From assembly GCF_002443255.2 (NCBI RefSeq), contig NW_019211454.1, positions 50,965,885-51,029,884 of the forward strand: 64,000 nucleotides of DNA, given 5' to 3'. Below, in pieces: positions 1 through 64,000 of the stretch; position 1 is the stretch's first letter, and each line of letters starts with the position of its first letter. The stretch comes from Varroa destructor (lineage: Eukaryota > Arthropoda > Arachnida > Mesostigmata > Varroidae). The notes under the pieces are model-generated. The model did not search any database. It saw nothing but the letters and a program-made list of their open reading frames with translations, and was not told the DNA's origin. The position numbers and the translations under genes are program-made.

Positions 1-455
1 ATGCCGATGTTACTCTCGCGACGTCGATTTGTTCTGTTTTTTTTTATATCCTCGAGAAAAACATGTGCATCAGCTTTGTTCTGTTTTCTAAACGTTTTAG
101 GAAATAAAAGAAAAATAGTACTCGTTCTTCTCAGTGGACCAAAAAAAACAGTTCGGCCACCATTTAAGGTGACTTTTCAACTTAAAGTAGCATCAGTTAA
201 GCTGGACTGGAATAGCGCTTCTTATAAACTGTAAGTGTTACCATTGGCCTTCTACTACTGAGGTCACGTAAACAAACGAACTCGCGCGAAACGACAGCAA
301 ATGACGGTGATTCTATAGTTGCTGACAACGTAATGACTAGGATTAATTGCGTGACCTGTCATCAACACAAACATGACACGCATTGTTCCTTTGCACTAGT
401 CATCTTAGCTAAAAGAGAAGTTTACACGGGGCGCTCACGTCTGCAACAATATTGA

Positions 456-483
456 CAATAACAACAACAACGACGACGACGAC
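456..483. repeat. Imperfect trinucleotide repeat (AAC then GAC units)
   Basis: A short run of AAC-type units passes into GAC units. It is a simple low-complexity tract, in line with slippage. Confidence 0.7.
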
Positions 484-3400
484 GACCGGGACAAATACAA
501 ACAACAATACGTTGATTTGCTGCGAGTCTGAGACAACTTCATAACATGAAACAGTTCTACTGAATGTCTCGACCCGATTCCTAAGTAGGGCTGTCTAACA
601 AGTTTATCTATTAGTATCAACATAGCGATTATATATCCTGCATAAGTCCTAGAAAAGACCTGGCTTAGAATAAAGACATATTCCCTGCCCTCAAACAAGA
701 TATGCTATGTGTTTGTAAAAATGCGTTTACTGTGTGCATAAATTTCTTTTACCAATAACCCTTACAAGATTATAAAATTATATAGTGTTTGGTAACGTTC
801 GAATATCAGATTATCACATTAGAATTTAGCTATATTAAGATCATATATAAATGACGCTTGATGGAACAAGCCAATGTCCGTTCAACACATAGTTGTTTCA
901 TCACAGAAGCTGTGTGTTCGGATTACATGCAAACTGAATGCTACATACATGCCCATCACCGGCAAAAAAGACACTACACTGAGAAAACGTTTGTCTTTAA
1001 TGGAAAGACACTGCAAACTGGAATAGAAGGTGTGGAATAGAGACTATAGTTTTCCGTGAACAACAGTTCTTCGCATCGTCATTTGCATTTTGCTGGCTTC
1101 AAATGATATTTATGCTATACCCCGTTACTCTACGTGCCCGACCCAATTTGTGCAAGGGGTACACGGCATCTCCAGATCTTGGCCGAGAGAAGCCCAAGTA
1201 ACGGCATCATACGACGCCTGACTAAAAATACTTATAAGGAAACAGTCGATAACATAGGCGTGCAGATAATATACGCGAATGGTATGAACAAAATTAAAAA
1301 AAAACTCGTGGAACCGGCTTTCATCTGTTTCACAACAAAGATTGCAATTGTGACATAGCCTCATAATAATACTAAAGAAACTACACGAAACTAACTTCTA
1401 AAACCGCTAAGAAATCTACAGAAAAATATAGCAATCAAAAGTGAAACAAATTAAAATGAGAGGTATTCTCTACACATTTCTAAAATATGCTCGACTTTAA
1501 TGAAAGGCTATATTATATTGCTAACAGAAGGGAGATACGTTGACCATGTAGCGACGAAAAAGAGCGTATTAGAGATCACACAATGATTCCAATATTTTAG
1601 CTGGACGTTGGATTAGTCTTACTGAATGACCAGATTTCACAAGCAATCAAAAATCGAAGTGGATGACATTAAAATTCATAAAATGGGCTGCCAGCGTAAA
1701 TGAGGAAGAATGCAATATCCAGATTTTGTGGACGAGAATGTGTAACCCTACATGTATCAGAAGATTTGTAAAAGACCACGATAACGATAATATGAATCAC
1801 CATAACGTTAACACTACGATGACCATTTTTTATTGTTAGAGAGATTCTGAAAATCTGTACATGTATATGCAACCTACGTCATCAAAGGAACCTTCCCTTT
1901 TCATGTGTGCGTTCAACTCGAGGCGATAAAATGACATAGCAATTAGCACATTTACCAATAAAAGATGAATGAGAAAATGCCAATAAAAATGCGTTGACTA
2001 AATCTACTTATTACTCATTATTATTAAGTGTAAACATCTATTTTGGCTCTTCAAACAGATCATCAACTGTAGCCACTCGTATCCGAGGTATCACATTATC
2101 GGGTAAAGCAACGCAGTTTAACGTGTTCTGTTTTGATAAATACAAGCATATTGTAAGTGACCTTATCTTCTTAAATAGCAACGTCTCGGGCCCAATCATC
2201 ATACAATCTTTCCCGATTTTAAAGCAAACACATTGGCAATTCGTATATAGAAAATGGTTTGTCTAGCTTTTTCATCCATAATTGAACCTCAAACTTAGGT
2301 TAGCTACATGTGACATCGACCCATGAGTTTATGTTGAGCACAAGTACAAACCCGACTTATTACACATATATATTACCGCAAGTTGTTGATTGTTTATTGT
2401 GCCTCCCGGCCGATCCATGTAGAGTGATGCTCGTCTGCTCATTGTGGTGTCCTCCTTCTACTGTCTGTTTCTTTTGAAGAAGAACAATATAAGTAACAGC
2501 TACACCTAGCAACAGTACGCCACAATTACCAGTAGCAAACCCCGCGGACCCATTGTGCGATCGCTCTTTGAATTTAATGTCAGAAACTCAAACCTTTATT
2601 TTATAGTTCCTATTTCGTAATAATGCTTTCCCGCTTGGTACCTTTTCCCGCCATCGGCGACTATTCTGCTTCCTTTGAATAAATATTTCGGTCACTAACG
2701 CCAATATTATGTACTACTGGCCAGGTCATCATAGCATCGTAGTTGCCGCTAGCTGACTAGCTAGATGGCGGCTCCTCGTTGACTAGCGGCCGACTTCCTA
2801 CAACTTCGACAACGATAATACAACAGAACCAGTGTCGGCAACCGAGCAAACTTTTGCTGTTACTCCCTCTGCTTCTGCTGCTATAGAGGTTCAGTCCACG
2901 AAAGACACTGCTAGGATCAGTTTTATCGATTAGTGATGGTTGACTGTGGTGAAGGCTAGCAGCGACTTGGGATGCTGATAGCAATGTGTTGGTTCAAGCG
3001 AGTAAACGAATGACCGGCCGGTTCGAGGATCGAGCACTCGCCAAACCGAGTCTAGTGTCACTTTTAGCTTGCCTGGCGTCTGGCGGGTCTGGGCGTGCAG
3101 CGATCGGTGGTGACCCGCAGATCAGGTAACTCCAAGCTCCTGCGATGCTCCAGGCACAAACTCGAAAAACCAGCAGCAGCAGCAATTGCCGTCACCATGA
3201 AATGCCGGCAGTTTCATCTCATCCCTATGTAGTCGTCTAATCTCACATGGCCGTTACCGACGACGAATGGGTCAACGAAAACATATTCTGACAGGACATG
3301 GCGACCATCTCCTGCTCCCAAATAGTACTAACCTAAACGATGCGAAGGTACACTGCGGGAAAATTGCTTAGATCGACAACAACTCTTCGTACTACTGCTG

Positions 3401-4559
3401 TACGTATTTGGACAGCTATGACACGACGATAAAGTGTTGAATAGCAGTGGATGTTAGCCGTAAAAAGCTCGTGAGCATATTAAGAGTGTTCGATGCTCGA
3501 CAGCGGAGCCGCAACGTTTATAACAATGCGAACAACACGAGCAAAGGGGAATGAAGACGGACCGTTCTAACATCAGGTCGCAATGATCGGTTCAACAGCA
3601 ATCGAAGTTATCAAAAAGTGTGTTTTAATAATCAAGGAGACATGGCACGGTAAAAACATAGAATTCATAGCGAAAACGAAGAGAATATGGAAAAATGGAT
3701 AGTTATTGTTGTTCATACGTGATCGAATTCAAGAGCTAACTGCCATCGCCATCTTCGTCAGATATCGAAACAATAGCCACGCTGAGAAGAACGCGAAAGC
3801 GACAGGAACGGGCGCGCATAGGCTCGTCTGGAAGTGAACGATCCGAACTTTTAGAGAATTAGTTGGTCACTTTCGCATGGGGCAAGGTGTAACAATGTCC
3901 ACAGAATACATGCGAAGCAATGTCAATAAAGGGTGATGTTTGCTAAGCCGCGACATTCTTTTATCAAATAACTTTCTTCTATAACAGCTTATCATTACAG
4001 AAATAGTTGTGGTAAGCTCGTTTACTTAGTGCCACATAACTCATTCGACTATTGCTTACAATATAGTTTCATTTTTAAAAATTCATAGGGAGATAGTCGA
4101 GAATTTACATCATAGATCCGAAACACGGTCAAAAAGCGAAAGGTGTAAACACAAATCCTAGAATAATTATGTCGTGCCTAGTGTTATTACCGTTTTTGTT
4201 ACAGTGACAGCTGTTGCTGCTACCCTCGACGGTGAAATGTCATGAAAATGAATTTGTATTAGCCGATACGATGCTAAAGCAATGCCATACTTTAGCGCTA
4301 GTCGCAGCATCGAGTGACCAGGTGAAGAAACTCTACGCGACATCAACATAATTCTATTATATATGCTTGGCAGTACCAGTTACCACATCAAGTCGAGCTA
4401 CCATAGATGTATGATTAATAGCACTTGTGTAGTATTAGCGGCCATAGAAATAACTTCACAATGTCTGTATGGATAATCCATGTGGCAATATTTACAACAT
4501 TATCGTTATTTCTTCTAGCGCACTGATGGCAATGTTGGTTGTTATTATTGCCATATAAT

Positions 4560-5190
4560 CGCCGGACGTTCGATCGGTCTCGGCTATTAATGGAGGAGAG
4601 CGCTTTTTCGCCAACGTTAGCAGCAGAGTGGTGACGACGATGTTATAGGAACCACTATTAGCAGCAGGGCTATCAGCACCGCAACCAAAACAATCTCACC
4701 GATTGTAGGACAGTCATTGACAGCTGGCAACTCGAGCTGCCGCCCATGCTGTCTTGCGGCCGTCTTTGGCCGGAGGGCCGCATTCGTCTCTATTGCGACA
4801 GCCACAACAACCGGCGTTGACATCGTTGTCGGCGACAGCAGCAGCACGGACAGCGGCGTGGAGCAAACCGCGCTGCAAATGAGGGCACTTCCGCACAAAC
4901 CATCGTTAGACGGCGACGGCAAAGCTACGGCAACGAACATTTGCGACCGGTGGCACCATCGTCGTTGCCATCAACGAATCAGCGACAACAGGACAATTTC
5001 GGAACGACCGAGCTACAGAAGGGCAGAGACGCGATTTTACCGTCACCGCGACAGCCAATTATCGTTGGTACTTATTGGTGCTCCAGCATTGTTGGTGCTT
5101 ACCGCCATACAGCTCGGGTCAGTACGCGCTAAGAACAATTTGAAAAAAAAAAACGAGGTATCGATGCACATGCTGGGTGCTGGCTAGCAT
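4560..5190. other. GC-rich island with overlapping ORFs on both strands
   Basis: The composition is richer in C and G than the surroundings and full of CNN/GNN-type codons. A 156-codon frame is open on plus (4,717-5,187) and a 107-codon frame on minus (4,617-4,940), with more frames open in between. Neither translation resembles a family I know: both are low in conserved-looking motifs and rich in A, S, T and V, as expected when a GC-rich repeat-like sequence is translated. It could be a non-coding first exon or regulatory island in the Abl intron. I do not call it a gene. Confidence 0.3.
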
Positions 5191-5920
5191 CCTAGTCGTG
5201 GGAAATAAGCACTAGACTAGTGGGAAGGATATAGATCTAATCGTCTATCGATGGAGTCGATCGCAGAGTATTTCGAGTAAGGGTATGATTCGAACACCCA
5301 CAATGCCGTGAGTATACACGATAAGTGGGGAGACAAAACCGAAAGCCCGGGTAGAGTGAATCATGCGAGAGGAGCTGAAGAATACATAAACAATGATATA
5401 TATACCTAACTGCGTGATGTGACCTATATTCAGCCAATGAATTTTCGAAAATCCATATAAATTATGCGGACGCATGAGATTATCATTACGTTTAACCAGT
5501 ACAATAACGACAATATACTTTCTTCGACAAAAACATTTTTAACAGGTCATGCAATACGGGTAGAGGGCTGTACTATTATTCTGAGCTACTTAACTCATTT
5601 GAATTGATAGCATGAACCCAGTAGCGTGGCTTTCGACCCAAGAAATTTATTACACTCCCAGTGATTGCCCAACAAAGCATGTTTACGCTCTATGTATCCC
5701 TAATTTTGCCCAGTTTTTCCTTTTTACTTACCGGTATATCCCTCCGGTATTTTCTATAGATTCACCGCGTTCTTATTCTTCCATACATTCACTTGCGGTA
5801 AAGCCCATGCCAGTTACCCCATCCACATACGAAACGCTTTTATAACATTGTTTGGTGGGTACCAATCTGCGTGCAAGGAGCTGTCTGACAACAAAAAACA
5901 CTCATTCGTTTTTATTTTCT

Positions 5921-5950
5921 CTCTCTTTCCCTCTCTCTCTTTCCTTGTTT
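5921..5950. repeat. Pyrimidine (CT)-rich tract
   Basis: A run of C and T dominated by CT units lies just beyond the Abl exon 1 donor, inside the intron. It is simple sequence. On the minus strand it is an AG-rich tract, so it is not a polypyrimidine tract for Abl splicing. Confidence 0.6.
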
Positions 5951-5979
5951 TCCTTTGACTCACTAACTAACTAACTCAC

Positions 5980-6196
5980 CATTGTGTTCTGCGAAAACAT
6001 TGGCGGAATTGAGCTGCGTGCTGAGTCGTTGCTCCAGCCGTCCTGTGCTGCCGTTCCCGCTGCCTCCGCCTTGGCCCGCACTGGAAGAATTGTTGTTGTT
6101 ATTTTTGCGTTTGAGATTTGATGAACGAGGTGCACTACCGCACGACGACGAACTGCCCCCCGATGGACGTAGGTCCTTGCCCTGTTGGGCGCCCAT
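5980..6196 (-). CDS. Abl: Abl non-receptor tyrosine kinase, first coding exon (partial gene)
   Basis: This exon gives 72 codons plus one base. Seen: it opens with MGAQQGKD, so Gly2 is placed for N-myristoylation as in the Abl 1b isoform and fly Abl. A Ser/Gly/Asn-rich low-complexity cap follows (about residues 12-55, including a run of Asn), and the exon ends in NVFAEHN, matching the NIFTEHN/NVFVEHE segment that precedes the exon 1 boundary in known Abl proteins. The splice donor GTGAGT follows directly (minus strand, 5,979-5,974), leaving phase 1, as expected for this family. The start is the first in-frame ATG. Established: Abl is a cytoplasmic kinase with SH3, SH2 and kinase domains that signals to actin, and the N-terminal cap with its myristate autoinhibits the kinase. 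The SH3, SH2 and kinase exons are not in the window, so only the N-terminus is present. The MGAQQGKD start and NVFAEHN end make the identification fairly secure. Confidence 0.85.
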
Positions 6197-8340
6197 AATT
6201 TCTTCTCCACCGTTGCAAAACGTTTGCCTAGCCCGGGACTGACCGCCCCAACGTTCGGGGGGCCGTCGCTAGGGCGTTCCGGCCTCGCTCATATCGTGGT
6301 CCTTTTCTAGAAACTCCTCTAGCCGAAGCTGTCGGCAAACACGCACGTACACACACGCACAAAATCCAACTGCAACCGCGCCTCACGCCCGTAATAAGCA
6401 GGAAAAGTACAGCTGTTTAGAGGAGCAATATAAACAAAGGATGCACTCTCACCTAGTAAGTTTTATCCCGCTTCGGTTTGTGCTACGTACTGCCGTTGAT
6501 AGTGAAAAGACGGACGGTCAGACACGCTGTGCTTATACCAAAACACACATACGATGCAACACAAGGCGAACTTTTCCTCGCACCAACATACACAAATCGC
6601 TCCTCACACACACCACACTCTCGATCGGCCGCTAGCTCCTTTATCCTCAGTAACCGCAAACTTCGTTCTGGCTTGCTTGAGAGTTGATTGTAGCAGCTCT
6701 TCGACCCAACCGGGCTATGTCCGGACACGCACCCGAGCTCTCTTAACAGCTACTGCACCCCCGTGATGGATGACACTGCTTGACTATGGCGCTGTGGTAG
6801 TTAGTGGGGCTAATCGGAGGAATGCAATAGAAAAAAGCTTTGGCTTCTTGTTTGGCTTGTAGGCTGGTCAACTTCAGCTCGTTGCCCGGCGCTTCGAGTA
6901 TAACAGGCACGGATACAAGACGATTCACAGCACTAGTTCTCGTTTGCAAGAATAGGTTTGCGTTTTATGCGTCGAACGTTGATGCTCCACAATATCTCAT
7001 CGTGGTTACCGCTTCTCAATCGCCGTCAACCAACGCTGCTAGAGCATTGACTCGATTCTATTCAGCTAAGCGACAGCCTCAACCAAATCCCTCACATATA
7101 CACAGACACACTCGCTAAATTTTGAAACAGATGTAATCATACTTCACATTTACGTCTTGGCTCCGCAGCTCCCCTACAGCGTGCATCGGGTGTTGATAAT
7201 AACGAGTGCGGCTACTGATATTAATGCGATTACTGCTGCAACTCCGTTCGGACTGTGTATGTATCTATTTTGTGGAGCCGTCGTAGAACCATCACAACCT
7301 TGCTCACAACGCCACCCTGGTACTGCTGTCCGATAGTGCTGGTCGGCTGTGGCAGCCTATCGTCTGCACCAAGGATCCCTAAGTCTGTTGGTCGGTCGGT
7401 CTCTCTGTCCCTCCCGTCGTAGTACGTACAATCTGCTGCTCCTACTCCACCAAAAACAGGAGCAGTCCGTTTGGTGTCATTTCATCCAACACAACGGTAG
7501 GAGCCATCTTGGAAAGACAGAGCGCCTTCAAGAGAGGGCACGGCGGAGAAGTCAGGCTGCCGGCGCGCGAAGATTTGAAGCGTCAGGAACAGAACGGACG
7601 GCAACGGTAATGCGAGTGCGCCCATGATCATAACCGTAGCTGCTTTGGTTAACGAACAAATGAACGAGCGAAGAATAGAAAGTAGAAATAGTTAAATTCG
7701 AAACAATGTTTTGGACACAACCATAATGCTTAAATATGAGCTAAAATTGAAGGAAAATTGGATTGCTACCTCTGAAGAAATATATAGCTGGTCTACATGC
7801 AAAATCGACTTAACGAAACATTTCAACGGTTTTCGATTACAATTTTTTTACAAAGAAAACAGGTCTTTTTAACTGAATTCCATTTCGATATACTTTAGCA
7901 TATAAGGCGTCTTATGAGTATACAATCATAATCAATTAGAGATTAGATTTCCTACAGTCTAGCCTTCCAATCGATTCTATGGGACGTAGGAAGGCACAAA
8001 CCACAAGGGGTCAATAACAAAATATCTGGGATGTATACGGACTCGTTTGGATACCCTTTGCTTTGCGTTCATAACCGTTCGATTTTCGACGATTTTTTAT
8101 CTGACAGCAGCACTGCCAGTCGCAACACCCTCTTCCAAGCCGCTCACCTCCTCCTCCACGAAATGTTGTTGCAGACCCCTTGACCGCGCCCCTCGACGAC
8201 GCTTCCAGACAAACCCCCAGCCATGGGGATTCCACAGGCGGGGGATGCCAGAGGCGCGGATCAACAAGCCAACACCAAAACTAAAGTCACTAATGAAAGT
8301 CTTGAAGAAACCAATTTAAGAAGGTATCCATTGAAGCCGG
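6197..8340. other. Abl 5' flank: probable UTR and promoter region
   Basis: This sequence lies upstream of the Abl start on the minus strand and is GC-richer than the window average, with many CpG-containing words up to about 8,300. Several frames of 60-92 codons are open on both strands (for example 7,349-7,627 plus and 8,011-8,235 minus), but none resembles a known protein or has a convincing start and splice pattern. I infer 5' UTR, possible non-coding first exon(s) and promoter. No TATA box or initiator could be placed with confidence. Confidence 0.35.
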
Positions 8341-11300
8341 TTCGACAGGCGGGTATTTACTGTAGAAAGCGAGGAGGCTTTCAGTGATCGATGCCGCGGG
8401 AGATTTAAACCAACAGGTTCACTTGCCTACCTCTTCAATGGTACACTCAAGACGAAACGACCGAGAAGTAGCGCTTATTAACGATCATAAACAAATAAGG
8501 CGAACAATTTTAAAATGGATGAGGTATAGAAAAATATGGCGATAACTATTTATTTATTCTTATATCAAGGTACTGCTATTTTGAAAGCCCGAATTGAAGA
8601 TACTTCCGACGATGCCTCACAGGGCAATGGTATTGATGTTTTAGAAAGACAAGCATCTATGGGAAGTTTCAACTATTTTTGAAGTGGTAGGGAGCAACGC
8701 GGAATTACTTTAAAAATACAAACCTCGATGCAGTGAGTCTTGAGGATGCACTCAATAGCCATGTGTGGTGGTTAACATGTGGATGATCAAAAGCATTCAC
8801 GGTGGTAGACAGACATCAAGGGAGCCCGATCTTGAATCTACTTCTTATTTCGTCTTGATACCTCGTATCAGTAAAGAACGCGATTCCAATTTCTATCAGA
8901 TTAGTAAGATAGGTTTTTTAAACACAAGTTCTGACTACGATTGAATTTCTTCATTTGATTTGCTTACGTTTTCAATAGTTACTAAGTATATGATATAGGT
9001 AGTGATTATAAGTACAGTACACTTCTTTTAGTAAAAACATCAACATATCTTTATAGTACAGTTTATTACGATTAATTTGCACAGCTCTTCATTGTGCGTC
9101 GATATCTACGAATGTATGTGTTGACGGTGGAACTGAATACATCCTATTCAATATGACTTCAGCACGGTTACCGTAATAAAGATAATTATAAAACAAACTG
9201 AGATTAAACAATTTGCGTTAATCTAAACTAAACCGGCAGAAGCTTTGTGAAGCGAACACTTACACAAAGAACTCCCGTATCTGCCAACGTTGTCGTCAGC
9301 TCGGGTGCACTTGAATTTTCACTCAGTGTCAGATCCCCGTAGATCAATAATGATCGTCATGTGTACAACCTCGAAAAAAAACATGGTGTGTCGAAAAATT
9401 TTTGACCGTTTTTCTGGTTAGATAGCTTTAAAGTCGCATATTTCAAGTATTATGAGTTGCGTTAGATCGGCGTTGAACTCATTTAAAAGCTGATTTGACA
9501 ATAGTAAAAGTTGTTAAAATGCCTATATTCAGATTTAAAATGAGGCGCCTTGAAAATGAGCGGAATTTTTGCCAGTTCGCCATATTTTATAATTTTATTA
9601 CGATGAAAGCACGAATACCGCCCAGGCCCATAGAATGATCTGTGCTGTTTAAGCTCAAACAGGGTTCTGTCGTTGTGAAAATTTTGATATGAAACATGCT
9701 TCTGGTAGTTGTCGGAAATTATTGCGAAAGTTGAGCAGGACCGACGTGAGTAGCTGGGGTATTGCTAAAGAAACTAAACAATTTCCACCAAAACGGTCTT
9801 GAGCTGTTTGAAAGGAGGTAGCTACAAAAAAGCTTGACGTTTCAATGGACACAAAGGAAATTACTGAACGGTATTTCTACTTACTAAACTTTACAATGAA
9901 ATCGAGCTATTTCTAAAACGGTTGTGATAAGAAGTGGATTAGAAGCGACAACAATCTGCAATTAAAAAAAATCTACAATTTTTTGTGGCAACACCCAGAT
10001 GTTGGGATTGCCGTGCATTATGAGTTGGTGCCGTTTAGCAATAATATTAATTCCGACCTCTCTTGTCAGCGACTAAATAACTACGTTAAGCCATTGAAAA
10101 CAATCGACCAAAACTACGGGACAGAAAGAGCGTTATCTCTTCTACTGTGAAAACTCTAGATTAGACGCGTCTCTAACTATCCGGCGAAAATTGAAAAAAC
10201 TAGGCTAGAAAATTTTAATGTATCAGCCATATATCCTTTCTCTTGCACCGACGGACTATCATTATCGGTTTCGGCCTTCGCAGAACTCTTTTAATGATGT
10301 TAATTTAGTATCAATGGGATGCAAAAAGTATTTGTCACAAGTTTTTGCACAGGACCCGCAGAAGCTGATCAATAAAAATAGCGCGGACTTAGATTAATAA
10401 TAATGTTGCAAAACAGAGAAAATAGTTTCTTCAATTTTTGTTGAAAACAGTGAATACCTTTTCAACAATCCTATATGATATATAAGAAACGCACGAATTT
10501 AGATACTGCGAATCATTGCTCTTTTTTCTGCATCTATCTGGAAATCAGCATGTGTTAATATTTATTGTTTGCGGTGTGTCAGAATATTTTAGATTTCTGC
10601 TTTTAAACAAGCTAAATCTTTATAATTATATTAAAAATACAGTTTTTTTTTCAATGAGTAAAGACTGGCTTGATTTCTTGCTAAGACTCTAATGATTCTT
10701 TATCTAAGTCACTACTTTACAATATATTTCGTGAGCTGACAGTCTCACAAATTTGCGCCTTCCGTAGTTGCTCTGAGCCCTTTTCGTGGGTTAAGTTTGC
10801 CAAATCGTGTCATTGAACGTTTAGCATTAGAAGTCGAACCCGCTTTTACATTTATTACAATTATATAACAGGTCTCTGAAGAACCCAAGACTACTTAAAC
10901 TTCGTAGAACGACATAGAGGCCAAAGGATAAGATGAAAAAATGTTGCCTGCAGTTCTTGCAAACAAACATGGAACAGTCATTTTATCAGTTGTGTTCATC
11001 GTTGCGTTTCAATTGGTTTTGGTGAGGGCGTCTCACATTGTGACTGGCAGATCTATTTGATTTACAAGTCACGTGGTAATAATGTGCATGTCATAGCTTT
11101 TTGAATAAGCACATAGTTATTGTCATTGTACAAAATTAGAGGATTTTAACTAAGGTGTGGATAGGCCAATATGGAACTAAATATGATAATTGAGGTGGAA
11201 ATTTCGTTTCGATCGTATCATGCGGTCAATAAAAAGTAATCTGTACGAAAAGGTTTTTGCTATTAAGTACTAAGTCTATTGCAAACATTATAGCCCAGCT

Positions 11301-14300
11301 TAAAAAATAACTTTTCTTACATCTCCAGTAAGGTGACTGAGACACAGCGATCCCTAAATCCTGTTGTTTTATATGTAAAAGAACGTTCTAACTGAGAAAG
11401 AAATACTGCACCGTAAAAAAGAGTAAAATAATTTCACTTAGAAAGTATTTTTTGCAAGTTTCCTTTAATGCATTCTACATATACCTTTGCTTCTAGCTGT
11501 TTTATCTAACACTTGGAACTTGTATTACTTCAGAGTGTTTGGTCATCTAGCTGCACGCAGCTTAACTGCCTAGTGGACAAGTCGAAATATTTTCCCAGAT
11601 CGAAGCGGAAAACATCTATCTCGCTTATTTAAATTGCATCTTAAGAAAACGGCTGACCATTATATAGATGCAACCGGTCAAATGTACCTTCATATGTCCC
11701 AAAATTGATCGGACATAATTTTAAGAGTAAATCTTTGGCTTTGAATATGAGATATTACCTTTTATTTATTCAATTTCTGGCAATCCGGTAGGTTACTGAC
11801 GGTCCAAACTCCGTTATCTAATACGGTCAACGCGTAGTTTATTCACGTATGCTTATATTTTCTATAATAATACAGGAAACTTTAAAAAAAAATCGGGAAC
11901 TGCGATTAGTTCCTAGACAGTAAAATGTGTCCTCAATTAAATTTTCTATTATTCCTGATATTTATAAGATTTAGGATAAGATGTAACATTCTAATAGGAA
12001 AAACTTTTGACAGATTTTTTTCCAGAAGTTTTATTTGATTGAAAATGCTTTATGATTAAAAATATCCCTTTCTTATGTATGACGTTCATGAACTTTTACA
12101 ATTTTCACGGCATCTGTTACGTAAAAAGCCTAGCTTAATATTGCATTTCGCAATAAATGATAGTATTTTTAAGATTTATGTAAGTTAATATTAACAACCT
12201 TTTTAAAGTCAATTTACATGCTATTTCAAAGAATGAAGATATCTATTTTAGGTATGCAAATACATTGTAGTGATCATGCTTTAAGTGCATGTTTCCTGTC
12301 GTGCGTGAGTACGATTTTCTGTACATCTGATGATAATATAGCGTGATCACTTGCTGAGGTGATTTCATTTCATTTACTTGGTTTCTCTTGATGAGTTCGC
12401 GATTGTTAGTGACAATTTGGACCAATGTTCGAAATAACTAATACGTATAATGTCGTAGATAGTCTGCAAAGAAAAATCGTTGTACGAAAAGTAACTACGC
12501 TTTCACATTTTTGAAATGTATACAGCATGCTTAAATACCACGCAATAAGGCATAGTTTAACGAGCTGTAACGAGCTCCAAGAAGCAGCCATCGTCTCTAA
12601 TACAGGAACCACATTGCTCCTCATGAACCGCTAAATTAGAGACGCTGAAGCAGACGCCTTCTGAATCCCTAGAGGCGTCTTGTAATGTGGCTTGATGTCT
12701 CTATGGAAAAATCCAGAATTGAGGGTCTAAGGTCACCTATTGTCGTAAACATTAATATTGCCGCATATTACCGTAACTTATCCTGCTGGAGCATTATCTT
12801 AAGCTAAACTTTTTTAACATACAATATGATGTTTGGACATGCTGCGCGCAGTAGTCAAAAGTCCTTGAGAACACATCGGTGATGGTTCAGGTAATTAAAT
12901 CACTTAAAGATGAGCGTAATCCCTAGCTAGGCCAGAGCAATTCTAAACTAGTTCGAATCAAATGAATACGTCTTTTTCAGGTGTAAAACTGTATTTAATA
13001 GCTATCTTTTTTAGTTATCTCCTTTTATTTTTTTAATATATATTTTTTTACTATTATATATATAATTAAACCTTTAGCCGTTTCTCTATGATGCATATAT
13101 ACTACTATGATCACGAACATCTACTGTGTTATTATTATTGTTAGATATCATATCATCATAATATAAATGATGTAGGACAACGAGAAGTCGATTTCACACC
13201 AAGGCGAATTTTTATTGCCTCAAGTGTATCATACCGTCTGCGATTTATATTGGTACTGTATACATATTATTTTATTTATATATATTATCATCTAAAAATT
13301 AACGCAGTTATCAGGTACGCTGTAAGAAGCTATAATAAGAGGTCTAATTTCTTCTATAAACCGTTCATTTTTTTGATCAATAAGCTCTGTTAAGTAGTTA
13401 ACATTTATACACACATGGGTTAAATTTTGGAAAGTTACCAGGCTTACATTTCTGATATTAATTAATAGCTCTTAGTTACGGGTCAGAAGAATGTTACTAG
13501 CTCAGTCTGGGGTGCTGAGAAGGTACGCGTTAAAACTTTGGGCATCTAGGCACAGCTTGACAGTGAGTAGAGTAATGCCTTAACAGGATGTGCGCTGCGA
13601 TATTTAAAAGCTATCACAATCTAACCGGAGTCAATAGTTACCTATCATCAGGGCTGAGGCTGTACTAACAATGAAATAGATCAAGCCAAATGAAGCTTTA
13701 TGAAGCACTTATATTCAACAAATAAGCGGTGTAGAGTATGCTATGGTAAAATGTACATATGAAGTACGTTCTTATACAGAAGACGCATAATGTTGTTAAT
13801 AATGAAACTTTTTGAGATACATAACAGCTATAAAAATCATCTGGTCCGCTAAAGATGTATGCGCAGCGTCAGAATCGTAGTGCTCAGCTGAGAAATCTAT
13901 ACGATAGAATATATTGTTTGCTGATTTGTTTCTAAGCTAAATGTCCTTCAGTCTAGACATCCAGCGTGCTTTCACTTTGTCTCAGTCTACCTAGACATCC
14001 TATGTGAGTCAGTTTGTGTCTTACCTGTTCTTTGTAAAGCCGGCCCACTACCCACTAAGCTGTACCCGGTTTTCATTATCGCCCCAGCTCATTTACTGAA
14101 CAGACATACGTCAAGTTAGTTGAATTTCTGACCGTTTTCCTACGTTTCGTGTGTACGTTTTCATTAAAACTCGCCCAGGTTCATCATCAAGTTTGGGTAA
14201 GAATAAGGATCAAAGGTGTTGTTTAATGTCTTTCTCGTGTTTGCATCAACTTCTGCAGCCAGCGCACGCTATAGTAAACCCTCATTTGTAGTAGTTTGTG

Positions 14301-15801
14301 TACGTTCCACTTAAAAGCAGATGGTTCAGCTGGTGCACACCTGTACATCTAAATGCTGAAAAACTCACCGAAGCACCACTGAAAGCCCCTAAGCTGCTCA
14401 CACTGGTCAGTAATGCGGAGACTGACTTCTTTACGGGTGAGAGTACATTGATACAAACCTACTGTTATTTCTGCCCCAGGCTAGGCGCGCCTATTGCGGT
14501 GCACTTCGCTATAATGCATTTGTTTGATTCGGCTTTAGCTGGTGGCGACGATGAATGCCAATATAAACAAGAAGCAAACTGTCTACTATAACGTAAATCT
14601 GAGCGACTGAACGACTAACAAGGAGAAGGAAAAGACAACGGCGCCAGCCTGGCCGGAAAGAAGAAATATTATCGAAAGAGCTTTTACTTCTTCTGTTTCA
14701 CTACTCTTCGATTATATAGCCATTAGATATACGATTTAGCGTAGGGAACGTGCGTGTTTAGAATAGACACGATTTGTCATAACGCACTAGTGAGCCAACA
14801 AACCTCTGCATATATGTATATTCACATGAGAGACGACCAGTGAACTATGTATGTACACGAAGTAAACTTGTGAATAGCATACGAGCGATATATGTGTGAC
14901 GTAGTGCAGATAGCGATTTCTTTGCGTGCGTCCGCTACCACTAACAACGTTGATGAAAAACTAAGCGTGCTTAACATGCTGTGTGTGTCTTTACGTTTAA
15001 TCAATATGTAACTTTGGTAAAAACAGGACCACTAACAGAAATCTTTACCCAAGAAAGGGATGTGATGGTTCAATTGAGTTTTGCTGAAATACAAAGATTT
15101 TTATCCGTTTCGAAATGAAATACATTACAGCAGAAGACCAAGTAAAACTCTAACATCTATTAAAATGTGACAAATGTTTTAATAAGTATATTGAATATTT
15201 TTAGATAAAGCAAGATGGCCATTTGTGAGGACCGAGGGAACACTACTGAAAGTGACGGAGAACGCATTGATAATGCGTTTTTATCTTGAAAATAGGTAAA
15301 TTTGCATAGAGCGGCTGGTGTAGTGATGATGTTATCGCTGGCCCAATTGTGCGGCCTTTTTTCGTCTGTTTGTATTTGTGTTCTGAATAGATCATTCATT
15401 CGACCTCTATATGCTTATACGTAAATGCAATATGTTAACTCCGAATACAGAACTCTGTAGAGAACGGGCAAAAACCTACTGTAAGGCACGTTACCGATAA
15501 CTGTGGCAAAAAATAGTGTTCAGATAATCTGTTGGCAGGGGACTGGAGATATATATAGCGTTGCTATGATGTGTTTAGTAGACAAGGCTTATAGGATAAA
15601 GACCGCTTCTTTCGTTGCTGACCTTAGAACCACCCTTTTTTGTTAGAGTTGTTTCGATTTAGTTTTTTCTAATTAGGTTAAGGAATCGTTGCGTGCGTCG
15701 GTCCGATAAGAGGAAGATAGATAATTCAGTAGCAAAATCTTTCTTATTTTCCTTGGTGGCGTTGGATATGCCTGTGTGCTGGACTGTGGTTCTGTGCCTC
15801 T
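8341..15801. other. AT-rich intergenic stretch, no supported gene
   Basis: There is no ORF with family resemblance here. The longest frame is 97 codons at 14,298-14,591 plus, which contains a strong donor-like GTGAGA and an acceptor-like CCCCAG about 43 bases apart, but joining them creates a stop. The stretch between 13,000 and 13,300 is very AT-rich. I see no RNA gene or transposon terminus. Confidence 0.4.
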
Positions 15802-18800
15802 ATGCCGCTGTTGCAGCGCCGTGAAAGAAACGCAATTTGCAGCACAATGTCCGTAGTGATGCGATCATCGAGCTTTCGCGAGCGCTCTCCACCGGCGATC
15901 TCCCTCGATCAGTGGGACTTCGGAAAGAGGCCCTCGCAGGCCATTCTCGCCATCGAACTCAACCATCACCGAGCTTCGTCGCGTTCGTGTTCCTCAATGT
16001 TCGTGAGTAAAGTTTAAGGCCTTAGGGTATCTATTGGTTATTTCACTAAGGAAATATCCTTACATAATAGTATTTTATATACGTATAATAAGAAAGAATA
16101 TATGGGCAGTCGCAGTTAAATGACAAGTGTGAAACACGATATAAGCATATATTGAAGTTGAATCGCCGTAGAAGAGACGAATCAGCCTTGTTACCCAATA
16201 TATGACTCCAGGCATATATGTCAAATACATAGGGCATTTGAAGAAATCGCTTGACAAAATTTGAAACTACAAGCTTTACTTGTACGCTATATTTATCTTT
16301 TACATATACTATATACATTTTTGTACCATACACATGTGTCGTAAAAAAGATTTACGCGCAAAGAACCGAAGTCATGCAATCTGGAGTTGCAAACGTTTTT
16401 TGAATTCTTTTGGTATCCCTAAGAGTCTGAGAAAATGTCTCGAGAAAATTTGTAAGATTAAAGTTTCAAAGCTTAGTCAAATAGTGAATGAACATGGGCA
16501 CGGACAGAGAGTTGTGTAAGAACGAGTATAAATCAATGTTTTTTTTCCGATTTATAAATATATATATACTTTGAGAATCTTCCTATACCTCTGCCAGTTT
16601 AAAAACAGTTTCAGAAAATTTGCAATATAAACACAACGAAAGTTGGCTAAAGGGGGAGAAAACGTAGGGTTGGCCAAACCGAAACAGTGAAGTTTATTTT
16701 GTTATGTACTGTTGTCGCAAAAATTGCAAAAGCTGAACTTGTCAATCTCAGTCTAAATATGCCCTGCGGGCTTCTATTATTTATTGCTTGTGTATAAAAG
16801 AAGTAGATTTCAATGATTTTAGCCAAAATAGGCCTAAGCTTTCTCGTAAAGAACCTACTAATATCTTTAATAGTATAGTGGAATCACGAAATATATGCAA
16901 AACATTATAAATTAGCGTTTTCTGCAACCCCTCCACCTTATTTTCATGGTTATATTTCAGATGGAATATGATTATTTTTCATTTTTATTATAAATGACTA
17001 ACGAAGAATGATAAAACTATGATAATACTGTATTGCACAGACAATAATTGTACAACAAGCATTTAATGCAGGTTATGGTCACTATTCCACAGACAGTTAC
17101 GCCTTCCCTCCTACGAACAACTAAGCGGAGCGGCATAGCAATGGGACGTACAATTTACGTCCTAAAAGTGGACGTGTCGGATTGATGCCGCACCGCTTTA
17201 GGCGTTCTTGCTTGGGACAAGTAGGCCCTGATAGAAAGGTCCTGAGGCACTCAAAAATGTCGAATTTTCAGATCCATTAATCACAGAAATACTATTAAGA
17301 AGATTAGGAAGATGTATATACCAAGCTCAGCGTTTGCTCAGTAAAATAATGTTAATGTAGAAAATGCACTGACAGGTAATAACAGGCATTTGCTCTACGC
17401 TGTTGTTTGTCACTAACATGTTATACCAGCAGGAAACGTCCTCCAGTGAGTACCAACTAGGCATCTACGGCTGGAGAAAGAAACTATTATACTTGATTGT
17501 CTTTGTGCTATCTTGGCTTCTGGTAGCAAACCTACTTCTCACGCTATGGATAATAAGGTGCATATGCCATTTTCGTACTATGAACTGCAAGCTATTACAA
17601 GGCTTAAGCTGATTTATTTAGAAAAAGTAGAAAACATTCCTTAATTTGTTTCCCTTTGTTATTATTCATATTTAAAATCAATTAAATATTTTTATTGTTG
17701 GAGAAACTTTATTGTCACATTGCACAAAAAACATTTAACACAAATACTTAGCTTAGTGTTGATTAGTCATATCGCAAGATGGTTTAACATATTGGACTCT
17801 TGTGTTTATGACACTTTTACGTTAAAAAATGCTCAATATACGTAATACTCATTTTGTTGCATCCAATAAATGCGATGTCTATTTTTAGAAACGCCATTAC
17901 CTGGATAATATTTAGAGAAGTATTTTAGTGCTTGCTTTTCTTGTTGTGGCATTGCCTTTAGAGTTCTTCATTTCTCTATGGACGGAGTTGCTCACTTGAA
18001 GATTGATGAATCGTCCGTCAAATTTACAGCTGATGCACACTTCCTTCGAGGGATTTATACTAACTATATACGGCACTCCGCCAAGGTATGATTTGTTAGT
18101 TTTGAGGTACGATGCACTTGCCAACCAAACCGCGCTGTTACTTTATACTGTATTTACTGACCTTTTCATCGTTTTATGTACTTTCACACGAATACCTGTA
18201 CGCATCCAGTGGGAAGAGGCATATACGGATCCATTCCAAAAAACAAACTCCCTCGTACTTAACGCTGCAGGCGAAGTGCGATTGCGTTCATTAAGTCGCG
18301 ACGGAATCGTTAATGAAGTTGTTGTGGGCGAATCAAAATTTTTCGTCAAATCCGACGACTTCAGTGTCTTCAGTTCCGGCGAAGAGCTCCTACTACGCGT
18401 TACAAATGACACACTCTACGTCAAACAAGCTACTGTTCACGGTAGTTACTTTTAGTATTAACGCGATTGTCACTCTATAAACTTTTGTACGGGAAACGAT
18501 TCGATCAAAATTTACTAATTATTGAATGATATTAATAAACGTTGTGCGATTCATTGGATTTCTCGTTTGTGCCCCTATGAGATTTCAGTTGAGAATGGAG
18601 TACGTTTGGAAAAATCATTGCAGACCCCACAAATTACCAGTGGCGAGGAGTTGCTTATAGAGAGTCCCATGGCACGGCTTGGCGTACAGGTTTGTTCAAA
18701 AGCTCAGGCCCTTTATTTCTTAGCAAAAAGAGTTTTAAATACTTTCATGATCTTTAAAATCGGCTGTAGACTCAATTTTAGATCCCAATAAAGAGATCAT

Positions 18801-19536
18801 GCAGAACATTATTCATATAATAAAGGTCTGACTCACCCAGCTGTCATTTCTTACGTACTTTGCCCAAACCAACGCATCGAAGGTGCCATTATAAACACTT
18901 TATTATTTAAAGATTTATGTGCACCTACATCTCTAGTAGTTTGAAGTCAATGAGCAAAATCAGTTAAAAAGTACCGTTGCTTCCTATAAAAACTTACATT
19001 TGCAAGTACTTAAACATTCTAGGTACGATTCTTATTTGATCCTTAGGCTCCGGGGCCTGTGCTTGTCGAGTCCCGCGCAGGGGATATCTATTTGGCTGCC
19101 TATGATACTCTTACGCTTGATTCGCGAGATCAGGTTAGTATTGGAGCCCATTTCAACCAGCATATCCAAACAGAAAGTAAATATGCGAGCCGGATAATAA
19201 TGTAACGTAATGAGTAAAAGATATTCCCAGTCCGGTACGAGGTTAGCTTTACGAATGACAAAACACATTTCTTGGCCACTTGGTTGGCCGATCCGACACC
19301 TAAACTCAATTTTTTGTTATTTCTCCCAATAGATCTACTTTGACAGTTCGGATATTCGTTTAAGCGGATTGTCGGCGGCAGCAACCTCCATTGAAAAAAC
19401 GAGTTTGTATAGTAACAACGCCTCGGAAAATTCAGCGGAAGTATTAGCATTTCCGCTCTGCATCTGTGCACCCAGCGGGAAGCTATTCCTCGGCAGTCTT
19501 AGTGGCAATTGCACTCCCACCAACCATATCTGTTAA
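15802..19536 (+). CDS. Scgdelta: Sarcoglycan, gamma/delta type (complete, seven coding exons)
   Basis: Exons read: 15802-16002, 17433-17557, 17962-18085, 18210-18441, 18589-18689, 19047-19133 and 19333-19536. All borders are GT-AG, phases match at every joint, and the stop is TAA at 19,534; the product is about 357 residues. Exon 1 ends in a GTGAGT donor. Seen: a 67-residue Arg/Ser-rich cytosolic N-terminus, then LGIYGWRKKLLYLIVF, which matches the GIYGWRKRCLY motif of sarcoglycans, and one transmembrane helix ending WII; then MDGVAHLKI (family: IDGMGNLRI), the beta-strand-rich extracellular repeat region, and a Cys-rich C-terminus (CICAPSGKLFLG, then two more Cys), matching the family's CxC...C...C cluster. 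Known: a type II membrane subunit of the dystrophin-glycoprotein complex that stabilises the muscle membrane. The start could instead be Met16 of exon 1, and exon 2 could begin three bases earlier at a duplicated CAG. Gamma and delta are one gene in flies, so the symbol follows that usage. Confidence 0.92.
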
Positions 19537-19745
19537 ACTTTCAGCCAGAAGAAACACGAAGAATGGGGGAATTGCGACTTGTATTAGGAGAGGATAGGGG
19601 GAAGTAAAGGGAAAAATACCAAAGGTTACTTGAGTAGGTTATTAACTTGATTGAGTTATCGATGGATACCGTACACTCCAATCATACTATTGCAGATAGA
19701 AAATGTATTCCATCGATGGAGGCTTTATTTCTAGGTATCTATCGT

Positions 19746-19751
19746 AATAAA
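19746..19751 (+). terminator. Candidate polyadenylation signal AATAAA for sarcoglycan
   Basis: A canonical AATAAA hexamer lies about 210 bases after the sarcoglycan stop codon on the same strand. It is a plausible 3' end, but the hexamer is common in AT-rich DNA. Confidence 0.35.
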
Positions 19752-22700
19752 TAGCCGAGCATACTATAAAATGCGTCTGGAATAGTATAAACTTTGCCAT
19801 TGTAAGTCGACAGAAGTGCTTCTATAGAGTAGATGCGATTCAAATGACCTACAATTTTTGTTACAAACGTAGTCCTTACTTGTACTATAACTGAAATGGA
19901 CAGAATGCTAGTATGAAAAAGCTGACGTATGTTAAATTTCAAGCCTGAATAATCTGTATTCGTATATCGGGACGAATATCCCACCGAATACGGTCACGGC
20001 ATTCGTCTTGTAATTTTGATGCATTTGTAAATATGTTTTATACATAAATATCTAACAATGTTTATTTTGTTTGTGAGTAGATAAAAAAGCTCAGCAAAAT
20101 TTATTGGACGAAATACAATAATATTGTGAGCTGTATATATAGTAACAGATGCATGCATAGTTAGCACCCAAGGTATAGAGATTATGTCAGCATTAATAAT
20201 CCAATAAGATTTTTTTTGCATGTTTTTATGACGCAAATGATTTGCACGGGGAAAGGCTGAAATCACTGTTCTTAATCACGCTCGAATATACACGCTCCAC
20301 ACAACTGTGAAATACAGTAAATTTTCACTAAAACGTCCTATTAATGGACGAGAAGTTCCAATGTGTTTAAGGGAATTGGTTGCACATATACCATACCGTA
20401 TTATTTATATATTAGTGTAGCTTATTAATTTAAGTTCACCATTTTTTTCTGAAACATCTCGCAAACTACCTAGAATATCACATTTGCGCTTGAAACCAAG
20501 GGCATGACATATTAATTCGTTTACAAAAAAATGCATGAATCCAGGCTTAGAGTACACAACACTGGGTTGATCACCTAGACATATTCCACACGTTTACACG
20601 TAATGGTTTACTTTGTCAAACCTAGAGTAACCTAACAGATTGACCTCTAATCAAAGAAACAAGTTTTCACGGTGAGTGTAACACTCAAAATGGGGGAATA
20701 ATATGCTTACGCGCGTCAGTTCTTGAACTCATGTCCGATAGTTGAAAGAATAGATAGAGCCTTATTTTTTCAAATAAAGGTTACCATACAAAGCGTGAAA
20801 GGCGAACAGGTAAGAATTATGTGTGCACTTTACAGTTTCAGGCATTATATTGATTATGGAAACAATAGATCCAATATAAGTATGTGGAACATATACTCTA
20901 TCGTACTGCGATTGTTTGATGATTTAAGTAAAAGTCGTCTATTTGTTTTAATAAATTGTAATAATTTTAGAAGCATCACGCACAAACAAAAACTTTCATT
21001 TGAAAAGGGTTAAACCGAACAATTATGAATTCCATTCGGCCAGACATTTAGCGTAGCTCCTAGGATATCTGATTAGGAGAGCACAGCCAAATGTCACCTC
21101 TTCATGAGAGGACCGGCATGAATATATTATACGTAACTGTGTAGTCGTGCATTTTTTTTTATTAAGAAGCATTTCTGCGTGTTTCAGAGTTGCAACCAAT
21201 GTAAGATTCACAGCAGTTTAGAGCTACAAAGTAAACTCTGCAAACACCTTCTGAACTTTCTTTTAATCATGAAAAGGACATAGGTCAGTCTGAAAACAAT
21301 TACTTAAGAAATATGTAGATTTTGAAACATTGTATCATTAAGAAATAAGTATCTTGATGTTCAAATCTTCCGGAATGACGTGAATGAAATAGATTTAGTT
21401 TTAAAAAGTCTCGCCGAGTATCTTATGGCGGGTCTCATAATCCAATCTTTATCGTCTCAAACCCGTTTTGAAGCAGCAGGTGTAAAACTTTGAGGTCATC
21501 AAGGAGCTTACTTTTTTGTCACTTTAACCTAGTAACCACAGTTTGTGCTCCAAATTCTGTTACAGCTTTCATACACTTTTATAGCGAAATTTACGGAACG
21601 AGCTGTGGCAGGGTGATACATATATATAATGCGGAAAAATAGCAAATTGCTAAATTGAAATTATGTGTTATAAACGCCATATTGCTCATTTTTCCAGAAT
21701 AAATTAATACTGTTAGCCCGTCCACTGTGCCTTTCTTTGTAGACTGGCATGTAGAATCAAGGAAATTATAATTCGCGATGATATTTATGTTTATTTAGTC
21801 ATATATATTTATGATGCGTTCCTCTACTACAAGTCCACTAATAAATGTCATTATGTTCGTATAGATGATTGACGCTAGCCGAATTGTTGTTTATATTTGA
21901 AAATTAAGGGTTACTGTCCCGCGCTTAGAATTTGGCAAATCCACTTTTCGATATGTTATTGTAACATTACAAAGAAAACGGTTCACGATTGTATGTCTTT
22001 AAAAATATTGTTCAAAAGGATGAAAAGTTTCCTGTTCGTATTCTCTTACTTTATTGAAACGATATCTCTCGATGCACAGCGGAACAAACCCTATAATAAT
22101 GAAGAATAAGTAACTACTAGAGAAAGAAAATTGTTAGCCCCTGAAACACTGAAGTAACCATAAAAACAGATTTATAGTGTCAAATATATATTGCGGCCTG
22201 AGATTCGTAGCGCGCATTGACCTATTAAAACGCGATTGTCGAATGTTCGAAAATAGCATCTATTTTCGCTTTTGTGCTCTTGAATTCCCATAACACCAAA
22301 CCTACACTTTACACTATTCGCTAATCTTTGGTAAAATTTACTTACATCAGACATAGCTCGAAATGACTGCATTTCCGTTTCATACATTTCCATCATTAAT
22401 AATATTTACCTAAAACGCTACCTGACGGAAGACTCAAATTTATTTATAAAACTAATATATATATATATATATATATTACTCAAATCAAAAAATCTAATAA
22501 ACGACTTCAAAACACACTATCATGTCGCTTATATGCTCTACTGATCGATACTCTTAATGGAAGGTTGAGAAAAGCTGCTCAAAGCTGTGCACCCTTTTAG
22601 CAACTTCCCGCAGCTTATCTCTAGTGAACAAGCTTACCAATCTTAAAACTGTCTCAATTCAAGTTCTAAAGCAATGTGTTATGATAATATATGCGTCTAA

Positions 22701-22783
22701 AGGCAATACTGGCCTCTATCGCAAATAAATTATCTATCTAGCAATTATAAGAGAAATCGCAATTAATTATTCAGTACACAATA
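19752..22783. other. AT-rich intergenic stretch downstream of sarcoglycan
   Basis: No gene can be supported here. A short minus-strand frame at 22,345-22,396 begins with an ATG and runs into a perfect GTAAGT donor, which could be a small exon linked to the candidate exon at 22.8-23.1 kb, but I could not connect their phases. An AT dinucleotide run lies at 22,453-22,478. Confidence 0.3.
22453..22478. repeat. (AT)n microsatellite
   Basis: An uninterrupted AT dinucleotide run of about 13 units. Confidence 0.9.
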
Positions 22784-23090
22784 TCACAATGGTTTGCCCC
22801 CATTACGCCAGAAGTACAGTTTTACATTCGGCATGTATAAGTTCTGAAGTTTGGTATCTAAAAAAATGGTGATACGAGTTTTTAAATCATCTCGACGACT
22901 CATAGTTGTGTCCGACAGCCTCGTTTGGTCACCAAAACTTGCTTTCGCCGACTTTCTGGGATCTGTACTCAAATTGCCTTGCGACCGCGGCTCACTTGGA
23001 TGAAAAACGTTACGGTATGTAATGGGATTACTTTTCAGGCAAAAATCGTGAACTGTACTGGAATTACTCGAATTATGTAAATGTAGAGGT
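22784..23090 (-). CDS. Candidate coding exon of an unidentified gene
   Basis: A minus-strand frame is open for about 100 codons, a long run for such AT-rich DNA. The composition is Ser, Arg, Asp and Lys rich, like a disordered protein region; the middle reads KSAKASFGDQTRLSDT. About 55 bases upstream is a mini-exon-like segment (about 23,111-23,137) ending in a GTAAGA donor. It joins in phase to an acceptor at TACAG (near 23,053), giving a short spliced reading. No family resemblance, no secure start and no secure downstream exon. It could be part of a small gene 3' of EXOSC1 on the same strand, or a chance frame. Confidence 0.3.
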
Positions 23091-24951
23091 TGTGTAAAAT
23101 ATCTTACCTTGAATGGGCCTAGGCGAATAGAACCCTAAAATGCTTAAAATTGTTTATGATATGTTAAAATGAACAACGAATGGATCGCTACGCGGATCCA
23201 GCTCCAAGTGTCATGTTTTACTGTAAGCGTTAGGCAGCGCCTAGCCAAGAATGGACACATTGAAGTGATGTAAAATTGCTTTCTGCAGAACGCACTGAGG
23301 CATTCGTGTATTTATTTATTTATTTACATAATTTTCCATTTTTCTTGTATACATTACGGAGCAGGAATTGTACCTTCACTTTCTTAAAAACAACACGCCT
23401 TAAGTACGTTTTTTAAAAAAGCCCCACGCCCTCGAAAAATTTTGATCGCAAATATAACTAGGTTTGATCGTTCAACTTAGAAAATATTTCTTTCTAAAAA
23501 TGAATCAGCTGATTTTTCATAAAAATGAACTCGATATTTAGCGCCGTGGCTCTTCTATTAATGTTTATTAATATTCACTTAAAAGACCACTCAAAAGTAG
23601 TTCAAAACGCATTTCAAGTTATTTTTTCACATCGATAAACCGATACGAACCAAGGAGTTTTCACTATTTTCACTTAAAGATACCACCTATGTATAAGGAC
23701 AGCAAAATATCTTTACTACATAAACAGTTGGTCAGAGGAATTCTTTTTAATCTTATTCAAATAAAGTTTATGTCAGGTATAAAGTTGTAAAAAAGTATAT
23801 ATAAAAAGTGTATAGAAAAGTCTATAGAGGGCATGTATAACAGATTTTCAACAAAAACGAACTTCAAAGGGATTATTTCAAAGACTGACCCTATAGATAA
23901 ACATATGCTACCAACGGATAAAAGATGATTCACGCTACGCCTAGCAAAGCATAAACTATAGCTTGATTGTCGCCCTGCAGTTAGCTCATTGAAACTTATT
24001 TGAAGTTCTGCAACACCAGTTCCGTTATCTGGTTGCTATACTATTACAATAATTCTATTTTGCTGATTCAGTCAATTTATTCGCAACATGCATTTCACTG
24101 TAGTTTTCTTGCTCCAAGTTTCTTGTTTTCCCATTGAAATACTCTAACAACTTTATCGTTACGTTGTACTTGTCAGCTTGTTACAATATTTGACTCGTAT
24201 TGCATATAGCTCTTAACATAAGGTATTGTTATATAGCAAATCTAAACGGTGGCCTATATACCTTCGTAACAAACGTCCGGTTGCAGCTCTCCTAAAATCG
24301 TTAATTCCTGTTACAACTCTTCCGTTAAAGTATTCATATTTTTTTAAGCCAGCCAATTTATTAATTTGGTGCAGTTATTCTATTATCCTGTTCTAAACGT
24401 GATTGCTTAATCTGCTAAAATTATTCCGCTTTCCTATTTGAATGCCGTAATAATTTTTTTTTACTTCATTGAAGTTATTCCGTTAATGCATCGGATTTTA
24501 GGAAATTGGAAAACTTATTTTTTTGGTTTGTCAATTTTTGCTAAATGATGACATGTTTTTGTAATGAAAATCTAATAGTCGATTACCTTTTTTGATCCTA
24601 AGGTTATTCAGCAATGAAAATGAACTTCTAATAACTTTAGACAACAGCTTGCACCAATTGTCTGTTTTATTTCATTACAAAATCTGGAATCTGTGATGTT
24701 TACATCTTATTATCATATTAATCTAGCAACATAAATTCAATATCAATTTAAAATTTCTACATAGTAATTTGATGGCACTAGTCCATATTTACACAAAAAT
24801 GACGTTACTTTTACTCGACGTATATTTAATGGAAAAACAAAACACTTGACAATACTGGAGGATTGACGGATAGAATACACCGCATCATTCAAAGATATTC
24901 GATAGAATATCACTGCCTAAATCCCAAGCCATCGGAAAACCTTGATTTTGC
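23091..24951. other. AT-rich intergenic stretch 3' of EXOSC1
   Basis: Apart from the possible mini-exon near 23,111-23,137, I see only AT-rich sequence, including TTTA units near 23,310. No ORF over 60 codons, RNA gene or transposon feature is visible. Confidence 0.45.
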
Positions 24952-24961
24952 TTTATTTATT
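24952..24961 (-). terminator. EXOSC1 polyadenylation signal (overlapping AATAAA)
   Basis: Two overlapping AATAAA hexamers on the minus strand lie about 20 bases past the EXOSC1 stop codon, a suitable position for 3' end formation with a very short 3' UTR. Confidence 0.6.
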
Positions 24962-24977
24962 TGTTAATCAATCTAAT

Positions 24978-25565
24978 CTAGATTTCTTTAACGGTGGGCA
25001 CGATCTTCGCTACCTTACGATATTCTTTCTCCAGACTCTTAGGGCACTGCATCTCCGTCCAACTTATAGGTACCATCGGCATTCCCGATGATTCAGCTAA
25101 CGCGATAACAACTCCAAGTTCGTTTTCAGCCGTTGTCAAGATATAGCTCATTGCATCACCCATTGTCAGTACCTTAGCAAGCACAATGTCGCCTGGGTGG
25201 AACGATTTAATGATTTCGACCTTATCCTTTTCAAAAGCCCTTACGTCTTCCTTGCGTATAACCCCTCGGAATGGTTCTTTTAGCTCGGCTTCCTCGATGC
25301 ACAAGATCGCAACTTTAGCATATCGTTGGTTAATTGCTGTTACTTTGCACGTAACTACTGCACCTGGAGAAGGCACAGAAAGACGACCCAGTGAACGGCG
25401 CACTTCTACCAGAGATTTCTTGCCATCGTCCTGCTTGATAATGTGCATAACACCCGTCAGACTAGCGTAAATGTAACCCTGCAAGACGTAAGTTCCAGGA
25501 CCCGAAAGTAATTTTTCTCCCAGGGCGCAAATGCGCATCCCTGGCGTGCAAATCTCACCTGACAT
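24978..25565 (-). CDS. EXOSC1: Exosome complex component CSL4
   Basis: A complete intronless frame of 195 codons, the same length as human EXOSC1. The ATG has an A-rich context (AAAATG). Seen: an N-terminal domain beginning CTPGMRICALGEKL (family: YCIPGERLCNL); then an S1-type RNA-binding domain from about residue 65 to 140 with VTCKVTAINQRYAKVAIL, FRGVIRKEDVRAFEKDKVEI and FHPGDIVLAKVL; then the C-terminal domain with YILTTAENELGVVIA and ISWTEMQCPKSLEKEYRKVA, all close to the animal family. Known: Csl4 is one of three S1/KH cap subunits of the RNA exosome, which degrades and trims RNA 3'-5' in nucleus and cytoplasm; the cap helps guide RNA into the central channel. The human gene has introns, so a single-exon copy is either lineage-specific intron loss or an old retrocopy. 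The intact frame and nearby poly(A) signal argue for a working gene. No neighbour shares its pathway. Confidence 0.95.
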   Translation of the reverse strand: MSGEICTPGMRICALGEKLLSGPGTYVLQGYIYASLTGVMHIIKQDDGKKSLVEVRRSLGRLSVPSPGAVVTCKVTAINQRYAKVAILCIEEAELKEPFRGVIRKEDVRAFEKDKVEIIKSFHPGDIVLAKVLTMGDAMSYILTTAENELGVVIALAESSGMPMVPISWTEMQCPKSLEKEYRKVAKIVPTVKEI

Positions 25566-26511
25566 TTTGATATGCTTTTTTTTTATTTTGATATATATTC
25601 AATTCTAGCACTAAAAGTGACGCGAGTCAAAGACGGTGAAGCTCACGGTGAGACAATGTCATTACATGTAAAATTTCTCATAGGATCCAATGAGTGCGTT
25701 TTCAAATATTCTTTTTTGGGAGTAGAATACAAATTGTATCCAGCAAAAAACAGTTTGTTAACAAAATATCAGAGTATACATGCTGTTCTATTTGTTTTGG
25801 AGCCGCATCGTCTGCTCTTCTTTGTTCTCTTCGTCTAAAAAAAGCTCTGGCGGGCGATCGGGTGCGCTTCGATGAATTTCCCATAGTTGTGTTGAAATAT
25901 AAGGCACAAGGTTAGGAATAAAGAAGATGCTTTATATTGGATCAATTATTTGTCGAATAATATTAATATGTATATCAAATAAAGTAGAACGTACCTTATT
26001 CTTGATTGAGTCAAATTATTGGTATATAGACGTTTTGTGCCCGCAATTTTCAATCCTACGAATCTTATTATCTTACGAAAAACATAAAAGCTGCTTCGTC
26101 CGGTATAGGTCCTAAGCCAAATATAATAGGTCTTATATGGAATGATGAGGTCAGTCAGTTAGTAAAACATATTCTGATGTTATCAGTGTTATTAACATCG
26201 TGTTTTTCATCGACTTTTTTGAACAAGTAAAAACGAAACTCGTATAGCGACTAGCGGCATAGCCGTTAAAAACCTGAAGCTGAAAGAAGCAAAAGAACTG
26301 AGTGCTTCAGTTCACACTTTGAGTACAATTTCAATGCAAAAAGAAAAAGATAAGAAAGGAACATTAAAATATTACTATTCCGTGTTTTTCGTTACGCGAA
26401 TTAAATCCTTTTTCTTTTTTAGACATCTTTACCTACAGGTCTACAGGGTCATTAGGACTCCAATTTGAATGTCTTTACTGATTAAGCTCATCACTATTAG
26501 CCAAATAAATC

Positions 26512-26547
<36 letters not shown>

Positions 26548-29139
26548 GTATAGCCAAATAAAAAATATTTACTACATCGTATAAGAATGTAAGTGGGAAA
26601 CAAAACGTTATTAAAAAAAACATTAGAAAAATGTAGGAATAAGATGATTACTTTATCTCATGCTAACAGAAAAGCGCTTCAAGAATCTTTTAAGAAGAAT
26701 GCACAAGCTCTATACTTGAATAGAAGTTTCATAAGTTATATTTTGCTTATATGTTCACTTTTAGCCTTTAGATATGTCGTATCACGTCGAAAAAAATCCT
26801 ACTCCAGGTCCGACGATATGGTCGCTAATGGGATCGAGCTTACACAGGGAAGCACGCATGATTGCAAGTCTTCTTTATGATCCAATGTTTCTTTTGGGGA
26901 AAGTTTGAAACTCACTATTTTACTCAGCACTTGTGCCCTTTGTCTATGGAATATGTAACAAGTTTTTGTATTTATGCAGGTTGTGCAATGTGTGTCGTTG
27001 GCGGGACTTGAATGAGCGATTTCTAGTTCCTTTCAATTCTGAGTGAATATATTAAATCTTAAATAATGAATTTCGAGCTTTCTCTAACGTGCTATGTCCG
27101 AGTTGTGTGAGCTTTATTTCGGGGAGTCCGGAGAAATTCTGTCAAAAGTAATTCGCCTGATTTCGCCATGCGCCGTATACATTGTTCAAAAAGGACACAG
27201 CTGCTTTTTTTTATGTACAAATTTCACGCTTTGTGGAATAAAGTCTCATCCAAACTACAATCACGTGCAGGTACGGACTAATCTATCTCAAAACTATACT
27301 TCTAAGGCCGTCAGCTATAAATAGAGTTTTTAATTTGCTGATGACCAATATATGTGTATCCCGTAACGATAGTACTCCTACACTCTTATTTATCTCCTAA
27401 GGCCCTATTATTGTATGCCATTACTAATTGATTACACTATTACTTTCACCATTTACTACTGTCCCAAAAACTAAGCTAACAACCGTAGCCAGGCCTAGGA
27501 TCCAATCGACAATGCTTGATTTGCAGTAGCAGGCCTGTGTGTTTGCCTATTATCTCATTGACGGGCCTGCTGCCTTTTAAAGTACGCCTTTATATAACGT
27601 TGTTGATATTTAGTATGGTTTTCTCGCCTCTACCCAGAATTGTAAATTTTTAATACTATGGCCACATTTTACCTAAAGCGCTTACCAAAAGCGATGTGCA
27701 GAAAGGCAAATCGTAATGGGTAAATCTTCAGGGTGCTGTGAATGACTTGTATATAGGAGCATTTCTCCACAGCGCCAAATAATATCAAAGTGTTTCGAAC
27801 TCAGCAAAGTCTATGATAAGGATTGAAACGAATATCCTTAACAAAAGCATACGTTACATGATATTTCTACCAATCAGACTACTATCGTACTAAATGTTGA
27901 GACTTTCATAGTCCACTTGTTTTTTTTATATTATTTATTTATTTATATATGTTAAGTGCTGTACTGCCTTTCTAATTTTTTTCTGATGCAAGAAAAGCGG
28001 ATACTTTTGTCCTTATAACGCATTTAGGCACAAATCTGTTTCTCCTTCCTTCATATTGCCCTCGTACTCATATGGAACGGCGCCAACATGAGCCATTTGT
28101 TACTTTAAGAAAATGCGTGATTGTCTTGGGAACGTACTCGGCTGATTAAGCGTAACGCTTGTAATATTAATTAACGATATAAGATATTAGGCAGTTGTTG
28201 CTGTGAAACATATCCTCAAGACACTTAGGTAGGTCTATATTTTTTTTTAGTTTTTTTTTAAAGACTAAGTCGTGAAGTGTCCTTAGCTAGTCGTTAACTA
28301 ACAATCGGAGTATTCGCTGTTGTGGACACCATAAACAGTATTTCATTTTATCACAGTGGTTTGAGGAAAGATAGAATGGGACAATGGAAAATTCAATTGT
28401 AGAATAGCTCTATTGCTGGATTGCTCAACGTTTTTTTTTATTATACCATATCTTATAGAAAAAATATTATAACACGTTTCCTGGCCTACGACGTAGGTTT
28501 CCTTCAGACCTTGCCATTTCTTCCATGCGGTATTCCTGTATTATATTTATTGGTATTCGAAATTGGTTGCACAAAAGAAAAAAATTCGAACCGTAAAAGG
28601 TAAACAGACAATATTTATTTCCTATACGAAAATCTACATTACTTAATCTATATTCACGAATGAGTTATATATCGATAGTTTAATGTATTTATTAGCTTAC
28701 TCCACAAACTCGTCGCAAACTTTTAACCCTTAAGATGTAGAAATTTAAAAGCTAGATGTTACTTTATTTGCTTATACGCATATTACGGGCATAAATAGCT
28801 GCATTTGTATTCTTCCGTTTATCTTGTAACTGTATTGTTCTCTTGAAGCCTCTTAGGACATTTCCATATACTTTTTAATTTCGAATATAAAGTAACAAGT
28901 TGATGCAATTTAACGAATTCTGCTGCTTCTTCTTCCCAGATTTTTGCTTTACAAAGTTTGGACAAGGAACATTGTGGATTGATATATTAGTTCTAAATCG
29001 CTGTTAGGAAGTACGCCTTACAGGTTTTGTAAACGTGACGCTTTTCAAAAGTAAAACCTTCCAATGATAGAATTATTTCGGCGCAATTAATTCGGTTGGT
29101 CTTTTCATAAGTCGGCCAAAGCAATCGTATGTAGGAAAT
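25566..29139. other. EXOSC1 5' flank and AT-rich stretch with weak ORFs
   Basis: EXOSC1 promoter sequence should lie at the left end. Several weakly coding-like plus frames follow: one around 25,815-25,910 that ends near a GTTAGG; a 96-codon frame at 26,593-26,880 with one hydrophobic segment of about 20 residues followed by a basic stretch, as in a single-pass membrane protein; and an ATG frame at 27,094 ending in a CAG/GTACGG donor at about 27,270. I could not link them in phase or recognise a family, so I do not call a gene. A (TA)n tract sits at 26,513-26,544. Confidence 0.3.
26513..26544. repeat. (TA)n microsatellite
   Basis: A pure TA dinucleotide run of about 16 units. Confidence 0.95.
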
Positions 29140-30246
29140 CTAAGGGTGATTTTCGCGTATAATAGTTTCGTCTTTTTTTGTGGAAGTGTGATGGTTAGTG
29201 GATGCTTCGTATGCTTTCAGAGAACCTTTGCATGTGTCATGCAATGACGTGATAATATTTGCTAATTCACTAACGCAATGTAAATGCCTCCTCTGGGGTG
29301 ATATAGATGCCGCATTGATCAATTGGATATCGCATTAGAAGTCTCTCATCGTTAGTGAAGAACGGTTTGCAGGATCAGTGTTTACGACAGTTCTGAGGAA
29401 TATCACCTTCAAACTTCTATACAAACTGGCTACAATGAGCACATTTTATGCACCTGCGTGAGGGCCGTAACAGCAGATTCTTGATTTCCTTATTTATCGA
29501 GCTGCGACGGATCAAGTTTTTTACTCTTCTCACTGTCACAGTATCATTTATATGATCATTTATACCCTTATTTGTATGAGATCCCTTTACAACTTAATCT
29601 TTGTGGACGCTTTGCCCATACTTTGTCTACTAATCAAAAGTTGGTCCTCTATGTGATTTATGCTGAAGACATTATCTGAGATACCTACCGAATCTGAGTG
29701 CCTATTTTTTCAACTGAATTGATTGTGTACCCCATCCTACGTTGCGATCAGCAAAGTCATTTCCACAAAGGTCATGCGATTGCGAACCCAGCTCTGCGAA
29801 CTCACCTATATCACGTGACTTTATCGGTTTGGTACCTTCTATTGTTTCATCTCGTTGTGTTTCAACCATATAAGTTTTGGCAGAATCAAATATATGTTGC
29901 ACAACACGCTGCACGCTCCAGAAGGCAAGCCTATACTTACCCGTGGAGATGCGATAGAGTTGTTGGATCCCGCGCGAATTCAAAAGGGGGGCTCCGGGCA
30001 ACCCCTCCGATGTTCTTCCAACAATATGTTTTGATTTCTCCACATGATCTTTATTAGACTCAAACTTAAGTCAAAATCAAGATTGTGTTATGAGATATTT
30101 CCAACCTTAGGCAAATTATGAGTACTATTAAGATGAACGTTCTAATATTTCCGACCTTGCAACGAGTGTCTGCTTCGTTCATCTACTTTGTTTTGCGACT
30201 CTTCGCTTCTTCCAGCTTGTCTTAAATTTCTTGAATCGGTAGCCAT
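29140..30246 (-). CDS. Unidentified four-exon gene, 189-residue protein
   Basis: Minus-strand exons: 30246-30156, 30048-29806, 29675-29591 and 29290-29140. The total is 570 bases (190 codons with stop); every joint keeps frame (phases 1, 1, 2) and all introns are GT-AG (107, 130 and 300 bases). Exon 1 starts at an ATG with MATDSRNLRQ. Exon 2 is open for 80 codons, includes GLPGAPLLNSRG and STGKYRLAFWSV, and ends in a strong GTGAGT donor. The protein is hydrophilic, with no signal peptide or membrane segment; the C-terminus is Lys/His/Thr-rich. I recognise no family. Weak points: donor 1 is GTCGGA, acceptor 2 is TAATAAAG, and the exon 4 border could shift by three bases. An additional strong GTAAGT at 29,940-29,935 lies inside exon 2 and could be an alternative donor. 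The opposite strand also has a long frame here (29,698-30,057), which I treat as a shadow because it lacks splice support. Confidence 0.5.
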
Positions 30247-30441
30247 ACTTTAGTCCGATTATCAATGCCGGCACGCCTAATAAAATCGACCTTTCGCGAT
30301 TGCCTATTAATTAACGCAGGTGGCACATTCAGCGGTAAAGCATTCACGAAACTATTTATAATTCAGTAAAGCATTTACCATAAAGAAAGCCCAGATAACA
30401 CGTTGATCACTGCTTTGAGCTCACCATGATAAGGAGATTCA

Positions 30442-30507
30442 ATAATATTACGTATAGTGGTATATATATATATATTATATATAGAGGGTAATATAATACG
30501 TATAGTG
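30442..30507. repeat. Short direct duplication flanking a TA tract
   Basis: A segment of about 19 bases ending ACGTATAGTGG (30,442-30,460) recurs with small changes at 30,489-30,507, separated by a TA-rich core. This looks like a local tandem duplication or a footprint around an AT-rich insert. Confidence 0.6.
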
Positions 30508-33500
30508 GTGAAAATTGTTTGTCATCGGTGATACGGCGTAGATGAACCTTCTACTCCAATATCCTGACTCAGAGGTGATTTTTCAAGCTAAATGGATATC
30601 AATACGACGACAAACCATGTATCAACACGATGATTTTTGATGTTATTTAAAATGAACGGGCAGAGTATACATGGATTCTACCACGTATATACGATACTTT
30701 GGATCACGTAACACTAAAATTTTTCTATCAGAATGAACATCAGAAGACAGAGATTGAACAGGAGCAAAAAAAGGCTATATTGTGTATCTCAGACGCGTCA
30801 ACAAAGGCTGGTGTATGTTCGTGATACCACGTGAATGTCAGCTGAGTTAGGTCAAAGCAATATCAACTCAGTAGTTTCGAACAGGGAACAAGGTTTGTTC
30901 GCGCACATAATTACGAATATATTATATATATTAGAGTAAAACGACAGTAGATTGTGTACTGCCACGCCTATTAACCAAATAGCATAGTCTGAAAATATTC
31001 TTTACAAAGAAATTTACAAAGTGTGGCCGTTTATATATGTAGTTAGTAGGTGAAGTTCAATTAACAGATTCGTAAATTCGAACGTTACCTATACTTATCT
31101 TTATCTCAAAGGCAAGTAATTTTGCATGGTAATGCGTCTATGACGACGACATTGAAGACGGCTCAGACCGTTTCGATAATTACTTTTGGCCTAACGACAA
31201 AGCACTAACTTAAAATAATAGAAATTTTATGGATATGAAAAATTATCTATTTCCTTTTTCACACACGTAGCTCATCAAAATTACTGACATCAGCAAAAGG
31301 AAATGGGTATCGTCAAATTCCTCTAGTAGTTCTGTAGTCCAGGGGTCAAGAACTAAATCCTTGCTCATTGCAGTGTGTTCACTCTATACATAGGGGGCTC
31401 ATACCGGTCAACGGGGAACCATTTTACTATGTGCTCGCAGTAAATAAAGGACTCCTTTCGTCGGCGATGCCTGCGACAGTTCCTGAATGTGATATCATGC
31501 CGCTCTGAACTGCTTGCTATCGGAACAGCTCACGAGGCATTGGACAAACTGGAGTTGGTGACCTGTTCAAAATTTGCGCGCACCTGGATGGCTCAATGGT
31601 AAGAGCTGCTTGCGTACAAACTGGAAAGATACAAAGGCAGTGTAGATTCGAGTCTTGGCATAAACAAAAGTTGATACCCCAGTAAAAGTTCGAGCAACCT
31701 TTTGTCCCCGTCAGTACTTGCAGATTGATTGTATTGAGACTCCCGCTACCTTAATATATCCTTTAAGCAATAATAGCAAAAATTGTCACAGAAGAGACAA
31801 CTGAGAGACCGCTATGGAAAGAGTGTGCGATCGCTCATGTCTGTCAAGTACGGCAAATCTAACTTGTCGTTTCTAATAAGTTAATTGCGTGCAACTTGAA
31901 ACAGGTCTAATGTTGCGCCAAACGTGAGTTGCGTTAAATTAATCTGCGATAGAGGTCAGGAAGACTATAGCAGGATTTTTCAACTCACGTATTTTTCATT
32001 TCAAAATCTTCGTAAAAAAATTTTCATTCAAAATCACGCTTGTTCAAGTTGATTTTTATTACAATAAAAAGCTCAAACATTTTAAATGTCCACAGATGAT
32101 GATTATTAAAGCGACCCTTGAAAGTATATGTTGGATAAAATATAGTTAGATAAGTATACATTAATACATTAATAGAATGGTTCATGGACGCATAGCATTA
32201 ACTTGCCATTATTCAGGAACTGAATCGTATCGTTTCCCAATTAGATTCTTGTGTTCGTACTAAAGTCGGCCTGAAGTGCCTCGGTGCTGTAGTTCCTGTC
32301 AGAACCTTGCCTATTTCATTCCGTTATCAATGCTCATCGATCTAAAACTGATGGAAATTCTTAAAAATATATTTTTCGTTATTCCGTCTACACTGGTGAC
32401 GCCCTTTCCTTTAGTTTCCTGTTTTAGGTACCCCATCCATTAGCTCATACGTCTTTGCATAGCGCGATAGCCGCACAAACCAATGCGTGTTATATTAGAA
32501 TGTGTGTCTATTTTATTTATTTCGAAAGTACATAAAACATGCCAAAAATATTAAAAAATATATATATTATTCTATACTTTACCTTTCGACCTATATTCAC
32601 ACTAACATTGCGGTGGAATTTGAATAATTAGAAATTTTAGAGGAGTTATCAAATATTTCGGAACCCTTCAAGTAATATTTTTTTTTTACCTTATGTAATT
32701 AAATATTGGATATTTGACGTGCAAAAGGTGGACTCTTAAATGCCCACTGAATGCACAATAATAACTACACAGTGCCCACCTTGATAAAAGTACAATAGGT
32801 GGACATTTTGTTGTTGCTTTTCGTTTAACTTATAACAGGACTATCGAATTCAGCCATATTGACAGTTAACCGGACATACCTTGAAATAACTGAACGTAAA
32901 GACTCCTGCCGCATTAATCGAAAAATGTACATTTAGTATAAAAAAAAGTGACAATTTTGTTGGCTGCTATATAAGATTCATATCGGGTATCTTTCAGCTC
33001 CATTTGCCATAGTCAGTGAAGTTAGGTTGTAACATCTAATATGATAGCATTACTAAGTATATCTATAGGTGCACTCTTAAATACCCTTATATTAGATTCA
33101 CTTATCCAGTTTTCTTTTTGTTCCACTAATGTTTCACTAATAGTAAAAATAATTAAAAGGGGATTTCTTTAAATAATCTTGACATTTATTTTATCATTAT
33201 TAATCAAGGAAATTATTCAAGCGACAATGCTATAAGGTTATGTATCTATTCCAAAACATTTCTGAAAAACACAAACATTTCATTAACTCTCTGTTTGGCG
33301 ATATACTTCATGGACAAGTTGACAGCGTGGTTGTTCGGCTTGTGACTTGTATTCAACAAGTAAATCATTATAAAGGCCTTTTTTTATCAAAAAAGAACCA
33401 GGCTATGATTTTAATATGCATTAATTTTGATTTAGCCAACTTTTAAAAATGTTCTTTTGTTTATTATTAGAGCATTTACGGAATGGTTATTAGCCAATCT

Positions 33501-36500
33501 ATGAATTACTGAAAATCAAAGACTCAATTAAACACTATTAATGCTTATTTCGACACATATATATACACATATTGATGAATACACCTGGAACTAATTATCG
33601 TTAAACAAGAGTCATTAGAACTAAAGGTCTCTCATTAACCAAGTCTGCATTGTAAAGAAAAATCTCTTTTAGCTCTGCTATCAGCGTTTTTCAATCATCA
33701 TTGATTCACTCTCGTAACAAAGACGTTTTCCTTTTAGTCTTTCTACTACATCATTATCCTTTCTTCCTTTCCATACTTGCCTTCCGCTTAGGCTAGCCAT
33801 CTACCTATTCGTTCTCTTTACTTCAACATTCTATCTAGCCTAAACAAATTCATTTCTATGGGGCGCAGATGAAAGCATCCTAACGTCTTAGCTATTCTAT
33901 CTATCACAGACTGGGCGCGGTTAGCAGTAGTTTCTCAATAGACGTTGACATGGAGACAATGATTTTTCAGATGAAGGTGGAAATACTAATAATAAATAAG
34001 GAATAAATAAACAAACGATTAGTTCAGTAGAACGCTTGTGTTACCAGGTGTCGCGGATATTTGTACCGCAAATGTTTTCGCGCCATATGCGCATTATGCG
34101 CTTTGAACATGGCTGACCTTCGTAGATCCACATGTTTTGTACCGTCTAATGTCTTTCAAAGCTGTACAAATCCGATTATGTCGACCTTTAGCCTTAGCTT
34201 GTTTGCATTATAGAAACGAGCTAAGTTCTGTGTTCTGAGATATGGCATTTAGCTCTTACTTCACTTCCGAGACCTGTTCTCCATCGTTTTCAGTTTTCTT
34301 ATGTTCTACCCCATTTTGCTTCGCATTCAAACCAAACAAGCCCATAACATTACCTGGCTAGTTAAATGCTCTTAACTGGGTAACGCAGTGTTACCCATCC
34401 AGCTCTCTTTATCGCGATTTAGATATATTTGTTAATGAAAGATGACAAAGGGACTAACTATATATCGACCATCTGCTGCACATTTTGAAGCCTCGTAGAT
34501 TTTGTACTCTTTGACTCTTGGAGGTTATGGGTAAATGAGCCTTTGGTATGTTTGCAAGCTTCTCTCACAAGGTGGCGTCGTAAGTCACCGGTGACAAATG
34601 TACGTCATGCGTAGAAAGAACGTACGTACAAGATATGACGAAAATTACCCTATATTCAAGAGTGCAATGGAAAGAGCAATTGTTCGAAATCAAGTCCGCA
34701 GTTGGGAGAAATAAGCATCTAGCTTCGAAAAGAAGCAAACTGTACTGCTTTTCTTCTAAACTAGATTGAAAAACAATGTTTACAGTTGAATAAGGTGTTT
34801 CCAAAACTATAAGTCTAATTTCTATTCAATTACAATTGTATTCTTGTCCAACTACGACCACATTGTTAGGGAATTATCAGAAGTAATCAACCCAGTCATA
34901 AAGGCAGAGAAGGTCAACTAATACCACGCTATCCGATGGAAAGGATCAAATGAATGCATATCAATGGCGTTCCAATGCAGTCTATTAATTGTAGATAGCG
35001 TAGCATAAATCGCAAAAGTTAGCTAAGTTTTCTATATAAACGAAATAATCATGACAAACAAAACACACAGTAGCGATCTTCAAGCAAAATGCGAAATTAT
35101 TAGTGAAACTTACACAAGAAACAATAGATACCATTAGATTTTTGAGGGGTAGGATTAAGTTTAGTAAATTTGAGTACAACGTGAGGCGTTGGCTTACATT
35201 TCAAATACATAGGATAGTAAACCCGAAACAGCGTTTTTTTTTGTTTTTCTTTATTATAGGTAATATCTAGATTTTCACGAGTCTTTTTTATGGACTCGTC
35301 ATCAGTGCGTTGGTCTGTACTGGTTCGAAAGTCCTGTACTTCTTTTGAATACGTGAAGTCACTTTTTTACTGCTGCGTTTCATTTTACTTTTGAATACTT
35401 TGAATTAGTTTGACTCCGGCTACCTTCTATGTAACTAGTACTCGTGGTTATGAGTGTTGGCAATCTTTTCGTTATCTTCATTCAGTTTTATGTGCGCAGT
35501 TAACGGCACGTATTTTGCTATAAATTTATCCTTCAAACTTGTTCTTAAACCTGTTCGATTTGAGCTACTGCGCTATTCAGCGGCGTCATACATATATACT
35601 TATTCAGATACTTATATCTGGCTTTGTTTATACTTTCCCTATGATTAAAACGGGTAATATAAGTTGGCGTAATAAATATTTGAAATAAGTTATCGATTTC
35701 CCTTGGTTCTGTTCACGAGAAGGCAGCGTCGTAAAGCATTAAAGAAGCTTACGATTTCCCCTGTCTTCATCGAGCTTTATCAGAACTCATAAAGAGGACA
35801 TTGTCGTTCTGTTTGATTTCTCGAGACAGCCATTACAGGTACTAGAAAGAAGATGGTGGCTTTGATCATAAAGCATGAAGTTGCTTTATTAATTACATTT
35901 TCTATTCAGATCGACTGTGGAGACACAAGATACCTATGTAGCCCTTAGAAATTTTTTTCAGTTTTTAAAGAAGGACCGGATGATTTCACTCTTCTGCAAA
36001 GGTGAGAGGCAGACAGCTGAACGTGGCGAGTCAACTGGCTTGCCGAGGAGACGCTAGTAATCTCATACGATTCCTTAATTAGTGTGAGAACATAATGGGC
36101 GGTTTTTATTTAGAATATTTTTTAACAGTAATTTACAATATGAACGCTTGTATGCATGCTTAAGTTGTCGCTTATGTTGGCTCATTCATTGATAGATTAG
36201 ATTTTTATGACAGAATCATAATATCCAAAATTGTCCACATATGAAAGTACGATTTTGGATGATGTGCTGATGGAACTTATGTTTCGCTTGAGCTGGACGC
36301 AGATATATGTCTGAAGTCGTTGGTATGTGGATCACATTGCGTTTATGATGATGCCGTTGGAAATCGTGTGGATCGTATTTGGATGAAACCAGAAACGGTC
36401 GCTGGTCTCCCCATATGTTGCGTCTGTTTCAAATTTATCCGAAAGTTCAATACTTTTTTTTTTTGCATATTTTGGCTATAGAGATACGATTCGTTAGTTG

Positions 36501-37503
36501 AACTTATAGAAGCACCTCGCTATATAGAGTTATAACTTTTCTCCTTTTCGGTAGTATTTTGAGCGCCAGTAATGGGTGTAGATACTTTCACTAAACGATA
36601 TTGTTCCGAATCAATAGTTAGGATATTTCAGCTTCTGAGTAGGGCGTATATCAAGTCCGATATATAACACATTTTCCGGCACTTATATTTGTTATATGTT
36701 CATGCTGCAAATATCAAAGAGTTGCCAAGCAGGAGGCGGTTAAACGACGAAATAGCTGATGATTCAACCTCATTTCATCTCCGTAGCCACATACGTCTAG
36801 ATAAAATACCTCTTTTCGAAGTGACTGCGAGAAATGGCGGTGCAGTATAGCAACTGTTGCAGTAACTAACACGAATTATTGTTATATCTCAAACATATTC
36901 AGCGATAGGGTGCACCATAAGTCAAGAGAAAAGTGCCCAGATAAGATTTCTGCGACAAATCCAAGATGTACAACCTTCTAGAATTGAAAATATGCTTGAT
37001 TTTAACATGAAAAGCTACAATTTGTCAAGGATCTCCAAATCGAACTTATCGATCACTGGTCAATTCTGGTTTGTTAAAGAGTGGTGGCTAACGTTGTCCT
37101 ACAGTCGTTAAAATTTGAAATAAATAAGTTCACTTTCAGTAATTTTGAAACGATAAATAATCCTTTAGTAGTGAGAATTTGCAATGCCTTGCATATACAC
37201 ACAAATGTTTTTTTTTGTTATCTGAATAATAACATATACACGACCGGATGCTATCAGGGCAAAGTTTATTTTGTGTTTCCAGTACAAGGCAAAGCTTTGA
37301 TGGCTGAACCCGCTTCGGTCAAAATTACTGTTGACTAACTTTCAGCTCCTTCTTTATAGTCCACTCCGAAGCAACCCGGATCTTCTTTTAGTTATACTAC
37401 TGATCGGCAGAAAGAGTAACGTGTGCTACCGGATCAACAGACCGGAATCACTTCAGTTGGGTTCTCTACTACATTAGATGAACTACATTTCTAACGGAAG
37501 GGA
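30508..37503. other. Long AT-rich stretch, no supported gene
   Basis: Mostly AT-rich. A GC-richer patch at about 31,390-31,670 has all frames partly open and ends in tRNA-like sequence, so it is more likely a mobile-element remnant than a gene. At 33,240-33,360 a plus frame beginning with ATG runs 40 codons into a GTAAAT donor, but the minus strand is equally open there. No exon chain could be built, and no recognisable domain was seen. Confidence 0.35.
31585..31660 (+). repeat. tRNA-like fragment, possible SINE head
   Basis: A good pol III box A (TGGCTCAATGG at 31,589) is followed by a box B-like GATTCGAGTCT at 31,645. The spacing (56 bases) is larger than in a standard short-armed tRNA, and the acceptor arms do not pair. 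A working tRNA is therefore unlikely; a tRNA-derived SINE or a tRNA pseudogene fits better. No poly(A) or second copy was confirmed. Confidence 0.4.
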
Positions 37504-37516
37504 GGGGGGGGGGGGG
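37504..37516. repeat. Poly(G) run of 13
   Basis: Thirteen consecutive G, unusual in this AT-rich DNA. It lies just past the 3' side (minus strand) of the decayed LINE, where it reads as poly(C). Confidence 0.9.
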
Positions 37517-37719
37517 TAGAGCCTTTCCAGTTTGCCTGCGTAGCCAACATGTTATGCATCATCTCTTTTTCTGGAAATCTGTTCAGTCAGACAGTCAACG
37601 GTCTGTTCTTTTCTGTAAACAGCTTTGTGGTCAGCCCATCCCCGCTAGGCCTACCCTCTATAAATGTGCAGATGTAGCGCACAAAACAACTTAGCTCTAC
37701 TGTCAGGGTTATTTTTACG

Positions 37720-39460
37720 TTTTGCGTTAGAAAAAGTTTAGTGCTCTAGTGCGCTCCAATGCATTGGATTGCGCCAGGGTGTGAAACACGTCGTCATCTA
37801 CAACGTCCGCGCATAGCAGATCCGTGCCTGAAGGGCCTTTTTTTGTTGGATGCAGGCAACGTTGAGCTGTCCGTACTCTGTGAGCGTTTGTGTGAGGGAA
37901 TAGGATAGTTGCTCTAGCCAATACCTCATATTCAAGGTGATGTTCCCCACAGCTGCTCCAGAAGCGTGGAAAGAAATGGAAGTCTGCTCGTTTCGCCACT
38001 TGCTCAGCGAATCTTTCTTTGCGTCCACTAGCGAGTACCATCAGGTTATCTGTAGTTTTTGCCAGCACGAGAGCTACCTGCATACTGATTGTCCGGTGTG
38101 CCTGAGATACATTTACAGCTGGAACACGTTAGATACTTGAAAGAAGCCTGTTGTTAGAATTTTGGGTCGAGCCCGGTCTCTTCCAGTATGGAGTTCCAGG
38201 CGAAACGATTAGCTGCGCTATCGCCGTCAAGAGCCTTCTTTTTCTCTTTTCGAGTTCATGGATGTTTTCTTTAGGTTTGCGGAGACTTTCATATATTTGG
38301 CTACTGCGCGTTTTAGGTGCTTTGTACCCCACGCGACCTGTTCTAGCTAAATTCTTAAGTACTTCACAACGTATGTGCAACACGGATACTGTTCTTTTGC
38401 TTTCGACCCCCTGTTGCTATGTTAGGACGTTCTCTTTTTGCCTATTAGAAGCACTGCTCATGACTTGGCCGGCACCAGACTCAAAGGGCACTCTATTATC
38501 TGGATAGCTACTTCGGCTAGTGTCTGGTCTATGCGGCTTTCCAGGCTTTTCGCTGTCCGTTCCCGTCCCGCTGCCAGAGAATCGTCTGCGTATGCGATCA
38601 GGTCTCCCATATTTGGCGGCCCAATAGTTGTTAAGTTCCATCAGACGCCAGATTATTAAGCTAAGATCCCGGATTGGACCCTTGCGGGCTTGTAACATCT
38701 ATAGCAATCACGGTGCTTTGATTTATCACTGTCCGACTGTTCAGGTAGCTCGAGATTACGCGTACTGTGTACTGAGGGACATTTTGTCCTTTCAGGACAG
38801 CTGTTGAACGTGCTTTTAACGTCCAGATAAACGATCAGGAGCAGGCCTTTTTTTTTGCAGTGTGTTTTCTCTGGTTTTCACGGCGCTTCGGAGAACCCCG
38901 ACGATCGCTGATAATTTCGACCGATGCTTCCTGAAACCATATTGGTTTTTTATAAACAAAATGTCTCTGGGAAGTTTCTTAGTGTAATTTCAAACATATA
39001 GCGTCGAAATTATTTACTAACAGTCGTTGAAGGCAACTGAAATGGTATGAGCTAGTGCTTTTAAAAGTTAGCACAACCTCATCAGTTTCTAAGAGCCCTG
39101 GAAACAGTCCGTCCTGCATGGTTTTTATAGACATAGTGGCTACCAGCATACGAAATTTATAGTGAACTAAGGAGCTTTCATGACAATCGTAGGAATTCCA
39201 TCTGTCCCTGGAGCTTTTCTAGGCTTTATGCGTTTCCCAGATAAGCGTACCTCATCTATCGTCACCAGGGGCATATTCTTACCTCCCATTTGTTCTTCGT
39301 AAGAGAAGTGGTCAAGCTTCGTGTGCGTGGAGAAAAGTGTGTTATTATTTCCCTCCTTTCTTTCTCTGTCAGTTGTGCACCTGCCCTTTTCTTAGTCTTT
39401 CTTGTAATCATCTCGTAGAGGCATCCCGAAGGGGTTTCCTGAATTTGTTGCAAATAACGC
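37720..39460 (-). mobile_element. Decayed non-LTR retrotransposon (LINE), reverse transcriptase region
   Basis: Reading the minus strand across shifting frames gives the ordered motifs of a LINE reverse transcriptase. KPRKAPGTDGIPTIVMK (about 39,180-39,225) is the usual entry to the RT domain; NQYGFRKHRS (about 38,925-38,955) is motif 2a; LLLIVYLDVKSTFNS (about 38,800-38,840) is motif A with the first catalytic Asp; LIAYADDSLAAG (YADD at 38,581-38,592) is motif C; and a stretch resembling the LINE C-terminal YxLTQxLTxxG segment lies near 37,860-37,900. Several stops and frameshifts separate them, and no endonuclease domain was recognised upstream, so the copy is 5'-truncated and dead. The motif style resembles the R1/Jockey group seen in arthropods, but assigning a clade needs a tree. 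Known: such elements copy themselves by target-primed reverse transcription. Confidence 0.85.
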
Positions 39461-39695
39461 TGGCCACAACAAATATGTATTTAGCCAAGTATACGTGATT
39501 ATTGAATAATAAAGATTCTGTCATATCAAATGTTCGGCTTCTGCTCGGTCTCACAGCTCGCAGAGCTGAAGCATGATCCAATGAGTACAAAACGTGCCTG
39601 ACTGATAATAAATACCGAGAAACTATTAGGAGGCCTCCCATTATTAGGAACTTAATAGCCAGCATAACCTTTCAGACATATCGATGTTAGGCTCT

Positions 39696-39698
<3 letters not shown>

Positions 39699-39740
<42 letters not shown>
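39699..39740. repeat. (AT)n microsatellite, 42 bp, with inverted flanks
   Basis: A pure AT run of 21 units bordered by CTCTCAC on the left and GTGAAAG on the right, which are imperfect reverse complements. The whole 56-bp block can fold into a hairpin. Confidence 0.95.
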
Positions 39741-39743
<3 letters not shown>

Positions 39744-42700
39744 AAAGGAAACAAAGGAGAGCGAAGAAAAAGACCCTGTGAATTTAATATTTCTAAGCAC
39801 TGGCGTTTCAGTTGTTTTCAGCATTGTGCGGTATTACGCCCGCAAACTCATATGTTTATTTGTCGCCACATGCAGTGTTTTTATATTATTTATTACAATC
39901 TAAACTGATCGTTACTGGTTTAGATACAAGGAAACTACTATAATTAGGCTGCTGTAATACAGAAACTGCTGAGATAACTATTACACTCAATGAAGCGCTA
40001 AATGTGTTCACAACCTTGGTTGCTAAATAAATTATAATTTTTTGTGGAAAGCCACCTTATAAAATGACAGCATACTTTAAATCGAACACACGCAAATAAT
40101 TCATATAGTCAACATAAATGTTATAGCAGCGTGTTAGGAATATCAAACACAAGCGGATAAATGCGGTTGAAAACAAATTTTATGTAAGATTTTTCATATC
40201 AGCCACAAACCGTGTTCGGCGGAACTTGATGCAAGGTTAATTTCTACTTCTAGATAATATCTAGATAGATTTTTATAATTTAGATAGATGTAATCGAACT
40301 ATATTTTGTTTTTTTTTTTAAAAAACGTAATGTTCTTCACAAAGTAGCTTGTATATTTGGCTCATAAACTAAACCTGATTACCAATACTAGCTATCCTGG
40401 AAAAACAGTGCTTTGGGCAGATAAAGCCTTGGTTTTGAATGGAACAATGAAGATAAAAAATAGCTTAGGAAAAGTAGTATTTAGTAAAGTAGATTAGGAT
40501 TTCGCTGCTGATTCGATCTGTGTATTGTTCGAACTTAGAAAACCAGTGTTCAGTACCGTTAGACTTGACAATACCAGCGACTACAATCATGTTATTGTGT
40601 TAGCGAAAATGGGTTAGAACCGTCATTCTAGTGATCTTTCTAGTCCATTTTCAAAAACGCAAACTAGCCATGGTTTTATTAGATCGCATGTTCATGGGTT
40701 ATGACCAGGCAACTTAGTCCTGTCCGTCGTTGATTGAGGTGACCGAATTAGTAGGCAGACTGGTCTCGCTAATGATACTGTTATCGGCTGTGAAGCGTAT
40801 TAGCAAATAATAAAAAAAAAAAAGCGCAGGAGCATGCTATGAGACTTTTATCACAACAGGTTAAGGAAATAATATGCTATTTAGGCTCATTTCGACTCGG
40901 GGAGGATCTGATTATTAAATTAATGCTTGTTAGCACTTTCAACTACTTATCTATCTATGCTCTTAGAAAAAAAAACAAGGTACAATAGATTAGTATTTCC
41001 TTATCGTATCGTTTCTATCGAATCAGGATGTGTTGTTAGCAAACAGTGAATTAGCGATCTCTATCTTGTTTTTTTTTTTTTATTAACAGATTATATCACT
41101 CGAATGTAATGTTTTTAATTGTAATCTCTTTCTTTTTTGGTGGATCACAATGACATCTGTTTCTATGCTATAAAGGCCATTAATGCCTCGATCTTAACAC
41201 GGCGGGTTACAATATAAAGCCACATACGTTTGCGTTCATGCTATAGGTGCAAATGTCCTTTATATTCATTTAGCATTTTCCGCTAATGAAAAATTGTGCC
41301 TGGTACCATAAGACTCTAATGTCGTCTCATCAAAGGAAAGAAAATCAGTACTAACAGTCACTAACAAAGCAGCTAAAGAACAATGTACATACACGTAGGA
41401 AACCGTTTCTTTAACAATATACTCACAAAACGTTCTAAATAAAGACTAGTTTTACTAAGTGAACTAAGAATTTTTTTTCTGAAATTGGATAGTTTTTTCT
41501 CACTTGGCTACTTTGTTATCTTGTTATTTTTTTCCAACGCGTTCAGCCACCTGAGAGGAGAATCTGTAACGACCGAAGCCTTTACTCGGTTGATCACAAG
41601 GTTGTAATACCTAGACGATTTAGCTTATCTGAGCTGCGCGTTCCGTTATCCTCAGCCGTGACGGTGCATGAATCCGTCGCTTAACTTTCTCGGATTGACT
41701 TTCATACCCTTCTGCTGTGTCCGCTCTTTATGTATCCGATTAAGAGCTGAAGCTAACGAGAAGACGTTCACAGAAAGGGGGAAAACATTTAGTGAATTAG
41801 TCGTTTTACGAAACAGGGCACTAAAGCGATGGCGTAGGTTGACAGAGGCTGCAGATGCGCCGGACTTGCAGTGTTCTTCGATCGTAAACTTCATCGGAGA
41901 TCTGCTATAAGCAAACCAGGGGTAGTTTTCGATCAGGCAGTCTAAAAATATCTTTTTTGGTCTATCTCTTTTTCTGTTCTCCTCAGAGCAACATTCACTG
42001 CATAAAACAGTCGCTATTAGGAAAGGTGTTGAGCGTCTCATCAACATCAATATTCTACCGGTAAACGTCTATTGCTCTCGGTCGGGTAGGGATTTTTCCA
42101 GGGGTGTAATAAATACTTATGTAATGACATTTGCGCCACTGGGATATGAGTAGCAAATGAATCGTTGACTCTAAACCAATCACCTTATGATTGTAAACCT
42201 GCGTACCTACGAATCTTTTTAGCCGAGACGTTTATATTACGTCAGTAATACGTAAAAACTATTTGGCCTCAATACAAGTCGAATAAGACAGTCGAACGAG
42301 TCAATGAAGTAAGTACCTTCGGGATATTTGGGCTATTTATTTGAGACGGTGTAAAGTTTACAATCAAATTATGTACGATTTAACATTAGAGGCCCTATGG
42401 CAAAAAATAATTAGCACAAATGTTTTGATGAATCGGGTGAGGCTTAGAATAATGGCGTCAAATATGTTAAATGGACCGAATGATGAAGAAAGCTGGGTGG
42501 TTTTTTTGTACTTTTTAAAGAAAGCTGCTTTGATAATATTATTGGACCGCGTATTGACATGACTGGCGTCCTCCAGACCACTGTACGTACGGTACCAGGT
42601 GTACGTGCATGAGACTTTTAGATACTACCGCTTCCCTATGTTTCATAGTCACGTTCAAAATTCTTGTCGTCGTATACACGTTTATCTATAAAATAAAAGT

Positions 42701-45418
42701 GTTTTGTGACTGTTCTGTGTTTAGTAACCTTTGTGGCGATCTGCTGTCAGGAATGAGCTTTTGCTTGGTGATACTAAATTAGCGTATCGCAGATTGCTTT
42801 CTTGTGTTGTCTGGGTTCGACTGTGGCCAAAATCTGTAACGCTTGCGAACGTGTTGGCTATAGAGTTATGAAATAGCTAATGAATCGTGATGTTACGTGT
42901 ACCGTACTACGGACCATCAGACACTTTTTGCATGTCCAGTTGTTTTTCTATTTCCGTGCTTAAATTATTGGTGGTTAATTTAGTATGAAGTGAAGTACTC
43001 TGTAATTTTATAAAACATGTCTATGGCGTGGTCAAACCACACGCCTATCCGTAAGAATGGCCCTAATGTAATAATTTAATAAACTAGACTAAGCATTTTT
43101 TTTGTTGGAGACAAAAGACGCCTATATTATTCAAGTTAGCTCAATATGTCAAAAAGTTACGGCCTTTTGGGGGAAATCACATAATGATTTTTTTAGAAAA
43201 AAAACCGGTTCATTATAGGAGCATATAGGACTAGGCCCACCGAGAGACGCGATTCTATTAGACGAACTGTGTTCAGCATTGATAGTAACCTAATAAACCT
43301 GTCGTTTGTAAGCCAATAAGCATCAATTGTCCAAAAGAGATGCATTTTATCCAACAAGCCTAATGGATATCAAGTTGAGTTTGGTAGATGTTACGGTTAG
43401 CTTATCAAAAAGAGAGTGTGAGCTAGTTTCTTAACCCCCCAGATTTATTCTCTGGATAACCATTACTTTTGAACTTTAGCGTATATAAACGTATAATACA
43501 TAACTCGATCGGTAACTGTGGGGTTCAGTAGTATCATTGTTAAAATGAAACGGAGCACGAAAGGTAATCGATTGTAAAATGCCGACTGGGCAAAGAAAAA
43601 TAATGTCGATTAAATTTAAATCAGGTAAGTCAATACGAGGTATAATCCCAGCATGATGATGTAAGATATTTTAGTAATCCTTATTGCCAATTAATGGTGA
43701 CCTTGATAATGACTGAATATTGGTTGTATTGATTTCAATAAAAACGTTTACAAGCATTAGAGAAATATAAACGCAGCTTACGTAGGGTATAACAGGTGCG
43801 AACTTTCTGTTAAATTTAATTTGTCCCTGCTTTTAGGGAGATCGATAGCCGATTTAAATACGACCCTCTTATCTAACCACCAAGGCCCGGAAAAAAAGCT
43901 TTTCAAAGATTTCGATTTGCTTTTAATTCTTTCACATCCAGCTGGTCGATTTAGCTGGAAACGCCTGGCATTATGGCGTGTATAGCCGTGCTTTCAAAGA
44001 GACCCACTAAACAGAAGGGCAAAAGCAACTTTAGATCAGCAATGTACCACATTTGGAATTGCTAAACAGTTCACTTCTATGTCAAAGAACACAACTATTC
44101 TAAATAAAAGCGAATGAAGCTGTCTTTTAGTTTTGGCCTGATGATGGTTCGGCCAAGGCCTCGTCTGGTCCTACTGCAGCAATTAGTTAAGAATATCTAA
44201 TTAATTAAGCATTATCGTTAAATCTTTTTTAAGACTCAATATACTATCAGTGGTCAATTGAACTGTTCTATTTTTATAAAGTCCACGTAGGTTATCACAT
44301 CGCCATTGAACTTTACTCCATCGAAAATTTACGTCGGGTTACAAAAACGATACATTTATTTAGAATTGGTCATTTTTTCCGGGCATGCTTTAGGCAGTAT
44401 CGGTAACGCGTCGGTAGTTCTGGCGTTAAGTGAAATACCTATTTAAAAATGAAGAGAATCATCATTAGAAGTTCACATTGATTGGTTGTTGCTGTTTAAT
44501 ATTTTGATTCAAATACTTTAAAAGATAATTTTTAATTCATTTGAAGCTCATTTGGTGCTTTTGAACAAAATGTATGATCTGATAAAAAGATATTTCCTTT
44601 GGCGTACACATAGCAATCGATAGTAAAACATTGTCTTGCACAAAATGAATGTACTTGTCTGCATTTTCTGTGCATGAGATAATTTACAAAAATTCAGCTT
44701 TATTACCTTGTGAAAATTCTCAAGTTATTATTGCCCCCTGTCGAGTTCATGATCAAATGAGTAGATAAATCGCCATTTTCGAATTGGCAGGTCGGCGGAC
44801 TTACGCGCTTAGTGTTAAATCAACGGCGGAGGAATCGGTGTAAATGTTTCAGTATCAAAAATAAGAACATCAAGCAAACCAGCCAACGCTCTCTTGTATT
44901 AGGTTAACTCTTCCGAGCTTTCATTAAAGCCCACTTATAAGTGCCGGGACCATTGCATAATAGGAAAGTTGAAAAAAACTTTAGGCTCTTTAGGTCAAAT
45001 CTCTTAAAACTTTTCACTCTAATCCAGAAAGGAATATACTATAGCCTCTAACTGAATGTTCCTGTAGGCTTATTTATAAAAAATAAGCATGCTTTCGTAC
45101 TGACTAGATCGGAATACCTTATAACTGGTAAAATTATCGTAAATCCTTATAGGTAGTTCCTAGAACGCTAACGAACAATTTTATATGGCCGATTGAATGA
45201 AGCTATTCTAGCAACATCTTATGTCGTAGGCCTCTGTTCAGTCTCTCTAGTGACTGCGCAAGTTTTCGGGCCATTTTTAGTTGGCCGATTCAATACATCC
45301 CCTGTAATCGTTAAGCCGTGTATGGGTCTTCCTAGTAAATGGTAATTTATCATCGTTTGAAAGCAGATTAGTGCTGTAGAATTAAGGAGGTGGGGCACTG
45401 AAAAAAAATGGACGCCAC
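39741..45418. other. AT-rich stretch, weak ORFs only
   Basis: The longest frame is 132 codons on minus (41,652-42,050); an 80-codon plus frame overlaps it and a third minus frame is also partly open, so it cannot be assigned. Near 44,127-44,173 a minus acceptor (CTGCAG) opens a 15-codon frame ending in TAA, possibly the last exon of the minus-strand gene to the right, but I could not link it in phase. At about 45,177-45,352 a plus frame of 58 codons is hydrophobic and unsupported. No RNA genes were seen. Confidence 0.3.
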
Positions 45419-45576
45419 CTGATAGACGTCGCGGGTCGCTCTCCTCCTATGTAGTGGTTCACGTCTGGTTTGTTGAAATCACGTTTGCTGCCACGGCCTC
45501 GTGTTTTATTCATATAGACGTACAAAAAGTTGGCGGAAGTTTCCTTGTTGAACTGCTTTTCGAAAGAAGAGTTCAG
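45419..45576 (-). CDS. Candidate internal exon, unidentified gene
   Basis: A minus-strand frame of 52 codons plus two bases is bounded by a good acceptor (AACGCAG) and a GTGGCG donor. The composition is typical of a soluble protein (Lys, Asn, Arg, Gly; contains DFNKPDVNHYIGGERP). It lies downstream of the larger minus-strand exon chain and probably belongs to the same gene, but the entering phase (0) does not match the last exon I could place (phase 2), so at least one exon is missing between them. No family recognised. Confidence 0.35.
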
Positions 45577-46020
45577 CTGCGTTGGTTGCTGGTTATAGCA
45601 CGAGAAGTACGTACATCTAAACTCTATATGCACTTGCACACAACATGGGGGAACCACAATATGAAGGGTGAGAGCCGAAGTTGATGCTAGACAGTAGCGT
45701 CAACCAAGAATGGATGCCTGTAATAAGCATATAAACGAAACTTTTCTAGAACATGGTCAGGATGAAGGAAAACCACCTAGTGACGCTGAGTTGAAGCTGT
45801 CTAGACAACGGAACTTAACTTATGATGCTTATTATCGTAAAATGGTAACGAGTTTCTTTATGAGTCTCTAGGACATGTAAAGTGGTCTATGCTTGAAAGA
45901 GGCTGAAGACACATCCCGTCCAATGGTGCAGGCCAGTCATCTGAAACAATATTTAACGGTACTACCTTATTTAAAAACGTTTAGATAACAGAACAACCCA
46001 TTTAAAGACACAACGTTCAC

Positions 46021-49000
46021 AAAGTAATGCATTTCTGCATGACAGCGTACTGTCGAGCATATTTCATGCCTCGGTTTGGCTTTTGAAAAGGGAGCCATAA
46101 GGAAGTTAAACGTTCAGCTTCTACAAGATGGTGAGGACGGAGTTTGGACTGTATGGAGCAATATAATGCAAATACTTTTTTTTTGCTTATAGAAACACAC
46201 GAGCGATTAGTTTCACCTCTTTGTAATTTGGTCGACTTCTAACGGAAGTCGACTAATATCTAGTGGTTCTAGTAAATGTCATTTTTTAAAATTTCTCCAG
46301 TAAATACATTTAGAGATTGAAATTCCAATTTCGTATGACTCTAAAGAACTAAAAGTTTTCAAGTATTTGTTTTCAAAATCGACGAAAGAAAAAATCAAGA
46401 AAAAACGACCCGCTTAGCTCTCATTTTATACGGCCTCATTTTCCTTTCATTTCGAAAACTTCATTTTGTGCAGTTCACATGAAGCGTATTTTACGCGTAA
46501 TAGTTTGAATCTTTTACTTGTTTAAGTTACTTGACAATAATTGCTTTAAGTTGGCCACGGAACAAACCCAGTCCATAACATTATCAGTAGCCCAGTGGGT
46601 ATTGTTCAGCCAGAATCAAATAGGGCTGTCCGTGCGTAAGCTTTTCAGGCTCGAACGACATGAGGCCCAAAAGGTAGAAAAGTTTTACGGTGCCAATGGA
46701 TGCAAAAACCGATGTAATCTAGATGACGTATCCCAGAGGTGATGGATGATCTCACCTTGAATACAGAGTCTCTGCGTAGAAACTTCATCAAAAAAAGAAG
46801 ATCGCTTTTTGTGTCTTCTTTGATTAATTTCTCATCTTTTACTTCGTCGCCATCTATTTCCCATATACGGACGTCCTTTTCGAGCGCCTTTGAAATTTTA
46901 CAATAACCGAAAACAGTATACAAATCGTCGTTTTTGAATGTTCTCAATCCTGATGAAGGTTTGCCAGGCGGAAAGACATTAGCTATTAGTTAGCCTTTAC
47001 TTAGACTCAAAAATTACACTGTTCCTACCTTCATGATGGGTGCGTGATCTTTTAAATGGAAGTGGCTTTCCTATAGTATTAAGAACAGCACGTCCACTAC
47101 GAAAAACAGTCCTCCAAAGGTGTCTTAGTAAATATCGAGGATCGCATATGTACAGGTGTACGTGCATACATTGACGCAGATGCTTGGACTGTCAAGTTTT
47201 TGATTGAAAGTAACCAGGGCTCTTTGCTTTGGGTTATGAACAACAGGAGTTACTATATATTATAATGGAGCACCAGAGAATAAAAAGTATATACGGTTAA
47301 AATGGTATTACAAGCGCTAGATGCACATATGCAAATTCCGGCAAAGTACCTGATAGCTTAAACAAAATGTTGTTTACTCTCGTTGTTTACCTAGCAATTC
47401 CGACAGATGTTGTCGCCCAACCGGTTCAACTATGATTTCATTTAATGCTAGAATATTCGAATTTTTCTTAGAATCTAAAGGTCTATTGCATACACTAAAC
47501 ACGGTTTTTTTTTCTGGGTCATATCACTGAAACTCGGCACGAAGAGTTACAAAGGAAAACCCGGTAGCTTGTGGCCCGATAAGTTTGAGTAGATTTTCTG
47601 CTTTTCCAATGCTAGGCAGAAAAACTGAAAAAATTATACGGACGTTTCGATAACCAAACAAGCTTCTATAGAGAAGGAAGTTCTACGGCCTTTTCGTACG
47701 TCTATTTTAATTGGTTTCATGTTTTTATGATTTACTTAATACATTCTAGTTCTCCCTTGAAGTTCCTATGCAGCAGTTGTTCAAGCGACAAATGAAAAAA
47801 AAAAATAGTATTTATAGTCCATACTAGCTTTCACACGAAACATGTGCCTAACGTAGCAATTTTTCTATCAGAGATATTTGTATCGTATCTTCGTTAATGT
47901 ATAAAGTCAGCGAAAACTAAAGCAGACGCTGTGTTACGCCATGCTCACTTTATTAGAACCTCTATGGAGTAAGCCCGTAGTCTCAGTACGGATGCGTGAT
48001 CTGTGCCTCACAAATGCAGCATAGCTTTTTAAAGGCTGATGTCGTGTAAATGAATTTCCCTAGAAATAGCAAATTATTGCTGATTTCTACACGAGGAAAG
48101 CTCGTTCGACGTGCGCCGTTCTTCGCACAGTTCCTTTCTCGTTCCTGTTGAAAACGTTACGTTGTAGGGAAAAACTTTTACACACTCTTGCTCCAAAGTT
48201 CACCTAATAAATTCGAAAAAGCATTTGTTCTTGCAGTGGCCTCGATGCTTTTCACTTTACTATGAACAGGTAAATAATTTTTTCTAAACTCTTCATGTAC
48301 TAATTATAAATAATTCCGTTACGCGTTTTAGCCATTTGGCGATTTTGAGACGTGAAATGAACAAGCTACATAATATTTGATGAGTTGTGCCTGTTCGGTA
48401 ACATGTCAAAGCGAGTATGCCTTACATCGAGTTTTAAATTAATCAGTTTGGTGTTAGTATTAAAATTTTTTATGTACTATTACTATCAATAAGTTAACTT
48501 TGATTGTGAAAAATTCACGTAAATGAATAAAAAGTATAGATTGAAAAACTATAATAATTATGATGTAAAATGAGTGAATTTTTTTTTGCCCAGTCCTATA
48601 ATTATGTTATATATTCGACAATACACTTTACCGTTGAATGTGCGTATTGTCATGACCGTTTATTTACGACTGGCGAATATTGTCATTCTTTCTTTTGTAA
48701 GAGATGCTATACGTAACCTGCTACAGTAACAGTAGTTAGTTACAGACCTATCTTTCCTCTGACACGTCGAGTGTTCTAGCACAAACTCTAGCTTTTCAAG
48801 GGCAGGCCGCAATCAGGTTACAAAGTTACCAATTATCGAGGCTAATAACCTAGTGTTCAGCTTTTCAGTCACTAGCAGACAATTGCTAATCTGTCTTATG
48901 ACGTTCACAACAACACAATTCCTTATATAGCACTGTTGTAGACAACGGAAAAAGCTGGGATGGCGCAGTGGCAATGTTTTTGCCTATTAAAACTTAAAAT

Positions 49001-52000
49001 ACGTCCAGGTTCAAAAGCCGACGTGGATACCAGAAGCCAAACATGCAACTCTAGGTGTTTTCTAATTCGATATTACTATATCTGTCAGTAACACAATCGA
49101 AAATAGTACGACGTAATCATTGCGAACGATTTGTTTTTTTTTTTTTTATCTGCAATGTCTTTCCGATTCACTTGTTCTACCGCCGATCGGCTTGTAATCG
49201 ATCCTTGATGTTGAGGATCCTGATGAAGACAGTTGCTTTATTAAGGGTATTCAGAAAAATGCTATCATTTCTACCCTGAATAATTTCAAAATTTTACCAG
49301 TAACTAATGCTCTGCCAGACAGAGCAATTGTTCCCTCCAGCAATTCGGACTGCGATCGTAGATGATGGTCTGTTTGAGAGAATTACTCTATTAGTGGTAT
49401 CCGTGCAATTTTTGGATAGTCTGATAGATAAAGCATTTCTACAAAGTGTTTAGAACCTTTTTGGTGTAAGGAATTCGTTTTTCCATGCCTCGGCATCGTT
49501 CTGCTTATTCCAGCTTGTGTCGACTAAGGGAACGATCTGGATGTGAACTAGAGGGAAATTGAAATCATGTTTTTACTAATCAAACGCAACTACGCGTTAA
49601 GCTAATGCTAGGATCTCAAAAAAAATATTATTAGATTTTTAAGTGTCTATCTAACTCGGAACTTTATAACTGGAGCTCCGGCAACCCATGTAGTGCCCTT
49701 TTTATTTCAACATAATCGTTTTCGTTTTTAAACTTTGTCACTGTTGCAGAGTGTAATAAAAACCAACGTAGTTTCGGTTTGCATATCTTCTGCCTGTAGG
49801 TGATCATTTAGGGGCTATAACTTTTTTATAAATATCGCCAAGGACGTTATACTGCTCAAGTTGCCCTTGAGCTGTCCTTTGGGAGGGAGCCGTAGCAGAG
49901 AATCATGGGAACTTACAGTGGCCTGAGCTTGAGCAGCCAATATTGCCCCAGGCCAGCATTACTTACCCCGTTATTCTGCTCTATTTCAAAGTGTTTTCAT
50001 GTATTGCAAATTCATCCTGAATGGGCCGGGTCTGCCACCGTAGAGCACCGTCGTGTGGCCTTCTGGGACTCTTATGTTTGAAGGCATTCAAGTATTCAGG
50101 GACCTGCAGGGTAATAAAACCCGTTCTAAATATAACATTAACAATTCATTTTTCTGGCGCGAGTTCGAGTAAGAAATAATGGCGTAATAAAACCTTTAGG
50201 TTTATGTACTGCATCTTTCTACAGTCGTGATAGTCACGGGTGAAATCCAAACTGAAATCGTAATTATCAGACGGCGCAGATGAAATGGAACGTAATCTGA
50301 TAATTTTCCCTTACATTACTACGGTCGCATAGATTGGATTTATAGATGAGCGAGCACAACTAGCTAGGTATAATTACATACCTAAACAACAGGATAGCGG
50401 ATCGACAAACTTTTTAACAAATTTAGGCTTGAAATTGAAAGGCATTGATGAATCTCTCGCTCAAAATATAGTAAGGAACAAAAAAAATTACTGTTTTTTT
50501 TTCTCTTTATTTACGCAGTATGGGCGTATTTCGGAACTTGAAGCAGCAGCAGCAGCAACCAATTGCTGGTTTCTTCTAGCTTTGCAAGATTGCCCCGTGA
50601 GAAAATCTGGCACGATTTCAGACGGTTTTTTCTGCTCCTTCAGAGCTGCTGTATTTCTTTATCATTGTGTAACATTTTTGTGCTTGACGTAAATAGTTAC
50701 ATTGAACGGGAAGCCTTATATCTAATTATCTAAACATGTATCGTGTTATTCACAAACAACGTTATTATTATGGAACTCAGTTGATAAATTTGTTCGCTAG
50801 TTGCGAAATTAGGGGTACTATTTGAAAGTACAAGTCAACTGAATTTTAACCATTCCATATTTTATAAAGGTTTTTTTCTACACTCATATCGATAAACCTA
50901 ATTGTGCGTTATTATAAAAAAAAAAAAGATATTTAATTTCGCTTAGATAATCACTTGCTCCATCCAAGCCTCTACATGGTTTCTCTGTACGAAAACCTCA
51001 TTTCTAACAATAGAAGAGCCTGATTAGTAAGAAATGTCCTTGATATGCTGCTTTCCAACTGTTGATTCTGCGCATCTGCTTCCTGTCGTCTCGCTCTAAG
51101 ATCTTCAGGATGTTCGACTTTGGGGCAGTGTCGGAGAATATCTTTTTCCACTTCAGATTAAGTAACCTGAGGAAGATACGTTGCATGATTGTTTAAGTCA
51201 CTGTAAGGTTTAACCTACCACCAACATGCATATTCAACGCTATACTGCGTAAGTGAAGATGTTTAAAGCAACTTAATAAAGGCTTATTAAAGGAGTAACA
51301 ATTAATTAATGGCGGCTTTGGGAAGTCGATATAGAAAATGTTTCTCATGCACGACACATCCTTTCAGTAAACCAAGTGAAGAGAATTAAGCGAATACAGA
51401 TAATCATATCAGAAGTAGCAATGAATAAAGCGTAGATCGATTAGACCCTGAAACATATTTCCTTCCTCCTGAAATTGATCCTTGTAATTACAAACCTATA
51501 TATTAAATTTATTTGCATTAAGCTCTATGATTTGCACTTGAAATGTACTATTCGGCAGGGAGCTATCTCAACTACACGAAAATCCAATACAGTCATACTG
51601 ACTGTCTGTAATAGTTGTTTGCAAAATCTCGCCCACCTTCGATTTGTTTATTTTCTCATTGAAAACAGTAGTTCCAAAGGACAGCCTAAGGACCAGTGGG
51701 ATTTCGTCGAAACTCATCACCCATCTGTCATCCTTGATCTTTTCTCCTGACTCTAATTTCTTACACTAAAGGGGCATTTGTAGACACATAGTATCTCCTT
51801 GTAATGCTCGTGGATTTGGTTGTCTTTCTTGATACATTTATTTTATGATTTATTCAGACTATTTCGACAGTTACTCTATTCTGTTATATATCGATATTCC
51901 GCGGGCACAAGACATTCGTCAAAGATGAATCTTTAGCTACAGTGTTAAACTCTACTGGTTAAGTCGATGCTACGTTCCTGTGCTTATCCTAATTACTCTA

Positions 52001-52692
52001 TTTGTTTCGCATTCGCTTAGCTTATTATACGTAAGTATATTATTGCTAAACTGACCTGCCTTCAGGAAACGAAGTGCTCAAACCCCTCTTGCTCGCGGCA
52101 TTCATTATTCCACAGCAGATTCATTTCACAAAATCAAAATGTTTGCTAAACCCATTCGGTAATGTTTTTCTAAAAACAAACGTGTACGTCTAATGAATGT
52201 TATATATATATATATATATATATAATAAATGCTTATATATAGATAAGAATAAGCGTGAAAACATTATTCAAAAAATTTGAATTCCTGCCTAGTAAGCCCA
52301 TCAATATTTCAACTAGAGTTACGATAGTTTATAGAACTTATCAAGGGCGTCTTCTACAACCTTTTACATCGTAAACGACAATTGCTCAAGGAATCTTACC
52401 ACGGAGTTTGCCGAGAACGTACTGCAACAGAGGGACCTGGTTCAGTGCGCACTGGGTGCGATTAAACTGAACGCCTCGAACGCTGCATCTAGAAGAACTT
52501 CGAATTGATCCTAAATAACGGTCCCAAGTCTCTCGGCTGCCTCTTTTCTGGAAAACATAAGATGCCCGGTAATGCATTTTCATCTTTTAAAATAAAAAGC
52601 GCAATGTACGGCATTAGACACATTCAAGTCACGTGGCTCTGTGTGTGCATGCCATCTAGCAGAAGCCGAAGTATTTCTGATTCGAAATTTAT
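46021..52692 (-). CDS. Unidentified multi-exon gene with two in-frame stops
   Basis: Candidate minus exons (5' to 3'): 52692-52633, 52547-52400, 51746-51603, 51150-50997, [unlinked] 50648-50515, 50103-49967, 49911-49853, 49547-49457, 49219-49181, 48259-48204, 48144-48093, 47611-47391, 47349-47312, 47188-47029, 46949-46756, 46148-46021. Nearly all borders are GT-AG and the phases fit at each joint except between 50,997 and 50,648. Exons are short (38-221 bases) and some introns only 41-60. The predicted protein is soluble and charged, with a coiled-coil-like stretch near LRARRQEADAQNQQLESS and segments such as HLSELL and VRIWEIDGDEVKDEK. I recognise no family. Two stops lie in frame: TAG at 49,983-49,981 and TGA at 47,526-47,524, the second inside a 73-codon exon that reads well on both sides. 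Options: recent pseudogene, sequence error, recoding, or two genes wrongly joined. The start and the true 3' end were not found. Exons of 49,853-49,911 and 51,603-51,746 have the softest borders. Confidence 0.42.
48954..49024 (+). repeat. Degenerate tRNA-like sequence
   Basis: Box A-like TGGCGCAGTGG at 48,961 and box B-like GGTTCAAAAGC at 49,008 are spaced 47 bases apart, which is right for a tRNA, but neither the acceptor stem nor the T stem pairs. It is best read as a tRNA pseudogene or the head of an old SINE, lying in an intron of the minus-strand exon chain. Confidence 0.35.
52200..52224. repeat. (TA)n microsatellite
   Basis: A TA dinucleotide run of about 12 units. Confidence 0.9.
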
Positions 52693-55600
52693 CTAGGCTG
52701 CTATAGTCAGCCTTTCGCTAGGATTGCTTTCGAAAAATCCCTTTTGTCAATGAAGCCTGCATTTATGGGTTAAGCAAGTGAGCTTATTTCGTCTATACTA
52801 TATTCCTTCGTTCGCGAAGCGATGAAGCTGAAGCTTATAATATGATGCGCTTGCAACGAATATTGTGGTTAGACCTGGCGATAGTTTACGATCTATTCCT
52901 ATCTTTCTTTTGTTTGTAAAAAACCATCCACCGTATTAGACACAAACAGCAAATGTTAGATCTAGCCCGCTTTTTGCATGCTTCGATTTGCCTGCGCTGT
53001 CCAAGGCGTCCAGTATTTTACCTTAAACCTTACATGTCATACAATTAAAAAAAAAAACTCTAATTAGTAACCTCATAGCTTCGGAATCACAAGCTTAGTG
53101 CTGCCAACGTGTGTTTGTATTAGAAGTCGTGGGCAGGATTTAGTGTCCATTAGGTATGATAAATAACATTCCTCATGCCCAGTATAAAAAATGAATTTTT
53201 CCCCCAAGGAGAAACTTTTTATATAATCCTAGTGTCATATATAATATTATCTATAATCGAAGGACTAGAATATCTGCAACTATCGACGAAGTGTATCCGT
53301 GGAGGAGGCAGAGAGTGATTATGTGAATATGTCCTATTTTGACCACATGTGTGTGCATCGACGACCCGAATAAAAGCCCCACTATTTACGTACATCATGA
53401 AATCCATATTCGATCTTCGACGTTCGTGTTCGCGATCTCATGCTGATGGGAACAGAAACACACCAAACCTGGCAGACAAATTCTAGTTTCGTGAAGTGTT
53501 AACTCCGTTAATCAATCTGTTTGTTAAGCAATCCAAACTCAATTTAATCAAAAAAAAAAACAAAACAAAATCGAAAGGTTTTCTTCCGAATTCTGGTGGT
53601 TGTCATCTCTATTAGGATTTGCCTCCGGATAAAAAAAAAATAGAATATTTGCTCCCCCTATAATAGCAGTTTTAACGTTTGCTGTTTGATGTCGTCCTCG
53701 CTACCGTGGCCCTGTTACGTATTTCAGCCGAATTTGAACGTAGTCAGCGACTCCAAAGGAGTTTGTCTAGAAGTTCTGTCGCTCGAAACCGTTGAAAACG
53801 CGCCGAAAGGCTTTTCGATGGTTTTGGCTTCCCAATGTTGTCTTGTCATCTGTCGATGGGGTGTCACCCCTTCTATAAAATAGCGTCATTCTGGTATTTT
53901 TTATGTTGTTTTTTCTCTAATATATCTCAATTACTCAGTTAAAAAAAACGATCAAAGAAAGCAAAATAGTATATAATACTATTCCGATGTTTTTTGTTTG
54001 CTTCTAAATTGGACAAACATAAACATTTGGTCAAACTGAATCTGGGCGAAAAAAATTCGATTGAACTGATGGGTTTTGAGAAGTAGTTAGCTGCGTTTGA
54101 TATTATGAGGCCCATGACGGCTGTGAACGCTCAGGTGGTGGCAATCTCTACGGACAAACCTAAATGGTATATGCGAAAATAGCGTATTTTCGATCGATCC
54201 TAGTCACTGCAATACCTAAAGCTCAATAACGTTTTAATCATTTATTTACTGCTATAGCTAAGTAACCAATGGATTGTTTTGTCTACGAAAAGGTGTATCG
54301 GACGTTAGATGGTTATATTATGATACCTTTCTGCTTCTATATTTTATATCTGCTTCTATATATTCTAGGGGCTGAGAAACCCTATTAGTTCTAAGGAATC
54401 AGGATGATCTTCTCCATATTATTCGTTTATATGTAACAAGATATAGTGCTAATAACCAAATATAGGATAAAAATCGCCATATAATCTTCTATGTAACCAG
54501 TTGGTCGCGCCTTAAACAAAGCAAGCTCGCGTATTCACCCTAACTAACGGGTGAGTACCATTCGGATACTGATTGAAATATGATTGATTGACCTTTCTGC
54601 GCGGTTCATCTTCATTAAATGTTCACATCCTAGGTATTATACAGAAGACTTGAAGAGGTCTCAAACCGAAGCCGTTTTACTACCCATTAGTAGCGTTGAC
54701 GTGTCTTTTGGTTTGCTTTCGCGTTACATTCATTTTTATTCGACCTAAATTTAGCTTTTTGAAACACAGGTTGTACATACAACGTATGTATAAAGTAGAA
54801 AATGTATAAAATGCCATTTTTTTTTATCATGAAATAGATTGACATCGAAAAGCACTAACGTAGCTTTTTTTTAAATTTATTTATTTTTATTTTTACGTTA
54901 CGTATTGCCTTGCATGGGAAGTGGATCGATCACTGAGTGTATATATATCGCTGTGCGTGTCTACAGACATGGACGTCATTTGACATCACTGGAATACAAA
55001 ACGCATCCAAAATTTCTGTAGTAGCGGTTTTCTGGGCGGGATCGGATGTTAGTAAATATATGTGTATATAAGTTTTTCCAGTGGTTATGACCGTCAAGTG
55101 ATTACAAAATAAAGAGTCGATTCCTTTGTAGTTCACTGAAAAAAAAAAGAATAAAGAAATATTTGTCCTATAATGTTTTTTGTTGTTTTTTGACTATGTG
55201 TGAGACTTCTTACATACACATCCTGGTCATGTCACATGTTTGCCAAATTCAACCTATTTTAATTGGACAAATTGCAATCAATTAAGTGGTTAAATTAAAA
55301 TCAATCAAGTGGCTCAATTTACTCCTATATGATTACACACTAACATCCTTGTCAATGCGCTAATATCTATTGGATCGACCTGCTAAAACTTCAATATTGC
55401 GAACTCTGCTAAGCAACCTCTATTATATTTCGGATCTATCAGCAATTTACGCAACTTTTTTTCGCTATCCCCATTACAGAGTCATTGCGTGAAAACCAAA
55501 AAGCTGCTGTCACCATAGGCATGTACGATGTCTATTCTTTTGTGAGTAAACTTTGCAGATCACAATATTTTCTAACGTTTTTGGCGATTCCGAGCGTGTG

Positions 55601-55852
55601 AATAAGTCTTCGGTATCACCATTTTGGTATAATATCAAAAATTGGCTTATACTAGGAAGTTCAACAGGGCTGAATCTTACTTAACTTATTTGAGGTTCTT
55701 CCAATACGGTTGTCAGTCACAGTCGCCGAATAGACCTGGAATCGCAGATCTTCCTCTCGTATTACCCTGTCTATTTAATTTCAACTTCACCCTCAGCCAA
55801 GGCCTGACCTAAACACCTTTTTCATTTTGATTCTTCGTCCAGCCTACTTAGC
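52693..55852. other. AT-rich stretch, no supported gene
   Basis: A GC-richer patch at 53,680-53,885 is open in one plus frame (65 codons from a start codon) and in two minus frames, so a coding strand cannot be chosen. The upstream exons of the minus-strand gene ending at 52,692 should lie here or further right, but none was recognised. Confidence 0.35.
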
Positions 55853-55883
55853 ATTAACGAAAACAGCATTTGTTTTCGTTAAT
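55853..55883. repeat. Perfect 13-bp inverted repeat (hairpin)
   Basis: The arm ATTAACGAAAACA is followed by a five-base loop and its exact reverse complement. It lies about 130 bases left of the large palindrome. Confidence 0.8.
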
Positions 55884-56009
55884 TGCCGCAGATCTATGCA
55901 CAAGCGGTCTTTAAATCATTTGGGTTAAAATCAGTTAGGAAAGCCAAATTCATATGCTACACGTATAAGAGAAAAATTTTTATAACGAGTGTTCATTCGA
56001 CTCTACCTA

Positions 56010-56347
56010 AAGTAGCTTAATTCGAAATTAGGCAACTCACAATGAATAATGTAAGACACAGAAGGCATGTAAGTACATAAATGCATACGGTCAGAACGGT
56101 AGACAGGCTGAAGTAGATTCAACGATATGAGCGACGAAGTTCAAATATTTGAGATTTTGAAATTGATTTACTTATCTGTTATAAGTAAATCAATTTCAAA
56201 ACTTTGAACTTTATCTCTTTCGTCGCTCATATCATTGAGTCTACTTCAGCCTGTCTACCGTTCTGACCGTGTGCATTTATGTACTTACATGCCTTCTGTG
56301 TCTTACATTATTCATTCCGAGTTGCCTAATTTCGAATTAAGCTACTT
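56010..56347. repeat. 338-bp near-perfect palindrome (foldback element or hairpin-RNA locus)
   Basis: Two arms of about 165 bases are reverse complements, separated by a loop of only 7 bases (56,175-56,181). The outer ends read AAGTAGCTTAATTCG on the left and CGAATTAAGCTACTT on the right. I count about four single-base differences in the outer 130 bases; the inner part has an indel-like mismatch near the GACGAA motif, then pairs again up to the loop. No convincing target-site duplication is visible at the ends. Known possibilities: a foldback or MITE-type DNA element, a locus whose transcript folds into long hairpin RNA for siRNA production, or a chimeric assembly join. The right arm contains a short open plus frame (from 56,235), probably incidental. 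Confidence 0.9.
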
Positions 56348-59069
56348 GTTAATGATAATAGATATAATTTTTTTTCGGACAAATGCTGTGAGTTCGACAA
56401 TACACAACCGGCCGCCTATTAGAATTTTGTTCGGGCAACAACGCTGACGATTGTAGGATACAACACAGGAGTAGCCTCGTTGCGGGCTAACGCTTTTAAT
56501 GTATTCAAAAGAAAACTTGAAATAATGATTATTGATAGAAATTAAGTTATCTACATTATACACCCAGGGAGTTTATTATTTAAAAAAAAAAGGGCGAAAA
56601 AAAATTAAACAATAATCGGAAGTTTTCAATGTTCATTCATGTGTGCATATTTTCGTGTTATACTACTTTGCTAAATATTTTGTAACGATTTTCACCTCGC
56701 TCTGCACAAATACTGCTTTTCGCTGATCGCTCATATTAATTAGACCTAAAACAGGCCAGAGTTTTTAAGGTATTTTACTTTATCATATGCGACACAGTGT
56801 GCTTACTTTCAAGCCGAACACCACTAGCGAAACTCGCATGAGCACCGCAGCGTGTCCTAGCTATATCTGCACTTTCCGAGCGCTGACATGGCCTGCTCCT
56901 CACCTTTTAGAGGTCCTATATTACTACAAGAGCTTTAAACATCAATTTTTAAACACACTATATAAATTATACCCGCTTAATGTACGATGGGTCTGCATTT
57001 CACCCTGGGCCTGTTTTGCCCATAGTGAGCAGCATGCGTATCCTGACACGTATAGAAAGGATTATTAACCGCTATGCATCACTCTCAACCGGCCGATTGT
57101 TTTTCTTATGGATTCACCTGCTAGTATGAAATGCACAGCCTGAAATATGAAAAACCTGAAAGCGTAAGACAGGTGGCCTGATGGGAATTCAGTGACAAAC
57201 AGGACAAACACCGCTCACCTTACTCATCAATATAACAAAAGTGCACGCACGAGCGCTATTGCCAGGTTCAAGAGACCCAAGAAGGCATGCGTGTTTCTGC
57301 TATATTAACAGCGTAGTATATTGGAGGCCGTGCTTAATGGCAGTGCCGGACAAAAACTCGAAACTTTTAGTTAGACTGAAAGGGGTAGGAGAACTACGGT
57401 CCGACGCGTAGCCTGAAGTAGCACCTAATACTAACTGAAAGATCTATAAGCGAACTAACTACCACACATGAAGAGAAAAATTTTCGAGTAATTGCTGTTA
57501 ATTACAACTGTGATGCAAGATCCTCCTTTGCTATGACACACTTCATTTCGTACTAACATCCAATGATGTCGTTCGACAATGGGGGCTTCTATTTTTAGTT
57601 CGGTGAAGACTAGCTTTGGCCATGGTGGGATTGACTTGCTGTATCGTTTGCATTTCGTTTTCCCTCGGGAAAACGAACATTTATCGCTAATAACAGGAAG
57701 GCTTTTTGGGAATACTTAATTTTCTAAAAATGAAAAGAAAATAATTATTTAGTGTGAACGTACCCAAATTAAAAATCCATACTGGTTTAGAGCCGAAGAG
57801 AAACAGGCAAAGCTATGTCGCCAGGCTCCTCGTATACACGGTCTATAAAAACTATACGTATATATTTAAACGAATTTTTGGGGTCTTTTTGAATTCGCTT
57901 AGCTCCGAGCAATTAAAGTGGATATTTCGCTGTTTATGGAAGCCATTTGAGATGTTTCTCTTACATAATTTTCAGCTGTTTTTATAATCGTTTGTTGGTT
58001 TTGATACCTTGATTTTATAACTTTGAACCTTGCATTTAAAGAGGTATTTTTTCGTTATTAAGAAAGATACGTACGGTTCAAACTTGCAGCAGACGTCAGA
58101 GCTCCTGACCTGCAGCTGTATTATGTTGAGTCCTTAGAGATGGAAATGCGTTTTATGGTACACATATATTTAAAATCAAACGTTTTTTTTCTGAACGTTT
58201 AGATACACAAGCGATACCCTTCTATACAAATTGAAGACTCTAAGATAACAAATGTATGTAAACTCATAAGAAGACTTTTTGCCGTGTAAAGTACTACTGT
58301 CAAGAAAATTAGAGACACAAAGACGTGCGAATACTCCATTTTTGTCTGCCATCTTCTGTAGCAACGTACGATATGACAATGACCATATGGCTGTCCATTT
58401 CATTCGAATGAAATCAAGAAAAAAGTATTACAGATGCTCACAGCCACAACAGAACGTTTAATCCACGAACGGGTCCACGGACATTTCTGAGGAGAATGTT
58501 AGATTAACAATATAATAACACAAATTATTATAGAAACGATTTATTGTTTAGTTCTCATGCGCCAATAGGAAAATCTGATGCTGTACCGTACAAACGAATA
58601 CCTACATACATCACAAATGCAGAGATCGATTCTCTTGCCTTATTAACTCTACTAGTATCTAGTAATAAAGAACCTTAAGTGAGATTATAGTAAATCGATA
58701 GACATTCAAATAAGCCCGCTTTAAAAACTGTTATCAAATATCATGCTTATTAATTCTACCTTTGGTCCCCGTGATGATGCAGTAGTAACGTAATTTCCTA
58801 CTAAAGCTAGAAACGCGTCGGGAGCCAACGATCAGAATCGATGTTTCAGGACGTAATCTACATAAAATAGGGAACCTTTGTTTTTGGACGTTGCTCCTGA
58901 TCTCAGTCGATATATACGGACGACAATTGGTGAACTTGCGTGAGCTGTTTAATCTGAGCGCGTTTTGCTCTCAGTTTTGACTTTCTGAGCACATTTTAAC
59001 AAGAACTCATTGCATTGTTTACCCTGTTTAACAAGAAGTGTGAACAGTTAACAGACGACAGTGCGCATT
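56348..59069. other. AT-rich stretch, no supported gene
   Basis: Frames at 56,787-57,068 and 57,754-57,987 (plus) are open for 77-93 codons but have no family resemblance and no good splice borders. The second is rich in Phe, Leu and Lys, as is common when AT-rich DNA is translated by chance. A small perfect hairpin lies at 57,654-57,677. Confidence 0.35.
57654..57677. repeat. Perfect 11-bp inverted repeat with 2-base loop
   Basis: The arms TTCGTTTTCCC and GGGAAAACGAA are separated by TC. It is too tight to fold fully as RNA at the loop, but it could be a cruciform or a dimeric protein-binding site. No gene border is tied to it. Confidence 0.75.
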
Positions 59070-60415
59070 ATGAACGAGGCAGCAGGGGTACTAGATAACA
59101 CAAATGAAGTAGGTAGCTCAAAATAAATTTAGACCTCGTGAGGAGCGGGCTCAATGTTCGCTTAGTCTGTATAAGACAATATACCAAATGTATAATCATT
59201 TATTTGTAATGCCCTTGATTGTCTTCACTGTGTGAACAGGTTCTCGGAATCATCTCTTTTGTACAGCATCTAGGACCTGTTCCCGCTAAAAGACCTAGTC
59301 AAGAAGGATCTTGCTACCTTTATTCGGAATTTGTCATTTAATTTTTACTTTTAAAAAACAGCCATATATAATCATGAAATATTTAGTGAAAAACGAGGCT
59401 CTGCCATATGTGGATTATAGCTTCTGCTGGTCGTGTGTCCTTATCGCAATATGTTGAATTTTCTTATTTTTGATAAAAAGCTACGTAAATACGTCAGAAC
59501 ACTTCTATGCTAGAGCGTCCGAAGAGAGAGATCCGGCGGTCCGCTCATCAAGGTGCTGTGCTTTATCGAAAGCTGATCGTGATGACATGAGTCGAAGCAT
59601 ATTTGAGCGGTTGTATTTAATTACTGCCATGATTGACGCAGAAAACAGGCGGCAGTATTTATGTGTATGCGGACAAACAGAAACACATTAATTAGTGCCC
59701 TAATCCCAGAATAACCTAAATATATATACGTCAGTTATTAAGGTACAAATATTAAACAGTATCAGCTTTTGTCGATCCACAGACTTATAGGTCTAGGCCT
59801 TACAGGTTCGTATGAGACTTGAGTAGAATAAGAATAAATAGGGGTTCTCGGTCTATTGTTTGGCGTTGAAGCCTTTGTACGTTGTAACTTCGTTCAATAT
59901 TCGAGCCTACGGATCAGTTTATTGGCTAATTGTTCTCGTCGTGTAAACATTGCATTTCTAAGATATTCCTTTAGGAAGATCCCCGATTGCCGTCTCTTCT
60001 CTTAACTGCCGACCGGATAATTCTGCGTAATTCATGTAATAGCGATAATGGACCACCATATGCCATTCAAGCAATCGCTTCTCAACCGCAAGCACAAAGT
60101 CCGAGCCTATCTTGCCATATGTTTAACGTATTGTTAAAAGGCTCCAATTTAAGGTCACCAGCGTATAGTATGCCTGACTTTACGATCTCGCCATCTAAGC
60201 GAGCGCTGTACATGAAAGTATTGAGCGAGCTGACAAATAAACTAATGCTCTTAGTCGCAACAAACTTTGCGCTTACCGCAGATTTGTTGGCAGGCAAAAG
60301 ATATATCAAGGAGAGGAGAGCCATCCTATACGAACGCCATTGGTTCTTCGATGTTTATCGTTTCGTTGCGTCGTCTGCGCGTATAGCCAATAAAAGCTTA
60401 ATGCGTGACTCATGA
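59070..60415 (+). CDS. Unidentified gene, up to five exons, about 251 residues
   Basis: Plus-strand exons read: 59070-59108 (ATG start, MNEAAGVLDNTNE, donor GTAGGT), 59240-59260 (optional micro-exon), 59362-59432, 59481-59664 and 59975-60415 (stop TGA). The sum is 756 bases and all joints keep frame. The last two exons are best supported: 61 and 147 codons, with a TTTAG acceptor before the terminal exon. The predicted protein is soluble, with an acidic/basic N-terminal half (DRDDMSRSIFERLYLITAM) and a C-terminal half that contains a mildly hydrophobic helix-like stretch (LTNKLMLLVATNFALTADLL) followed by a basic one. I recognise no family. Weak points: the intron between the third and fourth exons is only 48 bases, the micro-exon can be skipped without loss of frame, and the minus strand has an 80-codon frame under the terminal exon. 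Confidence 0.42.
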
Positions 60416-60950
60416 CTGGAAATAATCGCAAGTTAGGAAGTACATGAAGGTTTATATCGAAAGGCTTTTTGCTCCCAACTCAGTATTTTAAGTGGGGAAA
60501 TAGAGTCCTACTAATATAATACAATACTGTAGGAACGCGCGGTGTGTTTCACAGGTGTGTTCATTTGTTTTTCTACCTGTTTGTTACACACTACGAATCT
60601 TTGACTTTGTATAAGTATAGAAAAGGCAAGTCTCATTCTGTTTTTTACATACGAAACTACCATCTTTACTACTAGTACTACTGTGTACGAATATTTTCGA
60701 TAAAACAAAATGAATTAGAGGTGATCGCACATCATTTTTTCCATCGCTGAACGCAGAAATGCGACAGCGCCTATTGAAACGAACATAAATAAAATCGACC
60801 AGATTCTTAGAAATTGCAAATTGTTTTTTTTTTTGTTGTCTAAACCGATTACGTCAATAACATGTGAACACAGTAAGGTGCATCAATTGTTTCCAGTGTT
60901 TATACATTAATATTTTTAATCCCATATTTTCATACGTACAAGAAAATAAA

Positions 60951-60967
60951 TGTGTGTGTGTGTGTGT
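60951..60967. repeat. (TG)n microsatellite
   Basis: A TG dinucleotide run of about eight units. Confidence 0.85.
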
Positions 60968-61622
60968 ATGTAGTTCAACGTATGCCGTCCAGTTACGCTA
61001 ACCAACTGCTAAAAGTTGTCAAGGTTATTATGTATCATTCTCTCATATGAAGTCCGTGTGCTTTCAGCGCAAACGGTGTGTTACTACTCCTACTAAATAT
61101 ATTTATTCGGTAATAAAACTACGAAGAAAACGGATTTTATGTTTTAATTGTTTTACAATGTTAGTTTACTCTCATCCAATGAACAAGTATTTCCTACACA
61201 GGGAGGAAACCCATTCCGGTTGTGTATTTCCTAGGAACCTTTATCTGTTACCGGATCTCTTTACCTTTACTTTTATCTCTTTAGCGGATATATTTGGCTT
61301 TATAGGGGCATAGATCTTTAACTAAACCTAATAATTTGACCCACTATCGCTTGTGTTGCCTGGCATCGACAAGTTCAAAAGGACATGGGAGACTGCTTTA
61401 CAATATATCGACCTCGTCGGCATTTGGCTTAAATCAAACTACGCGTATGGACTATGGTACTTACTCCACTTCCTTTTAGCGCAGCCCTCGGGATCGTATC
61501 GCTGTTGCAAGACAGTATATGGAAAAATCGCGCATACGAGCAGGATGCCAGAAGACAGTAAGCTTAAGCATCTTTGGTCCAGCTTCTGTTGTTCTCGATC
61601 CTCGTTCCCCTCGACAACGGTT

Positions 61623-61650
61623 CATATGTAACTTAGTTCAGTTACATATG
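61623..61650. repeat. Perfect 11-bp inverted repeat (hairpin)
   Basis: CATATGTAACT, a six-base loop and AGTTACATATG. It overlaps the stop codon of the weak plus-strand frame at 61,353-61,631. The loop size suits an RNA hairpin. Confidence 0.75.
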
Positions 61651-63643
61651 TTCAACAAATGCTCTTAACTCCTCAAGGCCTTGAAAAACTTTTGACATCC
61701 CAACTCAACCGCGTCGCCCGCAGGTTCCGAATTCGATCAAACCATATATCAGAGTAGCGTTGTAACAGTTGTATGCGTTACAAGTACTGTTATTTGAAAA
61801 GCGAAAAGACAGTACGTAGGAGGCACCCTATTCATTCGCGCGCTAACGCACGTGCGAACTTTGCCGGTCTAGTCGAACCTTCCTCGTCATGGGCAAAGCA
61901 ATGCATCTTGATCCTTCTGGAGTACTTGTATGGTGCACACTAAGGGTCGGGTAGACGTGCATAATTTGGGCGCACCAGTCTGTTGTAAGTCGGTTAGGCA
62001 TCTAAGGTAGGTATCGCTCGTAAACACTGCACCCTGCACAGAAATGTGCAATATTCGCATTATTTAATTGTAGTAATGCAAAAGCTTCCTGGGCCGATTA
62101 CAGTTCCGTGGTTTATCGTGCTATTGACGGCATTCAACTGGCTCGTATAAACAGGTTTTCGAATTTTAAGCTGAACACCAGATAATGGAAAATCGCATAA
62201 ATGTAGCTTAGCATAGGTCATTATATTATTGTAAAAGCGCTAACGTATTCACGCCCTTCCTTTTATTTAAAATCCATTCATTAGAAAATGATTAATAAAC
62301 GCAAAAGCTTTCACCGTTTTAACTGACCGTGTCATCTCAATGAAGTGAAACAGTCTGCAAGACTATGTCGGGAACGGAAACTAACTTCGTGTGGATCCAG
62401 AAAGACCTAGAAGGAACTTTTGAGGGCGCCGGCCAAGGGTTTTAAGGATTAAACGATCTTTTCATAATGCGGAGAAAGAGGCCCAGCGCACTGCAAAACG
62501 AGCAGGCCGTCTTCGCGGGTAGGATAAAGTCTAAGTTAATGAAGGCAAACGATACGATCGCATGCCCCTAATTAATCGGACGAGATTGATTTGAACTTAT
62601 TGTCTGGTTTATTATTGTTCTTTACTCTCGTTTAGGATCTCTATATCTAAGATATTCCTTAGTTGCTTCTTGATAAGTATCGCTTCAAGCCCGCTTGAGC
62701 TCGCGTGCCGGTAATAGGTTCGAAATAAAACTGAACATCATAAACAGTAGACTCCACCTAAATTCATGAGCAAAACTCGCGTTTAGAAAGTACTTCCATA
62801 AAACGAATAATAAAAAAGGCGAGATAAAGGACCCACATGCAGTGAGGGTTTGCTGGCTGTGTTACGCCATGGTCGACTACTACATTTGTACGTAAGTCAG
62901 CTTTATTCTGATGCTAAGATTATATGTTTATCTAGATCAATCCGTATACACAGTTTTTCCGAAATGGGCACGGTAACGAAATGTTTTTATTCTTTCTTAT
63001 TTTCCTCAAATCGTCGTCTTTTTAAATCGTTGTTGTCGATATCATTCGTGTCATCATTGGAATCATGCTTTTACTAAGCTAATTACTATCGTGTTATCGT
63101 CTATCCTAATTAACTGATAACGTTAGGGATATTATTTTTTAAGTAAAAAAATACGTGGGCATCGCGAATCGAATATCTGATTACCGGCCGTTGCGCAGGC
63201 CCTTAAAAAAATCGACCCAGGCTCAGTTGAGTGTGCGAAAAATGACATTATCAAAAAATGTATAATCTCTATTTGCCACTGAACGAGTTCGTGGCAACTG
63301 AGTTCGTGACGACGACTGCTCTTTTATGTAATTATTTCAAAAAAAAAAAGAAAAAAAGAAAAAAAACAGGAGTAACCGACGAAACTTTCGGCCGGTAGAC
63401 GTAGCTCGTAGTTACCATAGGTTTTACCAGGATCGATTTAAGTTAACTGATGGATTTTTCGTCGCTTTCCACCGAAGAAGTATAGGAAACCGTTGTTAGC
63501 ACACTAAAGTTTCATCGATCTTTGCCTCTAGATTCTCGTCGGTATTGTGTCAGCGCGTTTACCTGCAGTAGCAGCGTGTTCATGATCAAAAGATTGTTTT
63601 ATTATTTTTTTTTCATCGACATCAGAGAAGCCTAACTCATTTA

Positions 63644-63662
63644 GATATATATATATATATAT
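63644..63662. repeat. (AT)n microsatellite
   Basis: A short AT dinucleotide run followed by GATA/GATG units. Confidence 0.8.
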
Positions 63663-63719
63663 AGATGGATAGATAGAAAATCTGTCGTCTTTTTAAGCGC
63701 ATTATTATTATTCAACTAA

Positions 63720-63956
63720 CTACGAAATTGGTTGACAAGTTTGGAAATATTGGTTTCGTTTAACAAGACCCCTCGCACGTTTTATAACATTAGTAAATAG
63801 ATGTGTTATTTTTCGATCTATTTTTCGAGTCTCAAACAACGCCGTCAACGTAAGATATGTTAGTTTTTGTGCTGCAGGCATAATATCGGGGTTGCAAGGA
63901 AGCTGCAAAGATCTACGATCGACTTGATGCAATCTATTGTTTTTAAATAAGCACAT
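63720..63956 (-). CDS. Possible terminal exon of a gene beyond the right edge
   Basis: A minus-strand frame of 78 codons ends in a TAG stop, with acceptor-like TTTGCAG and CCTGCAG sites inside it near 63,898 and 63,878. Downstream of the second site the composition is basic and soluble (for example ETRKIDRKITHLF and KRARGLVKRNQ), more protein-like than most frames here. If real, the upstream exons are outside the window. No family recognised. Confidence 0.25.
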   Translation of the reverse strand: MCLFKNNRLHQVDRRSLQLPCNPDIMPAAQKLTYLTLTALFETRKIDRKITHLFTNVIKRARGLVKRNQYFQTCQPIS

Positions 63957-64000
63957 TTATTCTCAGCCCCTGTTTATAAGTATGTGGGCCTACTTCATTT

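What the first reader, a model, noticed from the sequence alone, without database searches (positions are those of the whole stretch)
56010..56347. 338-bp palindrome with a 7-base loop
Two arms of about 165 bases are almost exact reverse complements with virtually no spacer. Such a long tight palindrome is unstable in DNA, so its presence suggests a recent origin or active maintenance. Its transcript would form a long double-stranded hairpin, the kind of precursor that feeds siRNA pathways in arthropods. A MITE or foldback transposon is the main alternative, and a chimeric sequencing artefact the third. The inner 30 bases differ more than the outer part, which suggests some time since duplication.
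Basis: partly seen in the sequence, partly recalled or inferred. Interest (0 to 1): 0.8.

Follow-up and report, generated by a model that had tools for sequence, protein, structure and literature searches.

The report
Single-copy long palindrome in mite genome
In the genome of a honey-bee mite, about 165 bases are followed at once by their own reverse copy; the pair was found only once, looks more like an old DNA-copying accident than a mobile element, and has no shown function.

Summary
The palindrome is real: 56010-56347, outer arms 124/129 complementary, a 21-nt perfect core and a 5-nt loop (not 7); RNA fold -251 kcal/mol, z = -37.5. The host is inferred to be Varroa destructor. A MITE family is not supported. 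Nor is 'recent': the arms differ by 3.9%, against 0.38% published between V. destructor and V. jacobsoni. Divergent arms and unrelated flanks argue against a chimera; no reads were examined. Best reading: a local inverted duplication made by fold-back (template-switch) DNA synthesis, now decaying. A hairpin-RNA locus is possible but unsupported: no target-like copy in the searches answered (three probes were not), no strand bias of wobble pairs, no small-RNA data readable here. Ordinary in kind; low interest.

The parts
56010..56138 (+). left outer arm, 129 nt
   Evidence: (96% complementary to the right arm)
56219..56347 (-). right outer arm, 129 nt, reverse complement of the left
   Evidence: 5 mismatches, 4 transitions and 1 transversion
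56139..56154 (+). asymmetric band of the left arm; holds a 12-nt perfect palindrome (56141-56152) not present in the right arm
   Evidence: alignment
56202..56218 (-). asymmetric band of the right arm, holding most of its 9 extra nt
   Evidence: alignment
56155..56175 (+). left half of the perfect core stem, 21 nt
   Evidence: 100%
56176..56180 (.). loop, 5 nt
56181..56201 (-). right half of the perfect core stem, 21 nt
54800..56009 (.). left flank; no other match in the genome search
56348..57500 (.). right flank; no other match except 44 nt (57331-57374), 89% to one place on the same chromosome

Best explanation
It is a local inverted duplication. A nascent or broken strand folded back on itself at a short inverted repeat around the present 5-nt loop, synthesis copied about 165 nt of the strand it came from, and the end then rejoined unrelated downstream DNA. 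The product was one palindrome at one place; since then it has gained point changes in the outer arms and small insertions or deletions near the centre. It most likely has no function of its own; as a structure it can form a cruciform in DNA and a long hairpin in any transcript that crosses it. Shown: anatomy, one copy found, flanks without other copies, no target-site duplication, arm divergence. Inferred: the fold-back event, perfect arms at birth, the age, the absence of function.
For: One copy found in 366,193,577 bases, flanks without other copies but for 44 nt. No family of ends: the 17-nt end with up to 2 mismatches has 87+67 hits (own two included) against 75+65 for the reversed control. 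No direct repeat at the borders (...CTACCTA / GTTAATG...); exact words of 4-7 nt, or 8-11 nt with one mismatch, within 12 nt of the borders gave at best a 5-nt word. Mismatches are 4 transitions and 1 transversion, compatible with neutral decay. A 12-nt perfect palindrome present in the left arm only is the kind of change template switching makes. Literature: in Mre11- or Sae2-deficient yeast, repeats of 5-9 bp with 3-12 bp spacers drive large palindromic duplications; the human genome was counted to hold 718 near-perfect spacer-less palindromes over 200 bp (PMC7999016, passages); template switching is proposed to have made new hairpins, human microRNA loci among them (PMC8794818, passages).
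Against: No relative's orthologous site was available, so the one-arm ancestral state is not shown. About 165 nt would be long for a template switch: the largest such pattern in the rRNA study seen was 59 bp. I recognised no microhomology at the rejoining point. The uniqueness rests on a search that skips very common words and scores only best candidates.
Confidence: 0.62

Rival explanations
1. A hairpin-RNA (hpRNA) or long microRNA-like locus: a transcript folds into a duplex of about 160 bp that Dicer cuts into small RNAs with a biological target.
For: The duplex is long and stable. V. destructor is listed with two Dicer2, eight Ago2-class and four RdRP proteins (PMC7659050, passages). Divergence suggests that the palindrome has persisted. 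Microrna-family models score it (best MIR8562, E 7e-12, 67 bits) though far below their gathering scores.
Against: hpRNA arms carry homology to their targets (PMC10317233, passages); here the 338 bases have no other match at E <= 10. Of five arm stretches of 23-24 nt meant as probes with up to 3 mismatches, two were answered: one found only the palindrome, the other the palindrome and two further places, control 0, without arm similarity around them; three did not complete. Of the 5 mismatches 2 are G-U in a plus transcript and 2 in a minus transcript: no strand preference. No Rfam family reaches its gathering score. No transcript evidence and no eukaryotic promoter test was available.
Confidence: 0.15
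2. An orphan MITE or foldback transposon: one surviving copy of a family lost from, or never amplified in, this genome.
For: The shape (long inverted arms, tiny spacer) fits. Two further places match the 23-nt end with 3 mismatches while the reversed control has none; one of them matches over 28 nt at 89%.
Against: One copy found; end motif near control frequency; the two places lack a partner end and arm similarity in their 3 kb; no target-site duplication.
Confidence: 0.15
3. A sequencing or assembly artefact (fold-back chimera).
For: No reads could be examined. If the assembly is Vdes_3.0 it was built from merged Illumina reads of 409 +/- 61 bp with PacBio gap filling (PMC6773775, passages), only slightly longer than the palindrome.
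Against: A simple chimera gives identical arms; here 5 of 129 differ and there are 17 gap positions. It would not be expected to end in two unrelated flanks; the window has no N.
Confidence: 0.07

Closest known systems
Quasi-palindromes and inverted duplications made by fold-back synthesis or replication template switching
   Same: short spacer, unrelated flanks, one place found in the genome, arms that have drifted apart
   Different: arms of about 165 nt are long for a single template switch; the ancestral site is not known
Human palindromic AT-rich repeats (PATRR8, 11, 17, 22)
   Same: palindromes of about 200-595 bp at single named places (PMC7999016, passages)
   Different: not AT-rich against its surroundings: arm GC 38.8%, window 38.1%; no known rearrangement
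Drosophila hpRNA loci
   Same: inverted repeat able to form long dsRNA
   Different: no target homology found in the answered searches; no transcript or small RNA shown
MITEs / foldback elements
   Same: inverted-repeat shape
   Different: no other copies found, no family of ends, no target-site duplication

Membership tests
MITE / foldback transposon | several copies with shared ends in the genome | tested here: not met
   only itself at E <= 10; end 17-mer 154 hits against 140 for the control; two 3-mismatch places besides its own, without partner ends
MITE / foldback transposon | target-site duplication | tested here: not met
   border words of 2-10 nt compared, and words of 4-11 nt with offsets up to 12; nothing at the borders
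hpRNA locus | arms homologous to a target gene | tested here: inconclusive
   none found; three further probes not answered; the DNA search skips common words
hpRNA locus | Dicer-dependent small RNAs from the arms | not testable with these tools
   small-RNA libraries exist (PMC8966896) but reads and supplements could not be read here
microRNA precursor | match to an Rfam family at its gathering score | tested here: not met
   none in the window; 21 matches over 55900-56450 up to E 5 (18 to microRNA families, best E 7e-12), all below gathering
Template-switch inverted duplication | single local reverse-complement copy between unrelated flanks | tested here: met
Template-switch inverted duplication | ancestral or sister site holds one arm only | not testable with these tools
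PATRR | AT-rich compared with surroundings | tested here: not met
   GC 38.8% in the arm, 38.1% in the window

The most novel reading that the evidence does not exclude
An old, single-copy hairpin-RNA locus of Varroa, kept since before the split of V. destructor and V. jacobsoni, whose long dsRNA feeds the mite's expanded Ago2/RdRP pathway against a gene or virus too diverged to be seen by the genome searches made here.
Probability: 0.1. Interest if true: 0.6.

Novelty: new member of a known kind. Interest (0 to 1): 0.2.

Why it matters
If it makes dsRNA, it would be a native hairpin-RNA locus in a mite against which dsRNA acaricides are being developed (PMC11942661, listing only). As read here it is one more example of a long hairpin that probably arose without a transposon, and a caution that a long tight palindrome need be neither young nor mobile.

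Tried and rejected
MITE family: not supported, on copy number, end motif and border test. The two 3-mismatch matches of the 23-nt end (L006, L007) looked suggestive; L007 extends to 28 nt at 89%, E 9e-5 against its own 3 kb, which I scale to about 10 for the whole genome (my estimate), and neither has a partner end. In 20 pieces of 10 kb the 17-nt end with up to 4 mismatches had 13 hits and its reversed control 13.

Rfam hits over the hairpin are all below gathering scores; I take them as generic long-stem matches. Protein coding: in the 4 of 6 frames translated one frame is open through the right arm and, on the other strand, through the left; the frame 56208-56444 gave 2 candidates, none with E <= 1, in the protein collection. 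Gene context: Pfam scans of 34-64 kb in all six frames, 14 translated pieces, gave no domain at E <= 0.1 in 14 of 14; the same method finds the exosome and sarcoglycan genes. Exons without Pfam domains, or cut at piece ends, would be missed. The sigma-70 promoter scan (7 found, 4.8 expected; 0 terminator-like) says nothing for a mite. Prevalence: 20 pieces of 10 kb from the same chromosome hold 6 palindromes of 40-68 bp, in 5 of 20 pieces, and none longer at the settings used; too small a sample for a genome-wide rate. Exact scans of viral and prokaryote contigs for arm sequence found none, as expected for a mite.

Full report
Observation. The window holds a palindrome at 56010-56347. Two 129-nt outer arms are 96% complementary without gaps; within them is a 21-nt perfect stem with a 5-nt loop. 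Between outer arms and core lies a band, about 24-42 nt from the centre, where the arms differ by insertions or deletions: 9 nt more on the right, 8 on the left. Over 175 aligned columns 153 are identical, 5 mismatched and 17 gapped. As RNA it folds at -251.2 kcal/mol against -69.65 (sd 4.84) for 100 shuffles. In 20 Markov shuffles of the window one gave a 38-bp palindrome and 19 none of 35 bp or more.

Host. A single-exon exosome CSL4 gene lies at 24978-25565, minus strand. In a protein search (880 hits, best 120 listed) its first named relative is from the predatory mite Galendromus occidentalis, 83% identity; an unnamed one has 92%; the window's own entry, P0001, gives a longest contig of 76,898,487 bases. 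The window's own assembly G000 has 366,193,577 bases in 112 contigs, C1 of 76,898,487, C2 of 60,561,154 and C7 of 39,389,773 bases. The paper on Varroa destructor Vdes_3.0 gives seven major scaffolds of 39.4 to 76.9 Mbp (PMC6773775, passages). It also gives 368.94 Mb in 1,426 scaffolds, more than G000 holds; I suppose small scaffolds are left out of G000. I infer V. destructor, probably Vdes_3.0; no tool named it.

Copy number. The left arm finds itself and the right arm only; the whole 338 bases find only themselves, on both strands, at E <= 10; 2.7 kb around it finds itself and one 44-nt match, window 57331-57374. The tool warns that it skips common words and scores only the best candidates. 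The 23-nt end with up to 3 mismatches occurs at both ends of the palindrome and at two other places, control 0; neither place has a second end or similar arms within 3 kb. The 17-nt end with up to 2 mismatches has 154 hits, its own two included, and the reversed control 140. I see no family. A 24-nt stretch of the arm with up to 3 mismatches finds only the palindrome, control 0; three further 24-nt probes did not complete.

Borders. The bases outside the arms, CTACCTA on the left and GTTAATG on the right, share no direct repeat. With no other copies found and no target-site duplication, a MITE is not supported; an orphan element with a decayed duplication is not excluded.

Age. The outer arms differ at 5 of 129 sites, 4 transitions and 1 transversion, 3.9%. 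The paper gives 0.38% nuclear divergence between V. destructor and V. jacobsoni, from SNP counts over genome size, and a split 2-3 Myr ago from COX1. If the arms were identical at birth and drifted freely, the palindrome is about ten times older than that split. Conversion between arms would make it older still; a non-identical start, or an underestimated species divergence, younger; five changes give a wide error. 'Recent' is thus not supported, and V. jacobsoni is predicted to carry both arms. Palindromes are more recombinogenic the longer and more alike their arms and the shorter their spacer (PMC7999016, passages); palindromes of this size also persist elsewhere (human PATRRs of about 200-595 bp, 718 human palindromes over 200 bp, same passages).

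Artefact. Divergent arms, unrelated flanks and no N in the window speak against a chimera. If the assembly is Vdes_3.0, its merged reads of 409 +/- 61 bp and PacBio gap filling could cross 338 bp. No reads were examined.

RNA function. V. destructor has siRNA machinery (PMC7659050, passages), and small-RNA libraries with peaks at 24, 22 and 23 nt exist (PMC8966896, outline and Results part 1 of 2), but reads and supplements could not be read here. hpRNAs carry homology to their targets (PMC10317233, passages); none was seen, with three probes unanswered. The five mismatches give two G-U pairs in a transcript of either strand: no sign of selection for pairing on one strand, on few sites. Rfam models of microRNAs do score the hairpin, the best at E 7e-12 but 67 bits against a gathering score of 211. 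For hpRNA loci in mites I looked at two papers by term search only: PMC5805368 has one passage with 'inverted repeat', about Drosophila, and PMC7796550 uses 'hairpin RNA' of synthetic hairpins. A library search for Varroa destructor with 'miniature inverted-repeat' and 'MITE' found one paper, on predatory mites, seen in the listing only; one for Varroa destructor, small RNA, siRNA and hairpin listed 15 of 23 papers, none with a title on such a locus.

Mechanism. The anatomy (unrelated flanks, one local reverse-complement copy, 5-nt loop) fits fold-back synthesis: repeats of 5-9 bp with 3-12 bp spacers suffice in Mre11- or Sae2-deficient yeast, and template switching is proposed as a maker of hairpins, including human microRNA loci (PMC8794818, passages). 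The 12-nt perfect palindrome of the left arm (56141-56152) may be a later small event of the same kind. The length of the copied tract is unusual for template switching, and the one-arm ancestral state has not been seen; these are the weak points.

Verdict. Real, one copy found, probably old rather than young, not a MITE on present evidence; most likely a decaying inverted duplication without function.

Noticed in passing
window 24978-25565 (-): Open single-exon gene for the exosome subunit CSL4/EXOSC1 (Pfam PF10447, PF14382; best PDB matches are exosome component CSL4).
   Followed up: partly
window 17457-17561 and 18003-18455 (+): Part of a sarcoglycan gene: Pfam Sarcoglycan_1 at E 8.6e-6, below its curated cut-off, at 17457-17561. 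The open frame 18003-18455 has no Pfam match alone and is assigned to the same gene from recalled resemblance only.
   Followed up: no
window 57331-57374: 44-nt stretch with one 89% match on the same chromosome (C1:20747986-20748030), the only repeated piece listed for 54.8-57.5 kb besides the palindrome.
   Followed up: no
L007 1498-1525: 28-nt match at 89% to the right end of the palindrome, including 2 nt outside the arm; chance-like for a whole genome by my estimate, but the best outside match.
   Followed up: partly
window 34001-64000: 30 kb without any Pfam domain in six frames at E <= 0.1: gene-poor or long-intron DNA.
   Followed up: no
L008 7541-7608: 68-bp palindrome, 97%, the longest in 200 kb sampled from the same chromosome.
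   Followed up: no
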